A DNA stretch of 64,000 bases, taken from positions 1 to 64,000 of the forward strand of contig JASBRX010000022.1 of the NCBI GenBank assembly GCA_030149245.1. Reading direction: 5' to 3'. Within the stretch, counting starts at the first letter, position 1. Every line of letters begins with the position of its first letter. Below the pieces are notes generated by a model. The model did not search any database, was not told the origin of the DNA, and saw only the letters and a list, made by a program, of their open reading frames with translations. This document shows, piece after piece, positions 1-64,000 of this stretch. A program made the position numbers and the translations under genes. This DNA is from Sphingomonas bacterium (GTDB lineage Bacteria; Pseudomonadota; Alphaproteobacteria; Sphingomonadales; Sphingomonadaceae).

Positions 1-254
1 GCCCCTTCTTCGGCGAACTCGTCGATTTCATGATCAGCGGCCCGGTGGTCGTCCAGGTCCTCGAGGGTGAAGACGCGATGCAGCGCAACCGCGACATCAT
101 GGGCGCGACCAACCCCAAGGATGCCGCCCCTGGCACGATCCGCAAGGAACTGGCCGAGAGCATTGAGGCGAACACCGTCCATGGCAGCGACAGCGACGAG
201 AATGCGGCGATCGAAATCGCGTACTTCTTCAAGCCGGAAGAAATCGTCGGCTGA
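1..254 (+). CDS. ndk: nucleoside diphosphate kinase, C-terminal part
   Basis: The gene runs in from before the window, so only the last 83 residues are seen, read in the frame starting at base 3. NDK transfers the gamma phosphate between nucleoside tri- and diphosphates through a phospho-histidine in the cytoplasm. The active-site segment NTVHGSDS is present with its catalytic His, as are the upstream VLEGEDA and the [14 protein letters not shown] nucleotide-binding stretch. The C-terminus [11 protein letters not shown] is complete and is followed by a strong intrinsic terminator, so ndk ends its transcription unit. Identification is firm. Confidence 0.95.
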
Positions 255-282
255 TCGATTCGATCATCGGACCACAACGAAG

Positions 283-315
283 CGGGCCGGGGGCAACTCC
301 GGCCCGTTTTGTTTT
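283..315 (+). terminator. intrinsic terminator of ndk
   Basis: A perfect 8-bp stem, CGGGCCGG (283-290) pairing with CCGGCCCG (299-306), encloses an 8-base loop and is followed by GTTTTGTTTT. It lies about 30 bases after the ndk stop codon. Confidence 0.85.
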
Positions 316-358
316 CGGGGCCAATCAATCGTCCCTTGGCGAGGGAGGATTTGAGCTC

Positions 359-904
359 TCAGTGCCAGATCGCCGACGCCGGATAGAGCGCGATCAGCCA
401 AATCAGGCACGCGATCACCACCGGCCGCTTGCGCACGAAGATCGCGATCAGGCTGACCGGGAAAAAGGACAGGCTCAGGATCGCGCTGCGCAGGTCGAGC
501 ACCGGGGACAGCAGCCAGTACACCAGCCCGATCAGCACCGCGTTGCAGAACAGCAGCGCCCCCATCACGGTGCGGTAATTGCGCTCGAAATGCGCATCGA
601 GGTCGCTGTCGCGATCGACCGCATCGGGAAACACCAACGATGCCGCGACATAATAGACCGCGGTCACCAGAAATCCGCCGAACATCACCGGCCAGCTCAG
701 CGGCAGCTGGTCGCGCATCGCCCAGCCATACATCCAGAACGTCACGACGTCGCACGACACGAACAGACCAAGCAGCCCGGTCGACCAGCCGATCGTACGA
801 ATCCCCCGCGCCTTGATCGCCCGCGTCAGTCCGCCCAGCCCCTCGGCCAGTGCGAGGCCCAGGATCAGCCCGAACAGCGAAAAGATGAATTCAAAGCCGC
901 TCAT
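359..904 (-). CDS. small integral membrane protein of unknown function
   Basis: A 181-residue protein made almost entirely of hydrophobic segments. About five or six membrane spans can be read, for example near residues 5-22, 38-58, 70-92, 110-132 and 138-175, with a charged loop (DAVDRDSDLDAHFERN) after the third span. I do not recognise a family and see no catalytic motif. The gene stands alone between the ndk terminator and a long palindromic repeat, on the opposite strand to ndk. It could be a small inner-membrane accessory protein, but no function is assigned. Confidence 0.75.
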   Translation of the reverse strand: MSGFEFIFSLFGLILGLALAEGLGGLTRAIKARGIRTIGWSTGLLGLFVSCDVVTFWMYGWAMRDQLPLSWPVMFGGFLVTAVYYVAASLVFPDAVDRDSDLDAHFERNYRTVMGALLFCNAVLIGLVYWLLSPVLDLRSAILSLSFFPVSLIAIFVRKRPVVIACLIWLIALYPASAIWH

Positions 905-924
905 GCCACGTCCCCCGAACCGAA

Positions 925-1099
925 ATTCCTCCCCCAGCTTGCCGGGGGAGGGGGACCGCCCGCGCAGCGGGTGGTGGAGGGGCCGCTGCGCGCAGACGCA
1001 GCGGTGCCGCTTGAGGCAACGTAACCGCGCCCTTGGCGCGGCCCCTCCACCACCGCCTGCGGCGGCGGTCCCCCTCCCCGAGACAAGCTCGGGGAGGAA
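925..1099. repeat. long intergenic palindrome, family A copy 1 (variant)
   Basis: It begins ATTCCTCCCCCAGC and ends with the inverse GGGGAGGAA. Inside are GGGGGACCGCCCGCG and GTGGTGGAGGGGC and, further on, their inverted counterparts. This copy differs from the others in its centre, lacking the CAAAATTCCGCC block. It fills the gap between two minus-strand genes. Related copies are at 4132, 15536, 30717, 49816 and 51266. Confidence 0.8.
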
Positions 1100-1109
1100 G
1101 AGTCAAATC

Positions 1110-2477
1110 TTAGCGCCCCGGCAGCGTGATCGTCGCGCACAGCCCGCCGCCGTCGCGATTGGCCAGAGTGATGTCGCCCCCCGCCTCACGTACGATCGCG
1201 CGCGCCAGCGTCAGGCCAAGGCCAACGCCCCCCGTCGTCCGGTTGCGCGACGGGTCGAGCCGGGTGAAGGGATCGAACACCGCCGCGATCTGCTCCGCCG
1301 GAATGCCCGGCCCGCGATCGCCGACCTCGATCCGCACGCCGCCCGCATCCTGGATCAGCTTTACCTCGGCAGCGCCGGCATATTTGATCGCATTCTCGAT
1401 CAGATTGCGCAGCGCGCGGCGCATCAGCGACGGGCGGATGCGGCGGATCAGGCGATTGCCATTTTCATACTCCACCGCCGCGCCCAGATCGCGGAAATCA
1501 TCGACCACCGCATCGATCAGCGCCGACAGATCGGTTTCGGTCGGCGGCTCGCTCGGCCGCCCCAGCCGCGCCAGCGACAAGATGTCGTCGAGCGTGCGGT
1601 TCATCTCGTCGATCGTGTCGGCCATGCGCGCACGATCCTCGTCATCCTCGACCGATTCGATCCGCACGCGCAGCGCGGCGAGCGGCGTGCGCAGGTCGTG
1701 CCCGATCGCGCCGAGCATCTGGTCCTTTTCGTCCAGCATCGCGGTCACGCGGCCACTCATCAGATTATAGGCGGCAATCACCGCGCGCACGTCGCCCGGC
1801 CCGCGTTCGGCGATCGGCTCGGTCGCGCCCGGCGTGAAGTCGCGCGCAGCATTGGCGAGCGAGCGCAGCGGCCGGTTCACCCGCGCGCCGACCCACAACA
1901 CCGGCACCAGCACGATGCCATAGATGATCAGCGTCTGCAGGATCAGCCGCCAGATGATGTCGACATCGCTGCGTGGCCAGGCCGAGGTCAGCACCAGCCA
2001 CCCCTTGCCCGGCAGCTCGACCGCGACCATCAGCTCGCCGCCCAGCCGCTTCATCCGCTCGGCGCGCAGCGCGTTCATCCGCGCAAAACGCGGGTCGGTT
2101 GGCGACAGCCCACGCACCCCGGTGACGATCCGCCCGACCGGAATCCCCGCTTCGGCGAGCGAGGTACGGATCCCTTCCTCGACATCGGGTTTGCTGCGCA
2201 GGCCAGGCGGGATCGGGTTGGTCGGCTCCAGCCGCAACCGTGCCTTGCGCCCTTCGGGCGGTTCGCGGAAGCGGCCGTCGCGGATGCGCTCGGCGGCATC
2301 GACCACGCGGGTGATCGCCGGCGCAGTCACCTGTTCGAAGCGCAGCGAGCGCCGCTCGCGCAGGATCAGCGCGAAATTGATCGCCTGCGCCACGAACAGC
2401 GCGAGCGCGACCAGCAGCGCGATCTGCCCGGTCAGGCTGCTCGGAACCAGCCGCTTGAGGACGCGCGATGCAGTCAC
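1110..2477 (-). CDS. sensor histidine kinase, EnvZ type
   Basis: A 455-residue membrane sensor kinase that would phosphorylate the response regulator encoded just upstream. It has an N-terminal membrane span (about residues 16-39), a periplasmic region rich in Arg, a second span (about 168-190), a HAMP-like linker, the H-box GHDLRTPL with the phosphorylated His, an N-box (NLIENAIKYA), and ATP-binding boxes GDRGPGIP and GVGLGLTLAR. The start is taken as GTG at 2477 because it overlaps the regulator stop codon as GTGA, a translational-coupling arrangement. A longer in-frame start at 2519 would lie inside the regulator gene and is less likely. The signal sensed cannot be told from the sequence. 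Confidence 0.9.
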   Translation of the reverse strand: MTASRVLKRLVPSSLTGQIALLVALALFVAQAINFALILRERRSLRFEQVTAPAITRVVDAAERIRDGRFREPPEGRKARLRLEPTNPIPPGLRSKPDVEEGIRTSLAEAGIPVGRIVTGVRGLSPTDPRFARMNALRAERMKRLGGELMVAVELPGKGWLVLTSAWPRSDVDIIWRLILQTLIIYGIVLVPVLWVGARVNRPLRSLANAARDFTPGATEPIAERGPGDVRAVIAAYNLMSGRVTAMLDEKDQMLGAIGHDLRTPLAALRVRIESVEDDEDRARMADTIDEMNRTLDDILSLARLGRPSEPPTETDLSALIDAVVDDFRDLGAAVEYENGNRLIRRIRPSLMRRALRNLIENAIKYAGAAEVKLIQDAGGVRIEVGDRGPGIPAEQIAAVFDPFTRLDPSRNRTTGGVGLGLTLARAIVREAGGDITLANRDGGGLCATITLPGR

Positions 2478-3196
2478 AGCTTGGTGACGTCGCTCGCCAG
2501 CGTGTAGCCGCCGCCCCACACGGTCTTGACCAGCGTCGGGTTCTTGGCATCCGGCTCGATCTTCTTGCGCAGCCGACTGACCTGATTGTCGATCGCGCGG
2601 TCGAATGCCGCTGCCTCGCGTCCTTGGGTCAGGTCGAGCAGCTGGTCGCGCGTCAGCACCGCGCGCGGGCGCATCACCAGCGCGAGCAGCAAATTATATT
2701 CGCCGGTCGACAGCGGCACCGACACGCCCTCGCGGTCGACCAGCGCGCGCTCGCCGGTCTTGAGCACCCATCCGGAAAAGGCATAGCTGCCCGTCTCCGG
2801 CGCGGCGAGGCGCGTTCCGCCCGCCTGCATCCGGCGCAGCACCACTTTGATCCGCGCCGCCAGTTCGCGGGGACTGAAGGGCTTCACGACATAATCGTCC
2901 GCGCCCATTTCAAGTCCGACGATCCGGTCGGTCTCCTCGCTCCGCGCGGTCAGCAGGATCACCGGCACTTCGCTGGTCGCGCGGATATGGCGGCAGAGGC
3001 TCAGGCCATCCTCGCCCGGCATCATGATGTCGAGCACCACCAGATCGATCGCATAGGCCGACAGCCGCGTCCGCGCGGCTTCCGCATCGGCGACCTGGGT
3101 CACGCGAAAGCCCTGCTTGGTCAGATATTGCGCCAGCGGCTCACGGATCGAACGCTCGTCATCGACGAGCAGCAAATGCGGGGTCTCGTTGGTCAT
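2474..3196 (-). CDS. OmpR-family response regulator
   Basis: A 240-residue cytoplasmic DNA-binding regulator. The receiver domain (about residues 1-120) has the acidic pair in LLVDDE, the phosphorylatable Asp in VVLDIMMPGEDG, the Thr in ILLTARS and the Lys in VVKPFSPREL. A winged-helix output domain (about 140-235) follows, with a typical RLRKKIEPD recognition region and VWGGGYTL end. ATG at 3196 was chosen because it gives the standard receiver start; an in-frame ATG at 3283 would add 29 residues of low-complexity Arg/Pro. It is the first gene of a two-gene operon with the kinase, overlapping by 4 bases. Targets are unknown. Confidence 0.92.
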   Translation of the reverse strand: MTNETPHLLLVDDERSIREPLAQYLTKQGFRVTQVADAEAARTRLSAYAIDLVVLDIMMPGEDGLSLCRHIRATSEVPVILLTARSEETDRIVGLEMGADDYVVKPFSPRELAARIKVVLRRMQAGGTRLAAPETGSYAFSGWVLKTGERALVDREGVSVPLSTGEYNLLLALVMRPRAVLTRDQLLDLTQGREAAAFDRAIDNQVSRLRKKIEPDAKNPTLVKTVWGGGYTLASDVTKL

Positions 3197-3279
3197 CTCG
3201 ATTGGGTTAGCAGATTCCGCCCGCTCGGGAAGTGCCGGGCGGGCGCGGAGGAGGTCGCGGATCCCGCCCGGCATCGCCG

Positions 3280-4014
3280 TCACGCGCCCTGGGGGGAGGG
3301 CGGGGGCGGCGGTGTGTTTCCGCGGCGCTCGCGCATCTTCTTCATGGCGTCGCGCGCCTTGTCGCGCTGCGCCTGCATCTCGGTCGCGTCGATCTTGCCG
3401 TCCTTGTTGGTGTCGAGCTTGGCGAAGCGCTCGGCTGACTGCGCGTCAAATTCGGCGCGGCTGATCGCGCCGTCACCATTGGTGTCGGCCTTCTTCATCG
3501 CCATCGCCGGGCCGCCGGGGCCGCCCGGACCACCCGGGCCGCGACGGTCGCCGCCGCGCTTCCACTTGGCCTTGCCCATGCCCTTGCGGCCTTCGCCAGC
3601 CTCGACGCTGCCGTCCTTGTCGGCGTCCATCCGGGCAAAGCGCGCCTCGACCATCGCGCGGTGCTCCGCCTTGCTGATCAGGCCGTCGCCATTGGTGTCG
3701 ACGCGCGCCAGCATCCGCTCGCCCATGCCGCCACCGCCGCCGCGACGCGCGCCGGGGACAAAGTCCTGCAGCTCGCCGCCCTTGCGTTCGGCCATCGCCT
3801 TGCGCGCGGCTTCGGCACCGGCCTTGCGCTCTTCGGCGCTCAGCTGGCCGTCCTTGTTGGTGTCGAGACGGTCGAACCGCGCATCGGCGCGGGCGAGCAT
3901 TTCGGCCTTGGAAATCGGTTGCTTGGGCGCGGTCGGGGCCTGGGTCTGCATCGCGACCGCGGCACCCGCAGTCAGCATCGCGCCGATCGCGGCGGTGGTG
4001 AGGAAAGTCTTCAT
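3280..4014 (-). CDS. secreted EF-hand calcium-binding protein
   Basis: A 244-residue exported protein. The first 23 or so residues (MKTFLTTAAIGAMLTAGAAV) form a signal peptide. Five canonical 12-residue EF-hand loops follow: DTNKDGQLSAEE, DTNGDGLISKAE, DADKDGSVEAGE, DTNGDGAISRAE and DTNKDGKIDATE. The linkers are rich in Lys/Arg, and there is a Gly-Pro run near residue 170 and a Pro-rich tail. ATG 4014 has AGGAG upstream at good spacing; an in-frame ATG at 4029 does not. Calcium sensing or buffering in the periplasm is the likely role. It lies beside the two-component genes, which may regulate it (inference only). Confidence 0.85.
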   Translation of the reverse strand: MKTFLTTAAIGAMLTAGAAVAMQTQAPTAPKQPISKAEMLARADARFDRLDTNKDGQLSAEERKAGAEAARKAMAERKGGELQDFVPGARRGGGGGMGERMLARVDTNGDGLISKAEHRAMVEARFARMDADKDGSVEAGEGRKGMGKAKWKRGGDRRGPGGPGGPGGPAMAMKKADTNGDGAISRAEFDAQSAERFAKLDTNKDGKIDATEMQAQRDKARDAMKKMRERRGNTPPPPPSPQGA

Positions 4015-4131
4015 ACGGGCTCCTGTCACGCGGCAAGGGGGCGCCGCAGTGATGCCCTTCTGAACCCCGCCTGTCGCACGTGTTTGTCAGGGCGCCAGGA
4101 AGTTGTCGCAAATTGTGTCGGGGCTTGTCTC

Positions 4132-4298
4132 ATTCCTCCCCTGCGCAGCAGGGGAGGGGGACCGCCCGCGAAGCGGGGGGGGGAGGGGCGGCCGCGCAGA
4201 CGGCCGAATACAGCTCGGCAAAATTCCGCCCTCTACGGGGCGGCCCCTCCGTCATTGCTGCGCAATGCCACCTCCCCCAGCGAGCTGGGGGAGGAATG
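4132..4298. repeat. long intergenic palindrome, family A copy 2
   Basis: It is bounded by ATTCCTCCCCTGC and, inverted, CTGGGGGAGGAAT. In order it contains GGGGGACCGCCCGCGAAGCG, GGAGGGGCGGCCGCGCAGAC, CTCGGCAAAATTCCGCCCTC, GGGGCGGCCCCTCCGTCA and TGCGCAATGCCACCTCCCCC. It carries no extra central cassette, unlike copies at 15536 and 49816. It sits between the EF-hand gene and a convergent-side thioesterase gene. Confidence 0.85.
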
Positions 4299-4305
4299 AT
4301 TGGGA

Positions 4306-5076
4306 TCACCCGAAAATCGCCACCCCCTGCATCCCCTCGGCCACCAGCGTTCCGTCCGCGGCCCACATCCGCATCGTCTGGCTCGAATAGCCATCGCGCG
4401 CGCTGTCGGTCTCCGCCTCCAGCAGCCACCAGCCATCGGTCGTCACCGGCGCGGGCTGGAGGATATTCACCTGCCAGGTCAGCGACGACAGCGGCGTCAT
4501 CTTGGCGAACAGCTTGAACGCCGCGGGCGGCAGCGCGTCGCCCAGCGCCATCAGCTCGACCTCCGGGTCCAGCCCCGCCCGGTCGATCAACCGCCCCCAG
4601 CGCAGCCACTCCGTCGGTCCCGCCTCGGCCTTCAGGTCGAAGAAGTTGAAATTGCCGGTGAAAAACTCCTTCGGCCCGGTATAGAGCTCGGCATCGGCAG
4701 GCGGCGGCGCATGCACTGCCCGCGCCGTCGCATCATGGTCGATCGCCGACTCCAGCCGGCTCATGAACACAAAGTTCGTGCGCAGCCCCAGCCCCGCCTC
4801 GCTCACGATATCCGCCTGAATGAACGCCGCATTGCGCCCCCGCCGCAGCTTGGTCGCGATCACTGTGACCGGCCCCGCCAGCGGCCCGACAAACGCCACC
4901 TGCGCCGACCGCAGCGGCGGCAGATCCGGCTCGACCTGCTTCGCCGCCGCCAGCGCCAGCGCCGAGGACAGCCCGCCATAGGCCGTCCGCCCCTGCAACC
5001 AGTTGGACGGAATCTCGGTCGTGAAGCCCGTCTCGGTACGCTGCGCCGATGCCAGCAGGTCGATAAGCGAAGTCAT
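4306..5076 (-). CDS. acyl-CoA thioesterase, TesB-like double hotdog
   Basis: A 256-residue protein with the layout of double-hotdog thioesterases (4HBT_3/TesB-like), which hydrolyse acyl-CoA to free acid and CoA. The first hotdog shows NWLQGRTAYGGLSSALAL, in the place where TesB has its GRxxGGQ-like helix. The second ends with WLLEAETDSARDGYSSQ and MRMWAADGTLVAEGMQGV, the usual closing strand. ATG 5076 overlaps the stop of the upstream CoA ligase as ATGA, so the two are translationally coupled. In-frame sequence further upstream belongs to the ligase. A ligase plus thioesterase pair suggests salvage or overflow control of one acyl-CoA. Confidence 0.8.
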   Translation of the reverse strand: MTSLIDLLASAQRTETGFTTEIPSNWLQGRTAYGGLSSALALAAAKQVEPDLPPLRSAQVAFVGPLAGPVTVIATKLRRGRNAAFIQADIVSEAGLGLRTNFVFMSRLESAIDHDATARAVHAPPPADAELYTGPKEFFTGNFNFFDLKAEAGPTEWLRWGRLIDRAGLDPEVELMALGDALPPAAFKLFAKMTPLSSLTWQVNILQPAPVTTDGWWLLEAETDSARDGYSSQTMRMWAADGTLVAEGMQGVAIFG

Positions 5077-6593
5077 GGGCGGTTCTCCACATACAGGTCG
5101 CGCAATTCGCGCTTCAGCACCTTGCCGATCGCGCTGCGCGGCAGTTCGTCGATCGCGATCAGGTCGGACAATCGCTGGGTCTTGCCCAACCCGGCATTGA
5201 CCGCCGCCAATATCTCTCCCGCCGGGGTCGCATCGCCGGGAACATAGAACCCGACTGGTGTCTCCCCCCATTGCTCCGACGGCACGCCCACCACCGCGCA
5301 ATCGCGCACGCCGGGATGCTGGCGCAGCACCGCCTCCAGGTCGCTCGGATAGATGTTGAACCCGCCCGAGATGATCATGTCCTTCTTGCGGTCCATCAGG
5401 ATCAGGAAGCCGTCTTCGTCGAACCGCCCGACATCGCCATGCCGGATGAAGCGGTTGCCTTGCCCATCGAACCACTCCGCCTCGGCGCTCGCCTGCTTGC
5501 GCCCGTGATAGCCCGACATCATCGCCGGGCTGCGCCCGACCACCTCGCCCATCTCGCCGCGCGCCACTTCGCGCCCCGCATCGTCGATCAGCCGGATGTC
5601 ATGCCCCTCGACCGGCACGCCCACGGTGTGCAGCTTGTCGGGATGCTGGTTGCACACCAGCACGCACGTGCCCCCGCCCTCGGTCATCCCGTAATATTCG
5701 ACCAGCAGCCCCGGCCAGCGCGCCAGTATGTCGGCCTTCAGCGATGCCGCGAACGGCGCGCTGGTACAGGTCTTGAGCCGGAACGCCGACAGGTCGAAGC
5801 TGTCGAACTCCGGCACCGCCATGATCCGCTGATATTGCACCGGCACCAGCATCGCATGCGTCGCGCGATGCTTCGCCGCCGCCTCCAGAAAGCCGCGCGC
5901 ATCGAACTTGCCCAGCAGCACCGCGGTCCCGCCCCAGGCGATCGTCGGGATGAAGCTGACCAGGGTCGTATTCGAATAGAGCGGCGTCGCGACCATCGTC
6001 ACCGCATCGCCGAACCCCGCGCCCGAATTGCGCGCGATATGCGCCCAGCGCATCGCGTGCGGCTGGACGATCCCCTTGGGCGTTCCCGTCGTCCCGCTCG
6101 AATAGATGATGTTGAACGGATCGTCGGGCCCGATCGCGACGGGGGAGGGCGCCCCTGCGCCGGCGATCCACGCGTCGACCGCCTCCAGCATCACCCGCCG
6201 CGCCGCCACCGCCCGGTCGTCCAAAGTCGCCGCAGCATCAGAATCGAGAAACACCACCCCCGCGCCGCTATCCGCGATCATCGCCGCCATCTGATCCCCC
6301 GTGGAGGACGGCGCGATCGGTGCCGGAGCCCCGCCCGCGCGGATCGCACCCAGGAAGATCGCGGCATAATCCAGGCTCATCGCTCCCACGATCGCGACCG
6401 CCTGTCCGCGTGCCAGCCCGTCGCGCTGCAACGCCGCCGCGATCGCATCCATCCGCGCATCGAGCTGCGCGTAGCTCAGCGCCGCATCGCCATGCACCAC
6501 CGCCGGCTTGTCGCCCCGCTCGCGCGCATGGGCGGCAATCAGCGCGGGCAGCGTCCCGAATGGCTGGCCCAGAATTTCGAGCGCCGTTTGCAT
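5073..6593 (-). CDS. acyl-CoA ligase, ANL superfamily
   Basis: A 506-residue adenylate-forming enzyme that activates a carboxylic acid with ATP and then CoA. Core motifs are present: the P-loop YSSGTTGTPKG, the A5 motif YGMTEGGG, the A7/A8 hinge GDVGRFDEDGFL then DRKKDMIISGGFNIYPS, and the C-terminal catalytic Lys in SAIGKVLKREL. No membrane span or signal is seen. The substrate cannot be read from the motifs; medium-chain or aromatic acids are typical of this branch. It is the first gene of an operon with the thioesterase and is divergent from a GST gene, with about 85 bases between. Confidence 0.87.
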   Translation of the reverse strand: MQTALEILGQPFGTLPALIAAHARERGDKPAVVHGDAALSYAQLDARMDAIAAALQRDGLARGQAVAIVGAMSLDYAAIFLGAIRAGGAPAPIAPSSTGDQMAAMIADSGAGVVFLDSDAAATLDDRAVAARRVMLEAVDAWIAGAGAPSPVAIGPDDPFNIIYSSGTTGTPKGIVQPHAMRWAHIARNSGAGFGDAVTMVATPLYSNTTLVSFIPTIAWGGTAVLLGKFDARGFLEAAAKHRATHAMLVPVQYQRIMAVPEFDSFDLSAFRLKTCTSAPFAASLKADILARWPGLLVEYYGMTEGGGTCVLVCNQHPDKLHTVGVPVEGHDIRLIDDAGREVARGEMGEVVGRSPAMMSGYHGRKQASAEAEWFDGQGNRFIRHGDVGRFDEDGFLILMDRKKDMIISGGFNIYPSDLEAVLRQHPGVRDCAVVGVPSEQWGETPVGFYVPGDATPAGEILAAVNAGLGKTQRLSDLIAIDELPRSAIGKVLKRELRDLYVENRP

Positions 6594-6679
6594 TCTCTCT
6601 CCTCGATTCGATCAAGTTGCTATGCGAAACCGGCCCGCGCTGCCATAACCGATCTTCGAAAAAGTATCAGGAGAGGGTG

Positions 6680-7294
6680 ATGATCTTCTACGATTCGGCA
6701 ATGCCTGCCCCCAATCCGCGCCGCGTGCGCATCTTCGCTGCAGAGAAGGGCATCGATCTCCCCCGACAGGACGTGTCGATCCTGAAGGGCGAGCACAAGA
6801 GCGACGCCTTCAAGGCGATCAACCCGCTCGGCCAGACCCCCGCGCTCAAGCTCGACGAAGGGACCTGCCTGTCCGAAAGCGTCGCGATCTGCCGCTATCT
6901 CGAGGCACTGCACCCCGAACCCCCGCTGTTCGGCGCCACCCCGACCGAAATCGCCCAGATCGAAATGTGGAGCCGCCGCGTCGAGCTGCGGCTGATGGTC
7001 CCGACCGGCATGATCTGGATCCACACCCACCCCTTCACCGCGCAAGTGAACCCGAACCAGTATAAGGACTTTGGCGAGAGCAACCGCCCGCTCGTCGCCC
7101 GCGCTCACGCGCTGTTCGACGACGCGCTCGGCGAAACGCCGTTCGTGGCGGGGGAACGCTATTCGATGGCCGACATCCTGCTGCTCACCACGATCGATTT
7201 CGGCACGTTCATCGGCCTGACGATTGCCGAGGAGCACGCCCGGCTCAACGACTGGCACCGCCGCGTTACCGCCCGCCCGAGTGCTGCGGCATGA
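6680..7294 (+). CDS. glutathione S-transferase family protein
   Basis: A 204-residue cytosolic GST. The thioredoxin-like N-terminal domain has the cis-Pro/Ser site elements NPLGQTPALKLD and LSESVAICRYLE; the helical C-terminal domain ends with FVAGERYSMADILLLTTIDF, the usual N-capping and hydrophobic staple region. The N-terminal motif around DSAMPAPNPRRVRIF would supply the glutathione-activating residue. ATG 6680 has GGAGAGGG immediately upstream. Its stop overlaps the next SDR gene as ATGA, so the pair is one operon, plausibly for a detoxification or dehydrogenation step. Confidence 0.88.
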   Translation: MIFYDSAMPAPNPRRVRIFAAEKGIDLPRQDVSILKGEHKSDAFKAINPLGQTPALKLDEGTCLSESVAICRYLEALHPEPPLFGATPTEIAQIEMWSRRVELRLMVPTGMIWIHTHPFTAQVNPNQYKDFGESNRPLVARAHALFDDALGETPFVAGERYSMADILLLTTIDFGTFIGLTIAEEHARLNDWHRRVTARPSAAA

Positions 7295-8079
7295 GCATGG
7301 AGGGCTTGGCCGCGATCGTCACCGGCGGCGGCACCGGCATCGGCGCAGCGGTGGTGCGGCGGCTGGCGGAGCGCGGTGTGCGCTGCGTCATCAACTATGC
7401 CAACAGCCGCGATGCTGCCGAGGCGCTGGCGGCGGAACTCGCCAACGGATCGATCGTGGTCCAGGCCGATATCGCCGACGACGCGCAGTGCCGCGCGCTG
7501 GCCAAGGCCGCGAGCGACGCGTTCGGCCGCATCGACCTGCTCGTCAACAATGCCGGCAAGACCAAATTCGCCAATCATGAGGATCTGGAGGCGCTGACCG
7601 CCGACGACTTTGTCGACATCTACCGCCTCAACACCATCGCCCCATTCCAGATGATCCGCGCCTGCGCGCCCGCCATGCGCGACGGCCCGGCAAGCGCGGT
7701 GGTCAACATCGCCTCGGTCGCGGGCGTCTTCGGCAACGGCTCCTCGGTCGCCTATGCCGCGTCAAAGGGCGCGCTGGCGACGATGACCAAAAGCCTCGCC
7801 CGCGTGCTCGCCCCCGCGATTCGCGTCAACGCCGTCGCGCCGGGCTATGTCGGCACCGGCTGGTTCAGCGAGCGGATGACGCCCGAAGCGTTCGACAAGT
7901 TCGAAGCGTTCATCGCCAGCCAGACCCCGATGCAGCTGGCCGCGCATGCCGAGGACATCGCCGGGCCGATCGTCAACCTGCTCGATCCCGCCAGCCGCGT
8001 GATCACGGGCGAGATCCTGCTGCTCGACGCCGGCGCCCATCTCGATGTGGGATTGTCGCGCAGACCGGGTAAAGGGTAA
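7291..8079 (+). CDS. short-chain dehydrogenase/reductase
   Basis: A 262-residue classical SDR, NAD(P)-dependent, oxidising or reducing an alcohol/ketone. It has the dinucleotide motif TGGGTGIG near residue 11, NNAG near 88, the catalytic Ser in NIASVAG, the YAASK catalytic Tyr/Lys motif, and PGYVGTGWF after it. INYANSRD at the end of beta-2 replaces the usual acidic residue with Asn, which fits NADP better than NAD (inference). It is translationally coupled to the GST gene by a 4-base overlap. Confidence 0.9.
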
Positions 8080-8081
8080 CG

Positions 8082-8231
8082 GTGGCCCACAGGAAACTGA
8101 ACCTGCCAACCAAGATCTGCGTTGCCTGCGCCCGCCCGTTCGCCTGGCGCAAGAAATGGGAACGCGACTGGGAACAGGTGAAGTTCTGTTCCGACCGGTG
8201 CCGCATGAAAGGTGCAGCGGATGGCCGATGA
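8082..8231 (+). CDS. DUF2256 zinc-finger peptide
   Basis: A 49-residue protein starting at GTG 8082, three bases after the SDR stop. Reading gives [20 protein letters not shown] near the start and then [15 protein letters not shown]. The CxxC and CxxxC pairs make a single predicted zinc site, and KICxxCxRPFxWRKKWER is the signature of the DUF2256 family, whose role is not known. Its end overlaps the start of the next small gene by 11 bases. Its position directly behind a GST and an SDR suggests co-transcription. Confidence 0.82.
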
Positions 8232-8478
8232 TTATGATCGCGGTAGGCGCGACGGCCTGCGCCTCGCGCTCGAGATTCTCGCAACCGAAGAAGCCAAATG
8301 GCTGCCCTTGCTCGGGCAAAGCAGCGCATGGCGCACCAATCTGGCCCGCGACGTGCGGTACAAGACGCTGCAGGTCGCGCAGACCCGGGTGCAGACGGCC
8401 CTGAACCGGCTGCGGCCCGCCGACGATGTGTCCGCCGCCAACGAACTCGCCCGCGCCATCGAAAAGGCCGGCTTGTGA
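8221..8478 (+). CDS. small hypothetical protein
   Basis: An 85-residue, mostly alpha-helical soluble protein starting at ATG 8221 ([17 protein letters not shown]). It overlaps the DUF2256 gene by 11 bases, so it is probably translated by coupling. It has no signal peptide, no Cys and no recognised motif; the charged heptad-like stretch around residues 45-80 could form helices. A longer in-frame ATG at 8212 exists but would overlap further. Function unknown. Confidence 0.6.
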
Positions 8479-8511
8479 TAGGCCGGGGGGAAGACCTCTT
8501 CTTCTTAGCCC

Positions 8512-8655
8512 TCTCCCGCTCGCGGGAGAGGGTTGGGTGAGGGTCTTCTTCTTCTTCTTCTTCTTCTTCTTCTTCTTCTTCTTCGCCCCGCCACCATAGC
8601 AAAAAAAGAAGAAGACCCTCCCCAACCCCTCCCGCAAGCGGGAGGGGCTCAAGAG
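8512..8655. repeat. family B palindrome with CTT microsatellite in its loop
   Basis: The left unit CCCTCTCCCGCTCGCGGGAG plus AGGGTTGGGTGAGGG is inverted on the right as CCCTCCCCAACCCCTCCCGC then AAGCGGGAGGGG. Between them are about 13 tandem CTT units (8545-8584) and, after a short spacer, AAAAAAAGAAGAAG (about 8602-8615), which is the inverse of part of the CTT run. It occupies the whole gap between the 85-residue gene and a convergent GST gene. Confidence 0.8.
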
Positions 8656-8676
8656 TGCAGAGGGCTCACGCCTGCC

Positions 8677-9381
8677 TCACCCCTTGGTCACCGCCGCAGT
8701 CTGCCCGAACAACACCTTCTTCTGCTCATCGGTCATCACCGGATTCCCCGGGCGAAGTTCCTCGCCCTTGGCATAGGCCCGCACCGTCGCGGGTCGCGCC
8801 CCCACCGCCTCGAACCAGCGCTTCACATGCGCGAAATCGTCCAGATTCTGGCTCTGCGCCTCGTACGGCACGATCCATGGATAGATCGCCATGTCCGCGA
8901 TCGAATACTCCTCGCCTCCGACGAACGGCTTGCCCGCCAGCTGCCGGTCGAGCACGCCGTACAGCCGGTTGGTCTCGTCGATATAGCGCTTCTGCGCGTA
9001 CGGAATCTGCTCGGGCGCATAGCGGTTGAAGTGATGGTTCTGCCCCGCCATCGGGCCCAGCCCGCCCATCTGCCACATCAGCCACTGCATCTGCACGATC
9101 TTGTCGCGCTGCTCGGGGCCAAAGAATTTGCCGGTCTTGTTGGCGAGGTAGAGCAGGATTGCCCCGCTCTCGAACACGCTGATCGGCTCGCCGCCATCGA
9201 CAGGATCATGGTCGACGATGGCGGGCATGCGGTTGTTGGGCGCGATCTTCAGGAAATCGGGCTTGAACTGCTCGCCCTGACCGATGTTCACCGGAACGAT
9301 GGTGTAGGGAAGGCCGGCCTCCTCCAGAAACATCGTGATCTTGTGGCCGTTCGGCGTGGGCCAGTAATGCAGGTCGATCAT
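8677..9381 (-). CDS. glutathione S-transferase, nu class (YfcG/YghU-like)
   Basis: A 234-residue cytosolic GST. The start MIDLHYWPTPNGHKITMFLEE carries the TPNG(H)K signature of the Ure2p-like/nu-class enzymes, which act as disulfide-bond oxidoreductases or peroxidases with two bound glutathiones. APNNRMPAIVDHDP holds the cis-Pro, and ISVFESGAILLYLA the gamma-glutamyl contact. The helical domain has FVGGEEYSIADMAIYPW. The C-terminal tail KKVLFGQTA is also family-like. It lies just downstream of a Tet-type MFS gene on the same strand, with 48 bases between. Confidence 0.9.
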   Translation of the reverse strand: MIDLHYWPTPNGHKITMFLEEAGLPYTIVPVNIGQGEQFKPDFLKIAPNNRMPAIVDHDPVDGGEPISVFESGAILLYLANKTGKFFGPEQRDKIVQMQWLMWQMGGLGPMAGQNHHFNRYAPEQIPYAQKRYIDETNRLYGVLDRQLAGKPFVGGEEYSIADMAIYPWIVPYEAQSQNLDDFAHVKRWFEAVGARPATVRAYAKGEELRPGNPVMTDEQKKVLFGQTAAVTKG

Positions 9382-9429
9382 GGGTGCGCGTCTCCAGCGT
9401 GAAGCCGCACAAATGGGGTGGCGCGCCGC

Positions 9430-10647
9430 TTACGCAACCGGCTCCGCAACGTGCGGCCGCCGCAGCACGAAGACCAGCACGATCCCCGCCGCAACCGTCG
9501 TCAGCACCGCCGCCAGCGCGAACGCCGCGCCCGGAAAGCCATGCTCCGCGCCATAGGCCAGGGTCTGCGTCAGGCTCAGCGGCCCCAGGATCGCGGCGAT
9601 GCTGGCGATGCTCGCCATCCCGCCCTGCAACGCCCCCTGATTGGCGGCATCGACCCGCCGGCTCAGCATCGCGTTGAGCGCGGGATAGGCCAGCATCTGC
9701 AACGCCCCGAACATCAGGATCACGTAAACCTGCCACCCCTGCGTCGCGAAGCCGTAGGCCGTGTAGGCAAGGGTGCCGACGATCAGGCCGATCATCAGCG
9801 TCTTCGCCTCACCCAGTCTGGCAATCGCACGTCCGGTCACGAAAATCTGCGTCAGCGCCATCGCCGTGCCCGACGCTGCCAGCGACCAGCCGATCGCGCG
9901 GCTGTCCCAGCCATGCGCCAGCTCGGCATAGAATGCCCAGGTCGCGGGATAGACCTGATGCGCCAGCTGCCAGATGAACGCGACCGCGAGCAGCGGCAGC
10001 GCCCCGGTCATCGCGAACAACGGGCGAAAGGTGCCGAGCGGGTTGGCGCGCTTCCACTCGAACGGGCGCCGGTTCTCGGGTGCCAGCGTCTCGGGCAGGA
10101 TGAAGAAGATCCAGGTCGCGTTGATCGCCGCCAGCGCTGCCGCCACCATGAACGGCGTGCGCGGCCCGAAATCGGCGAGCAGCCCGCCAATCGCCGGGCC
10201 AACCACGAACCCGATCCCGAACGCCGCGCCCATGAGGCCAAAGGTCGCGCCGCGCTTGTCCGGCGGGGTTACGTCTGCCAGGATCGCATTGGCCGGGCCA
10301 TAGACCGCGCCCGCAATCCCCGCGACCAGCCGCCCGGCGAACAGCCACGCAATCGTCGGTGCAAACGCCATCAGCGCATAATCGACCGCAAAGATCAGCA
10401 TCGCCGCCAGGATCACCGGCCGTCGCCCATATCGGTCGCCAAGGTTGCCCAGGATCGGCCCGGCAAAGAAATGCGCGACCGCGAACACGATGATCAGCAT
10501 GCCCCCGATCCGCGTCGCCTCGGGCAGGCTCTCCCCGGTCAGCTCGACGATCAGCGTCGGCAGGACGGGCAGCACGATCCCGAACCCGATCGCGTCGATC
10601 AGCACCGCCGCCAGCGCAATCGGTATCGCGCGATGGGAAAATGTCAT
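9430..10647 (-). CDS. MFS drug efflux transporter, Tet(A)-like
   Basis: A 405-residue inner-membrane transporter with 12 predicted spans. Motif A after span 2 is LGDRYGRRPVIL and the span-1 region reads LIDAIGFGIVLPVLP, both typical of the DHA1 TetA/MdtG branch. GRLVAGIAGAVYGPANAILAD in span 4/5 is motif B/C-like. The substrate would be a drug or metabolite exported against protons. Nearby intergenic DNA shows no TetR gene, so this is not a classical tetR-tetA unit; resistance to tetracycline should not be assumed. Confidence 0.85.
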   Translation of the reverse strand: MTFSHRAIPIALAAVLIDAIGFGIVLPVLPTLIVELTGESLPEATRIGGMLIIVFAVAHFFAGPILGNLGDRYGRRPVILAAMLIFAVDYALMAFAPTIAWLFAGRLVAGIAGAVYGPANAILADVTPPDKRGATFGLMGAAFGIGFVVGPAIGGLLADFGPRTPFMVAAALAAINATWIFFILPETLAPENRRPFEWKRANPLGTFRPLFAMTGALPLLAVAFIWQLAHQVYPATWAFYAELAHGWDSRAIGWSLAASGTAMALTQIFVTGRAIARLGEAKTLMIGLIVGTLAYTAYGFATQGWQVYVILMFGALQMLAYPALNAMLSRRVDAANQGALQGGMASIASIAAILGPLSLTQTLAYGAEHGFPGAAFALAAVLTTVAAGIVLVFVLRRPHVAEPVA

Positions 10648-10725
10648 GCCCGCCCCCGGATTAGTGTCGGGAAAAGGGGGGAGTTGGTGACGCAGGTCAA
10701 GGCATATTTGAACTAAGCGAGTTTC

Positions 10726-10956
10726 TTACTTAGGTTTGATCTGGACTCGTGCCCCAATGAGGTCGTTCTTTACCTCGATGCCTTCGCGGATCTCGAAAAG
10801 GTAATCCACGGCCAATACTTCGAAGCGGCTGTCCGCAATTTGCGACGGCCACCGAATCGTGATTGACTCACCGACGCGCGGGACGATGGGCATTTCTGTG
10901 TCGTGAATGATCAAATCGTTCTCGAAAGGGCCCTCAAAGAAGCGGACGAGAGGCAT
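10726..10956 (-). CDS. small hypothetical protein
   Basis: A 76-residue soluble protein (MPLVRFFEGPFENDLIIHDT at the start) rich in beta-forming residues, ending VKNDLIGARVQIKPK. Base composition is lower in GC than the neighbours. No signal peptide or recognised motif is present. It is 79 bases upstream of the MFS gene on the same strand. It looks like a genuine small gene, but its origin and role are unclear. Confidence 0.55.
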   Translation of the reverse strand: MPLVRFFEGPFENDLIIHDTEMPIVPRVGESITIRWPSQIADSRFEVLAVDYLFEIREGIEVKNDLIGARVQIKPK

Positions 10957-11080
10957 GATCAGCAGACTCCAGTGTTGTTGCCCATTTAGCTCTTCTACCG
11001 CTTATCGCGTATCGTTCTAGAATCGATTGCTTCGGGCGAAAGCATGCGCGCCACCCCTTGCGCCGTCCCGCCCCTTCTCT

Positions 11081-11163
11081 TTCGTCGCCCCGGCCTTGAG
11101 CCGGGGCCGGGCTGCCTTCCCCGCGAAAGAAGCCCTGCCCCGGGTCAAGCCCGGGGCGACGAA
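11081..11163. repeat. GTCGCCCCGG-type inverted pair
   Basis: The left hairpin TTCGTCGCCCCGGCCTTGAG plus CCGGGGC is mirrored on the right by GCCCCGGGTCAAGCCCGGGG plus CGACGAA. Each arm is itself a stem-loop. The same element occurs at 44691-44778, and a relative flanks the GIY-YIG gene at 42102. Confidence 0.85.
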
Positions 11164-11262
11164 AAGGGGCGAGGGGGTGTTCTTCGATCCGAGCGAAGCA
11201 CTCTGTGCCCTTTGCGCTGGCGGAATGTCCTCAGCCACCCGTGAAAAATGGCGCGTTTTTCC

Positions 11263-11314
11263 GCGACATGTTCGCATGTGACGATTCTGCGCGCTTTTGC
11301 CGCGACATGTTCGC
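11263..11314. promoter_or_regulatory. paired candidate operators for the GPH symporter
   Basis: GCGACATGTTCGC occurs twice, at 11263-11275 and 11302-11314, with similar flanks (TTTTCCGC / TTTTGCCGC before each). The core ACATGT is palindromic. Two inverse copies (GCGAACATGTCGA, GTGAACATGTCGC) lie upstream of the next gene at 13023 and 13061. A shared regulator is inferred; which one is unknown. Confidence 0.5.
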
Positions 11315-11395
11315 TTCCATAACGCGGCTTGACGTAGCGTCATCCATACCGCAGTTTCGAAACCGCCGCGATAGACGGTTACGGGAGAGATGCGG

Positions 11396-12910
11396 ATGGC
11401 GACGACGCTCGATGGAGGCGTTGGGGAAGCAGTGCGAGGGACGCCGGCGATTACGCTGGGCACGCGGGTCAGCTATGGCGCGGGGGCGATCGCCAACGGG
11501 ATCAAGAACGCCGCCTTCACCACCTATCTGCTGTTCTTCTACAGCCAGATCATCGGCATTCCGGCGGGCATCGTCTCCGCCGCGGTCGCGCTGACCCTGC
11601 TGGTCGATGCGGTCGCCGATCCGCTGATCGGCCGCTGGTCGGACCTGACGCGCAGCCGCTGGGGGCGGCGTCACCCCTTCATCTATGGCGCCGCGCTGCC
11701 CACCGCCTTCTTCTTCCTGCTCGCCTGGTTCCCGCCACAGGGGATGAGCGATCTACAGGCCGGCATCTGGATCTTCGCCACCGCATCGCTCACCCGCGTG
11801 TCGATCAGCGCGTTCGAGATCAATACGTCCGCGATGACGCCGGAGATGACGCAGGATTATCGCGAGCGCACGCGGTTGTTCAGCCTGCGCTGGTGGTTCG
11901 GCTATGCCGGCACCTACCTGTTCACCGCGATCTGCCTCACCACCTTCTTCGCCGCGACGCCCGAATATCCGCGCGGCCAGCTCAATCCCGCCGGCTATCC
12001 GGGCTTTGCCATTGCGGGCGCGGTGACGATCCTTGCCGCGATCCTGATCTGCGGGCTCGGCACGCATAATCGCATCCCGTATCTGCGCCAGGCGGAGGTG
12101 CGGACCGAGCGGACCTCGCTAATCGGCCATCTGCGCGAAATGGGATCGGCGCTCGGGAACCGCGCCTTCCTGTCGATCTTCGGCTTTGGCGTGCTCAAAT
12201 ATTCGGCGATCGGGCTGTACAGCGCGACGACGCTGTTTTTCCTCACCTATCTCTATCAGCTCAACGCGATCCAGGTCGCGATTCTGACCGTCGACAGTTT
12301 CGTCGCCGCGACCATCGCCGCGCCGCTCGCACCGATCATGTCGGCCTGGCTCGGCAAGCGGACCAGTTCGATGGTCTTTGCGGTGGTCGGGGTTTCGATC
12401 GGTCTGACGCCGCTGTTCCTTGCCTATAATGGCTGGTTCTTCGCGCCGGGCGATCCGATGCTGGTGCCGACCCTGTTCGCGATCGGCGCACTCTATGGCG
12501 CGATGGTCGCGATCTCGCTGATCAACACCAGCTCGATGCTGGCCGATGTGGTCGAAGACAGCGCGCTCAAGACCGGGCGGCATGAGGCGGGGACCTTCTT
12601 CGCCGCGTCCAGCTTCATGCAGCAATGCTCGACCGCGATCGGCATCTTCCTTGCCGGGCGGTTGCTGGTCTGGTCCGACTTCCCCGCCAAGCCCGCGCCC
12701 GGGACGGTCAGCGACGAGGCGATCCGCAGCCTGGTCATCCACTATATCCCCTGTTCGATCGGGCTGTGGACGCTCGGCGCGCTGATCCTGCTCTTCTACC
12801 CGATCACCCGGGCGAAGCACGAAGCCAACGTCGCGGCGCTGAAGGCACGCGAGGCCGAAGCGCGCGCGGTGGAGATGGACAATTCGGCGCTGCTCGGCCC
12901 CGCGCGCTGA
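11396..12910 (+). CDS. GPH-family (MFS_2) sugar/cation symporter
   Basis: A 504-residue inner-membrane transporter with about 12 spans. It has the family signature near the N-terminus: YGAGAIANGIKNAAF and then DAVADPLIGRWSDLTRSRWG, where the conserved Asp residues and the RSRWGRRHP loop follow span 2. This family imports glycosides, pentosides or hexuronides with protons or sodium; sphingomonad members also sit in terpenoid and lipid loci, so the substrate is open. ATG 11396 is preferred over ATG 11390 because GGGAGAG is then at the right distance. Two 13-bp motifs upstream suggest regulated expression. Confidence 0.82.
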   Translation: MATTLDGGVGEAVRGTPAITLGTRVSYGAGAIANGIKNAAFTTYLLFFYSQIIGIPAGIVSAAVALTLLVDAVADPLIGRWSDLTRSRWGRRHPFIYGAALPTAFFFLLAWFPPQGMSDLQAGIWIFATASLTRVSISAFEINTSAMTPEMTQDYRERTRLFSLRWWFGYAGTYLFTAICLTTFFAATPEYPRGQLNPAGYPGFAIAGAVTILAAILICGLGTHNRIPYLRQAEVRTERTSLIGHLREMGSALGNRAFLSIFGFGVLKYSAIGLYSATTLFFLTYLYQLNAIQVAILTVDSFVAATIAAPLAPIMSAWLGKRTSSMVFAVVGVSIGLTPLFLAYNGWFFAPGDPMLVPTLFAIGALYGAMVAISLINTSSMLADVVEDSALKTGRHEAGTFFAASSFMQQCSTAIGIFLAGRLLVWSDFPAKPAPGTVSDEAIRSLVIHYIPCSIGLWTLGALILLFYPITRAKHEANVAALKAREAEARAVEMDNSALLGPAR

Positions 12911-13022
12911 ACAGGGATTGACGCGACTCGGCCCATACCGCAAATTCAAATCGGATGTCGTGGGAGTCGCTTTGACGGTGTGTGCAAACGGCCGGAGGCC
13001 GAGGGGCTGAAAACGGTCGAAA

Positions 13023-13073
13023 GCGAACATGTCGAGGAAATTCGCACAAAGTGAACACAAGTGAACATGTCGC
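13023..13073. promoter_or_regulatory. paired candidate operators upstream of acyl-CoA dehydrogenase
   Basis: GCGAACATGTCGA (13023-13035) and GTGAACATGTCGC (13061-13073) lie 50-100 bases before the start of the dehydrogenase. They match, in inverse orientation, the two motifs before the GPH symporter at 11263 and 11302. A partial copy, GTGAACAC, sits at 13051. Confidence 0.5.
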
Positions 13074-13124
13074 TGAAGAATGCGCCGTGGAGCCACGGGC
13101 CGCTGTGAATTTTGAGGAGAGAAG

Positions 13125-14327
13125 ATGTCTGTAGTGGAGGATGTAAGGGTCGATCTCGACACCTTCCGCACCGAAGTCCGCGACTGGCTGGCGGAAAACT
13201 TCCCCGCCTCGCTCAAGGGCAAGGACAATAGCATGTCCGCGGTCGAGGGGCCGACCAACGAGACCCCCGAACAGGCCGCGTGGCGCAAGGCAATGGGCGA
13301 AAAGGGCTGGGGCGTCCCGACCTGGCCCGCCGAATATGGCGGCGGTGGGCTCAGCCGGGCGCAGGCCAAGGTGCTGCAGGAGGAAATGGCGCGCGTCGGC
13401 GCATGGAATCCGATCGGCGGCATGGGCGTGATGATGTTCGGCCCGACGCTGCTGGAATATGGCAGTGAGGCGCAGAAGAAGGAGCATATCCCGGCGATCG
13501 CGCGCGGCGAAGTGCGCTGGTGCCAGGGCTATTCGGAGCCGAACGCCGGATCCGACCTCGCCAACCTCCAGACCTTTGCCGAGGACAAGGGCGACCATTA
13601 TGTGGTCAACGGCCAGAAGACCTGGACCAGCGGCGGGCAATGGGCGCACAAATGCTTCTGCCTGGTCCGCACCGACAAGACCCAGAAACAGGGCGGCATT
13701 ACCTTCCTGCTGATCGACATGGATTCGCCCGGCGTCGAGGTGAAGCCGATCCAGATGATCAGCGGCATGTCGCCCTTCTGCGAAACCTTCTTCACCAATG
13801 TGAAGGTGCCCAAGGAAAACCGCGTCGGTGAGGAAGGGCAGGGCTGGACGATCGGCAAGCGCCTGCTTCAGCATGAGCGCACCAATTTGTCGGGCGGCGG
13901 CTCGGCCTTCCGCATGTCCGGGCCTTCGTTGGCCGACATCGCCAAGAAATATGTCGGCGTCGATGCCGAGGGGCGCATCGCCAATCCAGATCTGCGCGCG
14001 CGGATCGCCAAGTTCGAGATGGACTGGCGCACTTTCCTGCTCACGGCCATGCGCGTGCAGGCGGAAAGCAAGAGCGGCGGCGTGTCCGAAGTCTCGTCGA
14101 TCCTCAAGACCGTCGGCACCAAGCTCGGCCAGGAACGTGCCGAGCTGCTGATCGAGATCCAGGGGATGGAAGGGCTCGGCTGGGAAGGCGAGGGCTTTAC
14201 CGAGGCGCAGATCCACGGCGTGCGCGCGTGGCTCTTCGGCAAGGCGACGACCATTTATGGCGGCTCGACCGAAATTCAGAACAATGTGATCGCCAAGCGC
14301 ATCCTGGGGATGCTGGATCATCAGTAA
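13125..14327 (+). CDS. acyl-CoA dehydrogenase, long subunit
   Basis: A 400-residue FAD-dependent dehydrogenase. Sequence shows the FAD/substrate segment WCQGYSEPNAGSDLANL, NGQKTWTSGGQWAHKCFC, the middle beta-domain, and the C-terminal IYGGSTEIQNNVIAKRILG that helps bind FAD. GAGGAGAG gives a strong ribosome site before ATG 13125. The next gene is a shorter acyl-CoA dehydrogenase; such long/short neighbours often form alpha2-beta2 enzymes (known for actinobacterial steroid degradation). It is separated from its partner by a family B palindrome. The protein is a clear homologue of the one at 33106, which shares the SEPNAGSDLA segment. Confidence 0.9.
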   Translation: MSVVEDVRVDLDTFRTEVRDWLAENFPASLKGKDNSMSAVEGPTNETPEQAAWRKAMGEKGWGVPTWPAEYGGGGLSRAQAKVLQEEMARVGAWNPIGGMGVMMFGPTLLEYGSEAQKKEHIPAIARGEVRWCQGYSEPNAGSDLANLQTFAEDKGDHYVVNGQKTWTSGGQWAHKCFCLVRTDKTQKQGGITFLLIDMDSPGVEVKPIQMISGMSPFCETFFTNVKVPKENRVGEEGQGWTIGKRLLQHERTNLSGGGSAFRMSGPSLADIAKKYVGVDAEGRIANPDLRARIAKFEMDWRTFLLTAMRVQAESKSGGVSEVSSILKTVGTKLGQERAELLIEIQGMEGLGWEGEGFTEAQIHGVRAWLFGKATTIYGGSTEIQNNVIAKRILGMLDHQ

Positions 14328-14332
14328 CAATA

Positions 14333-14449
14333 GCCCTCTCCCCTCCGGGGAGAGGGATGGGAGAGGGGCAGTCCTGTAATTTCATATGATCGGGCCGGGT
14401 TGGAGGACTGCCCCTCTCCCCGGCCCTCTCCCCTGAAGGGGAGAGGGAG
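14333..14449. repeat. family B palindrome between paired dehydrogenases
   Basis: GCCCTCTCCCCTCCGGGGAG plus AGGGATGGGAGAGGGGCAGTCC is inverted as GGACTGCCCCTCTCCCCGGC and CCTCTCCCCTGAAGGGGAGA. The last arm ends GGGGAGAGGGAG six bases before the ATG of the next gene, so the repeat itself supplies the ribosome-binding site. Confidence 0.85.
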
Positions 14450-14455
14450 TTTGAT

Positions 14456-15526
14456 ATGGCCGTTCTGACCGAAGAACAGACGATGCTGCGCGACATGGCG
14501 CGCGATTGGGCGAGCAATGAAAGCCCGGTCACGGCTTGGCGCAGGATCCGCAATGCCAATGAAGCGACGGGATACGACCCCGCCGCCTATGCGACGATGG
14601 CCGAAATGGGCTGGACCGGGGTGATCATCCCCGAAGCCCATGGCGGCAGCGATTTCGGCTGGCTGAGCCTGGGGCTGGTGATCGAAGAACTGGGCAAGAC
14701 GCTTGCTGCCAGCCCGATCGCGGCATCGGCCGTTGCGGCCTCGGCAATCCTGCTCGGCGGGAGTGATGCGCAGAAGGACAAATATCTGTCGCGCATCGCC
14801 AGCGGCGAACTGGTCGCGACGCTCGCGGTCGATGAAGGGCCGCGGCATGATCCCGCGGCGATTGCCGCGACGGTCGAGGGCGGCAAGCTCAGCGGCACCA
14901 AGGCGTTCGTCGCCGAGGGCGACAGCGCCGGGCTGTTCGTGGTCGCCGCGACCGATGGGCTGTATCTGGTCGAGGCGGGGGAGGGCGTGAGCGTTTCGCG
15001 CCGTCATCTGGTCGATTTTCGCAGCCATGCGCAGGTGACGTTCGACGGTGCGCCGGCGGACAAGCTCGCATCGGGCGGCGCCGATCTGCTCGACGCGGTG
15101 CTCGACCGCGCTGCCGTGCTGACGGCTGCCGAGATGCTGGGCATGGCGGGGCAGGCGTTCGACACCACGCTCGCTTACCTCAAGCAGCGCGTGCAGTTCG
15201 GGCAGATCCTCGCGACCTTCCAGGCGCTGCAGCACCGCATGGCGAACCTGTTCAGCGAGATCGAGCAGATGCGCTCGGCGGTCGAGGCTGGCCTCGCCGC
15301 GATCGACCGGGGCGGCGATGTGCGTCAGGCGGCATCGCTGGCCAAGGGCAAGGCCAATGAAATCGGCCATTTGATGAGCCGCGAGCTGATCCAGCTGCAT
15401 GGTGGCATCGGCATGACCGAGGAATATGATGCCGGCTTCTACCTCAAGCGGATGCGCGTGCTCGAGCAGATGTGGGGGAATACGGCCTATCACCGCGACC
15501 GGTTTGCGCGGTTGAGCGGGTTTTAG
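14456..15526 (+). CDS. acyl-CoA dehydrogenase, short subunit
   Basis: A 356-residue member of the acyl-CoA dehydrogenase family. The N-terminal helical domain includes MAEMGWTGVIIPEAHGGSDF; the beta domain is short and degenerate (LVATLAVDEGPRHDPAAI); the C-terminal helical domain has FGQILATFQALQHRMANLFS and LHGGIGMTEEYDAGFYLKR. It would partner the long subunit upstream, together forming one active enzyme (inference from pairing). ATG 14456 is served by GGGAG that lies in the flanking palindrome. Confidence 0.87.
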   Translation: MAVLTEEQTMLRDMARDWASNESPVTAWRRIRNANEATGYDPAAYATMAEMGWTGVIIPEAHGGSDFGWLSLGLVIEELGKTLAASPIAASAVAASAILLGGSDAQKDKYLSRIASGELVATLAVDEGPRHDPAAIAATVEGGKLSGTKAFVAEGDSAGLFVVAATDGLYLVEAGEGVSVSRRHLVDFRSHAQVTFDGAPADKLASGGADLLDAVLDRAAVLTAAEMLGMAGQAFDTTLAYLKQRVQFGQILATFQALQHRMANLFSEIEQMRSAVEAGLAAIDRGGDVRQAASLAKGKANEIGHLMSRELIQLHGGIGMTEEYDAGFYLKRMRVLEQMWGNTAYHRDRFARLSGF

Positions 15527-15535
15527 AGGCATACT

Positions 15536-15769
15536 AATCCTCCCCTGAGCTTGTCTCAGGGGAGGGGGACCGCTCGCGAAGCGCGTGGTGGAGGGGCGGC
15601 CGCGCAGACGGCCGTGAGCAGCTCGGCATCCGCCGTCTGACGACGGCGGCTTGCTCTGCAAGCCGGCTCCGCTGCTGCGATATGCCCCCCGGCATATCGC
15701 CGATCGCAGCTACGCCCCCTCCGTCAGCGCTTCGCGCTGCCCCCTCCCCTGCGGGGCAGGGGAGGAATT
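15536..15769. repeat. long intergenic palindrome, family A copy 3 with cassette
   Basis: It is bounded by AATCCTCCCCTGAGC and GGGGCAGGGGAGGAATT. It carries the family core (GGAGGGGCGGCCGCGCAGAC, CTCCGTCAGCGCTTCGCGCT) plus an extra central cassette of about 75 bases. The cassette has two hairpins, GGCTTGC..GCAAGCC and GATATGCC..GGCATATC, and is also present in the copy at 49816 but absent from 4132, 30717 and 51266. Confidence 0.85.
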
Positions 15770-15983
15770 ATATTGCTCGACGCAGGCCTTCTTTGCTCGC
15801 TCCCGCGAGCGGGGAGGGGATTGCGCGCAACTCCTCGGGCCCCCTTTTCGCATCTGCGGTATAAATCGACCGACTTAGAAGATCGGTTCAGCATACCCCC
15901 GTATAATCACGCCCGGTCGCGGCATCAGGCCTTCACCCTCTTAACGCTACGGATAAGTGGCGTTTCGCAACGCTTTTCTCGCC

Positions 15984-16012
15984 TTGACCGCGAACCCGGA
16001 ACTCGCTTTATT
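15984..16012 (+). promoter_or_regulatory. candidate sigma-70 promoter of the TonB receptor
   Basis: TTGACC (15984-15989), a 17-base spacer and TTTATT (16007-16012) lie about 50 bases upstream of the receptor start. This is a match to the -35/-10 pattern only; no start site is known. Confidence 0.35.
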
Positions 16013-16064
16013 CGAGTTTACGGTATGGAGCCGCAAAGTGTTCCGGCCGAACGGGAGTGGATCT

Positions 16065-19022
16065 ATGAAGAAGCAGCTTTTGGCGGCGTGCGGTGTGTCG
16101 GCGCTCGTCCTGGGGGGCGCGGCGCCTGCTTTTGCGCAGGACAGCGGAGAAGAGTCCGAAATCGTCATTACCGGATCGCTGATCGCGGGTACGCCCGAGG
16201 ATGCGGCGTTGCCGGTCGACGTGATCGGCGCCGAGGAACTGGCCAAGCAGGGCAATCCGACCGTGCTGGATCTGGTCAAGGCATTGCCGAGTTCGAGCGC
16301 GTCGCTGGGCGACGCCAACCAGTTCGACAGCCGGTCGCAGGGGGCCGAGGGGATCGCGACGGTCAATCTGCGCGGCCTGAGCCCGCAACGCACGCTGGTG
16401 CTGCTCAATTCAAAGCGCCTCGCGACATCGGGCAACGGCGTGCCGGCGGTCGACATCAACCTGTTGCCCCAGGCTGCGATCGGCCGGGTCGAAGTGTTGA
16501 AGGACGGCGCAGCCGCCACCTATGGCTCCGAAGCGATTGCGGGCGTGGTCAACTTCATCACCCGCACCAATCAGCGCGGCTTTCAGGGTTCGGGCAGCTA
16601 TCGCTTCATCGACGGGTCGGACGGCGACATCGATGCGTCGCTGAGCTTTGGCCATGTCGGCGAGAATTTCCGCGTGCTGATCGCCGCGGGATATCAGCAG
16701 CGCGGACAGCTGATGGCCAAGGAGCGCGACTGGGCGATCCGGCCCTATGCCGAAAACCCGCAGGGCGGCTGGACCGGTGGCGGTAATCCGGCGAACTTCC
16801 TGTTTCTGGGAGCGACTGGCGCGCCAGTCAGCGGCATCGCAGCGGACTCGGCCTGCGCCCCGCTGGGCGGCTTCGTCGGGACCGATGCGCGCTGCTACAA
16901 CCAATATTCGGTCTATGACAATCTGGTCGAAAAGGAGTCGCGCGGCCAGGCGTTCATCGATTTCGAATGGGATGTGGGCGAGAAGACGACGCTGCAGGTA
17001 ACCGCGCTCTATGGGCGCACCACGGTTCCCCATTACCTGACCTCGCCATCCTATCTGCTGACCCAGCCGCCGTCCGGCGTGGCGATCGCGGGGACGCCGT
17101 TCGCGCCGTTCGCCGCGCTGCTCAACAGCGGTTTCTTCGTGCCCAGCGCCAATCCGGGCCTGGTTGCGTATCGCGCAGCCAATACCACACCGGCGGGGGC
17201 GGGCGTGCTGTTCCCGACCCTGTTGTTCCGGCCGTTCCTGCTGGGCGGCAATCCCTCGACGCTGGACAATGACTTCGCGCCGGGATCGTCGACGGGCCTG
17301 CGCAAGGGGGAATCGTCGCGCTTCACCGCCGAACTGCGCGGCGAAGTGGCGGATGGCCTGAACTACAACCTCAACGCCACCTATCACAATTACTACCGCT
17401 ACACCGACGGGTACGATTCGTTCGGTGACCGGGTGCAGCGCGCGCTGCTCGGCTTCGGCGGCCCCAACTGCACCGGCAGCACGCCGGGCGCCAATGGCTG
17501 TCAGTGGTTCAACCCGTTCGGCAACGCCGTCTCGGTCAATCCGGCCACCGGCCAGACCAACCCGGTCGCCAATGGCCCGAGCAACAGCGCGGAGCTGGTC
17601 GATTGGTTCTTCGTCCGCTCGAACACGCGGGTGACGACCGATCTGCTCGTGTTCGAAGGATCGTTGAGCGGCGGCACCGGCTTCAGCCTGCCCGGCGGTG
17701 AAGTGCAGTTCGGTGTCGGGGCGCAGTATCGCGATACATCGATCAAAGGGCGCTATGGCGCGGCCAGCAACCTGGCGGTCAATCCGTGCCGCGAAACCCC
17801 GCTCAACGGCAACACCAATCCGGCGGCCTGCTCGGGCGGGCGCGCGGCGGCGGGTGCCTATGGCTTCCTCGGCACCAACCTGGATTATGACCTGTCGGGC
17901 GATGTCTGGGCGGTCTATGCCGAAGCGCAGCTGCCGGTGCTCGACACGCTGAACCTGCAGCTCGCGGCGCGGTTCGAGGATTATGGCGGGGCGACCGGAT
18001 CGACCTTCGATCCCCAGATCCGTGCACGCTGGCAGGTGACCGACTGGCTCGCGCTGCGCGGCGGGTTCGGGACGACGTTCCGCGCGCCGACGCTCAACCA
18101 GCTGGCGCCCGGATCGATCACCGCGCTGCAGATCATCGACACGACGTTCCGCCCGATCGATGTGTTCGGCAACCCGAACCTGGTGCCGGAAAGCTCGAAG
18201 AATTACGGCGCGGGCGTGTTGTTCAATGCAGGCGGGTTCAGCGCCAGCGTCGATTACTACCGCTATGATATCGCGGACGTGATCGTGTCCGATCCGCTGA
18301 TTTCGATGGTCAACACGCTGTTCCCCAGCACGGGCGGCAATACCTGTGCGACCAATGCCGGGCTGGCGGCGCGCTTCACCTTCTCGACCGGGCCGTGCAC
18401 CGCGACGACGGCGCGTACTGCCATTTCGCGCGTCCGGACGCAGAACCAGAATGGCGCGTCGATCACCAATGAAGGCATCGACGTCACCGCCAGCTATCGC
18501 GGAACCGACATGTTCGGCAGTGGCTCGCGCTTCGGCATCGGCGGCAACGTCACCTACACGCTGCAGAACCGGATCAGTGACATTTTCGTCGAAGGCACGC
18601 TGGTGCAGGCGGGGTATGACGGCGTCGGGCTGCTCAATTACCAGACGACGCTGTATCCGGTGCCGGAGTGGAAGGGGCAGGCTTTTCTGGAGCTTGGTGC
18701 CGGGCCAGTCGATGCACGGCTGACCGTGACGTACATCGACGGGCTGTACGATCAGCGCGCCGATATCACGGCGGCGGGCGTCTATGGTCCCAATCCCGCG
18801 CTCGGCGGGGCACGCGTGACCGAGGGGGCGTATATCGACAGCTTCACCACGGCGGATTTCACGATCCAGTTCGAGATTACCCAGAGCGTGACGCTGTCGG
18901 GCAGCATCTACAACATCTTTGACAAGGATCCGCCCTTCGCACGCGAAGACTATAACTACGAGCCGTTCGTCGGGAATCCTCTGGGCCGCAACTTCAAGAT
19001 TGGCGTGTCCGCCAAGTTCTGA
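16065..19022 (+). CDS. TonB-dependent outer-membrane receptor
   Basis: A 985-residue receptor that would import a large or scarce substrate across the outer membrane using TonB energy. The signal peptide (MKKQLLAACGVSALVLGGAA, cut after AFAQ) is followed by a TonB-box-like SEIVITGSLI, a plug domain (about 45-160; VNLRGLSPQRTLVLLNSKRL and VEVLKDGAAATYGSEAIAGV), and a long beta barrel ending in the aromatic-terminated FKIGVSAKF. ATG 16065 has GGGAG at proper spacing. The large-loop, Asn/Gly-rich barrel is typical of sphingomonad receptors for carbohydrates, terpenoids or peptides; the ligand is not evident. An MFS gene follows after a strong terminator. Confidence 0.93.
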   Translation: MKKQLLAACGVSALVLGGAAPAFAQDSGEESEIVITGSLIAGTPEDAALPVDVIGAEELAKQGNPTVLDLVKALPSSSASLGDANQFDSRSQGAEGIATVNLRGLSPQRTLVLLNSKRLATSGNGVPAVDINLLPQAAIGRVEVLKDGAAATYGSEAIAGVVNFITRTNQRGFQGSGSYRFIDGSDGDIDASLSFGHVGENFRVLIAAGYQQRGQLMAKERDWAIRPYAENPQGGWTGGGNPANFLFLGATGAPVSGIAADSACAPLGGFVGTDARCYNQYSVYDNLVEKESRGQAFIDFEWDVGEKTTLQVTALYGRTTVPHYLTSPSYLLTQPPSGVAIAGTPFAPFAALLNSGFFVPSANPGLVAYRAANTTPAGAGVLFPTLLFRPFLLGGNPSTLDNDFAPGSSTGLRKGESSRFTAELRGEVADGLNYNLNATYHNYYRYTDGYDSFGDRVQRALLGFGGPNCTGSTPGANGCQWFNPFGNAVSVNPATGQTNPVANGPSNSAELVDWFFVRSNTRVTTDLLVFEGSLSGGTGFSLPGGEVQFGVGAQYRDTSIKGRYGAASNLAVNPCRETPLNGNTNPAACSGGRAAAGAYGFLGTNLDYDLSGDVWAVYAEAQLPVLDTLNLQLAARFEDYGGATGSTFDPQIRARWQVTDWLALRGGFGTTFRAPTLNQLAPGSITALQIIDTTFRPIDVFGNPNLVPESSKNYGAGVLFNAGGFSASVDYYRYDIADVIVSDPLISMVNTLFPSTGGNTCATNAGLAARFTFSTGPCTATTARTAISRVRTQNQNGASITNEGIDVTASYRGTDMFGSGSRFGIGGNVTYTLQNRISDIFVEGTLVQAGYDGVGLLNYQTTLYPVPEWKGQAFLELGAGPVDARLTVTYIDGLYDQRADITAAGVYGPNPALGGARVTEGAYIDSFTTADFTIQFEITQSVTLSGSIYNIFDKDPPFAREDYNYEPFVGNPLGRNFKIGVSAKF

Positions 19023-19034
19023 AGCCGGCACCTG

Positions 19035-19302
19035 AGGGCCTGAACTCAACCGGAACGGAGATCGAGATTGCCAGAGCGAGGCCACCGGCAAGGAGTGCAG
19101 CGCAGTCGCGTAGCAGAGCTACGCGCAAGCAAGCGACGCCGTCCGGTGGCCTCGCTCTGGCAACCGCAGAGCGGCGGGCGGATTTTGGCGCAGGGCTTCG
19201 TCGCTTGTCGGTCACGATGCTTCAGCATCGCTCCCTCCGCGCTCCTCGCCCTGCGCCAAAATCCGCTCCGTCTCGACCCCGTTCCGGTTGAGTTCGGGCC
19301 CT
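19035..19302. repeat. branched inverted-repeat structure downstream of the receptor
   Basis: An outer imperfect inverted repeat (GGCCTGAACTCAACCGGAAC near 19038, inverse near 19280) encloses two perfect inner ones: a 21-bp pair (19068-19088 with 19143-19163, containing GCGAGGCCACCGG) and a 19-bp pair (19178-19196 with 19248-19266, GCGGATTTTGGCGCAGGGC). Each inner pair has its own apical hairpin (GCGTAGC-AGA-GCTACGC; CGATGC-TTCA-GCATCG). No gene is present. Confidence 0.85.
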
Positions 19303-19306
19303 AAGG

Positions 19307-19346
19307 GGCTCCGTCGCGCGGGGAACGCGACGGAGCCTCGATTTTA
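19307..19346 (+). terminator. intrinsic terminator after the TonB receptor
   Basis: A perfect 12-bp stem GGCTCCGTCGCG (19307-19318) / CGCGACGGAGCC (19326-19337) with a 7-base loop is followed by TCGATTTTA. It closes the receptor unit and separates it from the MFS gene. Confidence 0.85.
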
Positions 19347-19383
19347 TCGGGCCACATGGGCCGCTTGAAGGAGTAGCGTATCG

Positions 19384-20685
19384 ATGGCGACCATCCCCGC
19401 GACGTCCGCTGAGGACGCGCTCGCGATCCGGCGGCGCACCGCCACGCTGATCCTGCTCACCGCCGCCTATTTCTTCAGTTACATGGACCGGCAGATCCTC
19501 GCGATCCTGCAGGAGGACATCAAGAAAGAGCTGTTGCTGTCCGACACGCAGCTCGGACTGCTCGCGGGCTTTGCCTTTGCCATCTTCTACGCGACGTTGG
19601 GCCTGCCCGTCGCGCGCTGGGCCGACCGCAGCAATCGCGTCAACATCATTGCGATCGCGCTGTCGCTGTGGAGCGCGATGACCGCCGTGTGCGGGCTGGC
19701 GCAGAATTTCGTGCAGCTGCTGCTCGCCCGGATCGGCGTCGGCATCGGTGAGGCGGGGTCGAGCCCGCCGAGCCATTCGATCATCGCCGACCTCTACCCG
19801 CCCGAAAAGCGCGCCGGAGCGATGGGCATCTACTCGCTCGGCGTCGTGCTGGGTGCCGCTGGCGGTACGATCATCGGCGGCACGCTGGCGCATTATTTCG
19901 GATGGCGCGTCGCGATGTTCGCGGTCGGCATCCCCGGCATCTTGCTCGCGATCATCATCAAGCTGTTCGTGGTCGAGCCGCGTCGCGGCCTGTCCGACCC
20001 CAGCCATACGCCCGCCGCGCAGGGCGCGATGCCGAGCCTTGGCGACGGCTTTCGCTCGCTGTTCGCCAATCGCGCCGCGGTGCATCTGGTGCTGGGCGTC
20101 ACCATCACTTCGCTGATTGGCTATGGCCATACCGCGTTCGGCTCCAGCTTTCTGATCCGCACGATCGGGCTCTCCAAGATCGAGATCGCGTCGATCGTCG
20201 CGCCGGTGGGTGCGGTGTGCGGCACGCTGTCGGCGGTGCTCGGCGGCTGGCTGGCGAACAAGGCGGCGGTGCGCTGGGGGCTGCACAGCCAGGCGTGGCT
20301 GGTGCTGGTGATGAAGGGGGTGGGGCTGCCCTTGTCCTTCCTGTTCTTCGCCTCGTCCGATCCGTGGATCGCGATTCCGATTTACTGGGTGTCGCTGCTG
20401 CTGGTGAACTCCTATCTCGGCCCCAGCTTCGCGCTGATCCAGGGGCTCGCGCCGCTGCGGATGCGGGCATTGTGGGCGGCGGTGACGCTGCTGGTGATCA
20501 ACCTGATCGGGCTTGGCCTCGGCCCGACGATGATCGGGGTGATCTCCGATGCGCTGAAGCCCAGCTATGGCGAGGCGGAGGCGCTGCGGCTGGCGATGCT
20601 GACCTTCGCTGCGGCGACGCCATGGGCGCTGTTCCATTACTGGCGCGCGGGGGTGTGGTTGAAGCGGGGGGCGGCTGCGGGCTGA
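19384..20685 (+). CDS. MFS transporter, Spinster-like
   Basis: A 433-residue inner-membrane carrier with 12 predicted spans. FFSYMDRQILAILQEDIKKE in the first span/loop and ARWADRSNRVNIIAIA (motif A variant) are typical of the spns/Spinster-like MFS branch found beside TonB receptors in sphingomonads. GIGEAGSSPPSHSIIADLYP is the conserved span-4/5 segment. It may move the ligand of the upstream receptor from periplasm to cytoplasm; that link rests on position alone. GGAG lies 11 bases before ATG 19384. Confidence 0.87.
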   Translation: MATIPATSAEDALAIRRRTATLILLTAAYFFSYMDRQILAILQEDIKKELLLSDTQLGLLAGFAFAIFYATLGLPVARWADRSNRVNIIAIALSLWSAMTAVCGLAQNFVQLLLARIGVGIGEAGSSPPSHSIIADLYPPEKRAGAMGIYSLGVVLGAAGGTIIGGTLAHYFGWRVAMFAVGIPGILLAIIIKLFVVEPRRGLSDPSHTPAAQGAMPSLGDGFRSLFANRAAVHLVLGVTITSLIGYGHTAFGSSFLIRTIGLSKIEIASIVAPVGAVCGTLSAVLGGWLANKAAVRWGLHSQAWLVLVMKGVGLPLSFLFFASSDPWIAIPIYWVSLLLVNSYLGPSFALIQGLAPLRMRALWAAVTLLVINLIGLGLGPTMIGVISDALKPSYGEAEALRLAMLTFAAATPWALFHYWRAGVWLKRGAAAG

Positions 20686-20733
20686 CGCCGTCCTTGCCAA
20701 GCGCAATCCCCCAACTTAGCCTTTCCGTTCTGT

Positions 20734-21876
20734 GTGTTGGCGGTGACGGGGGCGTATATGTTGGTGCTGGGCTTGATGTTGGCCGTTCCACAGGCTGCCC
20801 CGGCGCCCAAGCCCGCGGACTCCCAGGATATCGTTGTGGTCGCCAATCGCATGGGCGCGGCGCTGAAGCGCTGCCTTGAGCGCAACTGCCCGCCCGAGGA
20901 GGAAGTCGAGGCCGCGATGGAGGCGGGGGCGGAGAGCTTTGCCGCCGGGCGTTATGAAGAGGCGAAGAAAACGCTGCGGCTCGCCATTTCCCGCAACGCC
21001 AAATATGCCAAAGTCATACCGACCAAAATTTCCGACCTTTATGCCACCTATGCCGATGTCGCCGAACATGAGGGCGACGAAACTGCGTTCATCGATTCGA
21101 CCCGCAACAGCGTGACCGTATTGCGCCGGGCGCTGGGCGAGGGGCACCCCGCGGCGATCCGCGTGTCCGCGCGCCTGGGCGACATGTGGGCCAAGCTGGG
21201 GCAGCCGCAACGCGCCGATGGCGCCTACCAGCGCGAGGCCGAACGCGCGGCGCGGTTCGGACGGCGCGACCTTGCCGGCATGCTGACCTTTCGCCGTGCC
21301 TGGCTGGCGCTGGCGGCGCGGGACAAGCCGCATGCGCGCAAGATGCTCGCCACTCTTGAACGCGAATATGGCGGCGAGCCCGTATTCAGCCCGGCGCTTG
21401 CGATCCTGAGGGCACGGCTCGCGCTGGGAGACGGGAAGGATGACGGGACCGATGCGTTCATCGCCGCGATCCGGCAGGCGGGAATGGCCGATCCGCTGCT
21501 GATGCGGGAGCCGAAATACCCCGAGTTCGACCCCGCGCCGATGGTGTTCGGCTCCAGCCGTGATATTGTGTGGGCCGATATCGGGTTCTGGATTCAGCCC
21601 GACGGCACGACCGCCGGGATTGAAGTCCTGCGACCGGCGGAGGATGGCGCGTGGGCGAAACGCCTGTTCAAGCAGATCGCCGGTCGCCGCTATTCGCCGG
21701 TCGAGGGTGCCGAAGCGGGATCGATGGGCGTGTATCGGGTCGAGCGCTATACGCTGCGCCCGGCCTATAAGGTCGATATCGGGACGCGGATTCGCCAGCG
21801 CGTCGGGCCGGTCAGCCTGCACCAGGTCGACATCACCAAGTTGGCCGCGCACACCGAGGCCAGCGCGACGCCCTGA
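20734..21876 (+). CDS. exported repeat protein with TonB C-terminal-like domain
   Basis: A 380-residue exported protein. A hydrophobic N-terminus (MLVLGLMLAVPQAAPA) is followed by DSQDIVVVANR, which resembles a TonB-box motif. The middle (about 55-245) is helical with TPR-like units such as GAESFAAGRYEEAKKTLRLA and LGDMWAKLGQPQRADGAYQR. The C-terminal part has FWIQPDGTTAGIEVLRPAED, the strand pattern of TonB C-terminal domains. The start is uncertain: GTG 20734, GTG 20743 and ATG 20758 are all possible, the last having GGGGG upstream. It may be a periplasmic or outer-membrane accessory of the receptor; no reaction is suggested. Confidence 0.65.
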   Translation: MLAVTGAYMLVLGLMLAVPQAAPAPKPADSQDIVVVANRMGAALKRCLERNCPPEEEVEAAMEAGAESFAAGRYEEAKKTLRLAISRNAKYAKVIPTKISDLYATYADVAEHEGDETAFIDSTRNSVTVLRRALGEGHPAAIRVSARLGDMWAKLGQPQRADGAYQREAERAARFGRRDLAGMLTFRRAWLALAARDKPHARKMLATLEREYGGEPVFSPALAILRARLALGDGKDDGTDAFIAAIRQAGMADPLLMREPKYPEFDPAPMVFGSSRDIVWADIGFWIQPDGTTAGIEVLRPAEDGAWAKRLFKQIAGRRYSPVEGAEAGSMGVYRVERYTLRPAYKVDIGTRIRQRVGPVSLHQVDITKLAAHTEASATP

Positions 21877-21883
21877 TCCCCAA

Positions 21884-23128
21884 TCAGAAGTCCAGCACCC
21901 GATCGTCGAACAGGCCGAACACGATGGTCGAGGCGTAGAACGCCACCGCGCGGTCGCGCGGCATGGTGCTGGCCCATTTGCGCATGTCGAACGCGGCGTT
22001 CTGCAGCGCCATCATCGTCTGGCTGGCGACGAGCGGGTCGATCGCGCGGATCGATCCTTCGGCGATGCCGTCGGACAGCATCCCGGCATAGCGGCGCGCA
22101 ATGCGGTTCGACCGGTCGATCAGTGCGGTGCGGACACGTGCGGGCAGGCCCGACAGCGCGGTGGTGCGCAGCAGCGGGCCGCGCTCGGAAAATTGCACGT
22201 CGAGCAGAGTGGCGATGATGCTGGTCAGCTTGCGCCAATGGTCGCCCGGCCCCTCTTCCGCCAGTCGCTGGGCGTCGGCGATCAGGTCGAAGCTGCGCTT
22301 GTAGCATTCGATCACCAGCTCGTCCTTGGCGTCGAGATGGTGGTAGAAACTGCCCTTGGTAACGTTGAGCTCGCTCGCGATCTTTTGCACCGACGCGCCG
22401 CGATAGCCGAGCTCGTTGATCAGCCGCGTCGCCGCGAGCAGGAATGCCTCGCGCCCCGGCTCGGCCTCGTCATGCGTCAGGTCGAGCATTGCCGGCTTCC
22501 ACACATCGCCCGGGGTGGCAATGCCGTGGCGGAACACGTCCATCAGCCGGCTTTCGACGCGCGGATATTCGTCGACTTCGTAACGCGTGATCCAGGCGGG
22601 GAGCCAGAAGGTGTTTTCGAGCAGCACATGCGCCCGCCCGCCGCGCAGATCGGTTTCGGCGCGCGTGCCGCCGTCGCCCCACAGGGCGCGGGTCTTGCGG
22701 AAAATCTGCTGCCAGCGCTGCATCAGGCGGGTGCGCAGCTCGCCCTCCATCGCGCGCAGGTCGGACAGGATCGCGAACGCCTTTTCCTCGCCGCGATGGA
22801 TGCTGGCGAGGCGCGCCATGTTGATCGACAGATAGCGGGCGACGCGTGCCTCCGGCGTCGCTTCGCGATGCGCTTCGTCGAGCATCGCGTCGAGCCGGTC
22901 GAGCGTCACGTCGAACGCGGCGGCCGCCAGATCTTCCTTGCGCTTGAAATAATAGGTCACGCTGGTGGTGTTGAGGCCGACGCGCTGCGCGACATCGGCG
23001 AAGGTCATGCCCTTCGCGCTCTGATCGTTGATCACGTCCGCTGCGGCCGCGAGGATCGCGTCGCGCTTGGCGCGGAACCGTTTTGTTTCACCCCGCGCCT
23101 CTTCGGGCGCTGCATCTTCGGCGTTCAT
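21884..23128 (-). CDS. tandem TetR-family transcriptional regulator
   Basis: A 414-residue protein that contains two TetR-like halves. The first DNA-binding domain is at about residues 18-65 (AILAAAADVINDQSAKGMTF, then VAQRVGLNTTSVTYYFKRKE); the second at about 228-275 (EAFLLAATRLINELGYRGAS, then IASELNVTKGSFYHHLDAKD). Each is followed by a helical ligand-type domain. Normal TetR proteins are about 200 residues and act as dimers, so this is a head-to-tail duplication acting as a built-in dimer. It is divergent from the acyl-CoA dehydrogenase operon at 23284 and probably controls it, perhaps with an acyl-CoA as ligand. Confidence 0.88.
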   Translation of the reverse strand: MNAEDAAPEEARGETKRFRAKRDAILAAAADVINDQSAKGMTFADVAQRVGLNTTSVTYYFKRKEDLAAAAFDVTLDRLDAMLDEAHREATPEARVARYLSINMARLASIHRGEEKAFAILSDLRAMEGELRTRLMQRWQQIFRKTRALWGDGGTRAETDLRGGRAHVLLENTFWLPAWITRYEVDEYPRVESRLMDVFRHGIATPGDVWKPAMLDLTHDEAEPGREAFLLAATRLINELGYRGASVQKIASELNVTKGSFYHHLDAKDELVIECYKRSFDLIADAQRLAEEGPGDHWRKLTSIIATLLDVQFSERGPLLRTTALSGLPARVRTALIDRSNRIARRYAGMLSDGIAEGSIRAIDPLVASQTMMALQNAAFDMRKWASTMPRDRAVAFYASTIVFGLFDDRVLDF

Positions 23129-23227
23129 CGCGCCAGATTAGCAAATTTGATTCGAACGAACAGTCCTAAACAGCAACAATGCGATGCGCAGGGAAGCGCA
23201 GCGGAAAAATGCTGCGTCGCCCACTTT

Positions 23228-23243
23228 ACCGAATATCGGGTAT
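23228..23243. promoter_or_regulatory. candidate operator in the tetR / dehydrogenase divergent region
   Basis: TACCGAATATCGGGTA is a 16-bp near-palindrome placed about 40 bases before the dehydrogenase start and 100 bases from the TetR start. Position fits a binding site for the tandem TetR protein. Support is symmetry only. Confidence 0.3.
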
Positions 23244-23283
23244 GGCCTAATCGAGTCGAAATGGATTCAAGAAGGAGAGGCCC

Positions 23284-24567
23284 ATGGATTTCACGCTGAC
23301 CGAGCGCGAGACCTATTTCCGCGACCGCGTGAAGGGGTTCATCGACCAATATATCACCCCGCGCAACGACGAGTATCGCCGCCAGGCCTATGAGGGCGAG
23401 CGCTGGAAGGTGCTGCCGGTGATCGAGGAGTTGAAGCCGGTCGCGCGCGCACAGGGGCTGTGGAATTTCTTCATGCCGCCGCATTCGGGCCAGACCCATG
23501 TCGACGACACATTCGAGTTCGAGGGGACGCAGCTCACCAACCTCGAATACGCCCTGTGCGCCGAGGAAATGGGCCGCGCGGGATGGGCGAGCGAGGTGTT
23601 CAACTGCTCCGCGCCCGACACCGGTAATATGGAGGTGCTCCACCGCTACGGCACGCGTGAGCACAAGGAGCGTTGGCTGAAGCCGCTGATGAATGGCGAG
23701 ATTCGCTCGGCGTTCCTGATGACCGAGCCGGACGTCGCTTCGTCCGACGCGACCAACATCCAGACGTCGATGGTCCGCGACGGGGATCATTATGTGATCA
23801 ACGGCCGCAAATGGTGGTCTTCGGGCGTGGGCGACCCGCGCTGTGCCGTCGCGATCGTGATGGGCAAGACCAACCCCGACGCCTCGCGCCACGCGCAGCA
23901 GAGCCAGATTCTGGTGCCGATGGACACGCCCGGCGTCAGGATCGAACGCATGCTTTCGGTGTTCGGGTATGATCACGCGCCGCACGGCCATGGCGAGGTG
24001 GTGCTGGAGAATGTGCGCGTGCCCGTCGAGAATATCCTGCTCGGCGAAGGGCGCGGGTTCGAGATCGCGCAGGGCCGCCTGGGGCCGGGGCGCATCCATC
24101 ATTGCATGCGCTCGATCGGGGTTGCCGAAATGGCGCTGGAGCTGATGTGCAAGCGGCTGCTGAGCCGGGTCGCATTCGGCAAGCGCATCGCCGACCATTC
24201 GATCTGGGAACAGCGGGTGGCCGAGGCGCGATCGAACCTCGAGATGATGCGCCTGCTGTGCCTCAAGGCGGCGGACATGATGGACAAGGCGGGCAACAAG
24301 TCGGCGCAGGGCGAGATCGCGATGATCAAGGCAATGGGCCCGCGCATGACGCTGCAAATCCTGGACGATGCGATCCAGGCGTTTGGCGGTGCGGGCGTGT
24401 CGGGCGACACGCCGCTCGCCAGCGCCTGGGCGAGCATGCGCACGCTGCGTTTTGCCGACGGGCCGGACGAGGTGCACAACCGGGCGATCGCGCGGTCTGA
24501 GTTCGGCAAGTATGGCGAGTTCAAGGCTGATCGCCCGAGCAGCGGTGACTTGGCGGTGTCGCGGTAA
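23284..24567 (+). CDS. acyl-CoA dehydrogenase, ACAD10/11-like
   Basis: A 427-residue FAD enzyme of the ACAD10/ACAD11 subgroup. Key segments: [65 protein letters not shown], and [16 protein letters not shown] near the end. The same operon has an APH-type kinase (25728), the domain that in human ACAD10/11 is fused to this dehydrogenase. In those proteins the pair converts 4-hydroxyacyl-CoA by phosphorylation and elimination. GAAGGAGAG gives a clear ribosome site. It is the first gene of a five-gene operon divergent from the tandem TetR regulator. Confidence 0.9.
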
Positions 24568-24573
24568 GGACGG

Positions 24574-24636
24574 CGTCACCCCAGCGAAAGCTGGGGTCTC
24601 GTGTGGCTTGAGACCCCAGCTTTCGCTGGGGTGACG
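24574..24636. repeat. GTCACCCCAGC inverted pair (63 bp)
   Basis: CGTCACCCCAGCGAAAGCTG plus GGGTCTC is followed by a 9-base spacer and the exact inverse GAGACCCCAGCTTTCGCTGG plus GGTGACG. It ends 9 bases before the GTG start of the alcohol dehydrogenase. Read in frame, its right arm encodes ETPAFAGVT, which would wrongly lengthen that protein. Confidence 0.9.
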
Positions 24637-24645
24637 GAGGGAACA

Positions 24646-25731
24646 GTGAAAGCAGCAGTGTTGTTCGAGGCGGGCAAGCCGCTCGAAATCCACGACATCC
24701 GCATCGACAAGCCCGGACCGCGCGAGGTGCTGGTGCGCACCGCGGCGTGCGGCGTGTGCCGGTCGGACCTGCATTTCGTCGATGGCGCCTATCCGCATGC
24801 GATGCCGACCGTGCCGGGGCATGAGGCGGCGGGCGTGGTCGAGGCGGTGGGGAGCGAGGTCACGCGGCTGAAGCCGGGCGACCATGTCATCACCTTCTTC
24901 ACCGTGTTCTGCGGGTCGTGCGAGTTCTGTATCTCGGGCCGCCCGTCGCTGTGTCTGGACAATTCGACCCGCCGCCCGGCCGATGCCGCGCCCAAGCTGA
25001 GCCTAAGCGATGGCACGCCGGTCAACCATTTCCTCAACCTGTCGGCCTTTGCCGAACAGATGCTGATCCACGAAAATGCGTGTGTCGCGATCAGCAAGGA
25101 TATGCCGCTCGACCGTGCCGCCTTGCTCGGCTGTGCGGTGCTGACCGGGGCGGGATCGATCTTCCGCGACAGCAAGGTGACGCCGGGCGAGACGGTCGCG
25201 GTGATCGGGTGCGGCGGCATCGGCCTGTCCGCGATCAACGCCGCGAAGATCGCGGGCGCGGGCAAGATCATCGCGATCGACCCGGTCCCGGAAAAGCGCG
25301 CGCTCGCGCGGAAGATGGGCGCGACGCACGACCTCGACGCCATGGCCCCCGATCTGGTCAAGCAGGTGCTGAAACTCACCGATGGCGGCGTGCATTACGC
25401 GATCGAGGCGGTCGGGCGGCCGCAGACTGCGGAGACTGCGTGGCACGTGCTGCGTCGGGGCGGGACCGCGACGATCCTGGGCATGATCAAACCGGGTGAG
25501 TCGGTCAGCATTCCGGGCCCGACCTTCCTGTCGGGCAAGAAGCTGCAAGGGTCGCTCGCCGGGTCGATGCAGTTCCCGATCGATCTGCCGCGCCTTGTCC
25601 AGATGTATCTCGACGGCGTGCTCGACCTCGACACGATGGTGGCCGAGCGGATCCGGCTGGAGGACATCAACCATGCCTTCGACAATCTGCGACAGGGGGA
25701 CGCGGTGCGATCCGTGATCGAATTCGCATGA
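24646..25731 (+). CDS. zinc-dependent alcohol dehydrogenase, MDR family
   Basis: A 361-residue medium-chain dehydrogenase using NAD(P). Catalytic zinc ligands are seen in CGVCRSDLHF (Cys), PGHEAAGVVEAVG (His-Glu) and later Cys; the structural zinc site is CGSCEFCISGRPSLC. The Rossmann motif is VIGCGGIGLSA, with IDPV at the end of beta-2. GTG 24646 is chosen because upstream in-frame codons lie in the palindrome. GGAGGGAACA precedes it. It is gene two of the operon, between the ACAD10-like enzyme and the kinase, with its stop overlapping the kinase start as ATGA. It likely oxidises a secondary or primary alcohol intermediate. Confidence 0.9.
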   Translation: MKAAVLFEAGKPLEIHDIRIDKPGPREVLVRTAACGVCRSDLHFVDGAYPHAMPTVPGHEAAGVVEAVGSEVTRLKPGDHVITFFTVFCGSCEFCISGRPSLCLDNSTRRPADAAPKLSLSDGTPVNHFLNLSAFAEQMLIHENACVAISKDMPLDRAALLGCAVLTGAGSIFRDSKVTPGETVAVIGCGGIGLSAINAAKIAGAGKIIAIDPVPEKRALARKMGATHDLDAMAPDLVKQVLKLTDGGVHYAIEAVGRPQTAETAWHVLRRGGTATILGMIKPGESVSIPGPTFLSGKKLQGSLAGSMQFPIDLPRLVQMYLDGVLDLDTMVAERIRLEDINHAFDNLRQGDAVRSVIEFA

Positions 25732-26912
25732 CCCCGCCGGCGGGACATCGCGGTGGGCAGCCGATGGAGCAGGTCGACGACCTCGACACGGTGCGGCTCA
25801 CCGCATGGATGGAGGCCAATGTCGCGGGATTCGAAGGTCCGCTGACCTACGCCAAATTCCCCGGCGGGCAGAGCAACCCGACCTACCGCATCGACGCGGC
25901 GAGCGGCGCCTATGTGCTGCGGCGCAAGCCGTTCGGGCCGCTGCTGCCATCGGCGCATGCGGTGGATCGCGAATATCGGCTGATCGCGGGTCTGCACCCG
26001 ACCGGCTTCCCCGTCGCCCGACCCTATGGGCTGTGCGAGGATGATGGCGTCGTCGGATCGGCTTTTTACATCATGGAGCTGGTCGAGGGCGCGACCTATT
26101 GGGACGGGGCGCTGCCCGACAAGACGCCGGCGCAGCGCACCGCGATCTATTATGAGATTTGCGACCGGTTGGCGCAGTTGCATGAGACCGATTACGTCGC
26201 GGCGGGCCTCAGCGATTACGGCAAGCCGGGCAGCTATTTCGAGCGGCAGGTGGGGCGCTGGACCAAGCAATATCGGCTCGCCCAGACCGATGATCTGGAG
26301 GATGTCGAAAAGCTGATCGAGTGGCTGCCGCGCACCTTGCCGCCGCAGACGCGGACGAGCATCGTCCATGGCGATTATCGCATCGACAATATGATCTTCG
26401 ACGCCGATGCGCCGCGCGTGAAGGCAGTGCTCGACTGGGAGCTGTCGACGCTGGGCGATCCGATGGCGGACTTTTCGTACCTGCTGACCAACTGGATGAT
26501 CCCCGCCAATGGCGCTTCGGCGATTGGGGGGATCACCGGGGCGGAGGCGGGTATTCCGACCGTGGAGCAGATGGTCGAGCGCTATTGCGCCGCGACCGGG
26601 CGTGACGGGATTCCCGACCTCAACTGGTATTTCGCGTTCGGCCAGTTCCGGCTGATGAGCATCGTCCAGGGGATCAAGCGCCGCCTGCTCGACGGCAATG
26701 CCAGCAATGCGCATGCCGAGGAGACGGCGGCGCGCGTGCCGGGGCTGGCGGCGAGCGCGTGGGAGTTTGCGCGGAAGGCGGGGGCGGAAGTCAATAGCCC
26801 TCTCCCCTTCAGGGGCGAGGGTTGGGAGAGGGGGAGTCGGGCGAGGGTGGGGCGCATCGATATGCCCCTCTCCCCGGCCCTCTCCCCGCAAGCGGAGAGA
26901 GGGAGTTTTTGA
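25728..26912 (+). CDS. APH-family phosphotransferase (ACAD10/LvaA-like kinase)
   Basis: A 394-residue kinase-like protein. Sequence shows YAKFPGGQSNPTYRI, the ATP-lysine region VLRRKPFGPLLPSAHAVDRE, the catalytic HGDYRIDNMIF and the metal-binding Asp in VLDWELSTLGDP. This branch includes the kinase domain of ACAD10/11 and LvaA of Pseudomonas putida, which phosphorylate 4-hydroxyacyl-CoA. ATG 25728 is coupled to the alcohol dehydrogenase stop; ATG 25764 is an alternative. The last ~38 residues (from about 26797) are encoded by a family B palindrome and are probably not functional. The stop shares one base with the next start (TGATG). Confidence 0.85.
   Translation: MTPPAGHRGGQPMEQVDDLDTVRLTAWMEANVAGFEGPLTYAKFPGGQSNPTYRIDAASGAYVLRRKPFGPLLPSAHAVDREYRLIAGLHPTGFPVARPYGLCEDDGVVGSAFYIMELVEGATYWDGALPDKTPAQRTAIYYEICDRLAQLHETDYVAAGLSDYGKPGSYFERQVGRWTKQYRLAQTDDLEDVEKLIEWLPRTLPPQTRTSIVHGDYRIDNMIFDADAPRVKAVLDWELSTLGDPMADFSYLLTNWMIPANGASAIGGITGAEAGIPTVEQMVERYCAATGRDGIPDLNWYFAFGQFRLMSIVQGIKRRLLDGNASNAHAEETAARVPGLAASAWEFARKAGAEVNSPLPFRGEGWERGSRARVGRIDMPLSPALSPQAERGSF
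26798..26905. repeat. family B palindrome inside the kinase 3' end
   Basis: CCCTCTCCCCTTCAGGGGCG plus AGGGTTGGGAGAGGGGGAGTC is inverted as GATATGCCCCTCTCCCCGGC and CCTCTCCCCGCAAGCGGAGA. It lies within the kinase reading frame and ends GGGAG six bases before the ATG of the next SDR, so it serves as both coding sequence and ribosome-binding site. Confidence 0.85.
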
Positions 26913-27676
26913 TGAGCCTGTTCGACCTGACCGGTAAGGTCGCCATCGTCACCGGATCCTCGCGCGGGATCGGCAAGGCCAGCGCCGAGGCGCTCGCCGA
27001 TCAGGGCGCGCGGGTGGTGATTTCCAGCCGCAATCAGGATGCGTGCGAGGAGGTCGCCGCCGCGATCAACGCCAAGCATGGCGACGGCACCGCGATCGCC
27101 ATCGCCGCGAGCATTTCGCACAAGGATGCGCTTCAGTATCTGGTGGACGAGACGCGCCGCGTGTTCGGGCGCATCGACATCCTCGTCTGCAACGCCGCGT
27201 CCAATCCTTATTACGGGCCGCTGGCGGGCATCGCGGACGAGCAGTTTCGCAAGATCCTCGACAACAACGTCCTGTCCAACCACTGGCTGATCCAGATGGT
27301 CGCGCCCGAAATGCGCGAGCGGAAGGATGGCGCGATCGTCATCATCTCCTCGATCGGGGGGCTGCGCGGGTCGCCGGTGATCGGGGCATACAACGTGTCC
27401 AAGGCGGCGGACTTCCAGCTCGCGCGCAACTATGCGGTCGAATATGGCCCCGACAATGTCCGCGTGAACTGCATCGCGCCGGGGCTGATCAAGACCGACT
27501 TCGCCCGCGCGCTGTGGGAGAATCCGGAGGCGGAGAAGCGCGTGAACCAGCAGACGCCGCTGCGCCGGTTGGGCGAGCCGGAGGACATCGCCGGGGGCGT
27601 GGTGTTCCTCGCCTCGGCGGCGGGGCGCTACACCACGGGGCAGGCGCTGGTGATCGACGGCGGGGTGACGATCTGA
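26912..27676 (+). CDS. short-chain dehydrogenase/reductase
   Basis: A 254-residue classical SDR. Motifs: TGSSRGIGKAS near residue 13, CNAAS (a variant of NNAG) near 90, catalytic Ser in IISSIGGLRG, and YNVSKAAD with the catalytic Tyr/Lys. VISSRNQDAC after beta-2 has Ser-Arg, as in NADP-preferring enzymes, similar to DHRS4-type carbonyl reductases. It is gene four of the operon; its start overlaps the kinase stop by one base. It likely handles a keto/hydroxy intermediate of the pathway. An in-frame ATG at 26822 lies in the repeat and is rejected. Confidence 0.9.
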   Translation: MSLFDLTGKVAIVTGSSRGIGKASAEALADQGARVVISSRNQDACEEVAAAINAKHGDGTAIAIAASISHKDALQYLVDETRRVFGRIDILVCNAASNPYYGPLAGIADEQFRKILDNNVLSNHWLIQMVAPEMRERKDGAIVIISSIGGLRGSPVIGAYNVSKAADFQLARNYAVEYGPDNVRVNCIAPGLIKTDFARALWENPEAEKRVNQQTPLRRLGEPEDIAGGVVFLASAAGRYTTGQALVIDGGVTI

Positions 27677-27683
27677 CTCTATT

Positions 27684-27767
27684 CGTTCGTGCTGAGCTTG
27701 TCGAAGCACAGTCCTCACTTGAACGGCGAAAAGAAGAACGGCCCTTCAACAAGCTCAGGGCGAACGG
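27684..27767. repeat. CGTTCG..GAGCTTGTCGAAG inverted pair
   Basis: CGTTCGTGCTGAGCTTGTCG plus AAGC (27684-27707) is mirrored by CCTTCAACAAGCTCAGGGCG plus AACGG (27743-27767). The right arm ends in CGGAGG, which overlaps the ribosome-binding site of the next SDR. The same family is at 31781-31860. Confidence 0.85.
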
Positions 27768-27776
27768 AGGTAAGGG

Positions 27777-28574
27777 ATGCGCTTCACCGACAAATCGATC
27801 ATCGTCACCGGTGCGGGCAGCGGCATCGGCCGCGCTGCCGCGATCCTGTTCGCCGCCGAAGGGGGCCGGGTGATCGTCGCCGACAAGACCGAGGGCGCGG
27901 ACGAGACCGTCGCGCTGATCGCCGCCGCCGGGGGCGCTGCCAAGGCGATCCGCATGGACGCGGGCAGCGAGCCGGACGTGATCGCCACGGTCGATCTGGC
28001 GGTCGCCGAATATGGCGGGCTGGACGTGCTGTTCGCCAATGCCGGGATTTCGGGCGGCATGGCGAACCTGTTCGACACCACGCCGGAGCTGATGGCCGAG
28101 GTGCTGCGCGTGAACCTGATCGGGCCGTTGCTCGCGATCAAGCACGGCGCGCCGAAGATCGCGGAAAGAGGGAAGGGTGCCATCGTCCTCACCGCCAGCG
28201 TCGCGGGCATCCGGTCCGGCGCGGGCAGCCCGGCCTATTCGGCGTCCAAGGCCGGGGTCATCAACCTCGCCGCCGTCGCCGCGCAGCAGCTGTCGGGGTC
28301 GAACGTCCGCGTCAACGCGCTGTGCCCCGGCCTGACCGAGACGGGGATGACCAAGCCGACCTTCGATTACGCGCGTGAGGCGGGGAAGATGGACCGTGTC
28401 GGCCGGTTGAACCCGCTGCGCCGTGGTGCTCAGCCGGAGGAACTGGCGCGCGCGGCGCTGTTCCTGGCGTCGGATGATGCGAGCTATGTCAACGGACAGG
28501 CGTTGGCGGTCGATGGCGGGCTGTCGTCGAGCCATCCGGTGACGCGGCAGGAGTTTGGGAAGACTGTGGTTTAG
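27777..28574 (+). CDS. short-chain dehydrogenase/reductase
   Basis: A 265-residue classical [16 protein letters not shown] binds the dinucleotide, VADKTEG places an Asp after beta-2 (favouring NAD), FANAGISGG replaces NNAG, and [20 protein letters not shown] holds the Ser-Tyr-Lys catalytic set. The C-terminal [20 protein letters not shown] is the usual substrate-loop end. It is the last gene of the TetR-divergent operon. The 100-base gap before it is filled by a palindrome whose edge provides GGAGG. Confidence 0.9.
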
Positions 28575-28583
28575 GGCCCAGGT

Positions 28584-28731
28584 CCCCCTCCCTGAAGGGG
28601 AGGGGCTAGGGGAGGGGGTAGCACCGGGCGGGGCTAGATGCCCCGACCAGTGCTTTCTGCGAAGCCGATGAGAGTCATTGGAACGCGCAGACGCGCGCCC
28701 CTCCCCCAACCCCTCCCGTTCCGGGAGGGGA
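28584..28731. repeat. family B palindrome, long-spacer copy
   Basis: CCCCTCCCTGAAGGGGAGGG plus GCTAGGGGAGGGGG is inverted as GCCCCTCCCCCAACCCCTCC plus CGTTCCGGGAGGGG. About 70 bases of unrelated sequence separate the arms, with a small GGGGCTAGATGCCCC hairpin. It lies after the last gene of the operon. Confidence 0.8.
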
Positions 28732-28790
28732 GTTGAGCTGTTGAAGGTAATGCCTTGATCCAGTAACAAAAAAGGCGGACGCTGCGCTCC

Positions 28791-29930
28791 ATGCTGACGC
28801 TCCTCGCCGCCGCCGCCCAGACTGCGACCATTGCCGTGCCTTCGCCGCCGCCGCCGCGATCTCCCACGCATCTCGCGGCGCCCGTTATTCAGACGCCACC
28901 CTATCGCCCGCATCTGGTCGACTATGAGGGGGCTACCGCGCAATGCGGCGGGCGCATCGTCACGCCGCTGGCCGCCGTCGCGCCGTTCACCCAGGTCGCC
29001 CGGCTCGGGGTCGATGCACCGCGTTCCTATGAGATGGGATTCACCATCGGCGAGGATGGCCGCCCGCTCGGCATCACGCAGCGGGTCGCGGCCACGGGCC
29101 CCAAGGGGTATGTTCAAGTCACCGATCTGGCCCCGGCGCTCAGCCTGTGGCGCTTCCCGGCGAGCGCGGCAGGGGCCGCCTGCACCATCACGTTTACCGG
29201 GCGCAGCGTTCCGCTGGACCGCGCGGCTCCGGCCGATCTCTATCGCGTGGCGGCGCTGCGCATGGCGAACCCGTCGGAGTTCACGACGGTGATGCAGCAG
29301 ATCCGCAAGTCGGGCGACTGCGCCGGGCCGGGGCGTCCGCGCATCTTGCTGCGCGCGTACATCGACGATCGCCGCATTCCCCAGACGCCGGGCGTGCCGT
29401 CCTACGCCGTCGCCAGTTTCGATGTCGATGCCGATGGCGTGCCGCACAATCTGGGCATCGTCGCCAGCGACGGCAACCGCGTGCTGGAGGCGGCGGCGAG
29501 CGATGCGGCGAGCCGCGGGCGCTATGTCGGCAACGCGCCGCGCACGCGCTGTACCATCCCGTTTCGCCGCGCCGCGACCGCGCCGGTTCCTGCCCCCGCG
29601 ATGCCGCCAAAGGCCGAGTATCCGGCTGGCAACTGCCCTGAGCCGGTCCGCTGGGCACGCCCGCTCAGACAGGAATTCCCCGACGCGTTTCGCCGCCGGG
29701 GAATCGAGGGTTGGGCGATCGTCCGCTACGACCTCGCCCCTTGGGGTGCGACCGGGGCGGTCACCGTGCTGGCCAGCGAGCCGGCTGCGGACTTTGGCGA
29801 ACAGGCGCGGCGCATGATCATCGCGGCGCGCGCTGAGGCCTCACCCAGCGGCGCGCAGGGGTGCATCGCGCGGGTGCAGTATCGCATGGCTGCAACCGAT
29901 GAGACCGACGACGATGCACCGGGTTTCTGA
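28791..29930 (+). CDS. exported protein with three TonB C-terminal-like repeats
   Basis: A 379-residue protein with a short signal-like start (MLTLLAAAAQTATIAV) and Pro-rich stretches near residues 18-45 and 265-280. Three segments share the strand pattern of TonB C-terminal domains: YEMGFTIGEDGRPLGITQRV (about 82), VASFDVDADGVPHNLGIVAS (about 205) and GWAIVRYDLAPWGATGAVTV (about 305). Only the last has the usual preceding RRGIEG. Paired Cys residues near each unit could form disulfides. No membrane anchor as in true TonB is seen. Function is unknown; an envelope role linked to TonB is inferred. Confidence 0.65.
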   Translation: MLTLLAAAAQTATIAVPSPPPPRSPTHLAAPVIQTPPYRPHLVDYEGATAQCGGRIVTPLAAVAPFTQVARLGVDAPRSYEMGFTIGEDGRPLGITQRVAATGPKGYVQVTDLAPALSLWRFPASAAGAACTITFTGRSVPLDRAAPADLYRVAALRMANPSEFTTVMQQIRKSGDCAGPGRPRILLRAYIDDRRIPQTPGVPSYAVASFDVDADGVPHNLGIVASDGNRVLEAAASDAASRGRYVGNAPRTRCTIPFRRAATAPVPAPAMPPKAEYPAGNCPEPVRWARPLRQEFPDAFRRRGIEGWAIVRYDLAPWGATGAVTVLASEPAADFGEQARRMIIAARAEASPSGAQGCIARVQYRMAATDETDDDAPGF

Positions 29931-30003
29931 CGCGTCCTGACAGGCAGTTGACCCCGCGCAGGCAAAGTTCGACGCTGCACCCGACACAAGCGGGAGCAAG
30001 ACG

Positions 30004-30711
30004 ATGCGGATCATTCGGGCACTGACGGCGGCGGCACTCATGGCGGCGAGCATCCTGCCCGCTCCGGCACAGGAAATCGTCGTGACCGGCACCCGATCGT
30101 CGAGCAACCGCGACGGCTTTCAGGGCACGTCGATCCCGATCATCACGCTGCGCCGTACCGCTGATTTCGCGGTCCAGCGCGTGTCGATCACCGGCGACAC
30201 GCGCGACGAGGCACTGCGCCGCAAGGAGATCTACGCGATGGTGCGCAGCGCGATCGAGCAGGCGGGCAAGCATGGCGTGGAGCTCGCGACCGGCGACTAT
30301 GTGGTCGAGGCGCTGACGCTCGCCAACTATGGCGACCTGTTGCTGAGCCGCGATGGCCGCCCGGATTCGGAGCGGACCAGCTTCATCATCAAGGTGAAGC
30401 TGGAGCCGGGCATGGACGCCCGCGCTGCGCTCGACCGGATCGCCAAGTTCATCAAGGCGGTGCCGCCGACCGGCCGTGCGCAGATCGAGAAGAGCGGCGA
30501 CATGACGCTCTCCGTGCTCAACCCGGATCAGTATCGCAGCAAGATCATCGAGATGATTGCCGCCGACGCGGCGACGACTGCCGCGCGGTTTGGTACCGGC
30601 TATGGGGTGGAGGTGCGTGGGCTGGACCGACCGGTCGAATGGTCGCGGGCGAGCTTGACCGAGGTGTTTCTGTATTTGCCGGCGGCGTATGTGGTTCGGC
30701 CGAAGGAGTGA
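30004..30711 (+). CDS. periplasmic protein, possibly SIMPL-like
   Basis: A 235-residue exported protein. The signal peptide (MRIIRALTAAALMAASILPA) is followed directly by QEIVVTGTRSSS, a TonB-box-like motif. The rest alternates strands and helices (FAVQRVSITGDTRDEALRRK; ALTLANYGDLLLSRDGRPDS) and recalls SIMPL/YggE proteins, but no decisive motif was seen. GGGAGCAAG precedes ATG 30004. A single coding exon, no membrane span after the signal. A periplasmic location is likely; the biochemical role is open. Confidence 0.6.
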   Translation: MRIIRALTAAALMAASILPAPAQEIVVTGTRSSSNRDGFQGTSIPIITLRRTADFAVQRVSITGDTRDEALRRKEIYAMVRSAIEQAGKHGVELATGDYVVEALTLANYGDLLLSRDGRPDSERTSFIIKVKLEPGMDARAALDRIAKFIKAVPPTGRAQIEKSGDMTLSVLNPDQYRSKIIEMIAADAATTAARFGTGYGVEVRGLDRPVEWSRASLTEVFLYLPAAYVVRPKE

Positions 30712-30716
30712 GGCTA

Positions 30717-30883
30717 ATTCCTCCCCTGCACAGCAGGGGAGTGGGACCGCTCGCGCAGCGAGTGGTGGAGGGGCGGCCGCGCAGACGGCCGTGCACATCT
30801 CGGCAAAATTCCGCCCTCTACGGGGCGGCCCCTCCGTCAGCGCTGCGCGCTGCCACCTCCCCCAGGCAGGCTGGGGGAGGAAT
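30717..30883. repeat. long intergenic palindrome, family A copy 4
   Basis: It is bounded by ATTCCTCCCCTGCACAGC and GCTGGGGGAGGAAT. The core GGAGGGGCGGCCGCGCAGAC, TCGGCAAAATTCCGCCCTCT and CCCCTCCGTCAGCGCTGCGC is conserved, without the optional cassette. It separates two convergent genes. Confidence 0.85.
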
Positions 30884-30886
30884 TGC

Positions 30887-31771
30887 TCACCCCTCCCGCA
30901 TTCGCATCAGCCCTTCCTGCGCCACGCTCGCCACCAGTCGCCCGTCGCGGCTGTAGATCCGCCCGCGGTTGAACCCGCGCGCATGGCCGGCCCAGGGGCT
31001 GTCGGTGGTGTAGAGTAGCCAGTCGTCGGCGCGCAGCGGCTCGTGCAGCCACACGGCATGGTCGAGGCTAGCGCTCTGCAGCCCGCGCGTCATCCAGTTG
31101 ACGCCGTGCGGCATGGTCGCGGTGCCGAGCAGCATCATGTCGCTGGCGTATGAGAGCACCGCGCGGTGCAGCGCCGGATCGTCGGGCAAGGCGGCGGCGG
31201 TGCGGAACCAGCTATGCTGCACCGGTTCGCGCTTTTCCGGCTTGAACCAGTTGCGCGGGTTGCACGGACGGATTTCGATCGGGCGCGGGCGCAGGAAGAA
31301 GGGGCGGAACTTCTCCGGCACATGCTCGCGGATTTCCTCGCGCAGTTCGACCTCGGAGCGCAGGTCGTCTGGCCCCGGCACGTCGGGCATGTCGGCCTGA
31401 TGGGCAAGGCCGCTCTCGGCGCGCTGGAACGATGCGATCATGTTGAGGATCGGCACGCCCTGTTGCAGCGCGATCACGCGGCGATTGGCGAAGCTGCCCC
31501 CGTCATAATCGCGCACGACGCGATAGATGATCGGGAAATCCTCATTGCCCGGCCGCATGAAATAGGCGTGGAGCGAGTGCGCATCCTTGCCCTCGACCGA
31601 TCGCTGCGCCGCCTGCAGCGCCTGCGCGATCACCTGCCCGCCGAACACGCGCCCGACCCCGCCGGGCTGGCGCGCGCCACGATACAGGTCGACATCGATG
31701 GTCTCGACGTCGAGCAGGCTGACGAGTTGGGTCACCTGCTCGGCAGCGGTTTCCGCGCGTTTTTCGGTCAT
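30887..31771 (-). CDS. tesB: acyl-CoA thioesterase II
   Basis: A 294-residue thioesterase of the usual TesB length, hydrolysing medium and long acyl-CoA. It shows VGRVFGGQVIAQALQAAQRS and HSLHAYFMRPGNEDFPIIYR in the first hotdog, and YASDMMLLGTATMPHG plus SASLDHAVWLHEPLRADDWL in the second, where the catalytic Asp (SLDHAVW) lies; HARGFNRGRIYSRDGRLVAS closes it. It is the last gene of a minus-strand beta-oxidation operon and would release fatty acid or drain CoA thioesters. Confidence 0.93.
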   Translation of the reverse strand: MTEKRAETAAEQVTQLVSLLDVETIDVDLYRGARQPGGVGRVFGGQVIAQALQAAQRSVEGKDAHSLHAYFMRPGNEDFPIIYRVVRDYDGGSFANRRVIALQQGVPILNMIASFQRAESGLAHQADMPDVPGPDDLRSEVELREEIREHVPEKFRPFFLRPRPIEIRPCNPRNWFKPEKREPVQHSWFRTAAALPDDPALHRAVLSYASDMMLLGTATMPHGVNWMTRGLQSASLDHAVWLHEPLRADDWLLYTTDSPWAGHARGFNRGRIYSRDGRLVASVAQEGLMRMREG

Positions 31772-31780
31772 TGGTCTAAC

Positions 31781-31860
31781 ATCCGTTCGTGCTGCGCTTG
31801 TCGAAGCACCTGCAACTCCCCTTCGTCCTAGGCGCTTCGACAGGCTCAGCGCAAACGGAT
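31781..31860. repeat. CGTTCG..GCGCTTGTCGAAG inverted pair
   Basis: ATCCGTTCGTGCTGCGCTTG plus TCGAAGC (31781-31807) is mirrored by GCGCTTCGACAGGCTCAGCG plus CAAACGGAT (31832-31860). It lies between two minus-strand genes and is the sister of the copy at 27684. Confidence 0.85.
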
Positions 31861-31867
31861 GGCAGGA

Positions 31868-32995
31868 TCAATATCCCGCCGCCCGTGCCAACGCATCGGC
31901 GTGATAGTTGGTATCGCCGAACAGCTCCGCCAGCACGCGCCCGCGCTTCATGTAGAAGCCGATATCATATTCGTCGGTCATGCCGATGCCGCCATGCATC
32001 TGCACGCCTTCCTGCACCGCCAGCGTCGAGGCCATGCCGGCCATCGCCTTGGCGACCGACACCGCTTCCTCCGCCTTGGCGTCGCCCGCGTCGAGCAGCT
32101 GCTGGGCCTTGAGTACCGCGGCGCGCGCGACTTCGAGCTCCGAATAGAGGTGCGCCGCGCGGTGCTGGAGCGCCTGGAAGCTGCCGATCAGCACGCCGAA
32201 CTGCTTGCGCTCTTTCAGATACTGGACGGTCATGTCCATCGCGCCGCCGCCGACGCCGAGCATTTCCGCCGCGGCGCCCGTGCGCCCGGCTCCGAGTAGC
32301 GCGTTCAGCACCGCGCGGCCGCCATCGACCTCCCCGATCACCGCATCGGCATCGACCTCGACCCCGTCAAAGGTCATGCGCGCGGCGAGGCTGGCATCGG
32401 CCAGCCGCTGTGGATCGGCGGTGAGGTTCGCCGCATCCTTGGGCACCGCGAACAGCGTCACGCCCTCGGCATCTTCGGGAGAGCCAGCAGTGCGCGCGGC
32501 GACGATCAGCAGGTCGGCGACATGGCCGTGCGCGACGAACTGCTTGGCGCCGGTCAGTTTGAAGCCGTTGCCCGAGCGTTCCGCTTTCATCGCGATCGCG
32601 TCGCTATGTTTGGCGCGTTCATCGATCGCCAGCGCCGCGACGGTCTCGCCCGACAGGATGCCGGGGAACCAGCGCTCGCGCTGCGCGGTCCCCTTGAGCG
32701 CCGCCACCGCCGCGACCGCGGTGGTGAGGAAGGGGGAGGGGGACAGGTTGCGCCCGATCTCCTCCAGCACCACCCCCGCCTCGACATGGCCGAGGCCGAG
32801 GCCGCCATCGCTTTCGGGGATCAGGATGCCGGTGAAGCCCATTTCGGCGAACTGCTTCCACAGGTCGCGGCTGAACCCGGTCGCGTCGTTTGCGTCACGC
32901 AGCGCGCGCATATGGCTGACCGGGGCAGCTTCGGACACGAATTGCTGGGCGCTCTCGCGGAGCATCGTCTGTTCTTCGTTGAGGTAGAGTGGCAT
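31868..32995 (-). CDS. acyl-CoA dehydrogenase, short subunit
   Basis: A 375-residue acyl-CoA dehydrogenase family protein, similar in layout to the one at 14456: FAEMGFTGILIPESDGGLGL, a loosely conserved middle (VAALAIDERAKHSDAI), FGVLIGSFQALQHRAAHLYS and MHGGIGMTDEYDIGFYMKR. With the long subunit upstream in the same operon (33106) it would form a second heteromeric enzyme. ATG 32995 has GGAG upstream. In-frame sequence beyond it runs into a palindrome (encoding SESWGL and DPSFRWGD) and is not part of the protein. Confidence 0.88.
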   Translation of the reverse strand: MPLYLNEEQTMLRESAQQFVSEAAPVSHMRALRDANDATGFSRDLWKQFAEMGFTGILIPESDGGLGLGHVEAGVVLEEIGRNLSPSPFLTTAVAAVAALKGTAQRERWFPGILSGETVAALAIDERAKHSDAIAMKAERSGNGFKLTGAKQFVAHGHVADLLIVAARTAGSPEDAEGVTLFAVPKDAANLTADPQRLADASLAARMTFDGVEVDADAVIGEVDGGRAVLNALLGAGRTGAAAEMLGVGGGAMDMTVQYLKERKQFGVLIGSFQALQHRAAHLYSELEVARAAVLKAQQLLDAGDAKAEEAVSVAKAMAGMASTLAVQEGVQMHGGIGMTDEYDIGFYMKRGRVLAELFGDTNYHADALARAAGY

Positions 32996-33018
32996 CGAAA
33001 TCTCCGTCGCCCTTTTTA

Positions 33019-33101
33019 CGTCTCCCCAGCGAAAGCTGGGGTCTCGTGCGGCAGGGGAACCGCTTCGCAACTGGAGACCCCAGCTTTCGCTGGGGTGACG
33101 G
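33019..33101. repeat. GTCACCCCAGC inverted pair, diverged copy
   Basis: ACGTCTCCCCAGCGAAAGCT plus GGGGTCTC is mirrored by GAGACCCCAGCTTTCGCTGG plus GGTGACG, with a spacer of about 30 bases. One arm has CTCC in place of CACC. It lies between the two dehydrogenase genes of the operon and is the sister of 24574. Confidence 0.87.
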
Positions 33102-33105
33102 TGAG

Positions 33106-36026
<2,921 letters not shown>

Positions 36027-36034
<8 letters not shown>

Positions 36035-38057
36035 TGAAGCGCTCGCCCTTCTCGGCCTTGTCCTTGAGCAGCTGTGCGACCGGGAACCCATGCTTCTCCA
36101 GCCCCGCGACGATGGTCTTGAGGCCGACCGTGTCCGCCCAGAACATCGGGCCGCCGCGATAGACCGGCCAGCCATAGCCATAGATCCACACCACATCGAT
36201 GTCCGACGCGCGCTGCGCCATGCCTTCCTGCAGGATCAGCGCGCCTTCGTTGACCATACTGTAGAGCGTGCGCTCGATGATCTCCTCGGCGGTCACGTCA
36301 TGCTGCACCGCGCCGGTCTTCTTGCGGAAATCGTCGATGATCTCGGCGACGCGTGGGGACGGCGAGGGGTTCCGCTTGTCGTCGTAATCGTAGAAGCCAG
36401 CCTGCTTCTTCTGGCCCCAGCGGCCCTCGGCGGCGAGCGCGTCGCGGATGCTCTCGATCCGGGTCGGGTCGCGGTGCCAGCCGATGTCGACGCCGGCGAG
36501 GTCGCTCATCTGGAACGGCCCCATCGGCATGCCGAATTCGACATGGACGCGGTCGACCTGTTCCGGCGTTGCGCCTTCCATCAACAGCTTCATCGCCTCG
36601 ACCTGACGCGGCATCAGCATGCGGTTGCCGATAAAGCCGTGGCACACGCCCGCGACCACCGCGACCTTCTTGATCTTCTTGGCGACGTCCATGACGGTCG
36701 CCAGCACATCCTTGTCGGTCTTCGCGCCGCGCACGATTTCCAGCAGCTTCATGACGTTGGCGGGCGAGAAGAAGTGCATGCCGACGACATCGCCCGGGCG
36801 GCTGGTCGATGCCGCAATCTCGTCGATGTTAAGGTAGCTGGTGTTCGACGCCAGGATCGCGCCCGGCTTGCAGATGGTGGAGAGCTTGCCGAAAATGTCC
36901 TTCTTGACGTCCATATTCTCATAGACCGCCTCGATGACGAGGTCGCAGTCGGCGAGGTCGTCCATGCTCAGCGTCGGGGTCAGCAGGCCCATCGCCTGTT
37001 CGACCTGCTCGGGCTTGATCCGGCCGCGCGCGGCGCTGCCCTCGTAATTCTTGCGCATCACGCCGGTGCCGCGGTCGAGCGCTTCCTGCTGCATCTCGAC
37101 GATCGTCACCGGGATGCCCGCCGACAGGAAGTTCATCGAAATGCCGCCGCCCATCGTGCCGGCGCCGATGACGCCGACCTTCTTGATGGCACGCAGCTGC
37201 GTGTCTTCCGGCACATCGTCGATCTTCGCGGCCTTGCGCTCGGCGAAGAAGATGTGGCGCATCGCCGCCGACTGCGTGCCCATGATCAGCTTCATGAAGC
37301 CGTTGCGCTCACGCTGAACGCCCTCGGCATAGGGCTTGTCGACCGTCTCCTCGATCACCTTGATGATCTCTTCGGGCGCGTCATAGCCGCGGAAGCGTTT
37401 GCCGTTGGTCTTGCGGAAATTGTCGAACACGCCCGGCTCGACGCTCACCGGCTTTTCGCTGGCGCGGGGCAGGGGGCGGGTGTCGGCCACTTCCTTGGCA
37501 TAGGCGATGGCGTCGGCAGTCAGGCTGTCCTCACCGGCCAGGCGATCGACCAGCCCGGCGGCCTGCGCCACCTTGGCCGGGACCGGATCGCCCTTCGCCG
37601 CCAGTTCGAGCGCGAATTCGACCCCCGCGACGCGCGGCAGGCGCTGCGTGCCGCCCGCGCCGGGCAGAATGCCGAGCTTCACTTCGGGCAGGCCGAACTT
37701 CGCCGAGGGTACGGCGATGCGGTAATGGCAGGCCAGCGCAACCTCGCACCCGCCGCCAAGGGCAGTGCCGTGAACGGCGGCGACGACCGGCTTCTCGCTC
37801 GCCTCGATCGTGTCGACTACGGTCGGAAGGCCCGGCTCCTGCATCGGCTTGCCGAATTCGGTGATGTCGGCCCCGGCAAAGAAGGTGCGCCCGTCACAGC
37901 GGATCACCGCGGCCTTGAGGCTCTCGTCGCTGTTCAGCTCCTTGATCGCCGCATCTAGCCCCTGCCGCACCGCCGCGCCCAGCGCGTTCACCGGCGGGTT
38001 GTTCGAGGTGATGACGAGGATATCGCCCTGCTTTTCGGTGGTGATGGGGCCGGTCAT
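36027..38057 (-). CDS. bifunctional enoyl-CoA hydratase / 3-hydroxyacyl-CoA dehydrogenase (FadJ-like)
   Basis: A 676-residue fusion catalysing two steps of beta-oxidation. The crotonase domain (about 1-190) has [26 protein letters not shown] and [20 protein letters not shown] with both catalytic Glu. The dehydrogenase (about 290-480) has [34 protein letters not shown] and [19 protein letters not shown] (catalytic His-Glu). A C-terminal HAD-C repeat follows. ATG 38057 is preferred to an upstream in-frame ATG, whose extra residues ([11 protein letters not shown]) come from a palindrome. First gene of the operon running down to tesB. Confidence 0.93.
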
Positions 38058-38077
38058 TGGTCTTCCTCTCTCTAGAT

Positions 38078-38173
38078 CGTCATCCCCGCGCAGGCGGGGA
38101 TCCATTGGCGCTGACGCTGCGGCTCATGCCGGACCGTCAGTCCTGAATGGATTCCCGCCTGCGCGGGAATGAC
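38078..38173. repeat. CGTCATCCCCGCGCAGGCGG inverted pair
   Basis: CGTCATCCCCGCGCAGGCGG plus GGATCCATT is mirrored by AATGGATTCCCGCCTGCGCG plus GGAATGACG, with about 38 bases between. It has the same CGTCA outer boundary as the palindromes that flank the two GIY-YIG genes. Confidence 0.9.
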
Positions 38174-38195
38174 GGGGTAAGGGTTGCGTTCGAAC

Positions 38196-39425
38196 TCATG
38201 TCAAAGCCGAATAGATCATCGTCTTCAGCTCGCGCCGGATCGGGTAGAGCCCCGACGGCGACAGCTGGGTCATGAACACCATGGTGATCCGTTCGACCGG
38301 ATCGACGAAGAAGGCGGTCGAGAACATCCCGCCCCAATAGAACTCGCCAACGCTGCCCGGGATCATCGATCGCGCGACATCGATGTTCATCGCAAAGCCC
38401 AGGCCAAATCCGGTCCCGGCATTCTGCGTCTCACTGAACAGCGACCGCGACAAGCTCGACAGGTCCTTGCCGCCGGGCAGGTGGTTCATCACCATCAGAT
38501 CGAGTGTCTTGCGCCCGATGATGCGTTCGCCATCCAGCGTCCCGCCATTGAGCAGCATCGTGCAGAAGCGGTGATAGTCGAGCGCGGTCGAGACCAGCCC
38601 GCCACCGCCCGAGAGCAGCGTCGGCTTGCGGCTCCACGCCGACTCCGCCCCGCGATCGTACATCACCCGGCCTTCGCCCTGCTTGAAGGTATAGCAGTCG
38701 GTCAGCCGGTCGGACTTGTCCTGCTGCACCCAGAAGCCGGTGTCGTGCATCCCGAGCGGCGCGAAGATATGCTCGGCAAAATAGGCGTCGAGCTTCTGCC
38801 CCGACACCCGCTCGACCACCGCGCCCAGCACATCGGTCGACACCGAATAATTCCACGCCTCTCCCGGCGAGAATTCGAGCGGGAGCTTGCCCAGCGCCGC
38901 GACGAAGCCGTCAAGGTCGAGATGGCCGTGCCAATTCTCGATCCGCCCCTCGCGATAGGCCGCATCGACATTGCCGCGATTCTGAAAGCCATAGGTGAGG
39001 CCGGAGGTGTGCCGCAGCAGATCGATCATCCGCATCGGCTCGGTCGTCGGCCTGGTCACGAACGGCACCCCGCCGCCGCCGCCATTATACACGCCCAGCC
39101 CCTTGAACTCGGGCAGGACGTGGTGGACCGGGGTGTCGAGCGCGACACTGCCCTGTTCGACCAGCTGCATGAACGCGATCGACGTCACCGGCTTGGTCAT
39201 CGACGCGATGCGGTAGATCGAGGTTTCGTCCACCGCCGCGCCGCCCTCCCGCGCCGCACCCTGATGGCTGAAATGCGCGATTCTGCCGTCGCGGGCGATC
39301 AGCAGCTGCGCGTTGGGCAGTTTCCCCGAGTCGAGGTAGCGCGCCTTGACGAACGCATCGATGCGGGCGAGCCGGTCCGCATCAAAGCCGCTTTCCGTAG
39401 CGGTAGCGAGGGTGCTTGAGTCCAT
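38196..39425 (-). CDS. serine hydrolase, class C beta-lactamase/esterase family
   Basis: A 409-residue enzyme of the beta-lactamase/EstB family. The nucleophile motif is SMTK (in YRIASMTKPVTSIAF) and the Tyr motif is YSVS (in GEAWNYSVSTDVLG); a third motif near the C-terminus is less clear (FYWGGMFSTAFFVDP). No signal peptide is seen, so a cytoplasmic esterase or transesterase is more likely than an antibiotic beta-lactamase. It is upstream of the FadJ-like gene on the same strand and divergent from a CoA ligase; ester cleavage of an imported lipid would fit. Confidence 0.86.
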   Translation of the reverse strand: MDSSTLATATESGFDADRLARIDAFVKARYLDSGKLPNAQLLIARDGRIAHFSHQGAAREGGAAVDETSIYRIASMTKPVTSIAFMQLVEQGSVALDTPVHHVLPEFKGLGVYNGGGGGVPFVTRPTTEPMRMIDLLRHTSGLTYGFQNRGNVDAAYREGRIENWHGHLDLDGFVAALGKLPLEFSPGEAWNYSVSTDVLGAVVERVSGQKLDAYFAEHIFAPLGMHDTGFWVQQDKSDRLTDCYTFKQGEGRVMYDRGAESAWSRKPTLLSGGGGLVSTALDYHRFCTMLLNGGTLDGERIIGRKTLDLMVMNHLPGGKDLSSLSRSLFSETQNAGTGFGLGFAMNIDVARSMIPGSVGEFYWGGMFSTAFFVDPVERITMVFMTQLSPSGLYPIRRELKTMIYSALT

Positions 39426-39575
39426 ACCTCTAATTCGAATCCTCGTTCCGGGGCGTTCGCCTTTGTGTCGCTTCCCTATTGCGTTGAGCGGCTAATGAAT
39501 CAAGAATGAAGTGTGAAACCGGTCAGCGGAATCGCCAAACCGGACATTCAACAACGAATTTTGGAGAGACCCGCC

Positions 39576-41324
39576 TTGGCCCCCGAACCGCTCATCCCGC
39601 TCGACCCGTCCTGGCCGAAGATGACGCTGGCGCAAGCCCAGGCGCTGATGACCGCGCCCGGCCAGAAGCTGGAAATGGACGAAATCGAGATTCGCGGCAT
39701 CAAGACGCGGGTGTGGAAGAATGCCCCGCCGCACCTTGCCGCGCTGCTCCAGCTGTCGCGCACCCATGGCGAGCGGATCTTCACGATCCATGAGGATGAG
39801 CGCGTTACCTACGAGGCGAATTTCCGCGCCACCGCGGACCTCGCGACCAAATTGCGCGAAATGGGGGTGGTCAAGGGTGACCGCGTCGCGCTGGCGATGC
39901 GCAACACGCCCGAATGGCCGGTGATCTTCTTCGCCGCGGTCAGCATCGGCGCGATCCTGGTCCCGCTCAACGCGTGGTGGACCGGCGGCGAGCTGGATTA
40001 TGGGCTGCGCGATTCGGGGTCGAAGGTGCTGTTCCTCGATGGCGAGCGCTATGCCCGGCTGCAGAAGCGGCTGTCCGATTTGCCCGATCTTGAGCGCACT
40101 ATCGTCAGCCGTTGGGACGCGGAGCTTCCGGAGGGCGTCGACAAGCTTGAGGAGCTGATCGGCGCGCCCAATGACTGGGCGGCGCTGCCCGACGTGCCGC
40201 TCCCAGCCGAACCGACGCTGGTGCCGGAGGACGATGCGACGATCTTCTACACCAGCGGCACCACCGGCTCGCCCAAGGGCGCGCTGGGCACGCATCGTAA
40301 CCTGTGCACCAACATCATGTCGGGCGGATATGCCGCCGCACGCTCGTACCTGCGCCGGGGCGAAATGCCGCCCGAGCCGCAGCCCAAGGTCGGCCTGCTG
40401 GTCATTCCGCTGTTCCACGTCACCGCCTGTTCGGCGAGCCTGATGGGCACGCTGGCGGCGGGCAACACCGCCGTCTTCATGCGCAAATGGGATGTGGTCG
40501 AGGCGATGGAGATCATCCAGCGCGAGAAGGTCAACCTGACCGGCGGCGTGCCGACGATCGCATGGCAGATCCTGGAGCATCCCGACCGCGCCAAGTACGA
40601 CCTCTCCAGCCTGGAGGCGATCGCCTATGGCGGCGCGCCGTCCGCGCCCGAGCTGGTCAAGCGTATCTTCACCGAATTCGGCGCGCTGCCCGGAAACGGC
40701 TGGGGCATGACCGAGACGATGGCGACGGTCACCAGCCATTCGAGCGAGGATTATTTGAACCGCCCGACCAGCGCTGGCCCGCCCGTGCCGGTCGCCGACC
40801 TCAAGATCATGGATCCCGAGGGCGAGCATGAGCTGCCCGTCGGCGAAGTCGGCGAGCTGTGGGCCAAGGGGCCGATGATCGTGAAGGGATATTGGAACAA
40901 GCCCGAGGCGACCGCCGAATGCTTCCGCGACGGCTGGGTCCGCACCGGCGATCTGTCGAAGCTGGACGAGGAAGGCTTCCTCTACATCGTCGATCGCGCC
41001 AAGGACATGATCATCCGCGGCGGCGAGAATATCTACTCGTCCGAGGTGGAAGACGTTCTCTACGCCCACCCCGCCGTCACCGACTGCGCCCTGATCGGCA
41101 TCCCGCACAAGACGCTGGGCGAGGAGCCGGCGGCGGTGGTCCACCTCGCGCCGGGCATGGAAGCGAGCGAGGCCGAACTGCAGGCATGGGTGCGCGAGCG
41201 GCTGGCGATCTTTAAGACTCCCGTGGCGATCAAGTTCGTTGCGGAGACGCTGCCGCGGAATGCGAACGGGAAGATCTTGAAGAAGGATCTGAAGGCGTTG
41301 TTCGTGGAGGAAGGGGTGGCGTAA
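39576..41324 (+). CDS. long-chain acyl-CoA ligase (FadD-like)
   Basis: A 582-residue adenylate-forming ligase. The P-loop is FYTSGTTGSPKGALG; GWGMTETMATV is the A5 motif; WVRTGDLSKLDEEGFL and DRAKDMIIRGGENIYSSEVE form A7/A8; the catalytic Lys is in RNANGKILKKDLK. TTG 39576 is preferred as start because TTGGAGAG lies about 7 bases before it; an upstream GTG at 39513 has no such site and would add 21 residues. It activates a fatty or cyclic acid for the beta-oxidation genes nearby. Divergent from the serine hydrolase, 150 bases away. Confidence 0.9.
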   Translation: MAPEPLIPLDPSWPKMTLAQAQALMTAPGQKLEMDEIEIRGIKTRVWKNAPPHLAALLQLSRTHGERIFTIHEDERVTYEANFRATADLATKLREMGVVKGDRVALAMRNTPEWPVIFFAAVSIGAILVPLNAWWTGGELDYGLRDSGSKVLFLDGERYARLQKRLSDLPDLERTIVSRWDAELPEGVDKLEELIGAPNDWAALPDVPLPAEPTLVPEDDATIFYTSGTTGSPKGALGTHRNLCTNIMSGGYAAARSYLRRGEMPPEPQPKVGLLVIPLFHVTACSASLMGTLAAGNTAVFMRKWDVVEAMEIIQREKVNLTGGVPTIAWQILEHPDRAKYDLSSLEAIAYGGAPSAPELVKRIFTEFGALPGNGWGMTETMATVTSHSSEDYLNRPTSAGPPVPVADLKIMDPEGEHELPVGEVGELWAKGPMIVKGYWNKPEATAECFRDGWVRTGDLSKLDEEGFLYIVDRAKDMIIRGGENIYSSEVEDVLYAHPAVTDCALIGIPHKTLGEEPAAVVHLAPGMEASEAELQAWVRERLAIFKTPVAIKFVAETLPRNANGKILKKDLKALFVEEGVA

Positions 41325-41326
41325 AA

Positions 41327-41959
41327 ATGCGGCTCGACTTGCCGCGGCGAAGCAGTGGCTGGAAGCGCTTCGCCGATAGCATGACTCTGACGTTCGGCCG
41401 AGTGCACAATGGCGAGAGCTACGACCTGTCGGCGCTGGACGAGATGACTCCGGCGGAGCGCGAGCTGATTGAGCAGACGCTGATCGCTCGTCCGCAGGAT
41501 TGGCGCGATACGGAGGCGCTGCTTGTTCTCGGCACGCCCGCAGCGCTCGCCAAGGTGCGCGTGAGCTTGCACGATGATTATCGCGCTGTCCGGCTATTCG
41601 CCGCCGAGGGTCTCTATCTTCGCGGCGAAACCGGCCATTTGGAGCAGGCCATCATCGAAGGGCTGCGCAATGCCGATCTGGGGACGGACCTGACCGTAGC
41701 AATGCACCTTGCGAAGAAATATCCAACGCCGGCAATCAAGCGGGTGCTGATCGAGGGGCTACGCGACCATTCCGGCCGCGTTGTGTGGTTCGGAACGCTC
41801 CTGTTCGATGGTTGGGGGCTGATCGAGGGGGAGTTTGATAACAAGGCTACGGCATATTTTCATAAATTGAGTGCAATGCCCAATGCTGAGCGATTCCAAG
41901 CATTTCTGGAATACTGCAGGGAGATCGGGGTGAAGGACCCGCTTCTCGACGAATTCTAG
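41327..41959 (+). CDS. hypothetical protein with HEAT-like helices
   Basis: A 210-residue soluble protein starting two bases after the CoA ligase stop, so the two are co-transcribed. The middle holds helical-repeat segments: LVLGTPAALAKVRVSLHDDY, AVRLFAAEGLYLRGETGHLE and ALHPA-like helices to IKRVLIEGLRDHS, recalling HEAT-type repeats. The end is EYCREIGVKDPLLDEF. Base composition is somewhat lower in GC than the ligase. No enzyme motif is visible. The function and its link to the ligase are unknown. Confidence 0.6.
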   Translation: MRLDLPRRSSGWKRFADSMTLTFGRVHNGESYDLSALDEMTPAERELIEQTLIARPQDWRDTEALLVLGTPAALAKVRVSLHDDYRAVRLFAAEGLYLRGETGHLEQAIIEGLRNADLGTDLTVAMHLAKKYPTPAIKRVLIEGLRDHSGRVVWFGTLLFDGWGLIEGEFDNKATAYFHKLSAMPNAERFQAFLEYCREIGVKDPLLDEF

Positions 41960-42101
41960 CGCGCGACCATCGCCGAGTTTGGGGCCGTTTGAAGCGTCGC
42001 GAACGCATGGAGTTGCGAAATCTTTTGAGGATCGCGCCGCACACCGAGCCAGTTAATCCGCATTGTGACCGCGCTCGGGAAAATGGCGCGACCTAGCCAC
42101 A

Positions 42102-42130
42102 GTCGTCACCCCGGGCTTGACCCGGGGCCC
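42102..42130. repeat. palindrome flanking GIY-YIG gene 1 (left)
   Basis: GTCGTCACCCCGGGCTTGAC plus CCGGGGCCC, a stem-loop (CCCCGGG / CCCGGGG). Its inverse-oriented partner is at 42492-42519 on the other side of the gene; both have GTCGTCACCCC outside and GGGGCCC inside. Confidence 0.9.
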
Positions 42131-42170
42131 ATCTCCGGGATTTTCAACACATTCGACAGCGAGGCAGGCG

Positions 42171-42416
42171 CTACCGGTTCAAGTCGAACCACAAATCCCG
42201 CCAGTCGGGATTCGACTCCTCGATCAGCGCAACTTTCCATGCACGCCGCCACTTCTTTATGCGCTTTTCTCGAACGATTGCGGCGTGGATGTCTCCGTGA
42301 AACTCAACATATACAAGGCGCATCGCCCGATGCTCGGCAGCGAAGCTGCTGCCCGTGCCGTCGCAATGTTGCCCGACGCGCTGGGCAACGTCTGCGGTCA
42401 CCCCGGTGTATAGCAC
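42171..42416 (-). CDS. GIY-YIG domain protein 1, start codon unclear
   Basis: A GIY-YIG endonuclease-like protein. From GTG 42416 it gives 81 residues, but the open frame continues upstream with no ATG, and that upstream part encodes YVYIVTNRKNG, the conserved first strand of the domain. The usual start seems to have been lost (a TTA codon lies where Met would be expected), so it may be degenerate or use a weak start. Conserved features are LYTGVTADVAQRV, the HRAMRLVYVEF strand, the REKRIKKWRRAWK helix and ESNPDWRDL, the last also in the second copy (55347). Flanked by inverted palindromes. Confidence 0.72.
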   Translation of the reverse strand: MLYTGVTADVAQRVGQHCDGTGSSFAAEHRAMRLVYVEFHGDIHAAIVREKRIKKWRRAWKVALIEESNPDWRDLWFDLNR

Positions 42417-42491
42417 GCCGTTCTTGCGGTTGGTGACGATGTAGACATATCCGCTTAACGACCGTCTCCCTGTACCGCGCGTGCGGGAGAT

Positions 42492-42519
42492 GGGCCCCCG
42501 CTTTCGCGGGGGTGACGAC
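42492..42519. repeat. palindrome flanking GIY-YIG gene 1 (right)
   Basis: GGGCCCCCGCTTTCGCGGGG plus GTGACGAC, inverse in layout to the left element at 42102. The stem differs in sequence (CCCCGC / GCGGGG), but the outer GTCGTCAC and inner GGGCCC boundaries are the same. Confidence 0.88.
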
Positions 42520-42565
42520 GGATTGGCTCGCCATCACCCCCGAGGCAGCATTCAGCTCAATCCCC

Positions 42566-44602
42566 TCACCAAATCTTCACCCGCTGCTCCGGCGGCAGGT
42601 AGAGCGCGTCGCCCGGCTTCACGTTGAACGCGACGTACCACGCGTCGACATTCCGCACGATGCCGTTGACGCGATACTTGGCCGGGCTGTGCGGGTCGGT
42701 CAGCAGGCGCTGGCGCTCGGCGTCTTCGCGCACCTTGGCCTGCCATGCGTGGGCATAGGACAGGAAGAAGCGCTGGTCGCCGGTCAGGCCGCCGATCACC
42801 GGCGCCTTGCCGTGCTTGGCCTGATAGCGCTGATACGCGCCATAGGCCATTTCGATGCCGCCCAGATCGCCGATATTCTCGCCCAACGTCAGCTTGCCGT
42901 TGATCTTGGTCCCCGGGATCGGCTCATATTGGTTGTACTGCTCGACCAGCGCGGCGGTGCGTTTGCCGAACGCCGCCTTGGCCTCGGGCGTCCACCAATT
43001 GGCGAACTTGCCGTCGGCGCCGAACTGGCTGCCCTGATCGTCGAAGCCATGGCCGATCTCGTGCCCGATGATCGCGCCGATCGCGCCATAATTGACCGCT
43101 GGGTCCGCCTTGGCATCGAAATAGGGCGCCTGCAGGATCGCCGCCGGGAAGGTGATCTGGTTCATCAGCGGGTTGTAATAGGCGTTCACCGTCTGCGGGG
43201 TCATGTCCCACGCCGCGCGGTCGACCGGCTTGCCCAGCTTCGACAGCTGGTATTGCTGACCCCATTCGCGCGACGCCATCATGTTGCCCAGCAGGTCGCC
43301 ACGGCTGATCTTCATGCTCGAATAGTCGATCCACTTTTCCGGATGGCCGACGCGCGGGTCGAACGCAGCGAGCTTGGCCAGCGCCTTTTCCTTGGTCGCC
43401 GCGTCCATCCACTGGTTCGCCTTCAACCGCTCCTCCAGGCTCGCGCGCAGATCGACGATCAGCTCGTTCATCTTGGCCGAGCTTTCGGGCGGATAGTGGC
43501 GCGCGACGTAAATCTCGCCGACCGCCTCGCCCAGTGCGCCGTTGACGAGCTGAATGCCGCGCTTCCAGCGCTCGCGCTTCTGCGGGGTGCCCGACAGCGT
43601 CTTGGCGTAGAAGTTGAACGAGGCATCGTCGAACGCCTTGGGCAGATAGGCCGCGTTGGACGAGATGAAGTGGAAGGTCATCCAGTCCTGCCAGGTCGAT
43701 ACCGGCACTTCGGCAAACATCTTGCCCAGGGCAGTCAGCGCGGTGTCGTTGCCCATGATCATCTTGGGCATCGCCGCCAGCCCGGCGGTCTGCATCATTG
43801 CCGGCCAGTCGAATTCGGGGGCGAGCTTCGCCATCCCCGCCCGGTCCATCGGCTTGTACAGCGCCATGATGTTGCGGTTCTGCTCGGGGCTCCAGTGGAC
43901 CTTGGCCATCGCGGTTTCGAACGCGACGATCGCGTCAGCCTTCTTCGCGGCATCGGCGATCCCGGCGAGCGTCAGCACCTCCTCGACATAGGCGCGATAG
44001 GCGGCGCGGAACTTGTCGTATTTCTCGCCTTCCAGCAGATAATAGTCGCGCGCCATGCCGAGCGTGCCCTGGCTGGCAAAGGCGGTGTACTGGGTCGGGT
44101 CGGCAAGGTCGGGGATGATCCCGATATCGACCGGGCTGGCATAGCCGACCGTCGCGAACAGCGTCTGCAGCTTGGCGCGGTCATTCGCCGCCGCGATCTT
44201 CGCGAGATAGGGCTTCAACGGCGCGGTGCCGCGTGCCTCGATCCCGGCCTCGTCCATCCAGCTGGCGTAGAGGTCGCCGATCTGCTGGCCCTTTGCGCCG
44301 AACTGGCCGGGGTTCTTGGCCATATCGTCGAGGATCGCGCGCACCGACACTTCGGCCTCGTCGGTCAGCTTGACGCCATAGCCAGCGGAAGAACGGTCGG
44401 CCGCGATCTCGACCGACTTGTTCCAGCCGCCATTGACGTAGGACCAGAAGTCATCGCCCGGCTTGACGCTTTTGTCCTGCGTGGACAGCTCAAGGCCCAC
44501 CGTGCCGTAACGCGGCCCGCTCGCGGTCTGCGACAGCGCGGGGCCGGTAAGTGCGAGCGCGGCAACGCCCAGCGACAGGCGCGCGAAAACACTGATCTTC
44601 AT
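42566..44602 (-). CDS. M13-family zinc metallopeptidase (PepO/neprilysin-like)
   Basis: A 678-residue secreted peptidase that cleaves small peptides. The signal peptide is MKISVFARLSLGVAALALTG with a cut after ALSQ. The N-terminal M13_N part has PGDDFWSYVNGGW; the catalytic zinc motif is HEIGHGFDDQG, with the third ligand Glu in GENIGDLGG, the substrate-binding NAYYNP, and a C-terminal VKIW ending as the family does (LPPEQRVKIW). It acts in the periplasm or outside. It stands alone between repeats; a ribosome site GGGGGGAT precedes ATG 44602. Confidence 0.93.
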   Translation of the reverse strand: MKISVFARLSLGVAALALTGPALSQTASGPRYGTVGLELSTQDKSVKPGDDFWSYVNGGWNKSVEIAADRSSAGYGVKLTDEAEVSVRAILDDMAKNPGQFGAKGQQIGDLYASWMDEAGIEARGTAPLKPYLAKIAAANDRAKLQTLFATVGYASPVDIGIIPDLADPTQYTAFASQGTLGMARDYYLLEGEKYDKFRAAYRAYVEEVLTLAGIADAAKKADAIVAFETAMAKVHWSPEQNRNIMALYKPMDRAGMAKLAPEFDWPAMMQTAGLAAMPKMIMGNDTALTALGKMFAEVPVSTWQDWMTFHFISSNAAYLPKAFDDASFNFYAKTLSGTPQKRERWKRGIQLVNGALGEAVGEIYVARHYPPESSAKMNELIVDLRASLEERLKANQWMDAATKEKALAKLAAFDPRVGHPEKWIDYSSMKISRGDLLGNMMASREWGQQYQLSKLGKPVDRAAWDMTPQTVNAYYNPLMNQITFPAAILQAPYFDAKADPAVNYGAIGAIIGHEIGHGFDDQGSQFGADGKFANWWTPEAKAAFGKRTAALVEQYNQYEPIPGTKINGKLTLGENIGDLGGIEMAYGAYQRYQAKHGKAPVIGGLTGDQRFFLSYAHAWQAKVREDAERQRLLTDPHSPAKYRVNGIVRNVDAWYVAFNVKPGDALYLPPEQRVKIW

Positions 44603-44690
44603 GGAAAAATCCCCCCAGAGAGTCGATGGTGTATTGTGTTACCATAACGGTGGGCAGGGGGTGGCGCAATCGGGTGCGAACAACATTCTT

Positions 44691-44778
44691 CGTCGCCCCG
44701 GGCTTGACCCGGGGCTGGGCTTTTCTTGGCCGGCGTTGAGAAAGAAGAAGCCTGCCCCGGGTCGAACCCGGGGCGACG
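44691..44778. repeat. GTCGCCCCGG-type inverted pair
   Basis: CGTCGCCCCGGGCTTGACCC plus GGGGC is mirrored by GCCCCGGGTCGAACCCGGGG plus CGACG, enclosing about 38 bases with a CTTTTCTT / AAGAAGAAG complement. Sister of 11081-11163. Confidence 0.88.
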
Positions 44779-44791
44779 AGGGGGGAGGGGG

Positions 44792-46252
44792 CTAAGCGAG
44801 CACCCCTGCGACCGCCTTTGCCCAGCCGTTCAACCGCGCCTCCCGCGCACCGGCATCCATCACCGGCTCGAACATCTCGACCCGTCCGCGCATCGCGGCG
44901 GCATCCTCCAGCCCGGAAAACTGCCCGCACCCGACGCCCGCCAGCATCGCCGCGCCCAGCGCGGTTGTCTCGGTGAAGGCGGGGCGTTCGACCGTCACGC
45001 CGAGCAAGTCGGCCAGATCCTGTGCGATCCAGTCGTTCGCGACCATCCCCCCGTCGATGCGCAGCCGCGACCAGTCGCAGCCATCGGCGGCGAAGGCGGT
45101 CTTGAGGTCGTGGCTCTGGTGGGCCATCGCCTCCAGCGCGGCGCGCACGACGTGCGCCTTGCCGCTGGCCAGACTGAGGCCGCTGATCGCCCCGCGCGCT
45201 TCCGGCTCCCACCACGGTGCACCGAGTCCGGACAGAGCGGGGACGAAATAGACCCCGCCATTGTCGGCGACGCTGCGCGCCAGTGCCTCGGTCTCGCCCG
45301 CGTCCGCGATCAGGCCGAGCGAGTCGCGCAGCCATTTGACCACGCTTCCCGCGACGAACACCGATCCTTCGATTGCATAGCTGCGTTTGCCGCCGAGCTG
45401 GCACAACACGGTGGACAGCAAGCGATGGCGCGAGGTCGGCTGGCGCTCCCCGGCATTGGTCAGCATGAAGGCGCCGGTGCCATAGGTCGCCTTGGTCTCG
45501 CCTGGCGCCAGGCATGCCTGGCCGATCGTCGCCGCTTGCTGGTCGCCCGCAAGGCCGCAGATCGGGATGCGCCCGCCGAACAGGGTGGTCGATCCGAACC
45601 GCCCTGCACAATCGACGATCTCGGGCAGCGCCCCGCGCGGGCAATCGAACAGGTCGAGCAGCCCGTCGCTCCACGCCCCGCTGCCAAGGCCCATCAATAG
45701 GGTGCGCGAGGCGTTGGTCGCGTCGGTGACGTGGAGCCCGCCGGCTAACTTCCATACCAGCCAGCTTTCGACCGTCCCGATTGCCAGCCGATCGCCCGCC
45801 GCGCGCAATTGCGGCCAGTTGGCCATCGCCCAGGCGATCTTGGTTCCGCTGAAATAGGGGTCGAGCAACAGGCCGGTGCGCGCCTGCACCCCCGGCTCCT
45901 CGCCGCGTTCCTTGAGCGTACGGCACAGATCGGCGCTGCGCCGGTCCTGCCACACGATCGCGGGAGCGAGCGGTTGCCCGGTTTCCTTGTCCCAGAAGAC
46001 AATCGTCTCGCGTTGATTGGTGATGCCGATCGCGGCGATCCGGTCCGGTCCGCCCGCGCGCTCGATCATCGTCGCTGCGCAATTGGCGGATTCGGCCCAG
46101 ATCTGCTCGGCATCATGCTCGACCCATCCCGGTTGCGGATAGGATTGCAGCAAAGGGACGGCGATGCTGTCGAGACAGCGGCCGTCCGGGGCGAACAGCA
46201 TCGCGCGGGTCGAGGTCGTCCCCTCGTCGATGACCAGTAGAATCTCTCCCAT
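44792..46252 (-). CDS. glpK: glycerol kinase
   Basis: A 486-residue FGGY-family kinase that phosphorylates glycerol with ATP to glycerol 3-phosphate in the cytoplasm. The N-terminal phosphate motif DEGTTSTRAMLF, GITNQRETIVFWDKETGQPL, IVWQDRR, and the glycerol-binding segment LLDPYFSGTKIAW match GlpK closely. The second domain has YGTGAFMLTN and LRIDGGMVANDW. Length is slightly below the usual 495-500. Single gene, divergent from the AI-2E-family permease. No glpD/glpF nearby in the window. Confidence 0.93.
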   Translation of the reverse strand: MGEILLVIDEGTTSTRAMLFAPDGRCLDSIAVPLLQSYPQPGWVEHDAEQIWAESANCAATMIERAGGPDRIAAIGITNQRETIVFWDKETGQPLAPAIVWQDRRSADLCRTLKERGEEPGVQARTGLLLDPYFSGTKIAWAMANWPQLRAAGDRLAIGTVESWLVWKLAGGLHVTDATNASRTLLMGLGSGAWSDGLLDLFDCPRGALPEIVDCAGRFGSTTLFGGRIPICGLAGDQQAATIGQACLAPGETKATYGTGAFMLTNAGERQPTSRHRLLSTVLCQLGGKRSYAIEGSVFVAGSVVKWLRDSLGLIADAGETEALARSVADNGGVYFVPALSGLGAPWWEPEARGAISGLSLASGKAHVVRAALEAMAHQSHDLKTAFAADGCDWSRLRIDGGMVANDWIAQDLADLLGVTVERPAFTETTALGAAMLAGVGCGQFSGLEDAAAMRGRVEMFEPVMDAGAREARLNGWAKAVAGVLA

Positions 46253-46319
46253 CGAAACAGGTTAGCCGGGATTACATCGCACGCAAATCGCGCTAGGATT
46301 CGCTCGAGAGGTACAGCGA

Positions 46320-47582
46320 GTGGACGAAGCTTTCGGGAATGATCGGCGTGGCGAAGGGGAGGGCGATACGCCCGACTCGCCGTCGCATTTTGTCCCCGTC
46401 GTGCCGCCCGCCGATCATGAGACCGAAGCGGAGAATCGCCGCGACCGCCTGCTCGCCGGGCTGACGCTGATGGCCGGGATCGGCCTCGTCCTCGCCATAC
46501 CGTTCGCGCTCAAGGCCGGGTCGCCCTTTTTCCTCCCGCTGACCGCCGCGATCGTCATCGCGATTGCGCTGGTGCCGATCCTGGAATGGCTGGAGCGGCA
46601 CCGCGTCCCCGCGCCGCTCGCCGCGCTGATCTGTCTGTTGCTGTTCCTCACCGCCGCCAACGCGGCGCTGGCGTCGATCGTCGTGCCCGCCTGGGGCTGG
46701 CTGTCGATCCTTCCCGAGCGGATCGACAATATCCAGTCGAACGTGAAGCCGCTGATCGATTTCTATTCGAACTTCGAAAGCTTCGTGAACAAGACGATCC
46801 AGGACCTTGCCCAGTCGCGTCCGATCCAGCCGGCCGAGACCGCGGGGCAGGCGCCGCCGCGCTCGATTCTCGAACTCGCCGCGACCAGCGCGCCGACTGC
46901 GTTCATCGAAATGTTCTTTGCGGTGCTCGTCATCTTCTTCTTCCTGTCGGGCTGGACCCGACTGCGGCGCAACGCGATCACCAGCCGCACCAGCTTTGGC
47001 GGCGCGATGGCGACGGCGCGGGTGATTCAGGACGTGGTCGACGACACCTCGGCCTATCTCGGCACGATCACGCTGATCAACGTCACCCTCGGGCTGCTGG
47101 TGGCGGGCGCCTTGTGGCTGATCGGCATGCCGACGCCGTTGATGTGGGGCGGTATCGTCGCGCTGCTCAACTATATCCCCTATCTCGGCCCCATCTTCGC
47201 CGCCGGATTCCTTGCGGTGGGTGGGTTGATGACGTTCCAGGACGTGTGGACCGCGCTGCTGCCCGCCGCGATCATGGTCGTGCTGCATATCATCGAGGCG
47301 AATGTGGTCACGCCACTGGTGGTCGGGCGGCGGCTGACGATCAACCCGATCATGATTCTGATCTCCTTGTCCTTTTGGGGCTGGGTGTGGGGCACGCCGG
47401 GCGCGCTGCTGGCGGTGCCGCTGCTGATCATCATCCAGACCGTGCTCAACGCGGCGGGCAAGCCGGACATCGCCGGATTTCTGTTCGAACACGGCACGCT
47501 GGTCGCGCGCGGCAACCCCGCTGCACCCCGCCCGCAAATTATGCGCGAAAGCGGAGTTGACAGCCCCGGACCGCCCGGTTAG
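46320..47582 (+). CDS. AI-2E family (PerM-type) permease
   Basis: A 420-residue inner-membrane protein with about eight spans, starting at GTG 46320. After an acidic cytoplasmic N-terminus it has LPLTAAIVIAIALVPILEWL, a long extracytoplasmic helix region (SNFESFVNKTIQDLAQSRPI), and the family core NVTLGLLVAGALWLIGMPTP, then LNYIPYLGPIFAAGFLAVGG and ANVVTPLVVGRRLTINPIMI. Proteins of this family export small molecules or, in some bacteria, sodium; the AI-2 link is not general. The gene is followed by tRNA-Asp. Confidence 0.88.
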   Translation: MDEAFGNDRRGEGEGDTPDSPSHFVPVVPPADHETEAENRRDRLLAGLTLMAGIGLVLAIPFALKAGSPFFLPLTAAIVIAIALVPILEWLERHRVPAPLAALICLLLFLTAANAALASIVVPAWGWLSILPERIDNIQSNVKPLIDFYSNFESFVNKTIQDLAQSRPIQPAETAGQAPPRSILELAATSAPTAFIEMFFAVLVIFFFLSGWTRLRRNAITSRTSFGGAMATARVIQDVVDDTSAYLGTITLINVTLGLLVAGALWLIGMPTPLMWGGIVALLNYIPYLGPIFAAGFLAVGGLMTFQDVWTALLPAAIMVVLHIIEANVVTPLVVGRRLTINPIMILISLSFWGWVWGTPGALLAVPLLIIIQTVLNAAGKPDIAGFLFEHGTLVARGNPAAPRPQIMRESGVDSPGPPG

Positions 47583-47626
47583 GTGCCGCGCTCTCGCAAG
47601 GGACGGCGCTTCGGCGCCAGGGTCAT

Positions 47627-47699
<73 letters not shown>

Positions 47700-47703
<4 letters not shown>

Positions 47704-47719
47704 CCCCCTATCGGGTGGC
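47700..47719. terminator. hairpin after tRNA-Asp
   Basis: GCCACCC pairs with GGGTGGC around a CCTATC loop. There is no T-tract, so it may be a weak or shared terminator between tRNA-Asp and the convergent Lrp gene. Confidence 0.4.
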
Positions 47720-47726
47720 CATCCCC

Positions 47727-48209
47727 TCACTCCACATCACCGGTGGTCAGCGGCACCAGCGCGCTCTGCTTGTGCACGCGCTTGATGAAGCTGGTCTCAT
47801 AGCGCCGCACTGCGGGATCGTTCTGAAACAGCCGCTCGGCCAGGGCATTGTAATCCGCCATGTCCCGGACACAGACCAGCACCGCCAGATCGTCCGCCCC
47901 CGCGACATCCAGGATCATCTGCACCGCATCCTGCGCAGCGAGCGATGCCCGCAGCGCCGCGATCCCGCGTTCCTCGGCATGTTCATGCACCTGCACCCGG
48001 ACCAGGGCGCGCAACCGCCGTTCGGTCAGTTTCGGCGCGAGCAACGCAACGTCCGCCGAAATGAACCCATCTGCGCGCAGCCGTCGCACCCGCCGCGTGA
48101 CCGCCGACGCCGACAGCGGCACGTCGCGCGTCAGTTCCTCTGCGGTCGCCAGCGAATCGCGCTGGAGCAGGTTGAGCAATTGGATGTCGAAGGCGTCGAG
48201 CTTGCTCAT
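47727..48209 (-). CDS. Lrp/AsnC-family transcriptional regulator
   Basis: A 160-residue regulator. The N-terminal HTH (LDAFDIQLLNLLQRDSLATA, then LSASAVTRRVRRLRADGFIS) and the C-terminal RAM/AsnC domain (LVRVQVHEHAEERGIAALRA; CVRDMADYNALAERLFQNDP) match the family, which senses amino acids or small ligands. ATG 48209 is chosen as it gives the standard MSKLDAFD start; an ATG 14 residues earlier is less typical. Divergent from an S41 peptidase with a palindrome between, so it likely regulates that gene. Confidence 0.9.
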   Translation of the reverse strand: MSKLDAFDIQLLNLLQRDSLATAEELTRDVPLSASAVTRRVRRLRADGFISADVALLAPKLTERRLRALVRVQVHEHAEERGIAALRASLAAQDAVQMILDVAGADDLAVLVCVRDMADYNALAERLFQNDPAVRRYETSFIKRVHKQSALVPLTTGDVE

Positions 48210-48273
48210 GTCCGGCGCGAAGCCACTCCCCGATGACGATTTTCGGCACATAGCGCGCCGTAATCGACTGCAA

Positions 48274-48302
48274 AAGGCGTGTTAGTCAAATATAACACCT
48301 TG
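48274..48302. promoter_or_regulatory. candidate Lrp-family operator
   Basis: AAGGCGTGTTA (48274-48284) is inverted as TAACACCTTG (48293-48302) across 8 bases. It lies between the divergent Lrp and S41 peptidase genes, 24 bases before the latter, and overlaps a possible -10 TATAAC. Confidence 0.5.
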
Positions 48303-48325
48303 AGCAGTTCAAGGAGGTTTCACGA

Positions 48326-49444
48326 ATGCGTACCCGGTTTCTCGCGGCAGCCAGCCTGATGATGGTGTCGCCGCTGACCATGGCCCAGACCGCGCCCCAG
48401 CAGCCGGCGGCGGAGGCTCCCGCCTTCACTCCCGCACTGGGCAAGGAAGCGATCGCCAACCTCGCGGACGAGATCGAGGCGAACTTCGTCTTCCCCGATG
48501 TCGCAAAGCGCTACGCCGCCATGCTGCGCAAGAACCTCGCCGCCGGTGTCTATGATGCCCCTACCGACGCTGAGGCGTTGGCGAAGCAGGTGACGATGGA
48601 TCTGCAGGACGTCGCTCCCGACGGCCATCTGCGGATGTACGCACCGGGCCTGCCTCAGCCTCAGCGTGTAGGCCAGTCGTCGGCGCAGCGGCCGGTCGGG
48701 CACGTCCCGCCGCCGCCGCCAGCGATGGAACAGGCCGGGATGATCGCGCCGGGAATCGCGTTTGTGCGGTTCAACGCGTTCATGGGCGACCCCAAGGTGG
48801 TGAAGGACTTCACCGACTTTCTCGACGCCACCGCCGGTGCAAAGACTCTGATCATCGACGCGCGCACCCATGGCGGGGGCGGGCTGACCGAGATGGACGT
48901 GCTGTTCCCGCGTATCTTCGACAAGCCGCAGACGGTGATGGTGATGGATACGCGTGCCTCGGTCGCCGAACGCGGCGGCCCGCTGCCCTTCCCCTCGCTG
49001 GTCAAGGTCGATGCGCCCAAGGAACTCTATCGCTCCGAGCATCGTGTGACCCCGGCCAGCCCCGTTTCGCCCTGGGCAAAGGCCAAAGTCTATTATCTGA
49101 CCTCGGGTCGCACCGGATCGGCGGCGGAGCATCTGGCGTCGGTGTTCAAGGGGACCGGGCGCGGCACGCTGGTCGGCGGCACCACCGGCGGCGCAGGGCA
49201 TTTCGGCGGGACGCTTGGCCTGCCCGGTGGCTTTGCGGCGTTCATCCCATTCGGGCGCAGCTATTTCCCCGACGGCAACGGCTGGGAGCAGGTCGGCGTC
49301 GCACCCGACATCGCGGTCGCGCCGGAACGCGCGCTTTATGAAGTGCTCGTGCGCGAAGGCGTCCCCGCCGAGCAGGCGGAAACCCTGTCGGCGTCGCATA
49401 TGCCCAAGGGGTCGATGGAACGTCGCAAGCTTGGTCGCCGCTGA
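48326..49444 (+). CDS. S41-family (C-terminal-processing-like) peptidase
   Basis: A 372-residue exported serine peptidase. The signal peptide is MRTRFLAAASLMMVSPLTMA. An N-terminal helical cap is followed by the S41 core; the catalytic Ser is in YLTSGRTGSAAEHLASVFKG and LIIDARTHGGGGLTEMD precedes it. There is no PDZ domain, as in the tricorn-like/IRBP-type S41 branch. A strong AAGGAGG site precedes ATG 48326. Divergent from an Lrp-type regulator, which suggests amino-acid-responsive expression of a periplasmic peptidase. Confidence 0.85.
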   Translation: MRTRFLAAASLMMVSPLTMAQTAPQQPAAEAPAFTPALGKEAIANLADEIEANFVFPDVAKRYAAMLRKNLAAGVYDAPTDAEALAKQVTMDLQDVAPDGHLRMYAPGLPQPQRVGQSSAQRPVGHVPPPPPAMEQAGMIAPGIAFVRFNAFMGDPKVVKDFTDFLDATAGAKTLIIDARTHGGGGLTEMDVLFPRIFDKPQTVMVMDTRASVAERGGPLPFPSLVKVDAPKELYRSEHRVTPASPVSPWAKAKVYYLTSGRTGSAAEHLASVFKGTGRGTLVGGTTGGAGHFGGTLGLPGGFAAFIPFGRSYFPDGNGWEQVGVAPDIAVAPERALYEVLVREGVPAEQAETLSASHMPKGSMERRKLGRR

Positions 49445-49570
49445 CGCGCGACCCGCAGGGGGGCGGCGGCGCTGATGGATCACCCCTAATCCACAGCGCG
49501 CTTTCGCCGCCCCCTTGCACCCCCGGGCACAGCCGCTAAACGCCCCCGTTCACCATCTATGGAGCGGGAT

Positions 49571-49810
49571 ATGAGCGACTCGATTTCGGCCGAGCAGCTG
49601 CGCCTTCTGATCGAGCGGATCGAGCGGCTGGAAGAAGAGAAAAAGGGCATCAGCGACGACATCAAGGACGTCTATGGCGAGGCCAAGGCGACCGGGTTCG
49701 ATGCCAAGATCATGCGCACCATCATCCGCCTGCGGAAGATGGAGAAGCACCAGCTCGACGAGCAGGACGCGCTGCTCGAAACCTACCGCGCCGCGCTGGG
49801 GATGCAGTAA
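49571..49810 (+). CDS. gapR: GapR-family DNA-binding protein (DUF2312)
   Basis: A 79-residue protein of the DUF2312/GapR family, a nucleoid-associated protein that in Caulobacter clamps overtwisted DNA and helps topoisomerases ahead of replication and transcription. It is nearly all helical: [40 protein letters not shown] and [19 protein letters not shown], then ETYRAALG. Length and motifs are standard. ATG 49571 is used because GGAGCGG lies 7 bases before it; ATG 49559 is too near that site. It stands alone, followed by a family A palindrome. Confidence 0.92.
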
Positions 49811-49815
49811 GCGCA

Positions 49816-50048
49816 ATTCCTCCCCCAGCTTGCTGGGGGAGGGGGACCGCCGCCGCAGGCGGTGGTGGAGGGGCGGCCGCGCAGACGGCCGTGAACGCCT
49901 CGACAAAATTCCGCCCTCTGCGGCCAACGGCTTGCTGCGCAAGCCGGCTTCGCTGCTGCGATATGCCCCCGGCATATCGCTGATTGCCGCTACGCCCCCT
50001 CCGTCAGCGCTACGCGCTGCCACCTCCCCTGCGGGGCAGGGGAGGAAT
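49816..50048. repeat. long intergenic palindrome, family A copy 5 with cassette
   Basis: It is bounded by ATTCCTCCCCCAGC and GCGGGGCAGGGGAGGAAT. It has the same core as the other family A copies and the same extra ~75-base cassette as copy 3, with hairpins GGCTTGC..GCAAGCC and GATATGCC..GGCATATC. The cassette lies between CCGCCCTCTG and CCCCCTCCGTCAGCGC. Confidence 0.87.
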
Positions 50049-50107
50049 GTTGCCTTCACTGTGCAGTCCCGCCGCCCTAACATGCCCCTCCCAACCGGAG
50101 CCCTCGC

Positions 50108-50434
50108 ATGATTCTCACCACCACCAGCACCGTCGATGGCGTCACCGTCACCCGCTATCACGGCATCGTGACCGCCGAGGTGATCATCGGCGCGAACGTG
50201 TTTCGCGATCTGTTCGCCGGCATCCGCGACATCGTCGGCGGTCGTTCGGGCAGCTATGAGCGCCCGCTCAAGGATGCGCGCAAGACTGCGCTCGCCGAAC
50301 TTCAGGACGAAGCCCGCGCGCTGGGCGCGAACGGCGTGATCGGCATCGACTTCGATTATGAGGTGATCGGCAAGAACGGATCGATGCTGATGGTCTCCGC
50401 CTCGGGCACTGCGGTGACGCTCAGGGGAGTCTGA
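50108..50434 (+). CDS. YbjQ family protein (UPF0145)
   Basis: A 108-residue soluble protein. The family pattern is clear: [60 protein letters not shown], then [17 protein letters not shown] and a terminal beta strand. The fold is a pentameric dodecin-like/heavy-metal-binding-like domain of unknown function. It has no Cys, so metal binding is doubtful. Solitary gene between a palindrome and yebC; a GC-rich hairpin follows it. Confidence 0.88.
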
Positions 50435-50445
50435 CGTTCGAACAT

Positions 50446-50470
50446 GGGGCGGCGGCTTGCATGCCGCCCC
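50446..50470 (+). terminator. hairpin between ybjQ-like gene and yebC
   Basis: GGGGCGGC (50446-50453) pairs with GCCGCCCC (50463-50470) around a 9-base loop, 12 bases after the stop codon. No T-tract follows, so termination may be weak. Confidence 0.4.
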
Positions 50471-50514
50471 TCGGCTCGCCTAGAGACGCGCATCCAATTC
50501 CATAAGAGCGACCC

Positions 50515-51258
50515 ATGGCAGGCCATTCCAAGTTCAAGAACATCATGCACCGTAAGGGCGCGCAGGATAAGAAGCGCTCGGGCATGTTCAGCAAGCTCAG
50601 CCGCGAAATCACCGTCGCGGCCAAGATGGGCCTGCCCGATCCAGACATGAACCCGCGCCTGCGCGCGGCGGTCAACGCCGCCAAGGCGCAGTCGATGCCG
50701 AAGGACAATATCCAGCGCGCGATCGACAAGGCGAGCAAGGGCGACGCGGAAAATTACGAGGAAATCCGCTATGAGGGCTTCGGCCCCGGCGGCGTGTCGC
50801 TGATCATCGAGGCACTGAGCGACAACCGCAACCGCACCGCGACCAATGTCCGCACCGCGGTGTCCAAGAATGGCGGCAATCTCGGCGCGTCGGGCTCCGT
50901 CAGCCATGCCTTCGACCGCGTCGGCCTGATCACCTATCCGGCCAGCGTCGGCGACGCGGAAAAGGTGTTCGAAGCTGCGCTCGAGGCCGGTGCCGAGGAC
51001 GTGACCTCGTCCGAGGACGGCCACGAAATCTGGACCGCCAGCGCCGACCTGCACGAAGTCGCCAAGGCGCTCGAACCCGTGCTGGGCGAGGCCGAGGGCG
51101 CCAAGCTCGCGTGGAAGCCGCAGACGATGGTCGAGGTCAGTGAAGACGACGCCGCGACGTTGTTCAAGCTGATCGACGCGCTCGACGATGACGACGACGT
51201 CCAGACCGTGTGGGGCAATTACGAAGTCTCGGACGAAGTGATGGCCAAGCTGGGGTGA
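50515..51258 (+). CDS. yebC: YebC/PmpR family regulator
   Basis: A 247-residue protein of the universal YebC family, which acts as a DNA-binding regulator and, in several bacteria and in mitochondria (TACO1), as a factor that relieves ribosome stalling at proline runs. It shows [20 protein letters not shown] at the start, [73 protein letters not shown] and a C-terminal acidic end. All domains and the usual length are present. yebC before ruvC-ruvA is the typical bacterial order. Confidence 0.95.
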
Positions 51259-51265
51259 TGTCTCG

Positions 51266-51432
51266 TTCCTCCCCCAGCGCGCTGGGGGAGGGGAACCGCC
51301 GCCGCAGGCGGTGGTGGAGGGGCGGCCGCGCAGACGGCCGTGCAACAGCCCGGCAGAACTCCGCCCTCTGCGAGGGCGGCCCCTCCGTCAGCACTGCGTG
51401 CTGCCACCTCCCCTGCGGGGCAGGGGAGGAAT
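51266..51432. repeat. long intergenic palindrome, family A copy 6
   Basis: It is bounded by TTCCTCCCCCAGCGCGC and GCGGGGCAGGGGAGGAAT. The core motifs match copies 2 and 4, and there is no cassette. It separates yebC from the convergent hemerythrin-like gene. Confidence 0.85.
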
Positions 51433-51436
51433 TCAA

Positions 51437-51994
51437 TTAAGCCGCGCGATCGTCAGCGCCATCCATGCCCAGCATCGCGCGGATCCGCCACGCATCGGCC
51501 GCCCAGTTGGTCCCCTGCGAAAACGGCACCGATGCCAGGCGCGGTGCATCGTCCAGCAGAGGAAACAACTCGCGCTCCTCGCGGGCCAGCCGATCCTCCA
51601 TTTCCGCTGTGCGCAGCCGCACGGCAACCGCATAGGCGCGCCAGTCACGCACGACGACATCGGGCGGAAAGCGCTTGGTGTGCGCGGCGAACCGCTCATA
51701 ATCGGCGGCGGTGGACTGGCAGAACCGCTCGGCAACCGAGCGTGCGGCGGGGTCCGCGTGCAACCGCAACCGCGGATAGATCATGCGGTCCTTTAATGTC
51801 AGTGTGCGCAGCAGGCTACGGCTGAAACGCCACCGCGCGTCGTTCAGTTCTTCGATGTCGGGCGGATCGAACCGCCGGGCGATCGCGGCCATTTCGACGG
51901 TGCATTCCCGCAACCGGCGATGTTCGGCGAAAAACTGATCGAGATTGGACACGGCGAAATCCGCTTTCTTGGCTCCGAAGCGACAGGGCGGCAT
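51437..51994 (-). CDS. hemerythrin-like (HHE) domain protein
   Basis: A 185-residue helical protein. LDQFFAEHRRLRECTVEM supplies the first His, RSLLRTLTLKDRMIYPRLRL the second helix with acidic/aromatic ligands, and DRLAREERELFPLLDD the terminal Glu-rich helix, in line with four-helix HHE domains that bind a diiron site. Not every expected His is present, so iron binding is unsure. ATG 51994 is the longest start; GTG 51952 gives a more family-like beginning (SNLDQFFAEH). It lies on the opposite strand between yebC and ruvC. Confidence 0.7.
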   Translation of the reverse strand: MPPCRFGAKKADFAVSNLDQFFAEHRRLRECTVEMAAIARRFDPPDIEELNDARWRFSRSLLRTLTLKDRMIYPRLRLHADPAARSVAERFCQSTAADYERFAAHTKRFPPDVVVRDWRAYAVAVRLRTAEMEDRLAREERELFPLLDDAPRLASVPFSQGTNWAADAWRIRAMLGMDGADDRAA

Positions 51995-52118
51995 CGGGTC
52001 GATACCGGGACGGGCTGGCGCACCGTCCTTTTGTCTTTTAGGGCGTGGGGATGGTTACAGGTCGGACAACCAGTAGAAATACGTTACGGCATGCGGCGTG
52101 CCCGGTAATGCGGTGGCC

Positions 52119-52613
52119 ATGACCCGCCTGATCCTCGGCCTCGACCCCGGCCTTGGCACCACCGGCTGGGGCCTGATCCGTGCCGAGGGCAATCGTCTGA
52201 GCCATGTTGCCAATGGCCAGCTCAAGACCGATGCCAAGGCACCGCTGCCGCAGCGGCTGGCGCATCTCGACGCGATGCTCGCCGCGCTCGTCGCCGACCA
52301 CGCCCCCGATGGCGCCGCGGTCGAGGAGGTGTTCGTCAACTCCAACCCGCAATCGACGCTGAAGCTTGCCCATGCGCGCGGCGTCGCCATTGCCGCCGTC
52401 GCGCGCGCAGGGCTCGACGTCGGCGAATATGCCCCGCGGCTGGTCAAGAAGGCGGTGGTCGGCACCGGCACTGCCGAAAAGGCGCAGGTCCACGCGATGA
52501 TCGCCCGCCTGCTCCCCGGCGCGAAGATCGCCGGAGCCGACGCCGCCGACGCGCTCGCGGTCGCGATCTGCCACGCGCATCATCTGGCGAGCGCACGGGC
52601 ACTGGCGCGCTGA
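52119..52613 (+). CDS. ruvC: Holliday junction endonuclease RuvC
   Basis: A 164-residue resolvase that cuts Holliday junctions together with RuvAB. The four acidic catalytic residues are seen in [14 protein letters not shown] (Asp), [14 protein letters not shown] (Glu), and [16 protein letters not shown] (two Asp). Length is normal. ATG 52119 follows the family start [10 protein letters not shown]; an ATG seven codons upstream is unlikely. ruvA follows 43 bases later. Confidence 0.96.
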
Positions 52614-52656
52614 TTATCGCTTCCCTCGCGCCCGCCGTTCCGCTTATGTCCCAACC

Positions 52657-53256
52657 ATGATCGCGCATCTCAACGGCCATCTCGCCGCAACCGGCATCGA
52701 CCATGCAGTGATCGACGTGAATGGGGTCGGCTATCTGGTCGGCGCATCGGCGCGGACGCTGGCGGCGCTGGGCGCGATCGGCGAGTTTGTCACGGTCCAC
52801 ACCGAAATGCTGGTCTCGGAAGATTCGATGCGCCTGATGGGCTTTGCCAGCGCGGAGGAGCGCGACTGGTTCCGCCTGCTCACCGGCGTGCAGGGCGTGG
52901 GGGCCAAGGTCGCGCTGGCGATCCTGTCGATCTTGTCCCCGGCGGAGGTCCAGACCGCCATTGCCCGCGCCGACGCCGCGATGGTCGCGCGCGCCAATGG
53001 CGTCGGCCCGAAGCTGGCGCAGCGCATCGTCAACGAGCTCAAGGACAAGGCCGGCGGCGTCGCGGTCGGCACCGGTGGGGCAGGGGCGACGACTCCCGCC
53101 AGCGGCGCGGCGAACGACGCGGTCTCGGCCCTGCTCAACCTTGGCTTCAAACCCGCCGAAGCGAGCAATGCGGTGAATGCGGCAAGCGATGAACTCGGCC
53201 CGACCGCGACGCTCGATGCGCTGGTGCGGCTGGCGTTGCGGAAGGCGGCGAAGTGA
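52657..53256 (+). CDS. ruvA: Holliday junction branch migration protein RuvA
   Basis: A 199-residue protein that binds the four-way junction and loads RuvB. Domain I has [20 protein letters not shown] and [11 protein letters not shown]; domain II carries helix-hairpin-helix motifs ([39 protein letters not shown]); domain III (about 145-199) is the RuvB-contact part, [19 protein letters not shown]. All features are complete. Its stop codon overlaps the GTG of the next small exported gene. Confidence 0.96.
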
Positions 53257-53723
53257 AGTGGGCGATACTTGGCGGGCTGCTCGCATGCGGCCTCGCCTCT
53301 CCCGCACTTGCGTGTCGCGTCGAGCGGCACACGCTATCTCAGGATCGCCCGCTCCCTCGCCCGGGGGAGACCGTTTTGCTGCTTGAGGCGGAGTCGGTTC
53401 TACTTCGAAGAGCAGGCGGAGGCGAACCGATCGCCTTTCGCATGCGAGTGCTCAAGGGGAGCCGCAGCTTGCCCCCCGGGCGCCGCATCACCGTGCCCGC
53501 TCCAAATTGGGATGGTTGCATCTCTGCAATGGGAGTACCCGACCAAAATGGTCGTGTCCGCGGGTATGCGCGCGTACGAACCATGGTTGGCAGGGCAGGC
53601 ATATTTGAGATTGGTCCCTCGTCGCCAGCCAACGTGAAGCGCCTACAGTATTGCCTGGCTTCGCCGCGACGCTGTGTCTGGGGTCGAGTGCGCTTCAAGC
53701 GGGTTCCGGACGGGATCATGTAA
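53253..53723 (+). CDS. small exported hypothetical protein
   Basis: A 156-residue protein starting at GTG 53253, overlapping the ruvA stop by 4 bases. The signal peptide is [19 protein letters not shown]. The mature part has four Cys, two in [10 protein letters not shown] and [13 protein letters not shown], which could form disulfides, and reads as mainly beta. No known family is recognised. Although coupled to ruvA, its envelope location makes a role in recombination improbable; it is probably a passenger of the operon. GC content is lower than ruvA. Confidence 0.65.
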
Positions 53724-53795
53724 GCGCCGCCCCGCGCTCAACCCTTCTGCTTCCATCAAGCCCAACTTATCTCAGTATGACGGATAAGGTTGCAA

Positions 53796-53843
53796 GATAG
53801 CGCTACCAAAATCTCGTTGCGCTCTGAATTGATAGCGCTACCA
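53796..53843 (+). promoter_or_regulatory. paired LacI-type operators upstream of the xylanase
   Basis: GATAGCGCTACCA occurs twice, at 53796-53808 and 53831-53843, 35 bases apart and about 65 bases before the xylanase start. The palindromic TAGCGCTA core is the usual LacI-family binding core and resembles the xylan-utilisation box of Xanthomonas (TGGTAGCGCTAACA). No lacI gene is in the window. Confidence 0.7.
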
Positions 53844-53908
53844 TCGCTCCACTGGACACGGGTCCGGGCATGCAGGCCCGCAAACGGGCCGCGAGGAGGA
53901 GAGAGAGG

Positions 53909-55153
53909 ATGCGGTCCCTTACACGTCGGGAAACCCTTGGCCTTGCCGGAGCGCTGGGCCTTGCCGCCTGTAGTGGCGGCGGATCGGGCGGCGGCGGCAC
54001 CGTCTCCACGCCGTCACCGACCCCGACCCCAAGTCCGTCTCCAAGCCCGACGCCATCGCCCAGCCCCAGCCCCACGCCGACCCCGACCAGCACGCTCAAG
54101 GCCGCGGCCGCATCTAAGCGCATGCGCTTCGGATCCACCTTTGCCTGGGCCCCGCCCGGTGCCGATGCCGGGTCGTTCAACAACCCGTCTTACGCCGCGC
54201 TGCTCGAACGCGATTGCCAGCTGCTCGTCCCCGAAAACGAGATGAAGTGGGAATATCAGTCGAGCGCCCCGAATGTGTACGACTGGACCCGTGCCGATCA
54301 GATGCTCGCCTGGGCCGAGTCAAAGGGCATCGAGATGCGCGGCCATTGCCTCCTCTGGTACATTCAGGAACGGCTGCCCGCCTGGCTGCGCAGCTATGAC
54401 ATGGGGTCAAACCCCCGCACCACCGCCGAAAGCATCGTTCGGGCACATGTGCGACTCACCACGCGCCATTTCGGAGACCGGATCAAGAGCTGGGACGTGA
54501 TCAACGAGGCGATCGATCCCGCGACCGGCAATGTCCGCACCAACATCCTCCATAATGCGGTCGGCGGCGACAATTATCTCCTTGACCTCGCCTTCCGCAT
54601 CGCACGGGAGGAGCTGCCGACGGCGGAGCTGGTCTATAACGACTATATGGACTGGGGCTCGACCACCCACCGCAACGGGGTGCTGGCGCTACTTCAGGGG
54701 TTCCGCGCGCGCGGGGTGCCGGTCGACGCGCTGGGCATCCAGTCGCATATCGGATTTTACTCCAGCGGCACCGCGCAGGACATCGCCAATGCCCAGATTC
54801 CGGCGATGCGCGCCTTCCTCGATCAGGTCGTTGCGCTGGGCTACAAGCTGATCATCACCGAGTTCGACGTCAACGACCGCAACCGCACTGGGACGGTGGC
54901 GCAGCGCGACGAGGATGTCGCGGTGTACGGCCGCGCCTGGCTCGACCTGTTGTTCAGCTATCCGCAGCTCAAGGATGTGCTCGTCTGGGGCATGAACGAC
55001 AAATATAGCTGGCTGCAGAATTTCGGCACCCCGCGCCCCGACGGCCAGCCGCTGCGCCCGCTCCCCTATGACGCGAGCGCACAGCCCAAGCGGCTCTATA
55101 CTGCGATCGGCGACGCGTTTGCTGCGACGACCGCGCGTCCGGCACCGACCTGA
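53909..55153 (+). CDS. GH10 endo-1,4-beta-xylanase, exported lipoprotein
   Basis: A 414-residue xylan-degrading enzyme. The start MRSLTRRETLGLAGALGLAA carries a twin-arginine-like RR and is followed by a lipobox LAAC, so it is likely a Tat- or Sec-exported lipoprotein. A Gly run and a Ser/Pro/Thr linker (residues about 38-75) lead to the GH10 barrel: NEMKWEYQSSAPN, GHCLLWYIQERLPAWL, acid/base Glu in WDVINEA and nucleophile Glu in IITEFDV. ATG 53909 has GGAGGAGAGAGAGG upstream. It splits the ruv genes, and two LacI-type operators precede it. No other xylan gene is nearby. Confidence 0.93.
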   Translation: MRSLTRRETLGLAGALGLAACSGGGSGGGGTVSTPSPTPTPSPSPSPTPSPSPSPTPTPTSTLKAAAASKRMRFGSTFAWAPPGADAGSFNNPSYAALLERDCQLLVPENEMKWEYQSSAPNVYDWTRADQMLAWAESKGIEMRGHCLLWYIQERLPAWLRSYDMGSNPRTTAESIVRAHVRLTTRHFGDRIKSWDVINEAIDPATGNVRTNILHNAVGGDNYLLDLAFRIAREELPTAELVYNDYMDWGSTTHRNGVLALLQGFRARGVPVDALGIQSHIGFYSSGTAQDIANAQIPAMRAFLDQVVALGYKLIITEFDVNDRNRTGTVAQRDEDVAVYGRAWLDLLFSYPQLKDVLVWGMNDKYSWLQNFGTPRPDGQPLRPLPYDASAQPKRLYTAIGDAFAATTARPAPT

Positions 55154-55268
55154 CCGGGAGGGGATTGGCTTGCCCGAAGCGAACGGATAAGGAACGTTTG
55201 TGGCGCGCATTATCTCCCGATCTGATCGTAGTCGCGAGGCGGCGAAGTGAAACCCGTTGCCTCTCACT

Positions 55269-55299
55269 TCCGTCATGCTGAACTTGTTTCAGCATCCAC
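55269..55299. repeat. palindrome flanking GIY-YIG gene 2 (left)
   Basis: TCCGTCATGCTGAACTTGTT plus TCAGCATCCAC, 31 bases, with an internal hairpin TGCTGAA / TTCAGCA. Its exact inverse is at 55666-55696. Confidence 0.95.
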
Positions 55300-55346
55300 C
55301 GCGCCCCGAGCGACGACCCCAAGGCTCCATCGCAAAGGGCGCAGCC

Positions 55347-55676
55347 ATGCCCAAGCAACCCTGCGTCTATATCCTTGCCAGCCAGCGGAACGGCACGATC
55401 TATGTCGGCGTGACCTCCGATCTGATCGCGCGCCTGCACCAGCATCGCAGTGGCGAAATCCCGGGCTTCACGCAGCGCAACCACGTCCACATGCTCGTCC
55501 GCTACGAATTCTTCGCGACGATGCCGGAGGCAATTGCGCGCGAGAAGCAGCTCAAGCGATGGCACCCGTCATGGAAGATCAATCAGATCGAATCCGAAAA
55601 CCCCGACTGGCTGGATCTGGCTGTCGGGCTCGGGCTGGAGCCGTTGGCGCATCGCCCGCCGCACAGTGGATGCTGA
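55347..55676 (+). CDS. GIY-YIG domain endonuclease-like protein 2
   Basis: A 109-residue protein with a single GIY-YIG domain (UPF0213/URI-type). CVYILASQRNGTIYVGVTSD carries the two Tyr of the motif; LIARLHQHRSGEIPGFTQRN has the Arg; YEFFATMPEAIAREKQLKRW has the catalytic-helix Glu. The tail NPDWLDL matches GIY-YIG protein 1 (NPDWRDL). ATG 55347 is chosen since upstream codons come from the left palindrome. The gene's TGA lies inside the right palindrome. Perfect inverted palindromes flank it, as at the first GIY-YIG gene. It lies between the xylanase and ruvB. Confidence 0.88.
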   Translation: MPKQPCVYILASQRNGTIYVGVTSDLIARLHQHRSGEIPGFTQRNHVHMLVRYEFFATMPEAIAREKQLKRWHPSWKINQIESENPDWLDLAVGLGLEPLAHRPPHSGC

Positions 55677-55696
55677 AACAAGTTCAGCATGACGGA
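55666..55696. repeat. palindrome flanking GIY-YIG gene 2 (right)
   Basis: GTGGATGCTGAAACAAGTTC plus AGCATGACGGA, the exact inverse of the left element over 31 bases. It contains the stop codon of the GIY-YIG gene and ends 17 bases before the ruvB start. Confidence 0.95.
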
Positions 55697-55713
55697 GTTG
55701 GGGGAAGCCGCGC

Positions 55714-56739
55714 ATGACCGACCCCGACCGCATCCTCACCGCCACCCGCCGCCCGGAGGACATCGACGCCGCGCTGCGCCCCAAGTCGCTCGACGAGTTC
55801 GTCGGCCAGCGGGCTGCGCGCGATAACCTGCGCGTATTCATCGACGCGGCGAAGCAACGTGGCGATGCGCTCGATCACGTGCTGTTCTTTGGCCCGCCGG
55901 GGTTGGGCAAGACCACACTGGCGCAGATCATCGCCAAGGAAATGGGCGTCGGGTTCCGCGCCACGTCCGGCCCCGTCATCGCCAAATCGGGCGACCTTGC
56001 CGCGCTGCTCACCAATCTCGAGGATGGCGACGTCCTGTTCATCGACGAGATTCACCGCCTCGCCCCCGCGGTCGAGGAAGTGCTCTATCCCGCGATGGAG
56101 GACCGCGCGCTCGACCTGATGATCGGGGAGGGGCCGTCGGCGCGCAGCGTGCGGATCGATCTGCCGCGCTTCACCCTGGTCGGCGCGACCACGCGACAGG
56201 GACTGCTGACCACCCCGCTGCGCGACCGCTTCGGCATCCCCGTGCGCCTGCAATTCTACACGGTCGAGGAATTGACCCGCGTCGTCACCCGCGCCGCCAA
56301 CCTGCTCGACCTTGCCATTGCCGAGGATGGCGCGGCGGAGATTGCGCGCCGGTCGCGCGGCACCCCGCGTATCGCCGGGCGGCTGCTGCGCCGGGTGCGC
56401 GACTTTGCCAATGTCGCGGGTGAGACAGTGGTGCATGCCAAGGCCGCGGACGCCGCGCTGACTCGGCTCGAAGTCGACGCGCTCGGCCTCGATGCGATGG
56501 ACCGGCGCTACCTCACCATGATCGCCGACATCTATCGCGGCGGCCCGGTCGGGGTGGAGACGCTCGCCGCGGGCCTCAGCGAACCGCGCGACACGGTCGA
56601 GGAGGTGATCGAACCCTATCTCATCCAGATCGGCATGATCGCCCGCACCGCGCGCGGCCGCTGCCTCAACGCGGCGGGTTGGAAGCATCTCGGCCTCAAC
56701 CCGCCCGCCGGGTCGCAGGACGGATTGTTCGACGGGTGA
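55714..56739 (+). CDS. ruvB: Holliday junction branch migration helicase RuvB
   Basis: A 341-residue AAA+ motor that drives branch migration with RuvA. It has the conserved start [12 protein letters not shown], Walker [10 protein letters not shown], Walker [10 protein letters not shown], sensor 1 GATTRQG, sensor 2 [17 protein letters not shown] and the C-terminal winged helix ([20 protein letters not shown]). GGGGGAA precedes ATG 55714. In this genome ruvB is about 2.5 kb from ruvA, with an exported protein, a xylanase and a GIY-YIG gene between; it may therefore need its own promoter. A perfect stem overlaps its stop. Confidence 0.97.
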
Positions 56740-56754
56740 CGAAGCAAGCCGTCA
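56731..56754. terminator. convergent hairpin after ruvB
   Basis: GGGTGACG (56731-56738) pairs perfectly with CGTCACCC (56747-56754). It overlaps the ruvB stop and faces the DUF805 gene end. No T-tract. Confidence 0.45.
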
Positions 56755-56764
56755 CCCGGCCCAG

Positions 56765-57196
56765 TTAGCTGAAAATTTCGGGCGCATCATAATCCGGCGC
56801 GCCTTCGCCCAGTCGCGGGTCGAAGCCATAGTCATTCTCGCCGCGCGTACCGGGCAGGAAGCCGAACACGATGAACAGGATGAACCCGATATAGGGGATG
56901 CAGGTCAGCAGATACATCCACCCGCTCTTGTTGCTGTCGTGCAGGCGCCGGACGGTGACCGCGATGCTCGGAAGCAAACAGGCCAGGATCCAGAGAACTA
57001 CCGGGATGTAGATGAGCGAGAACTCGTCACTCTCCGCCGAGTCTTGCAGTGCCGTCCCGCCGAGCACGACATCCGTCACGACGAACGTCGCCGCGATCAC
57101 GCCGTAAAAGATGATGAAGAACAGCCAGAATTCGGTCCGCGTCGATCGCCCGCTGAAATCGACATAGTGGCGCCACGGCCGCAGAATCTTGTCCAT
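56765..57196 (-). CDS. DUF805 membrane protein
   Basis: A 143-residue inner-membrane protein of the DUF805 (YhaH-like) family, function unknown. The typical start KILRPWRHYVDFSGRSTRTE, then FWLFFIIFYGVIAATFVV, precedes a second span (SLIYIPVVLWILACLLPSIA), the conserved VRRLHDSNKSGWMYLLTCIP and a third span IGFILFIVFGFLPG. ATG 57196 gives the family start and is well spaced from GGGGGA; other in-frame ATG codons just upstream are less good. Convergent with ruvB. Confidence 0.88.
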   Translation of the reverse strand: MDKILRPWRHYVDFSGRSTRTEFWLFFIIFYGVIAATFVVTDVVLGGTALQDSAESDEFSLIYIPVVLWILACLLPSIAVTVRRLHDSNKSGWMYLLTCIPYIGFILFIVFGFLPGTRGENDYGFDPRLGEGAPDYDAPEIFS

Positions 57197-57351
57197 CATT
57201 TCCCCCATTTGAGTCGCAAACGATCCTATCCGATTGCAATGGCTTGGCAATTGCCGCGTGGCAGGGGCGCAAGCGAACTACGGATATGCGGGCTATCGCT
57301 GCTACCGCTGGTTGGACTATCGGGTAATACCGATTTTGTGGAAACGACGCC

Positions 57352-58713
57352 TTGACCGACCAGCCTTCCGCCGACCGTCTGAGCGAGGCCCGCGCCGCTC
57401 TCGCCACCGCGATGGCGCTGCACGAACAGGGGGATTTGGAAGGCGCGGAGGCGGGATATCGCGCGGTGCTCGCGCTTGAGTATCGCGCGACCGATGTTCT
57501 TCCGTTGCTTGCCGGCCTGCTAGGGCGGCTGTCCCGCGCGGAAGACGCGCTGGTCGCCTGGGAGCAGCTCCTCGCCATCGCGCCCGATCATGCCGTGGCG
57601 CTGCATGAAAAGGGGCTGACGCTGCACTGGCTGGGCCGCACAGGGGAGGCGGTCGCGGCGCTGGAGCAGGCCTGTGCGCTCGATCCGCATAATGCCATTG
57701 CGATCGGCAATCTCGCGGTGGTGCTGGCCGATGCGGGTCGCAATCATGCCGCGATCGGCCAGTTTCGCCGCGCGCTCGCGTTGCAGTCGGACAATCTGCA
57801 CCTGCGTCATCAGCTGCGTCGGCTCGGCGCGGCAGCGGTGCCCTTCTGGCACATCCCGATGATGAACGACGCGCCCCGCAACGATGCGTTCGAGGCGGCG
57901 ATCACGGCCGCGATTGCCGTCGCTGGCCCGGACGCGCGCGTGCTCGATATCGGTGCGGGCAGCGGCCTCTTGTCGCTGATGGCGGCGCGGGCCGGCGCGC
58001 AGCATGTGGTGGCGTGCGAGATGGAACCGCTGATCGCCGAAATGGCACAGCAGATCGTCGCGCAGAACGGCTATGCCGATCGCATCACCGTCCATGCCAA
58101 GCCGTCCACCGACCTTGCCGTCGGGGTCGAACTCGACGCGCCGGCGCAAATCCTCGTCTCCGAAATCCTGTCCAGCGACTTGCTCACCGAAAAGGTGCTG
58201 GACACGTTCGAGGACGCACATCGGCGCCTGCTCGCCCCCGACGCATTGGTGATCCCGCGCGCAGCCACCGCGATGGGCTGCCTCGTCGCGAGCGAGACGC
58301 TGGCCGATTACGCGTTTGTCGGCGAAGTGTCGGGGTTCGACCTGTCGCCCTTCACCGACTTTGCGCAACAGCGGCTGCCGATCCATGGCACGATGACTGC
58401 GTGGCAGCGATTATCCGACGACCACGAACTGGTTCGCCTCGACCTGACCCAGGCCAAGCACGACGCGGTGCTGACCCGCCTGCGCATTCCGGTAACCGCG
58501 AGCGGCCGGGCGATCGGCATCGTCCAGTGGATGCATATCGACCTGTGGCCCGGCGTGACGTTCGACAACCACCCCGACCGCTACACCGATGGTGGCTGGC
58601 TGCAGATTCTGCACAGCTTCCCCGCGCCGGTCGATGTGGTGGCGGGCGAAACGCTCGACATCGCCGTCGGACACGACCGGATCACGCTGATCCTGCTGCC
58701 GCTTATGCCATAG
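57352..58713 (+). CDS. TPR protein with PRMT-like methyltransferase domain
   Basis: A 453-residue protein starting at TTG 57352. Residues about 15-165 are TPR units (LHEQGDLEGAEAGYRAVLAL; HEKGLTLHWLGRTGEAVAAL; IGNLAVVLADAGRNHAAIGQ). The C-terminal part is a class I methyltransferase: motif I VLDIGAGSGLLSLMAARAGA, CEMEPL after beta-2, and VSEILSSDLLTE in the place of the double-Glu loop of protein arginine methyltransferases of the PRMT7/9 type. This would make an arginine or other protein N-methyltransferase with a TPR substrate-binding arm, the layout of human PRMT9. Activity is inferred. Divergent from DUF805, it ends at a stem shared with the OmpA gene. Confidence 0.8.
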   Translation: MTDQPSADRLSEARAALATAMALHEQGDLEGAEAGYRAVLALEYRATDVLPLLAGLLGRLSRAEDALVAWEQLLAIAPDHAVALHEKGLTLHWLGRTGEAVAALEQACALDPHNAIAIGNLAVVLADAGRNHAAIGQFRRALALQSDNLHLRHQLRRLGAAAVPFWHIPMMNDAPRNDAFEAAITAAIAVAGPDARVLDIGAGSGLLSLMAARAGAQHVVACEMEPLIAEMAQQIVAQNGYADRITVHAKPSTDLAVGVELDAPAQILVSEILSSDLLTEKVLDTFEDAHRRLLAPDALVIPRAATAMGCLVASETLADYAFVGEVSGFDLSPFTDFAQQRLPIHGTMTAWQRLSDDHELVRLDLTQAKHDAVLTRLRIPVTASGRAIGIVQWMHIDLWPGVTFDNHPDRYTDGGWLQILHSFPAPVDVVAGETLDIAVGHDRITLILLPLMP

Positions 58714-58715
58714 GG

Positions 58716-58744
58716 CGGTGCCGGAGGTAATGCCCCCGGCACCG
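58716..58744. terminator. convergent hairpin between PRMT-like and OmpA-family genes
   Basis: CGGTGCCGG (58716-58724) pairs perfectly with CCGGCACCG (58736-58744) around 11 bases. It lies between the two stop codons of convergent genes. No clear T-tract on either side. Confidence 0.5.
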
Positions 58745-58749
58745 TAGCC

Positions 58750-59622
58750 TTACAGCCCGTCGACCGCCTTGCTGACTAGGATGTTCACCGCCACGCGGCG
58801 GTTCTGCGCCTTGCCTTCCTCGGTGCTGTTGTCGGCCAGCGGATCGGCTTCGGCCATGCCGGTCGGGGTCAGCATGCGATAGGGCTTCCACCCGCACGCC
58901 TGCTGCAGATGGTTGACCACCCGGCTCGCGCGCTTTTCGCTCAGCTCCTGGTTGAGCTCCTCCGGGCCGGTCGCGTCGGTGTAGCCGACCACCAGCAGCA
59001 GCGCATTTACCATCGCCCCCGCCTGGCTCGCCGCGCTGCACAGCTCGGCCTTGGCCTGTTCGCTCAGCACCGCCTTGCCGGTGTCGAAGTTCACATTGGT
59101 CGTGCCCTTGACGTTATACTGGTCGATATCGCCGACGCGGCCCTTCAGCGCCTCGGTCGCCGCGGTCTGCTCGGCAAAGCCCTGATCGGTGCCGGTGCGG
59201 ATCATCGCCGCGGTCTTCAGGTCCTTGTTGGCAAGCTTGACCTGGCTTGCGACCAACCCGCCTTCAAAGCTGCGCGTCTGCACGCTCACCGGCAGGCCGT
59301 TGAGCAGCGCGTCGCTCCCGCGCTTGGTGCGCCCAAGGCCGAGAAAGCCGCCGGTCGAGCGAATTTCGGTCTCGCCGGTCACCGCGATCACGGTCGGGGT
59401 GCCGTCGGCGCTGGTCACCTGAATCTGGTTGCCGCGCCGTGCTGAGATCATCCCTTCGACCTGGGGCCCGGCCGGCAGTTGCGCGAGCGGCGGTAGCGGT
59501 TGGCCCTGGATGGTCACATCGCTTTCGGAAGATGCGGTGACTTCCTGAGCGGCAAGGCCGACGGGTGCGGCGGTGGCCATCAGCGCGGCGAGGGCGAGGG
59601 TCTTGGGGTGGATGGAACGCAT
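58750..59622 (-). CDS. OmpA-family outer-membrane/peptidoglycan-binding protein
   Basis: A 290-residue exported protein. The signal peptide is MRSIHPKTLALAALMATAAP. A small beta domain follows (about 40-110; VEGMISARRGNQIQVTSADG), then a helical linker, and a C-terminal OmpA domain (about 170-285) with YNVKGTTNVNFDTGKAVLSE, LLLVVGYTDATGPEELNQEL and NRRVAVNILVSK. The domain binds peptidoglycan diaminopimelate. There is no 8-strand barrel as in OmpA itself. ATG 59622 is well spaced from GGAG, whereas ATG 59628 is too close. Confidence 0.88.
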   Translation of the reverse strand: MRSIHPKTLALAALMATAAPVGLAAQEVTASSESDVTIQGQPLPPLAQLPAGPQVEGMISARRGNQIQVTSADGTPTVIAVTGETEIRSTGGFLGLGRTKRGSDALLNGLPVSVQTRSFEGGLVASQVKLANKDLKTAAMIRTGTDQGFAEQTAATEALKGRVGDIDQYNVKGTTNVNFDTGKAVLSEQAKAELCSAASQAGAMVNALLLVVGYTDATGPEELNQELSEKRASRVVNHLQQACGWKPYRMLTPTGMAEADPLADNSTEEGKAQNRRVAVNILVSKAVDGL

Positions 59623-59802
59623 GAACATACTCCTGAAACTGGTCGGCCCGTTGCGGGGCCGGAAGAGCAAATCCGGCGTTTTGGGCTTGGTTCCGGCTCC
59701 CCGGGGGCGAGTCCGGACGGCCAGAGCCATCCGCGCGGCGGGCTGAGCAACCGGGGAGGAGGAGGGTGGCGCGCAGGTGCCTGGACGCAATGCGATCAGC
59801 GC

Positions 59803-59836
59803 AAGAGAAAGGCGCCGGAGTCTCCACCGGCGCCTT
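59803..59836 (-). terminator. intrinsic terminator of typA
   Basis: AAGGCGCCGG (59809-59818) pairs perfectly with CCGGCGCCTT (59827-59836) around an 8-base loop. On the minus strand the stem is followed by TTCTCT. It is 26 bases after the typA stop. Confidence 0.75.
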
Positions 59837-59861
59837 CCCATTCAACCTGGTGTGAAACCCC

Positions 59862-61697
59862 TCAAGCCGCCTTGGCGCGGCTTGCGCGCTTGCGCTCATG
59901 CGGGTCCAGGTGGCGCTTGCGCAGGCGGATCGTCTTCGGCGTCACCTCGACCATCTCGTCATCATCAATGTATGCGATAGCCTGTTCCAGCGTCATCTTC
60001 TTGGGCGGGGTCAGGCGGATCGCGTCGTCCTTGCCCGATGAGCGGACGTTGGACAGCTGCTTGGCGCGCATCGGGTTGACCTCAAGGTCGTCCGGCTTCG
60101 CGTTCTCGCCGATGATCATGCCTTCGTACAGCGCTTCGCCATGGCCGACGAACAGGATGCCGCGCTCTTCCAGCGTGTTGAGCGAATAGGCATTGGCCTC
60201 GCCCGCGCCGTTGGAGATCAGCACGCCATTGGCGCGGCCCTCGATATTGCCCTTGTAGGGGCCGTATTTCTCGAACAGCCGGTTCATGATGCCGGTGCCG
60301 CGCGTGTCCGACAGGAACTCGCCATGGTAACCGATCATGCCGCGGCTGGGCGCGCTGAAGGTGATGCGCGTCTTGCCGCCGCCGCTCGGGCGCATGTCGG
60401 TCATCTCGGCCTTGCGGATGTTCATCTTGTCGACGACCGTGCCCGAATATTCCTCGTCCACGTCGATGATGACCGTTTCATACGGCTCCATCTTCTGGCC
60501 GTCTTCTTCCTTGAGCAGCACGCGCGGGCGGCTGATGCCAAGCTCGAAGCCTTCGCGGCGCATCGTTTCGATCAGCACGCCCAGCTGAAGCTCGCCGCGC
60601 CCGGCGACTTCGAAGCTGTCCTTGTCGGCGGCTTCGGTCACCTTGATCGCAACGTTCGATTCGGCTTCGCGGAACAGGCGGTCGCGGATCATGCGGCTGG
60701 TCACCTTGGTGCCTTCGCGGCCCGCCATCGGGCTGTCATTGACCGCAAAGCGCATCGAAAGGGTCGGCGGATCGATCGGCTGCGCCTGGATCGGCACGCT
60801 GACCGAGGTGTCGGCGATGGTGTTCGACACCGTCGCGACCGCGAGGCCGGCCAGCGAGATGATGTCGCCCGCCTGCGCCTCGTCGGTCGGCACGCGGTCG
60901 AGGCCGCGGAAGGTCATGATCTTCGACGCGCGGCCGGTCTCGATGATGTTGCCGTCCATGTCGAGCGCGTGGATCGGCTGATTGACCTTGAGCTTGCCGC
61001 TGGTGACGCGGCCGGTGAGCACGCGGCCGAGGAAATTGTCGCGGTCGAGCAGCGTGACGAGGAAGGTGAACGGCGCATCGACGTCCAGCGCGGGGGGCGG
61101 GACATGGTCGACGATCTTCTGGAACAACGGGGCCAGTGTGCCCTCACGCCGGTCGGGATCTTCGCTGGCATAGCCGTTGCGGCCCGATGCGTAGAGCACC
61201 GGGAAGTCGAGCTGGTCGTCATTCGCGTCGAGACTGACGAACAGGTCGAACACTTCGTCCAGCACTTCCTGAATGCGCTGGTCGGGGCGGTCGACCTTGT
61301 TGACTACGACGATCGGACGCAGGCCCAGCGCGAGCGCCTTCCCGGTCACGAACTTGGTCTGCGGCATCGCGCCTTCCGACGAATCGACCAGCAGGACGAC
61401 GCCGTCGACCATCGACAGGATGCGCTCCACCTCACCGCCGAAATCGGCGTGGCCGGGCGTGTCGACGATGTTGATGCGGATCGAATTTTCTTCGGTGCCG
61501 TCGGGCGACCAGTCGACCGAGGTCGGCTTGGCCAGGATGGTGATGCCGCGTTCCTTTTCCAGGTCGTTCGAATCCATCGCGCGCTCTTCGACGCGCTGAT
61601 TGTCGCGGAAGGTGCCGGATTGACGGAAAAGCTGGTCGACGAGCGTGGTCTTGCCATGATCGACGTGTGCGATGATCGCCACGTTGCGAAGATTCAT
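59862..61697 (-). CDS. typA: ribosome-associated GTPase TypA/BipA
   Basis: A 611-residue translational GTPase involved in 50S assembly and stress or cold adaptation. G1 is [15 protein letters not shown]3 is [15 protein letters not shown]4 is NKVDRP. The order of domains is EF-G-like: G domain to about 200, beta barrel, two alpha-beta domains and the BipA-specific C-terminal domain ([37 protein letters not shown]). ATG 61697 yields the standard [16 protein letters not shown] start; a longer in-frame ATG at 61805 is not typical. AGGA precedes it. Confidence 0.96.
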
Positions 61698-61770
61698 ACG
61701 AGTTCCTGGATGTCGCTGAAATGCGGTTCGGGCGCGCCAATAGCGGAAATTGTGCGGCGCGGGAAGAGCT

Positions 61771-62712
61771 TCAGTCTTTTCTGCGCGGCGCCCATTTCTC
61801 GACAATGTCGACCCGGACGTCCTTCAGCACCAGGCTGCGGCCGGTAATCGCGAACTCAAGCAGCGCTTCGCCGCCGCTCGGACAGCAATTACCGTCCTTG
61901 TCGCGCCACAGCTTGCTGGACGCGCCCATCCCCTCGAAATCATAATCGACGCCCTTCCAGATGCCGAAGCCCTTGGGCAGTTTGGACGGCAGCGCGTCGC
62001 GCCAGCTCTCCAGCTCGATATCCTGCCAGCTTTGGCTGGCGTCATCCCATCTGAACAGCAAGTCGGCGTTGCCATTGCCGGTTCCTGCAACGCGCCCCGG
62101 CACCCAGATCATCCCGTCCTGCGTCATGCGGGGCGGTTCGTAGACGACGCCGTCGAACGACCATCCGATCAACTTGGCGGTGCCAAAGCCGCTGCCCGCC
62201 CATAGCACGATCCCCGCGCCGATGCCGTCTTCGCCCGACGCGCCGTCCATCATCTGCCAATAGACCGACTGGCCGGTCTTGCTCCACAAGATGCCGGAGG
62301 CGGTGACGCGGCACCCCTGATCCAGCCAGGTCGCCATGCAGGTTTCGCCGCGCGCCGACGGGGTCTTGACCATCGTGCGGACGCCCTTGGCTTGGGCTAG
62401 TGCCTTGTCATACTCGTCGATGGCGGAGCGGAACGTCTGCTCGAGCTCGACGTCGCTCATCGGCTTGTCGTCATAGTTCAGCGCGGCGCGAATCTCGCTC
62501 AGCACGGCGTCGTGGCGCGCCTGCCAGGTCGCAGTGCGGTTGCCGAGCGCCATCACGGCGGCGAATTTATGCGCCAGCTCTGCGCGGAGCGGGGCGAGCG
62601 CGGTGCCCTTGCAGGCGCGCTGGCCATAAGTCTGTTGGCAGAGATCCGCTTGCGATGCCGAAGCGGGAACGGCGAACGCGGTCAGAAGTACCGCAACCAG
62701 GCTAGCGCGCAT
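61771..62712 (-). CDS. exported protein, LprI-like N-terminus
   Basis: A 313-residue secreted protein. The signal peptide is MRASLVAVLLTAFAVPASAS. After it, DLCQQTYGQRACKGTALAPL and the helical AELAHKFAAVMALGNRTATW recall lysozyme-inhibitor LprI-type domains, but similarity is weak. The C-terminal half is beta-rich (YWQMMDGASGEDGIGAGIVL; LIGWSFDGVVYEPPRMTQDG; MIWVPGRVAGTGNGNADLLF). Several Cys may form disulfides. Its start overlaps a smaller upstream peptide gene by 11 bases. Function unknown. Confidence 0.6.
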   Translation of the reverse strand: MRASLVAVLLTAFAVPASASQADLCQQTYGQRACKGTALAPLRAELAHKFAAVMALGNRTATWQARHDAVLSEIRAALNYDDKPMSDVELEQTFRSAIDEYDKALAQAKGVRTMVKTPSARGETCMATWLDQGCRVTASGILWSKTGQSVYWQMMDGASGEDGIGAGIVLWAGSGFGTAKLIGWSFDGVVYEPPRMTQDGMIWVPGRVAGTGNGNADLLFRWDDASQSWQDIELESWRDALPSKLPKGFGIWKGVDYDFEGMGASSKLWRDKDGNCCPSGGEALLEFAITGRSLVLKDVRVDIVEKWAPRRKD

Positions 62713-62869
62713 GATCCTCCAGGACGGGGGACACATTCGTCGCAGGCAGGGCCTTCAGGCGATAGAGTTTCCCCGCATCGACAGCGGCGGGGCGTGCTTC
62801 GGAGGCTGAAGCCACCGGCACCCAAACCGCGATCGAACCGGCGATCATCATCCTGAGCCTGCGTTCCAT
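62702..62869 (-). CDS. small exported-like peptide
   Basis: A 55-residue reading frame not reported by size-limited gene finding. It starts at ATG 62869 with GGGAGG a few bases upstream and reads MERRLRMMIAGSIAVWVPVA then SASEARPAAVDAGKLYRLKA, ending VSPVLEDHAR. The first 22 residues look like a signal peptide. Its TAG stop lies 11 bases past the start of the next gene (ATG 62712), giving translational coupling. Probably real because of the ribosome site and overlap, but coding support is otherwise slight. Confidence 0.5.
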   Translation of the reverse strand: MERRLRMMIAGSIAVWVPVASASEARPAAVDAGKLYRLKALPATNVSPVLEDHAR

Positions 62870-62949
62870 TCGTCCTCCCTAACGCCGATATGTTAACAGC
62901 CCGCGTATCGCCAACCACTGACATATGCAGTCAGTTGCACCATGGCCAG

Positions 62950-62973
62950 AGTGTATTATATTTGCGATACACT
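62950..62973. promoter_or_regulatory. candidate operator upstream of telA
   Basis: AGTGTAT (62950-62956) is repeated inverted as ATACACT (62967-62973) across 10 AT-rich bases (TATATTTGCG). It lies between the divergent small-peptide gene and telA. Confidence 0.4.
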
Positions 62974-62983
62974 TGAAGGCGAC

Positions 62984-63013
62984 GCGGTTCCCGTTCATCT
63001 AGGGGGGAACCGC
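62984..63013 (+). promoter_or_regulatory. 5' leader hairpin before telA
   Basis: GCGGTTCCC (62984-62992) pairs perfectly with GGGAACCGC (63005-63013) and ends just before the ribosome site GGAGGG. It could shelter or space the ribosome site; no function is shown. Confidence 0.45.
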
Positions 63014-63025
63014 TGGAGGGATGGG

Positions 63026-64000
63026 ATGTCGACCGAGACTGCGACTGCCGAAAAGACCGACGATCTGGTGCTGACCGCGCCCGAGCCGTTGAAGGAACGC
63101 CCGATCGAGAAGATGGCCGGACTGGTGCCCGTCGATGAGGGTAAAAAGTCCGAGCTGGTCACCCGCGTCGAGAGCTTCATCGACGATCTGGTGGCGCAGG
63201 ACGTCAACTCGCCCGAGTTCGGCAAGCGGGTCGATGCGATCACCGCGATGGGATCGAAGGAAATCCGCGACGCTGCGGGCCAGTCCAACCGCTTTCTGGA
63301 TCGCCCGGTGCGCGCGATGGACAAGGATGTCGGCGTCGGCAAGGACCTGGCCGAGCTGCGCCGCGTGGTCGAGGATCTCGACCCGGGCAAGCGCGGCAGC
63401 CTGACGCAGCGCAAGAAGCTGTTCGGCATCATCCCGTTCGGCAATTCGCTGCGCAATTATTTCGACAGCTACAAGTCGAGCCAGGGGCATATCGCCGCGA
63501 TCCTGAAGAGCCTGCAGTCCGGCAAGGACGAGCTGTTGATGGACAATGCCGCGATCGATGTGGAGCGGCAGAATCTGTGGGCGGCGATGGGGCGGCTCGA
63601 GCAGATGATCTATATCTCGAAGGAGATGGATCAGCGGCTGGAGGACAAGGCCAATGAGCTGGATCACAGCGATCCGGCCAAGGCCAAGGCGATCCGTGAG
63701 ACCGCGCTGTTCTACACCCGTCAGCGCACCCAGGATCTGCTGACCCAGATGGCGGTGACGGTGCAGGGCTATCTAGCGCTTGATCTGGTCAAGAAGAACA
63801 ATGTCGAGCTGGTGAAGGGCGTCGATCGCGCCAGCACCACCACCGTCGGTGCGCTGCGCACGGCGGTGACGGTGGCGCAGGCGCTGACGGCGCAGCGGCT
63901 GGTGCTCGACCAGATCACCGCGCTCAACACCACGACCGCGAACATCATCGATTCGACCGGGAAGCTGCTCAAGGACAATACCGGCCGCATCCACGAACAG
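63026..64000 (+). CDS. TelA-family (toxic anion resistance) protein, N-terminal part
   Basis: The first 325 residues of a TelA/KlaA-family protein; it continues past the window end. TelA proteins are soluble, helical and coiled-coil-rich, named for tellurite resistance but of unknown molecular action. Seen here: MSTETATAEKTDDLVLTAPE, VESFIDDLVAQDVNSPEFGK, MGSKEIRDAAGQSNRFLDRP, IIPFGNSLRNYFDSYKSSQ and the conserved QTQDLL-like RQRTQDLLTQMAVTVQGYLA. ATG 63026 is used since GGAGGG is then spaced by 6 bases; the ATG five bases earlier is in another frame. Confidence 0.9.
   Translation, partial: MSTETATAEKTDDLVLTAPEPLKERPIEKMAGLVPVDEGKKSELVTRVESFIDDLVAQDVNSPEFGKRVDAITAMGSKEIRDAAGQSNRFLDRPVRAMDKDVGVGKDLAELRRVVEDLDPGKRGSLTQRKKLFGIIPFGNSLRNYFDSYKSSQGHIAAILKSLQSGKDELLMDNAAIDVERQNLWAAMGRLEQMIYISKEMDQRLEDKANELDHSDPAKAKAIRETALFYTRQRTQDLLTQMAVTVQGYLALDLVKKNNVELVKGVDRASTTTVGALRTAVTVAQALTAQRLVLDQITALNTTTANIIDSTGKLLKDNTGRIHEQ

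Follow-up and report, generated by a model that had tools for sequence, protein, structure and literature searches.

In the RAYT/REPIN system of the GTAG REPs (REPtrons), an enzyme gene is enclosed by its repeat, gene-less inverted pairs of the repeat occur, and the repeat type follows the enzyme. The unit described here shares these traits, but carries a GIY-YIG fold and a CGTC tag where the RAYT system has an HUH tyrosine transposase and a GTAG tag. With Ssn of Neisseria and relatives it shares a single-domain GIY-YIG protein and a cognate dispersed repeat. A paper said to have appeared in Nature Communications in 2025 reportedly describes Ssn as GIY-YIG nucleases that cut single-stranded DNA at a cognate repeat that occurs hundreds of times in Neisseria; its homologues are reportedly numerous and differ in specificity. 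That work is said to be set in transformation and tools, and to treat Ssn neither as the partner of CGTC REPs nor as a unit with gene-less derivatives. It makes a cutting step more likely for the protein studied here and our finding less new; an earlier note on this DNA, which knew of no described system of this type, was too strong in this respect.

The note was also too strong as regards the repeats, which are the CGTC REPs already described (PMC3733652). According to excerpts of that 2013 survey by Di Nocera, CGTC-tagged REPs “apparently lack a dedicated transposase”, no transposase gene lies regularly beside them, and they are located mainly downstream of coding regions. As characterized in those excerpts, they resemble the palindromes of our locus in the unpaired CGTC tag, an 8-bp stem beginning AT, a 5-nt loop and a CCA tail, and they too form inverted (head-to-head) dimers, mainly in alphaproteobacteria. 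The excerpts report no dedicated enzyme, whereas a GIY-YIG gene lies between the repeats here; the term GIY does not occur in the main text of PMC3733652. Neisserial dRS3, with the pattern ATTCCC(N8)GGGAAT and 646-725 copies per meningococcal genome (excerpts of PMC3898611), is classed there as a CGTC-1 repeat. No published work on bacterial repeats with GIY-YIG genes was found among the matches listed (titles and abstract openings; PMC12306157 and PMC5082802 were searched by term).

The GIY-YIG unit and other palindromes of the genome

The window (the whole stretch of DNA analysed, 64,000 nucleotides) had been noted to hold a single-domain GIY-YIG gene between two 31-bp elements that are perfect inverses, each with a hairpin, and with the stop codon of the gene inside the right element. 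This description was borne out by sequence, folding and a Pfam match, and comprises the following features:

55269..55299, + strand: left CGTC-tagged palindrome (REP), from sequence, shuffle test, flank alignment and folding
55347..55676, + strand: GIY-YIG nuclease gene, 109 aa (PF01541, E 2.1e-15; active-site residues conserved)
55666..55696, - strand: right CGTC-tagged palindrome, holding the stop codon of the gene (exact inverse of the left; shuffle test; flank alignment)

The TGA of the gene occupies 55674-55676. The 28-bp core of the palindrome has two matches in the window at up to three mismatches, versus none in 100 dinucleotide shuffles. Each element is predicted to form a DNA hairpin, in which a stem of 8 bp carries a 5-nt loop; the CGTC end is unpaired in the left element, and the right element has an additional 2-bp pairing in its minimum-energy form that is absent from the centroid. 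As palindromes of 20-40 bp with an unpaired CGTC at one end, the elements classify as CGTC-tagged REPs, and they have the form of that class (8-9 bp stem starting AT, 4-5 nt loop, CCA tail). Several other palindrome families in this genome start AC (GTCAC) instead of AT.

The protein consists of one GIY-YIG domain (residues 5-79 by Pfam), and a Pfam scan at E 0.1 returned no family besides PF01541 and no HUH tyrosine transposase domain. Over 149 loci, Y8 (149/149), Y19 (148/149), G21 (149/149), R29 (148/149), H33 (148/149) and E66 (147/147) are nearly invariant, which we take to be the expectation for a working GIY-YIG active site. A structure model of the protein (mean pLDDT 88) matched 1zg2, 1ywl, 6seh and 1yd6 best, all weakly (best E 1.9e-3, TM about 0.5); the solved structures that come closest to it belong to UPF0213 proteins, Slx1 and UvrC. 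The UvrC N-terminal domain, UPF0213 and Slx1 have the same fold, and we know of no repeat association for them. GIY-YIG homing endonucleases of the I-TevI type have a separate DNA-binding domain and are located in an intron; a two-domain enzyme of that kind was rejected, since the protein has 109 aa and one domain and its gene lies between protein genes. A RAYT identity was likewise rejected, there being no HUH domain found and no GTAG tag.

The window holds 10 REP-like palindromes, versus 0-2 in each of ten shuffles, and all 10 sit in five inverted pairs (head-to-head dimers); tail-to-tail dimers were absent from 4 x 200 kb. Besides the unit above, these features are concerned:

24575..24635, unstranded: gene-less inverted pair, REPIN-like (elements at 24575/24613), family of the unit on contig C20
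33020..33099, unstranded: gene-less inverted pair (elements at 33020/33077), family of the unit on contig C20
38079..38173, unstranded: gene-less inverted pair (elements at 38079/38151), another CGTC family
42105..42128, + strand: palindrome of a second unit (palindrome detection)
42180..42449, - strand: second GIY-YIG gene, extent of the protein match
42494..42516, - strand: opposite palindrome of the second unit (palindrome detection)

The earlier note had named the three gene-less pairs (as 24574, 33019 and 38078) as non-autonomous relatives of the unit in the manner of REPINs. The pairs are real, and the analogy is supported, although the families to which they belong are different ones within this system. 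In the pairs at 24575/24613 and 33020/33077, three of the four elements are identical over 27 nt to the family of the C20 unit and one has a mismatch, whereas the pair at 38079/38151 has no good match to any of the six units of the genome. The second GIY-YIG unit (42105-42516) had been missed; its two CGTC palindromes differ in stem sequence and are of another family than those of the first unit, the left one being of the same type as the palindromes of a unit on contig C5.

Six GIY-YIG genes were found in the assembly (3.1 Mb, 82.7% complete), and all six are enclosed by inverted palindromes, with flank scores (defined below) of 16 to 36.5 and at least five sequence types of palindrome. The palindrome of the window unit has 11 matches in the genome at up to three mismatches, versus none for the reversed pattern. 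Copies outside the unit comprise three inverted pairs matching on both sides, two with a variant partner, and one single element.

Flank matching and palindrome-protein covariation

In order to quantify the association, the 300 nt upstream of each gene were aligned to the reverse complement of the 300 nt downstream, and a score of at least 16 was counted as a match. Within the genus, 78 of 94 loci reached this threshold, versus 2 of 1325 null positions. These loci consisted of 29 best-scoring ones, 59 from genomes picked mostly for many copies, and six from the genome of the window; L070 (no profile hit) and L006 and L007 (same place as L014) were left out. Outside the genus, 28 of 38 loci (26 loci and 12 out of 33 plasmid records) passed, versus 14/484 for a null that is itself not clean. 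A set named later, with the threshold preset, gave 65/77 versus 9/1483 null positions and 3/643 for a null of small ORFs; three of its 80 loci had been dropped at contig ends, and without three of the remaining 77 that overlap earlier loci the count is 62/74. The tag GTCA[TC], which a random 60-nt stretch carries in 20% of cases, is present in 64 of the 65 passing loci. Loci under the threshold number 16/94 in the genus, 10/38 outside it, and 12/77 in the later set.

The earlier note had proposed a test for enrichment of palindromes at the flanks of homologues, and enrichment was seen in the genus, outside it and again in the later set. Chance inverted repeats were rejected in view of the dinucleotide shuffles (0/100) and the null positions (2/1325, 9/1483). 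When flanks were swapped between different GIY-YIG genes of one genome, only 18 of 272 combinations matched, versus 78/94 for the two flanks of one gene, so that neither repeat-rich surroundings nor the general REP richness of intergenic DNA explains the enrichment. Terminators alone were rejected in view of the inverse palindromes on both sides and the small-ORF null. The association between palindromes and GIY-YIG genes is real, wide and gene-specific.

Bacteroidota and Cyanobacteriota entered the flank test with one locus each: the flanks in Spirosoma score 17.0 and contain GTCATCC, and those in Planktothrix score 17.5, are imperfect and lack a CGTC tag. On the Planktothrix agardhii plasmid (L217), the GIY-YIG gene with its imperfect inverted flanks has the gene of an MmeI-like restriction enzyme on one side and a DISARM helicase gene on the other. 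Two contigs carry pairs of GIY-YIG homologues about 1.4 kb (G469:C147) and 0.9 kb (G568:C23) apart, which are possible tandem units.

Palindrome sequence was found to covary with the protein. For pairs of units at different sites, protein identity and palindrome similarity correlate with a Spearman coefficient of 0.36, reached in none of 1000 permutations (6543 pairs among 118 flanked units of the 149 loci, the 31 loci scoring below 16 being left out; site clusters were drawn from flank similarity, so that some were merged and very diverged shared sites could count as different). On the protein tree, which was built from few columns and leaves many forks open, 30 changes of palindrome type were counted, versus a minimum of 64 in 200 shuffles. 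The earlier note had suggested looking for such covariation between palindrome and protein clade, which these results support.

Between related proteins at different sites, border identity, followed inwards from outside, remains at the background of 0.26-0.30 up to the third base ahead of GTCA, rises to 0.43 and 0.41 at the second base ahead of it, and reaches 0.87 and 0.82 at the C directly before it (520 different-site pairs that are not independent of each other, with anchoring possible for 313 and 328 of them; GTCA served as the anchor and was excluded). Homology between sites thus ends at the CGTC tag, the border of the unit. Enrichment, gene-specific flank matching, clade covariation and borders at the tag agree with the proposal in the earlier note that gene and palindromes form one unit.

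The ruvA-ruvB locus and turnover of gene-less pairs

The window unit lies between the genes of an interrupted operon:

52657..53256, + strand: ruvA, upstream member of the interrupted operon (PF01330)
55181..55195, + strand: GAAC-N7-GAAC motif (sequence)
55714..56739, + strand: ruvB, downstream neighbour of the unit (PF05496)

The stretch between ruvA and ruvB further contains, at 53253-55153, a small open frame together with a gene of the GH10 family (xylanase-like), so the operon has likely been opened more than once. No transposase was present among the scanned neighbours, namely ruvC, ruvA, the GH10 gene and ruvB (the frame 53253-53723 lay outside the scan). The motif GAAC-N7-GAAC, which we take to be LexA/SOS-box-like, lies close before ruvB in five relatives that lack the unit (L108, L114, L116, L128 and L145). 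In the window, it stands upstream of the GIY-YIG gene. From the position of the motif, expression of the nuclease may, like that of ruvB, be induced by damage.

The locus was compared in 21 genomes, the window included, with a single genome standing for each species. The whole unit is present in four (G000, G026, G236 and G257), the gene end and the right palindrome remain in G286, a single left palindrome is found in G030, G266 and G102, and the unit is absent from the compared stretch in 13. The GIY-YIG copy in G236 (L139) is broken by an in-frame stop, with both palindromes intact. In G015, the sequence from window position 55219 to about 55713 is missing, and by ruvB identities the absence in G015, G220 and G251 looks like loss. 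These identities suggest an older insertion followed by repeated loss, with the lone palindromes as remains, and no clear target-site duplication was seen at ruvA-ruvB. At this site, species thus differ in whether they carry the whole unit, a comparison that the earlier note had proposed for related strains, but loss and decay are clearer than fresh insertion. The protein clade of the window unit lies upstream of ruvB in G000, G026 and G011, whereas six loci (L046, L056, L082, L104, L162 and L168) carry it elsewhere, again together with this palindrome. In L104, the unit is located between carboxyl transferase and biotin carboxylase genes (acyl-CoA carboxylase-type), with a small frame adjoining, and a GIY-YIG unit of Azospirillum is located between sufB and sufC.

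Gene-less pairs were followed in four close species, which are about 87-96% identical over the loci compared, through 200 kb each. For 12 of the 13 gene-less dimers whose flanks could be aligned, one or more of the other species show no recognisable REP, which indicates fast turnover; absence here means that no palindrome passed the detector used, three G034 pairs without alignable flanks were left out, and a single palindrome that matched on both strands did not count as a dimer, whereas separate dimer counts for G024, G018 and G058 include such palindromes. The cleanest simple empty sites are G018:117789 and G058:189970, among only a few junctions of that kind. Elsewhere, the edges are ragged beyond the palindromes and some sites are filled by other sequence; no clear target duplication was seen in eight alignments of a pair with its empty site. 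Seven of the nine dimers in G034 fall into the two families found at the flanks of L091 and L092, which are units of that genome. Units with a gene occupy shared sites in G018, G024 and G034 in three sets, so they seldom move.

Across 61 genomes of the genus, the window palindrome has 0-120 copies at up to two mismatches. At least five copies occur in 10/10 genomes that have a homologue with 66% identity or more, versus 8/51 others (Fisher 5e-7; 1.6e-6 without the own genome), where the 66% cut-off was picked after the data had been seen and the copy counts take in the flanks of the units themselves. Over all 61 genomes, the rank correlation between copy number and best homologue score is weaker (0.30, P 0.018). 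Eight genomes have 5-120 copies without such a homologue; the largest number, 120 in G016, stands beside a best homologue of only 58% identity, and G016 holds either an orphan repeat population or a gene that was missed.

Proposed role of the nuclease and alternatives

We propose that the gene and its inverted CGTC palindromes form one unit, and that the nuclease cuts its own palindromes as single-stranded hairpins and serves as their dedicated spreader, a reading to which we give about even chances. The nuclease would bind and cut the palindrome of its own family, the cut would fall on a single-stranded DNA hairpin near the CGTC tag, and cutting would lead to copying or insertion of the palindrome. 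Since GIY-YIG enzymes should hydrolyse DNA and not join it, host replication and repair would presumably complete the process. The nuclease would then have a role for CGTC REPs that parallels the one proposed for RAYT transposases at GTAG repeats. The most economical mechanism would be such a partnership of the RAYT kind, in which a nuclease stands in for the transposase. In its broader form, GIY-YIG nucleases would be the missing mobilisers of CGTC REPs, that is, a second and independent REP-spreading lineage beside the HUH RAYTs, in which a hydrolytic nuclease for single-stranded hairpins multiplies a selfish palindrome, with several pairs per genome, across Pseudomonadota and with candidates in Cyanobacteriota and Bacteroidota; its probability we put a little short of even.

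A plausible but rather doubtful alternative is that the nuclease acts in the manner of Ssn, as a site-specific single-stranded nuclease that limits or steers incoming or recombining DNA at its cognate repeat, the repeats having been spread by another agent and the unit being immobile. A homologue in N. gonorrhoeae, possibly Ssn itself, is 60% identical to the window protein and has dRS3-type palindromes (ATTCCC(N8)GGGAAT) on both sides, at 177 and 234 nt from the domain and thus further out than in most units; the stability of gene units among three close species fits the same reading. By itself, it leaves unexplained why the flanks of paralogues match gene by gene, why palindrome and protein covary across sites, why homology stops at the tag, and why gene-less pairs turn over. 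In another reading, the CGTC pairs are moved by a different enzyme, and a homing-like GIY-YIG nuclease has settled between the palindromes and rides along; in its favour, the unit is built as a gene-less pair with a gene in the spacer. We consider this improbable, since covariation of flanks and protein over many clades would need long co-inheritance, and excerpts of PMC3733652 report no transposase gene regularly beside CGTC repeats. Very improbable, finally, is that the palindromes act as terminators or as stem-loops stabilising mRNA and lie by chance beside small genes in repeat-rich intergenic DNA: the elements do form hairpins, and REPs are described as lying mainly downstream of coding regions (excerpts of PMC3733652), but the palindromes stand on both sides in inverse orientation, small ORFs pass at only 3/643, and swapped flanks match at only 18/272.

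Should the nuclease be the spreader of its palindromes, this would outline an answer to a question open in print since 2013, namely the enzyme of the CGTC REPs (PMC3733652, from excerpts). Genes annotated as “GIY-YIG nuclease family protein” and left unexplained would be joined with an extensive group of repeats between genes to give a single system open to testing, in which several nuclease-palindrome pairs per genome provide built-in specificity controls. Should movement be demonstrated, spread of a short palindrome by a nuclease only would differ in mechanism from the action of transposases.

Another GIY-YIG clade, distinct and with good support (32 rows, 26 of them scoring at least 16), comprises part of L018-L045 and one gene of the window genome (C1:53473-53691, L012). 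Its flanking repeat, CCGTTCG...CTGAGC...TCGA, falls outside the CGTC and GTAG classes and may represent a third superfamily of REPs, served by a nuclease of its own.
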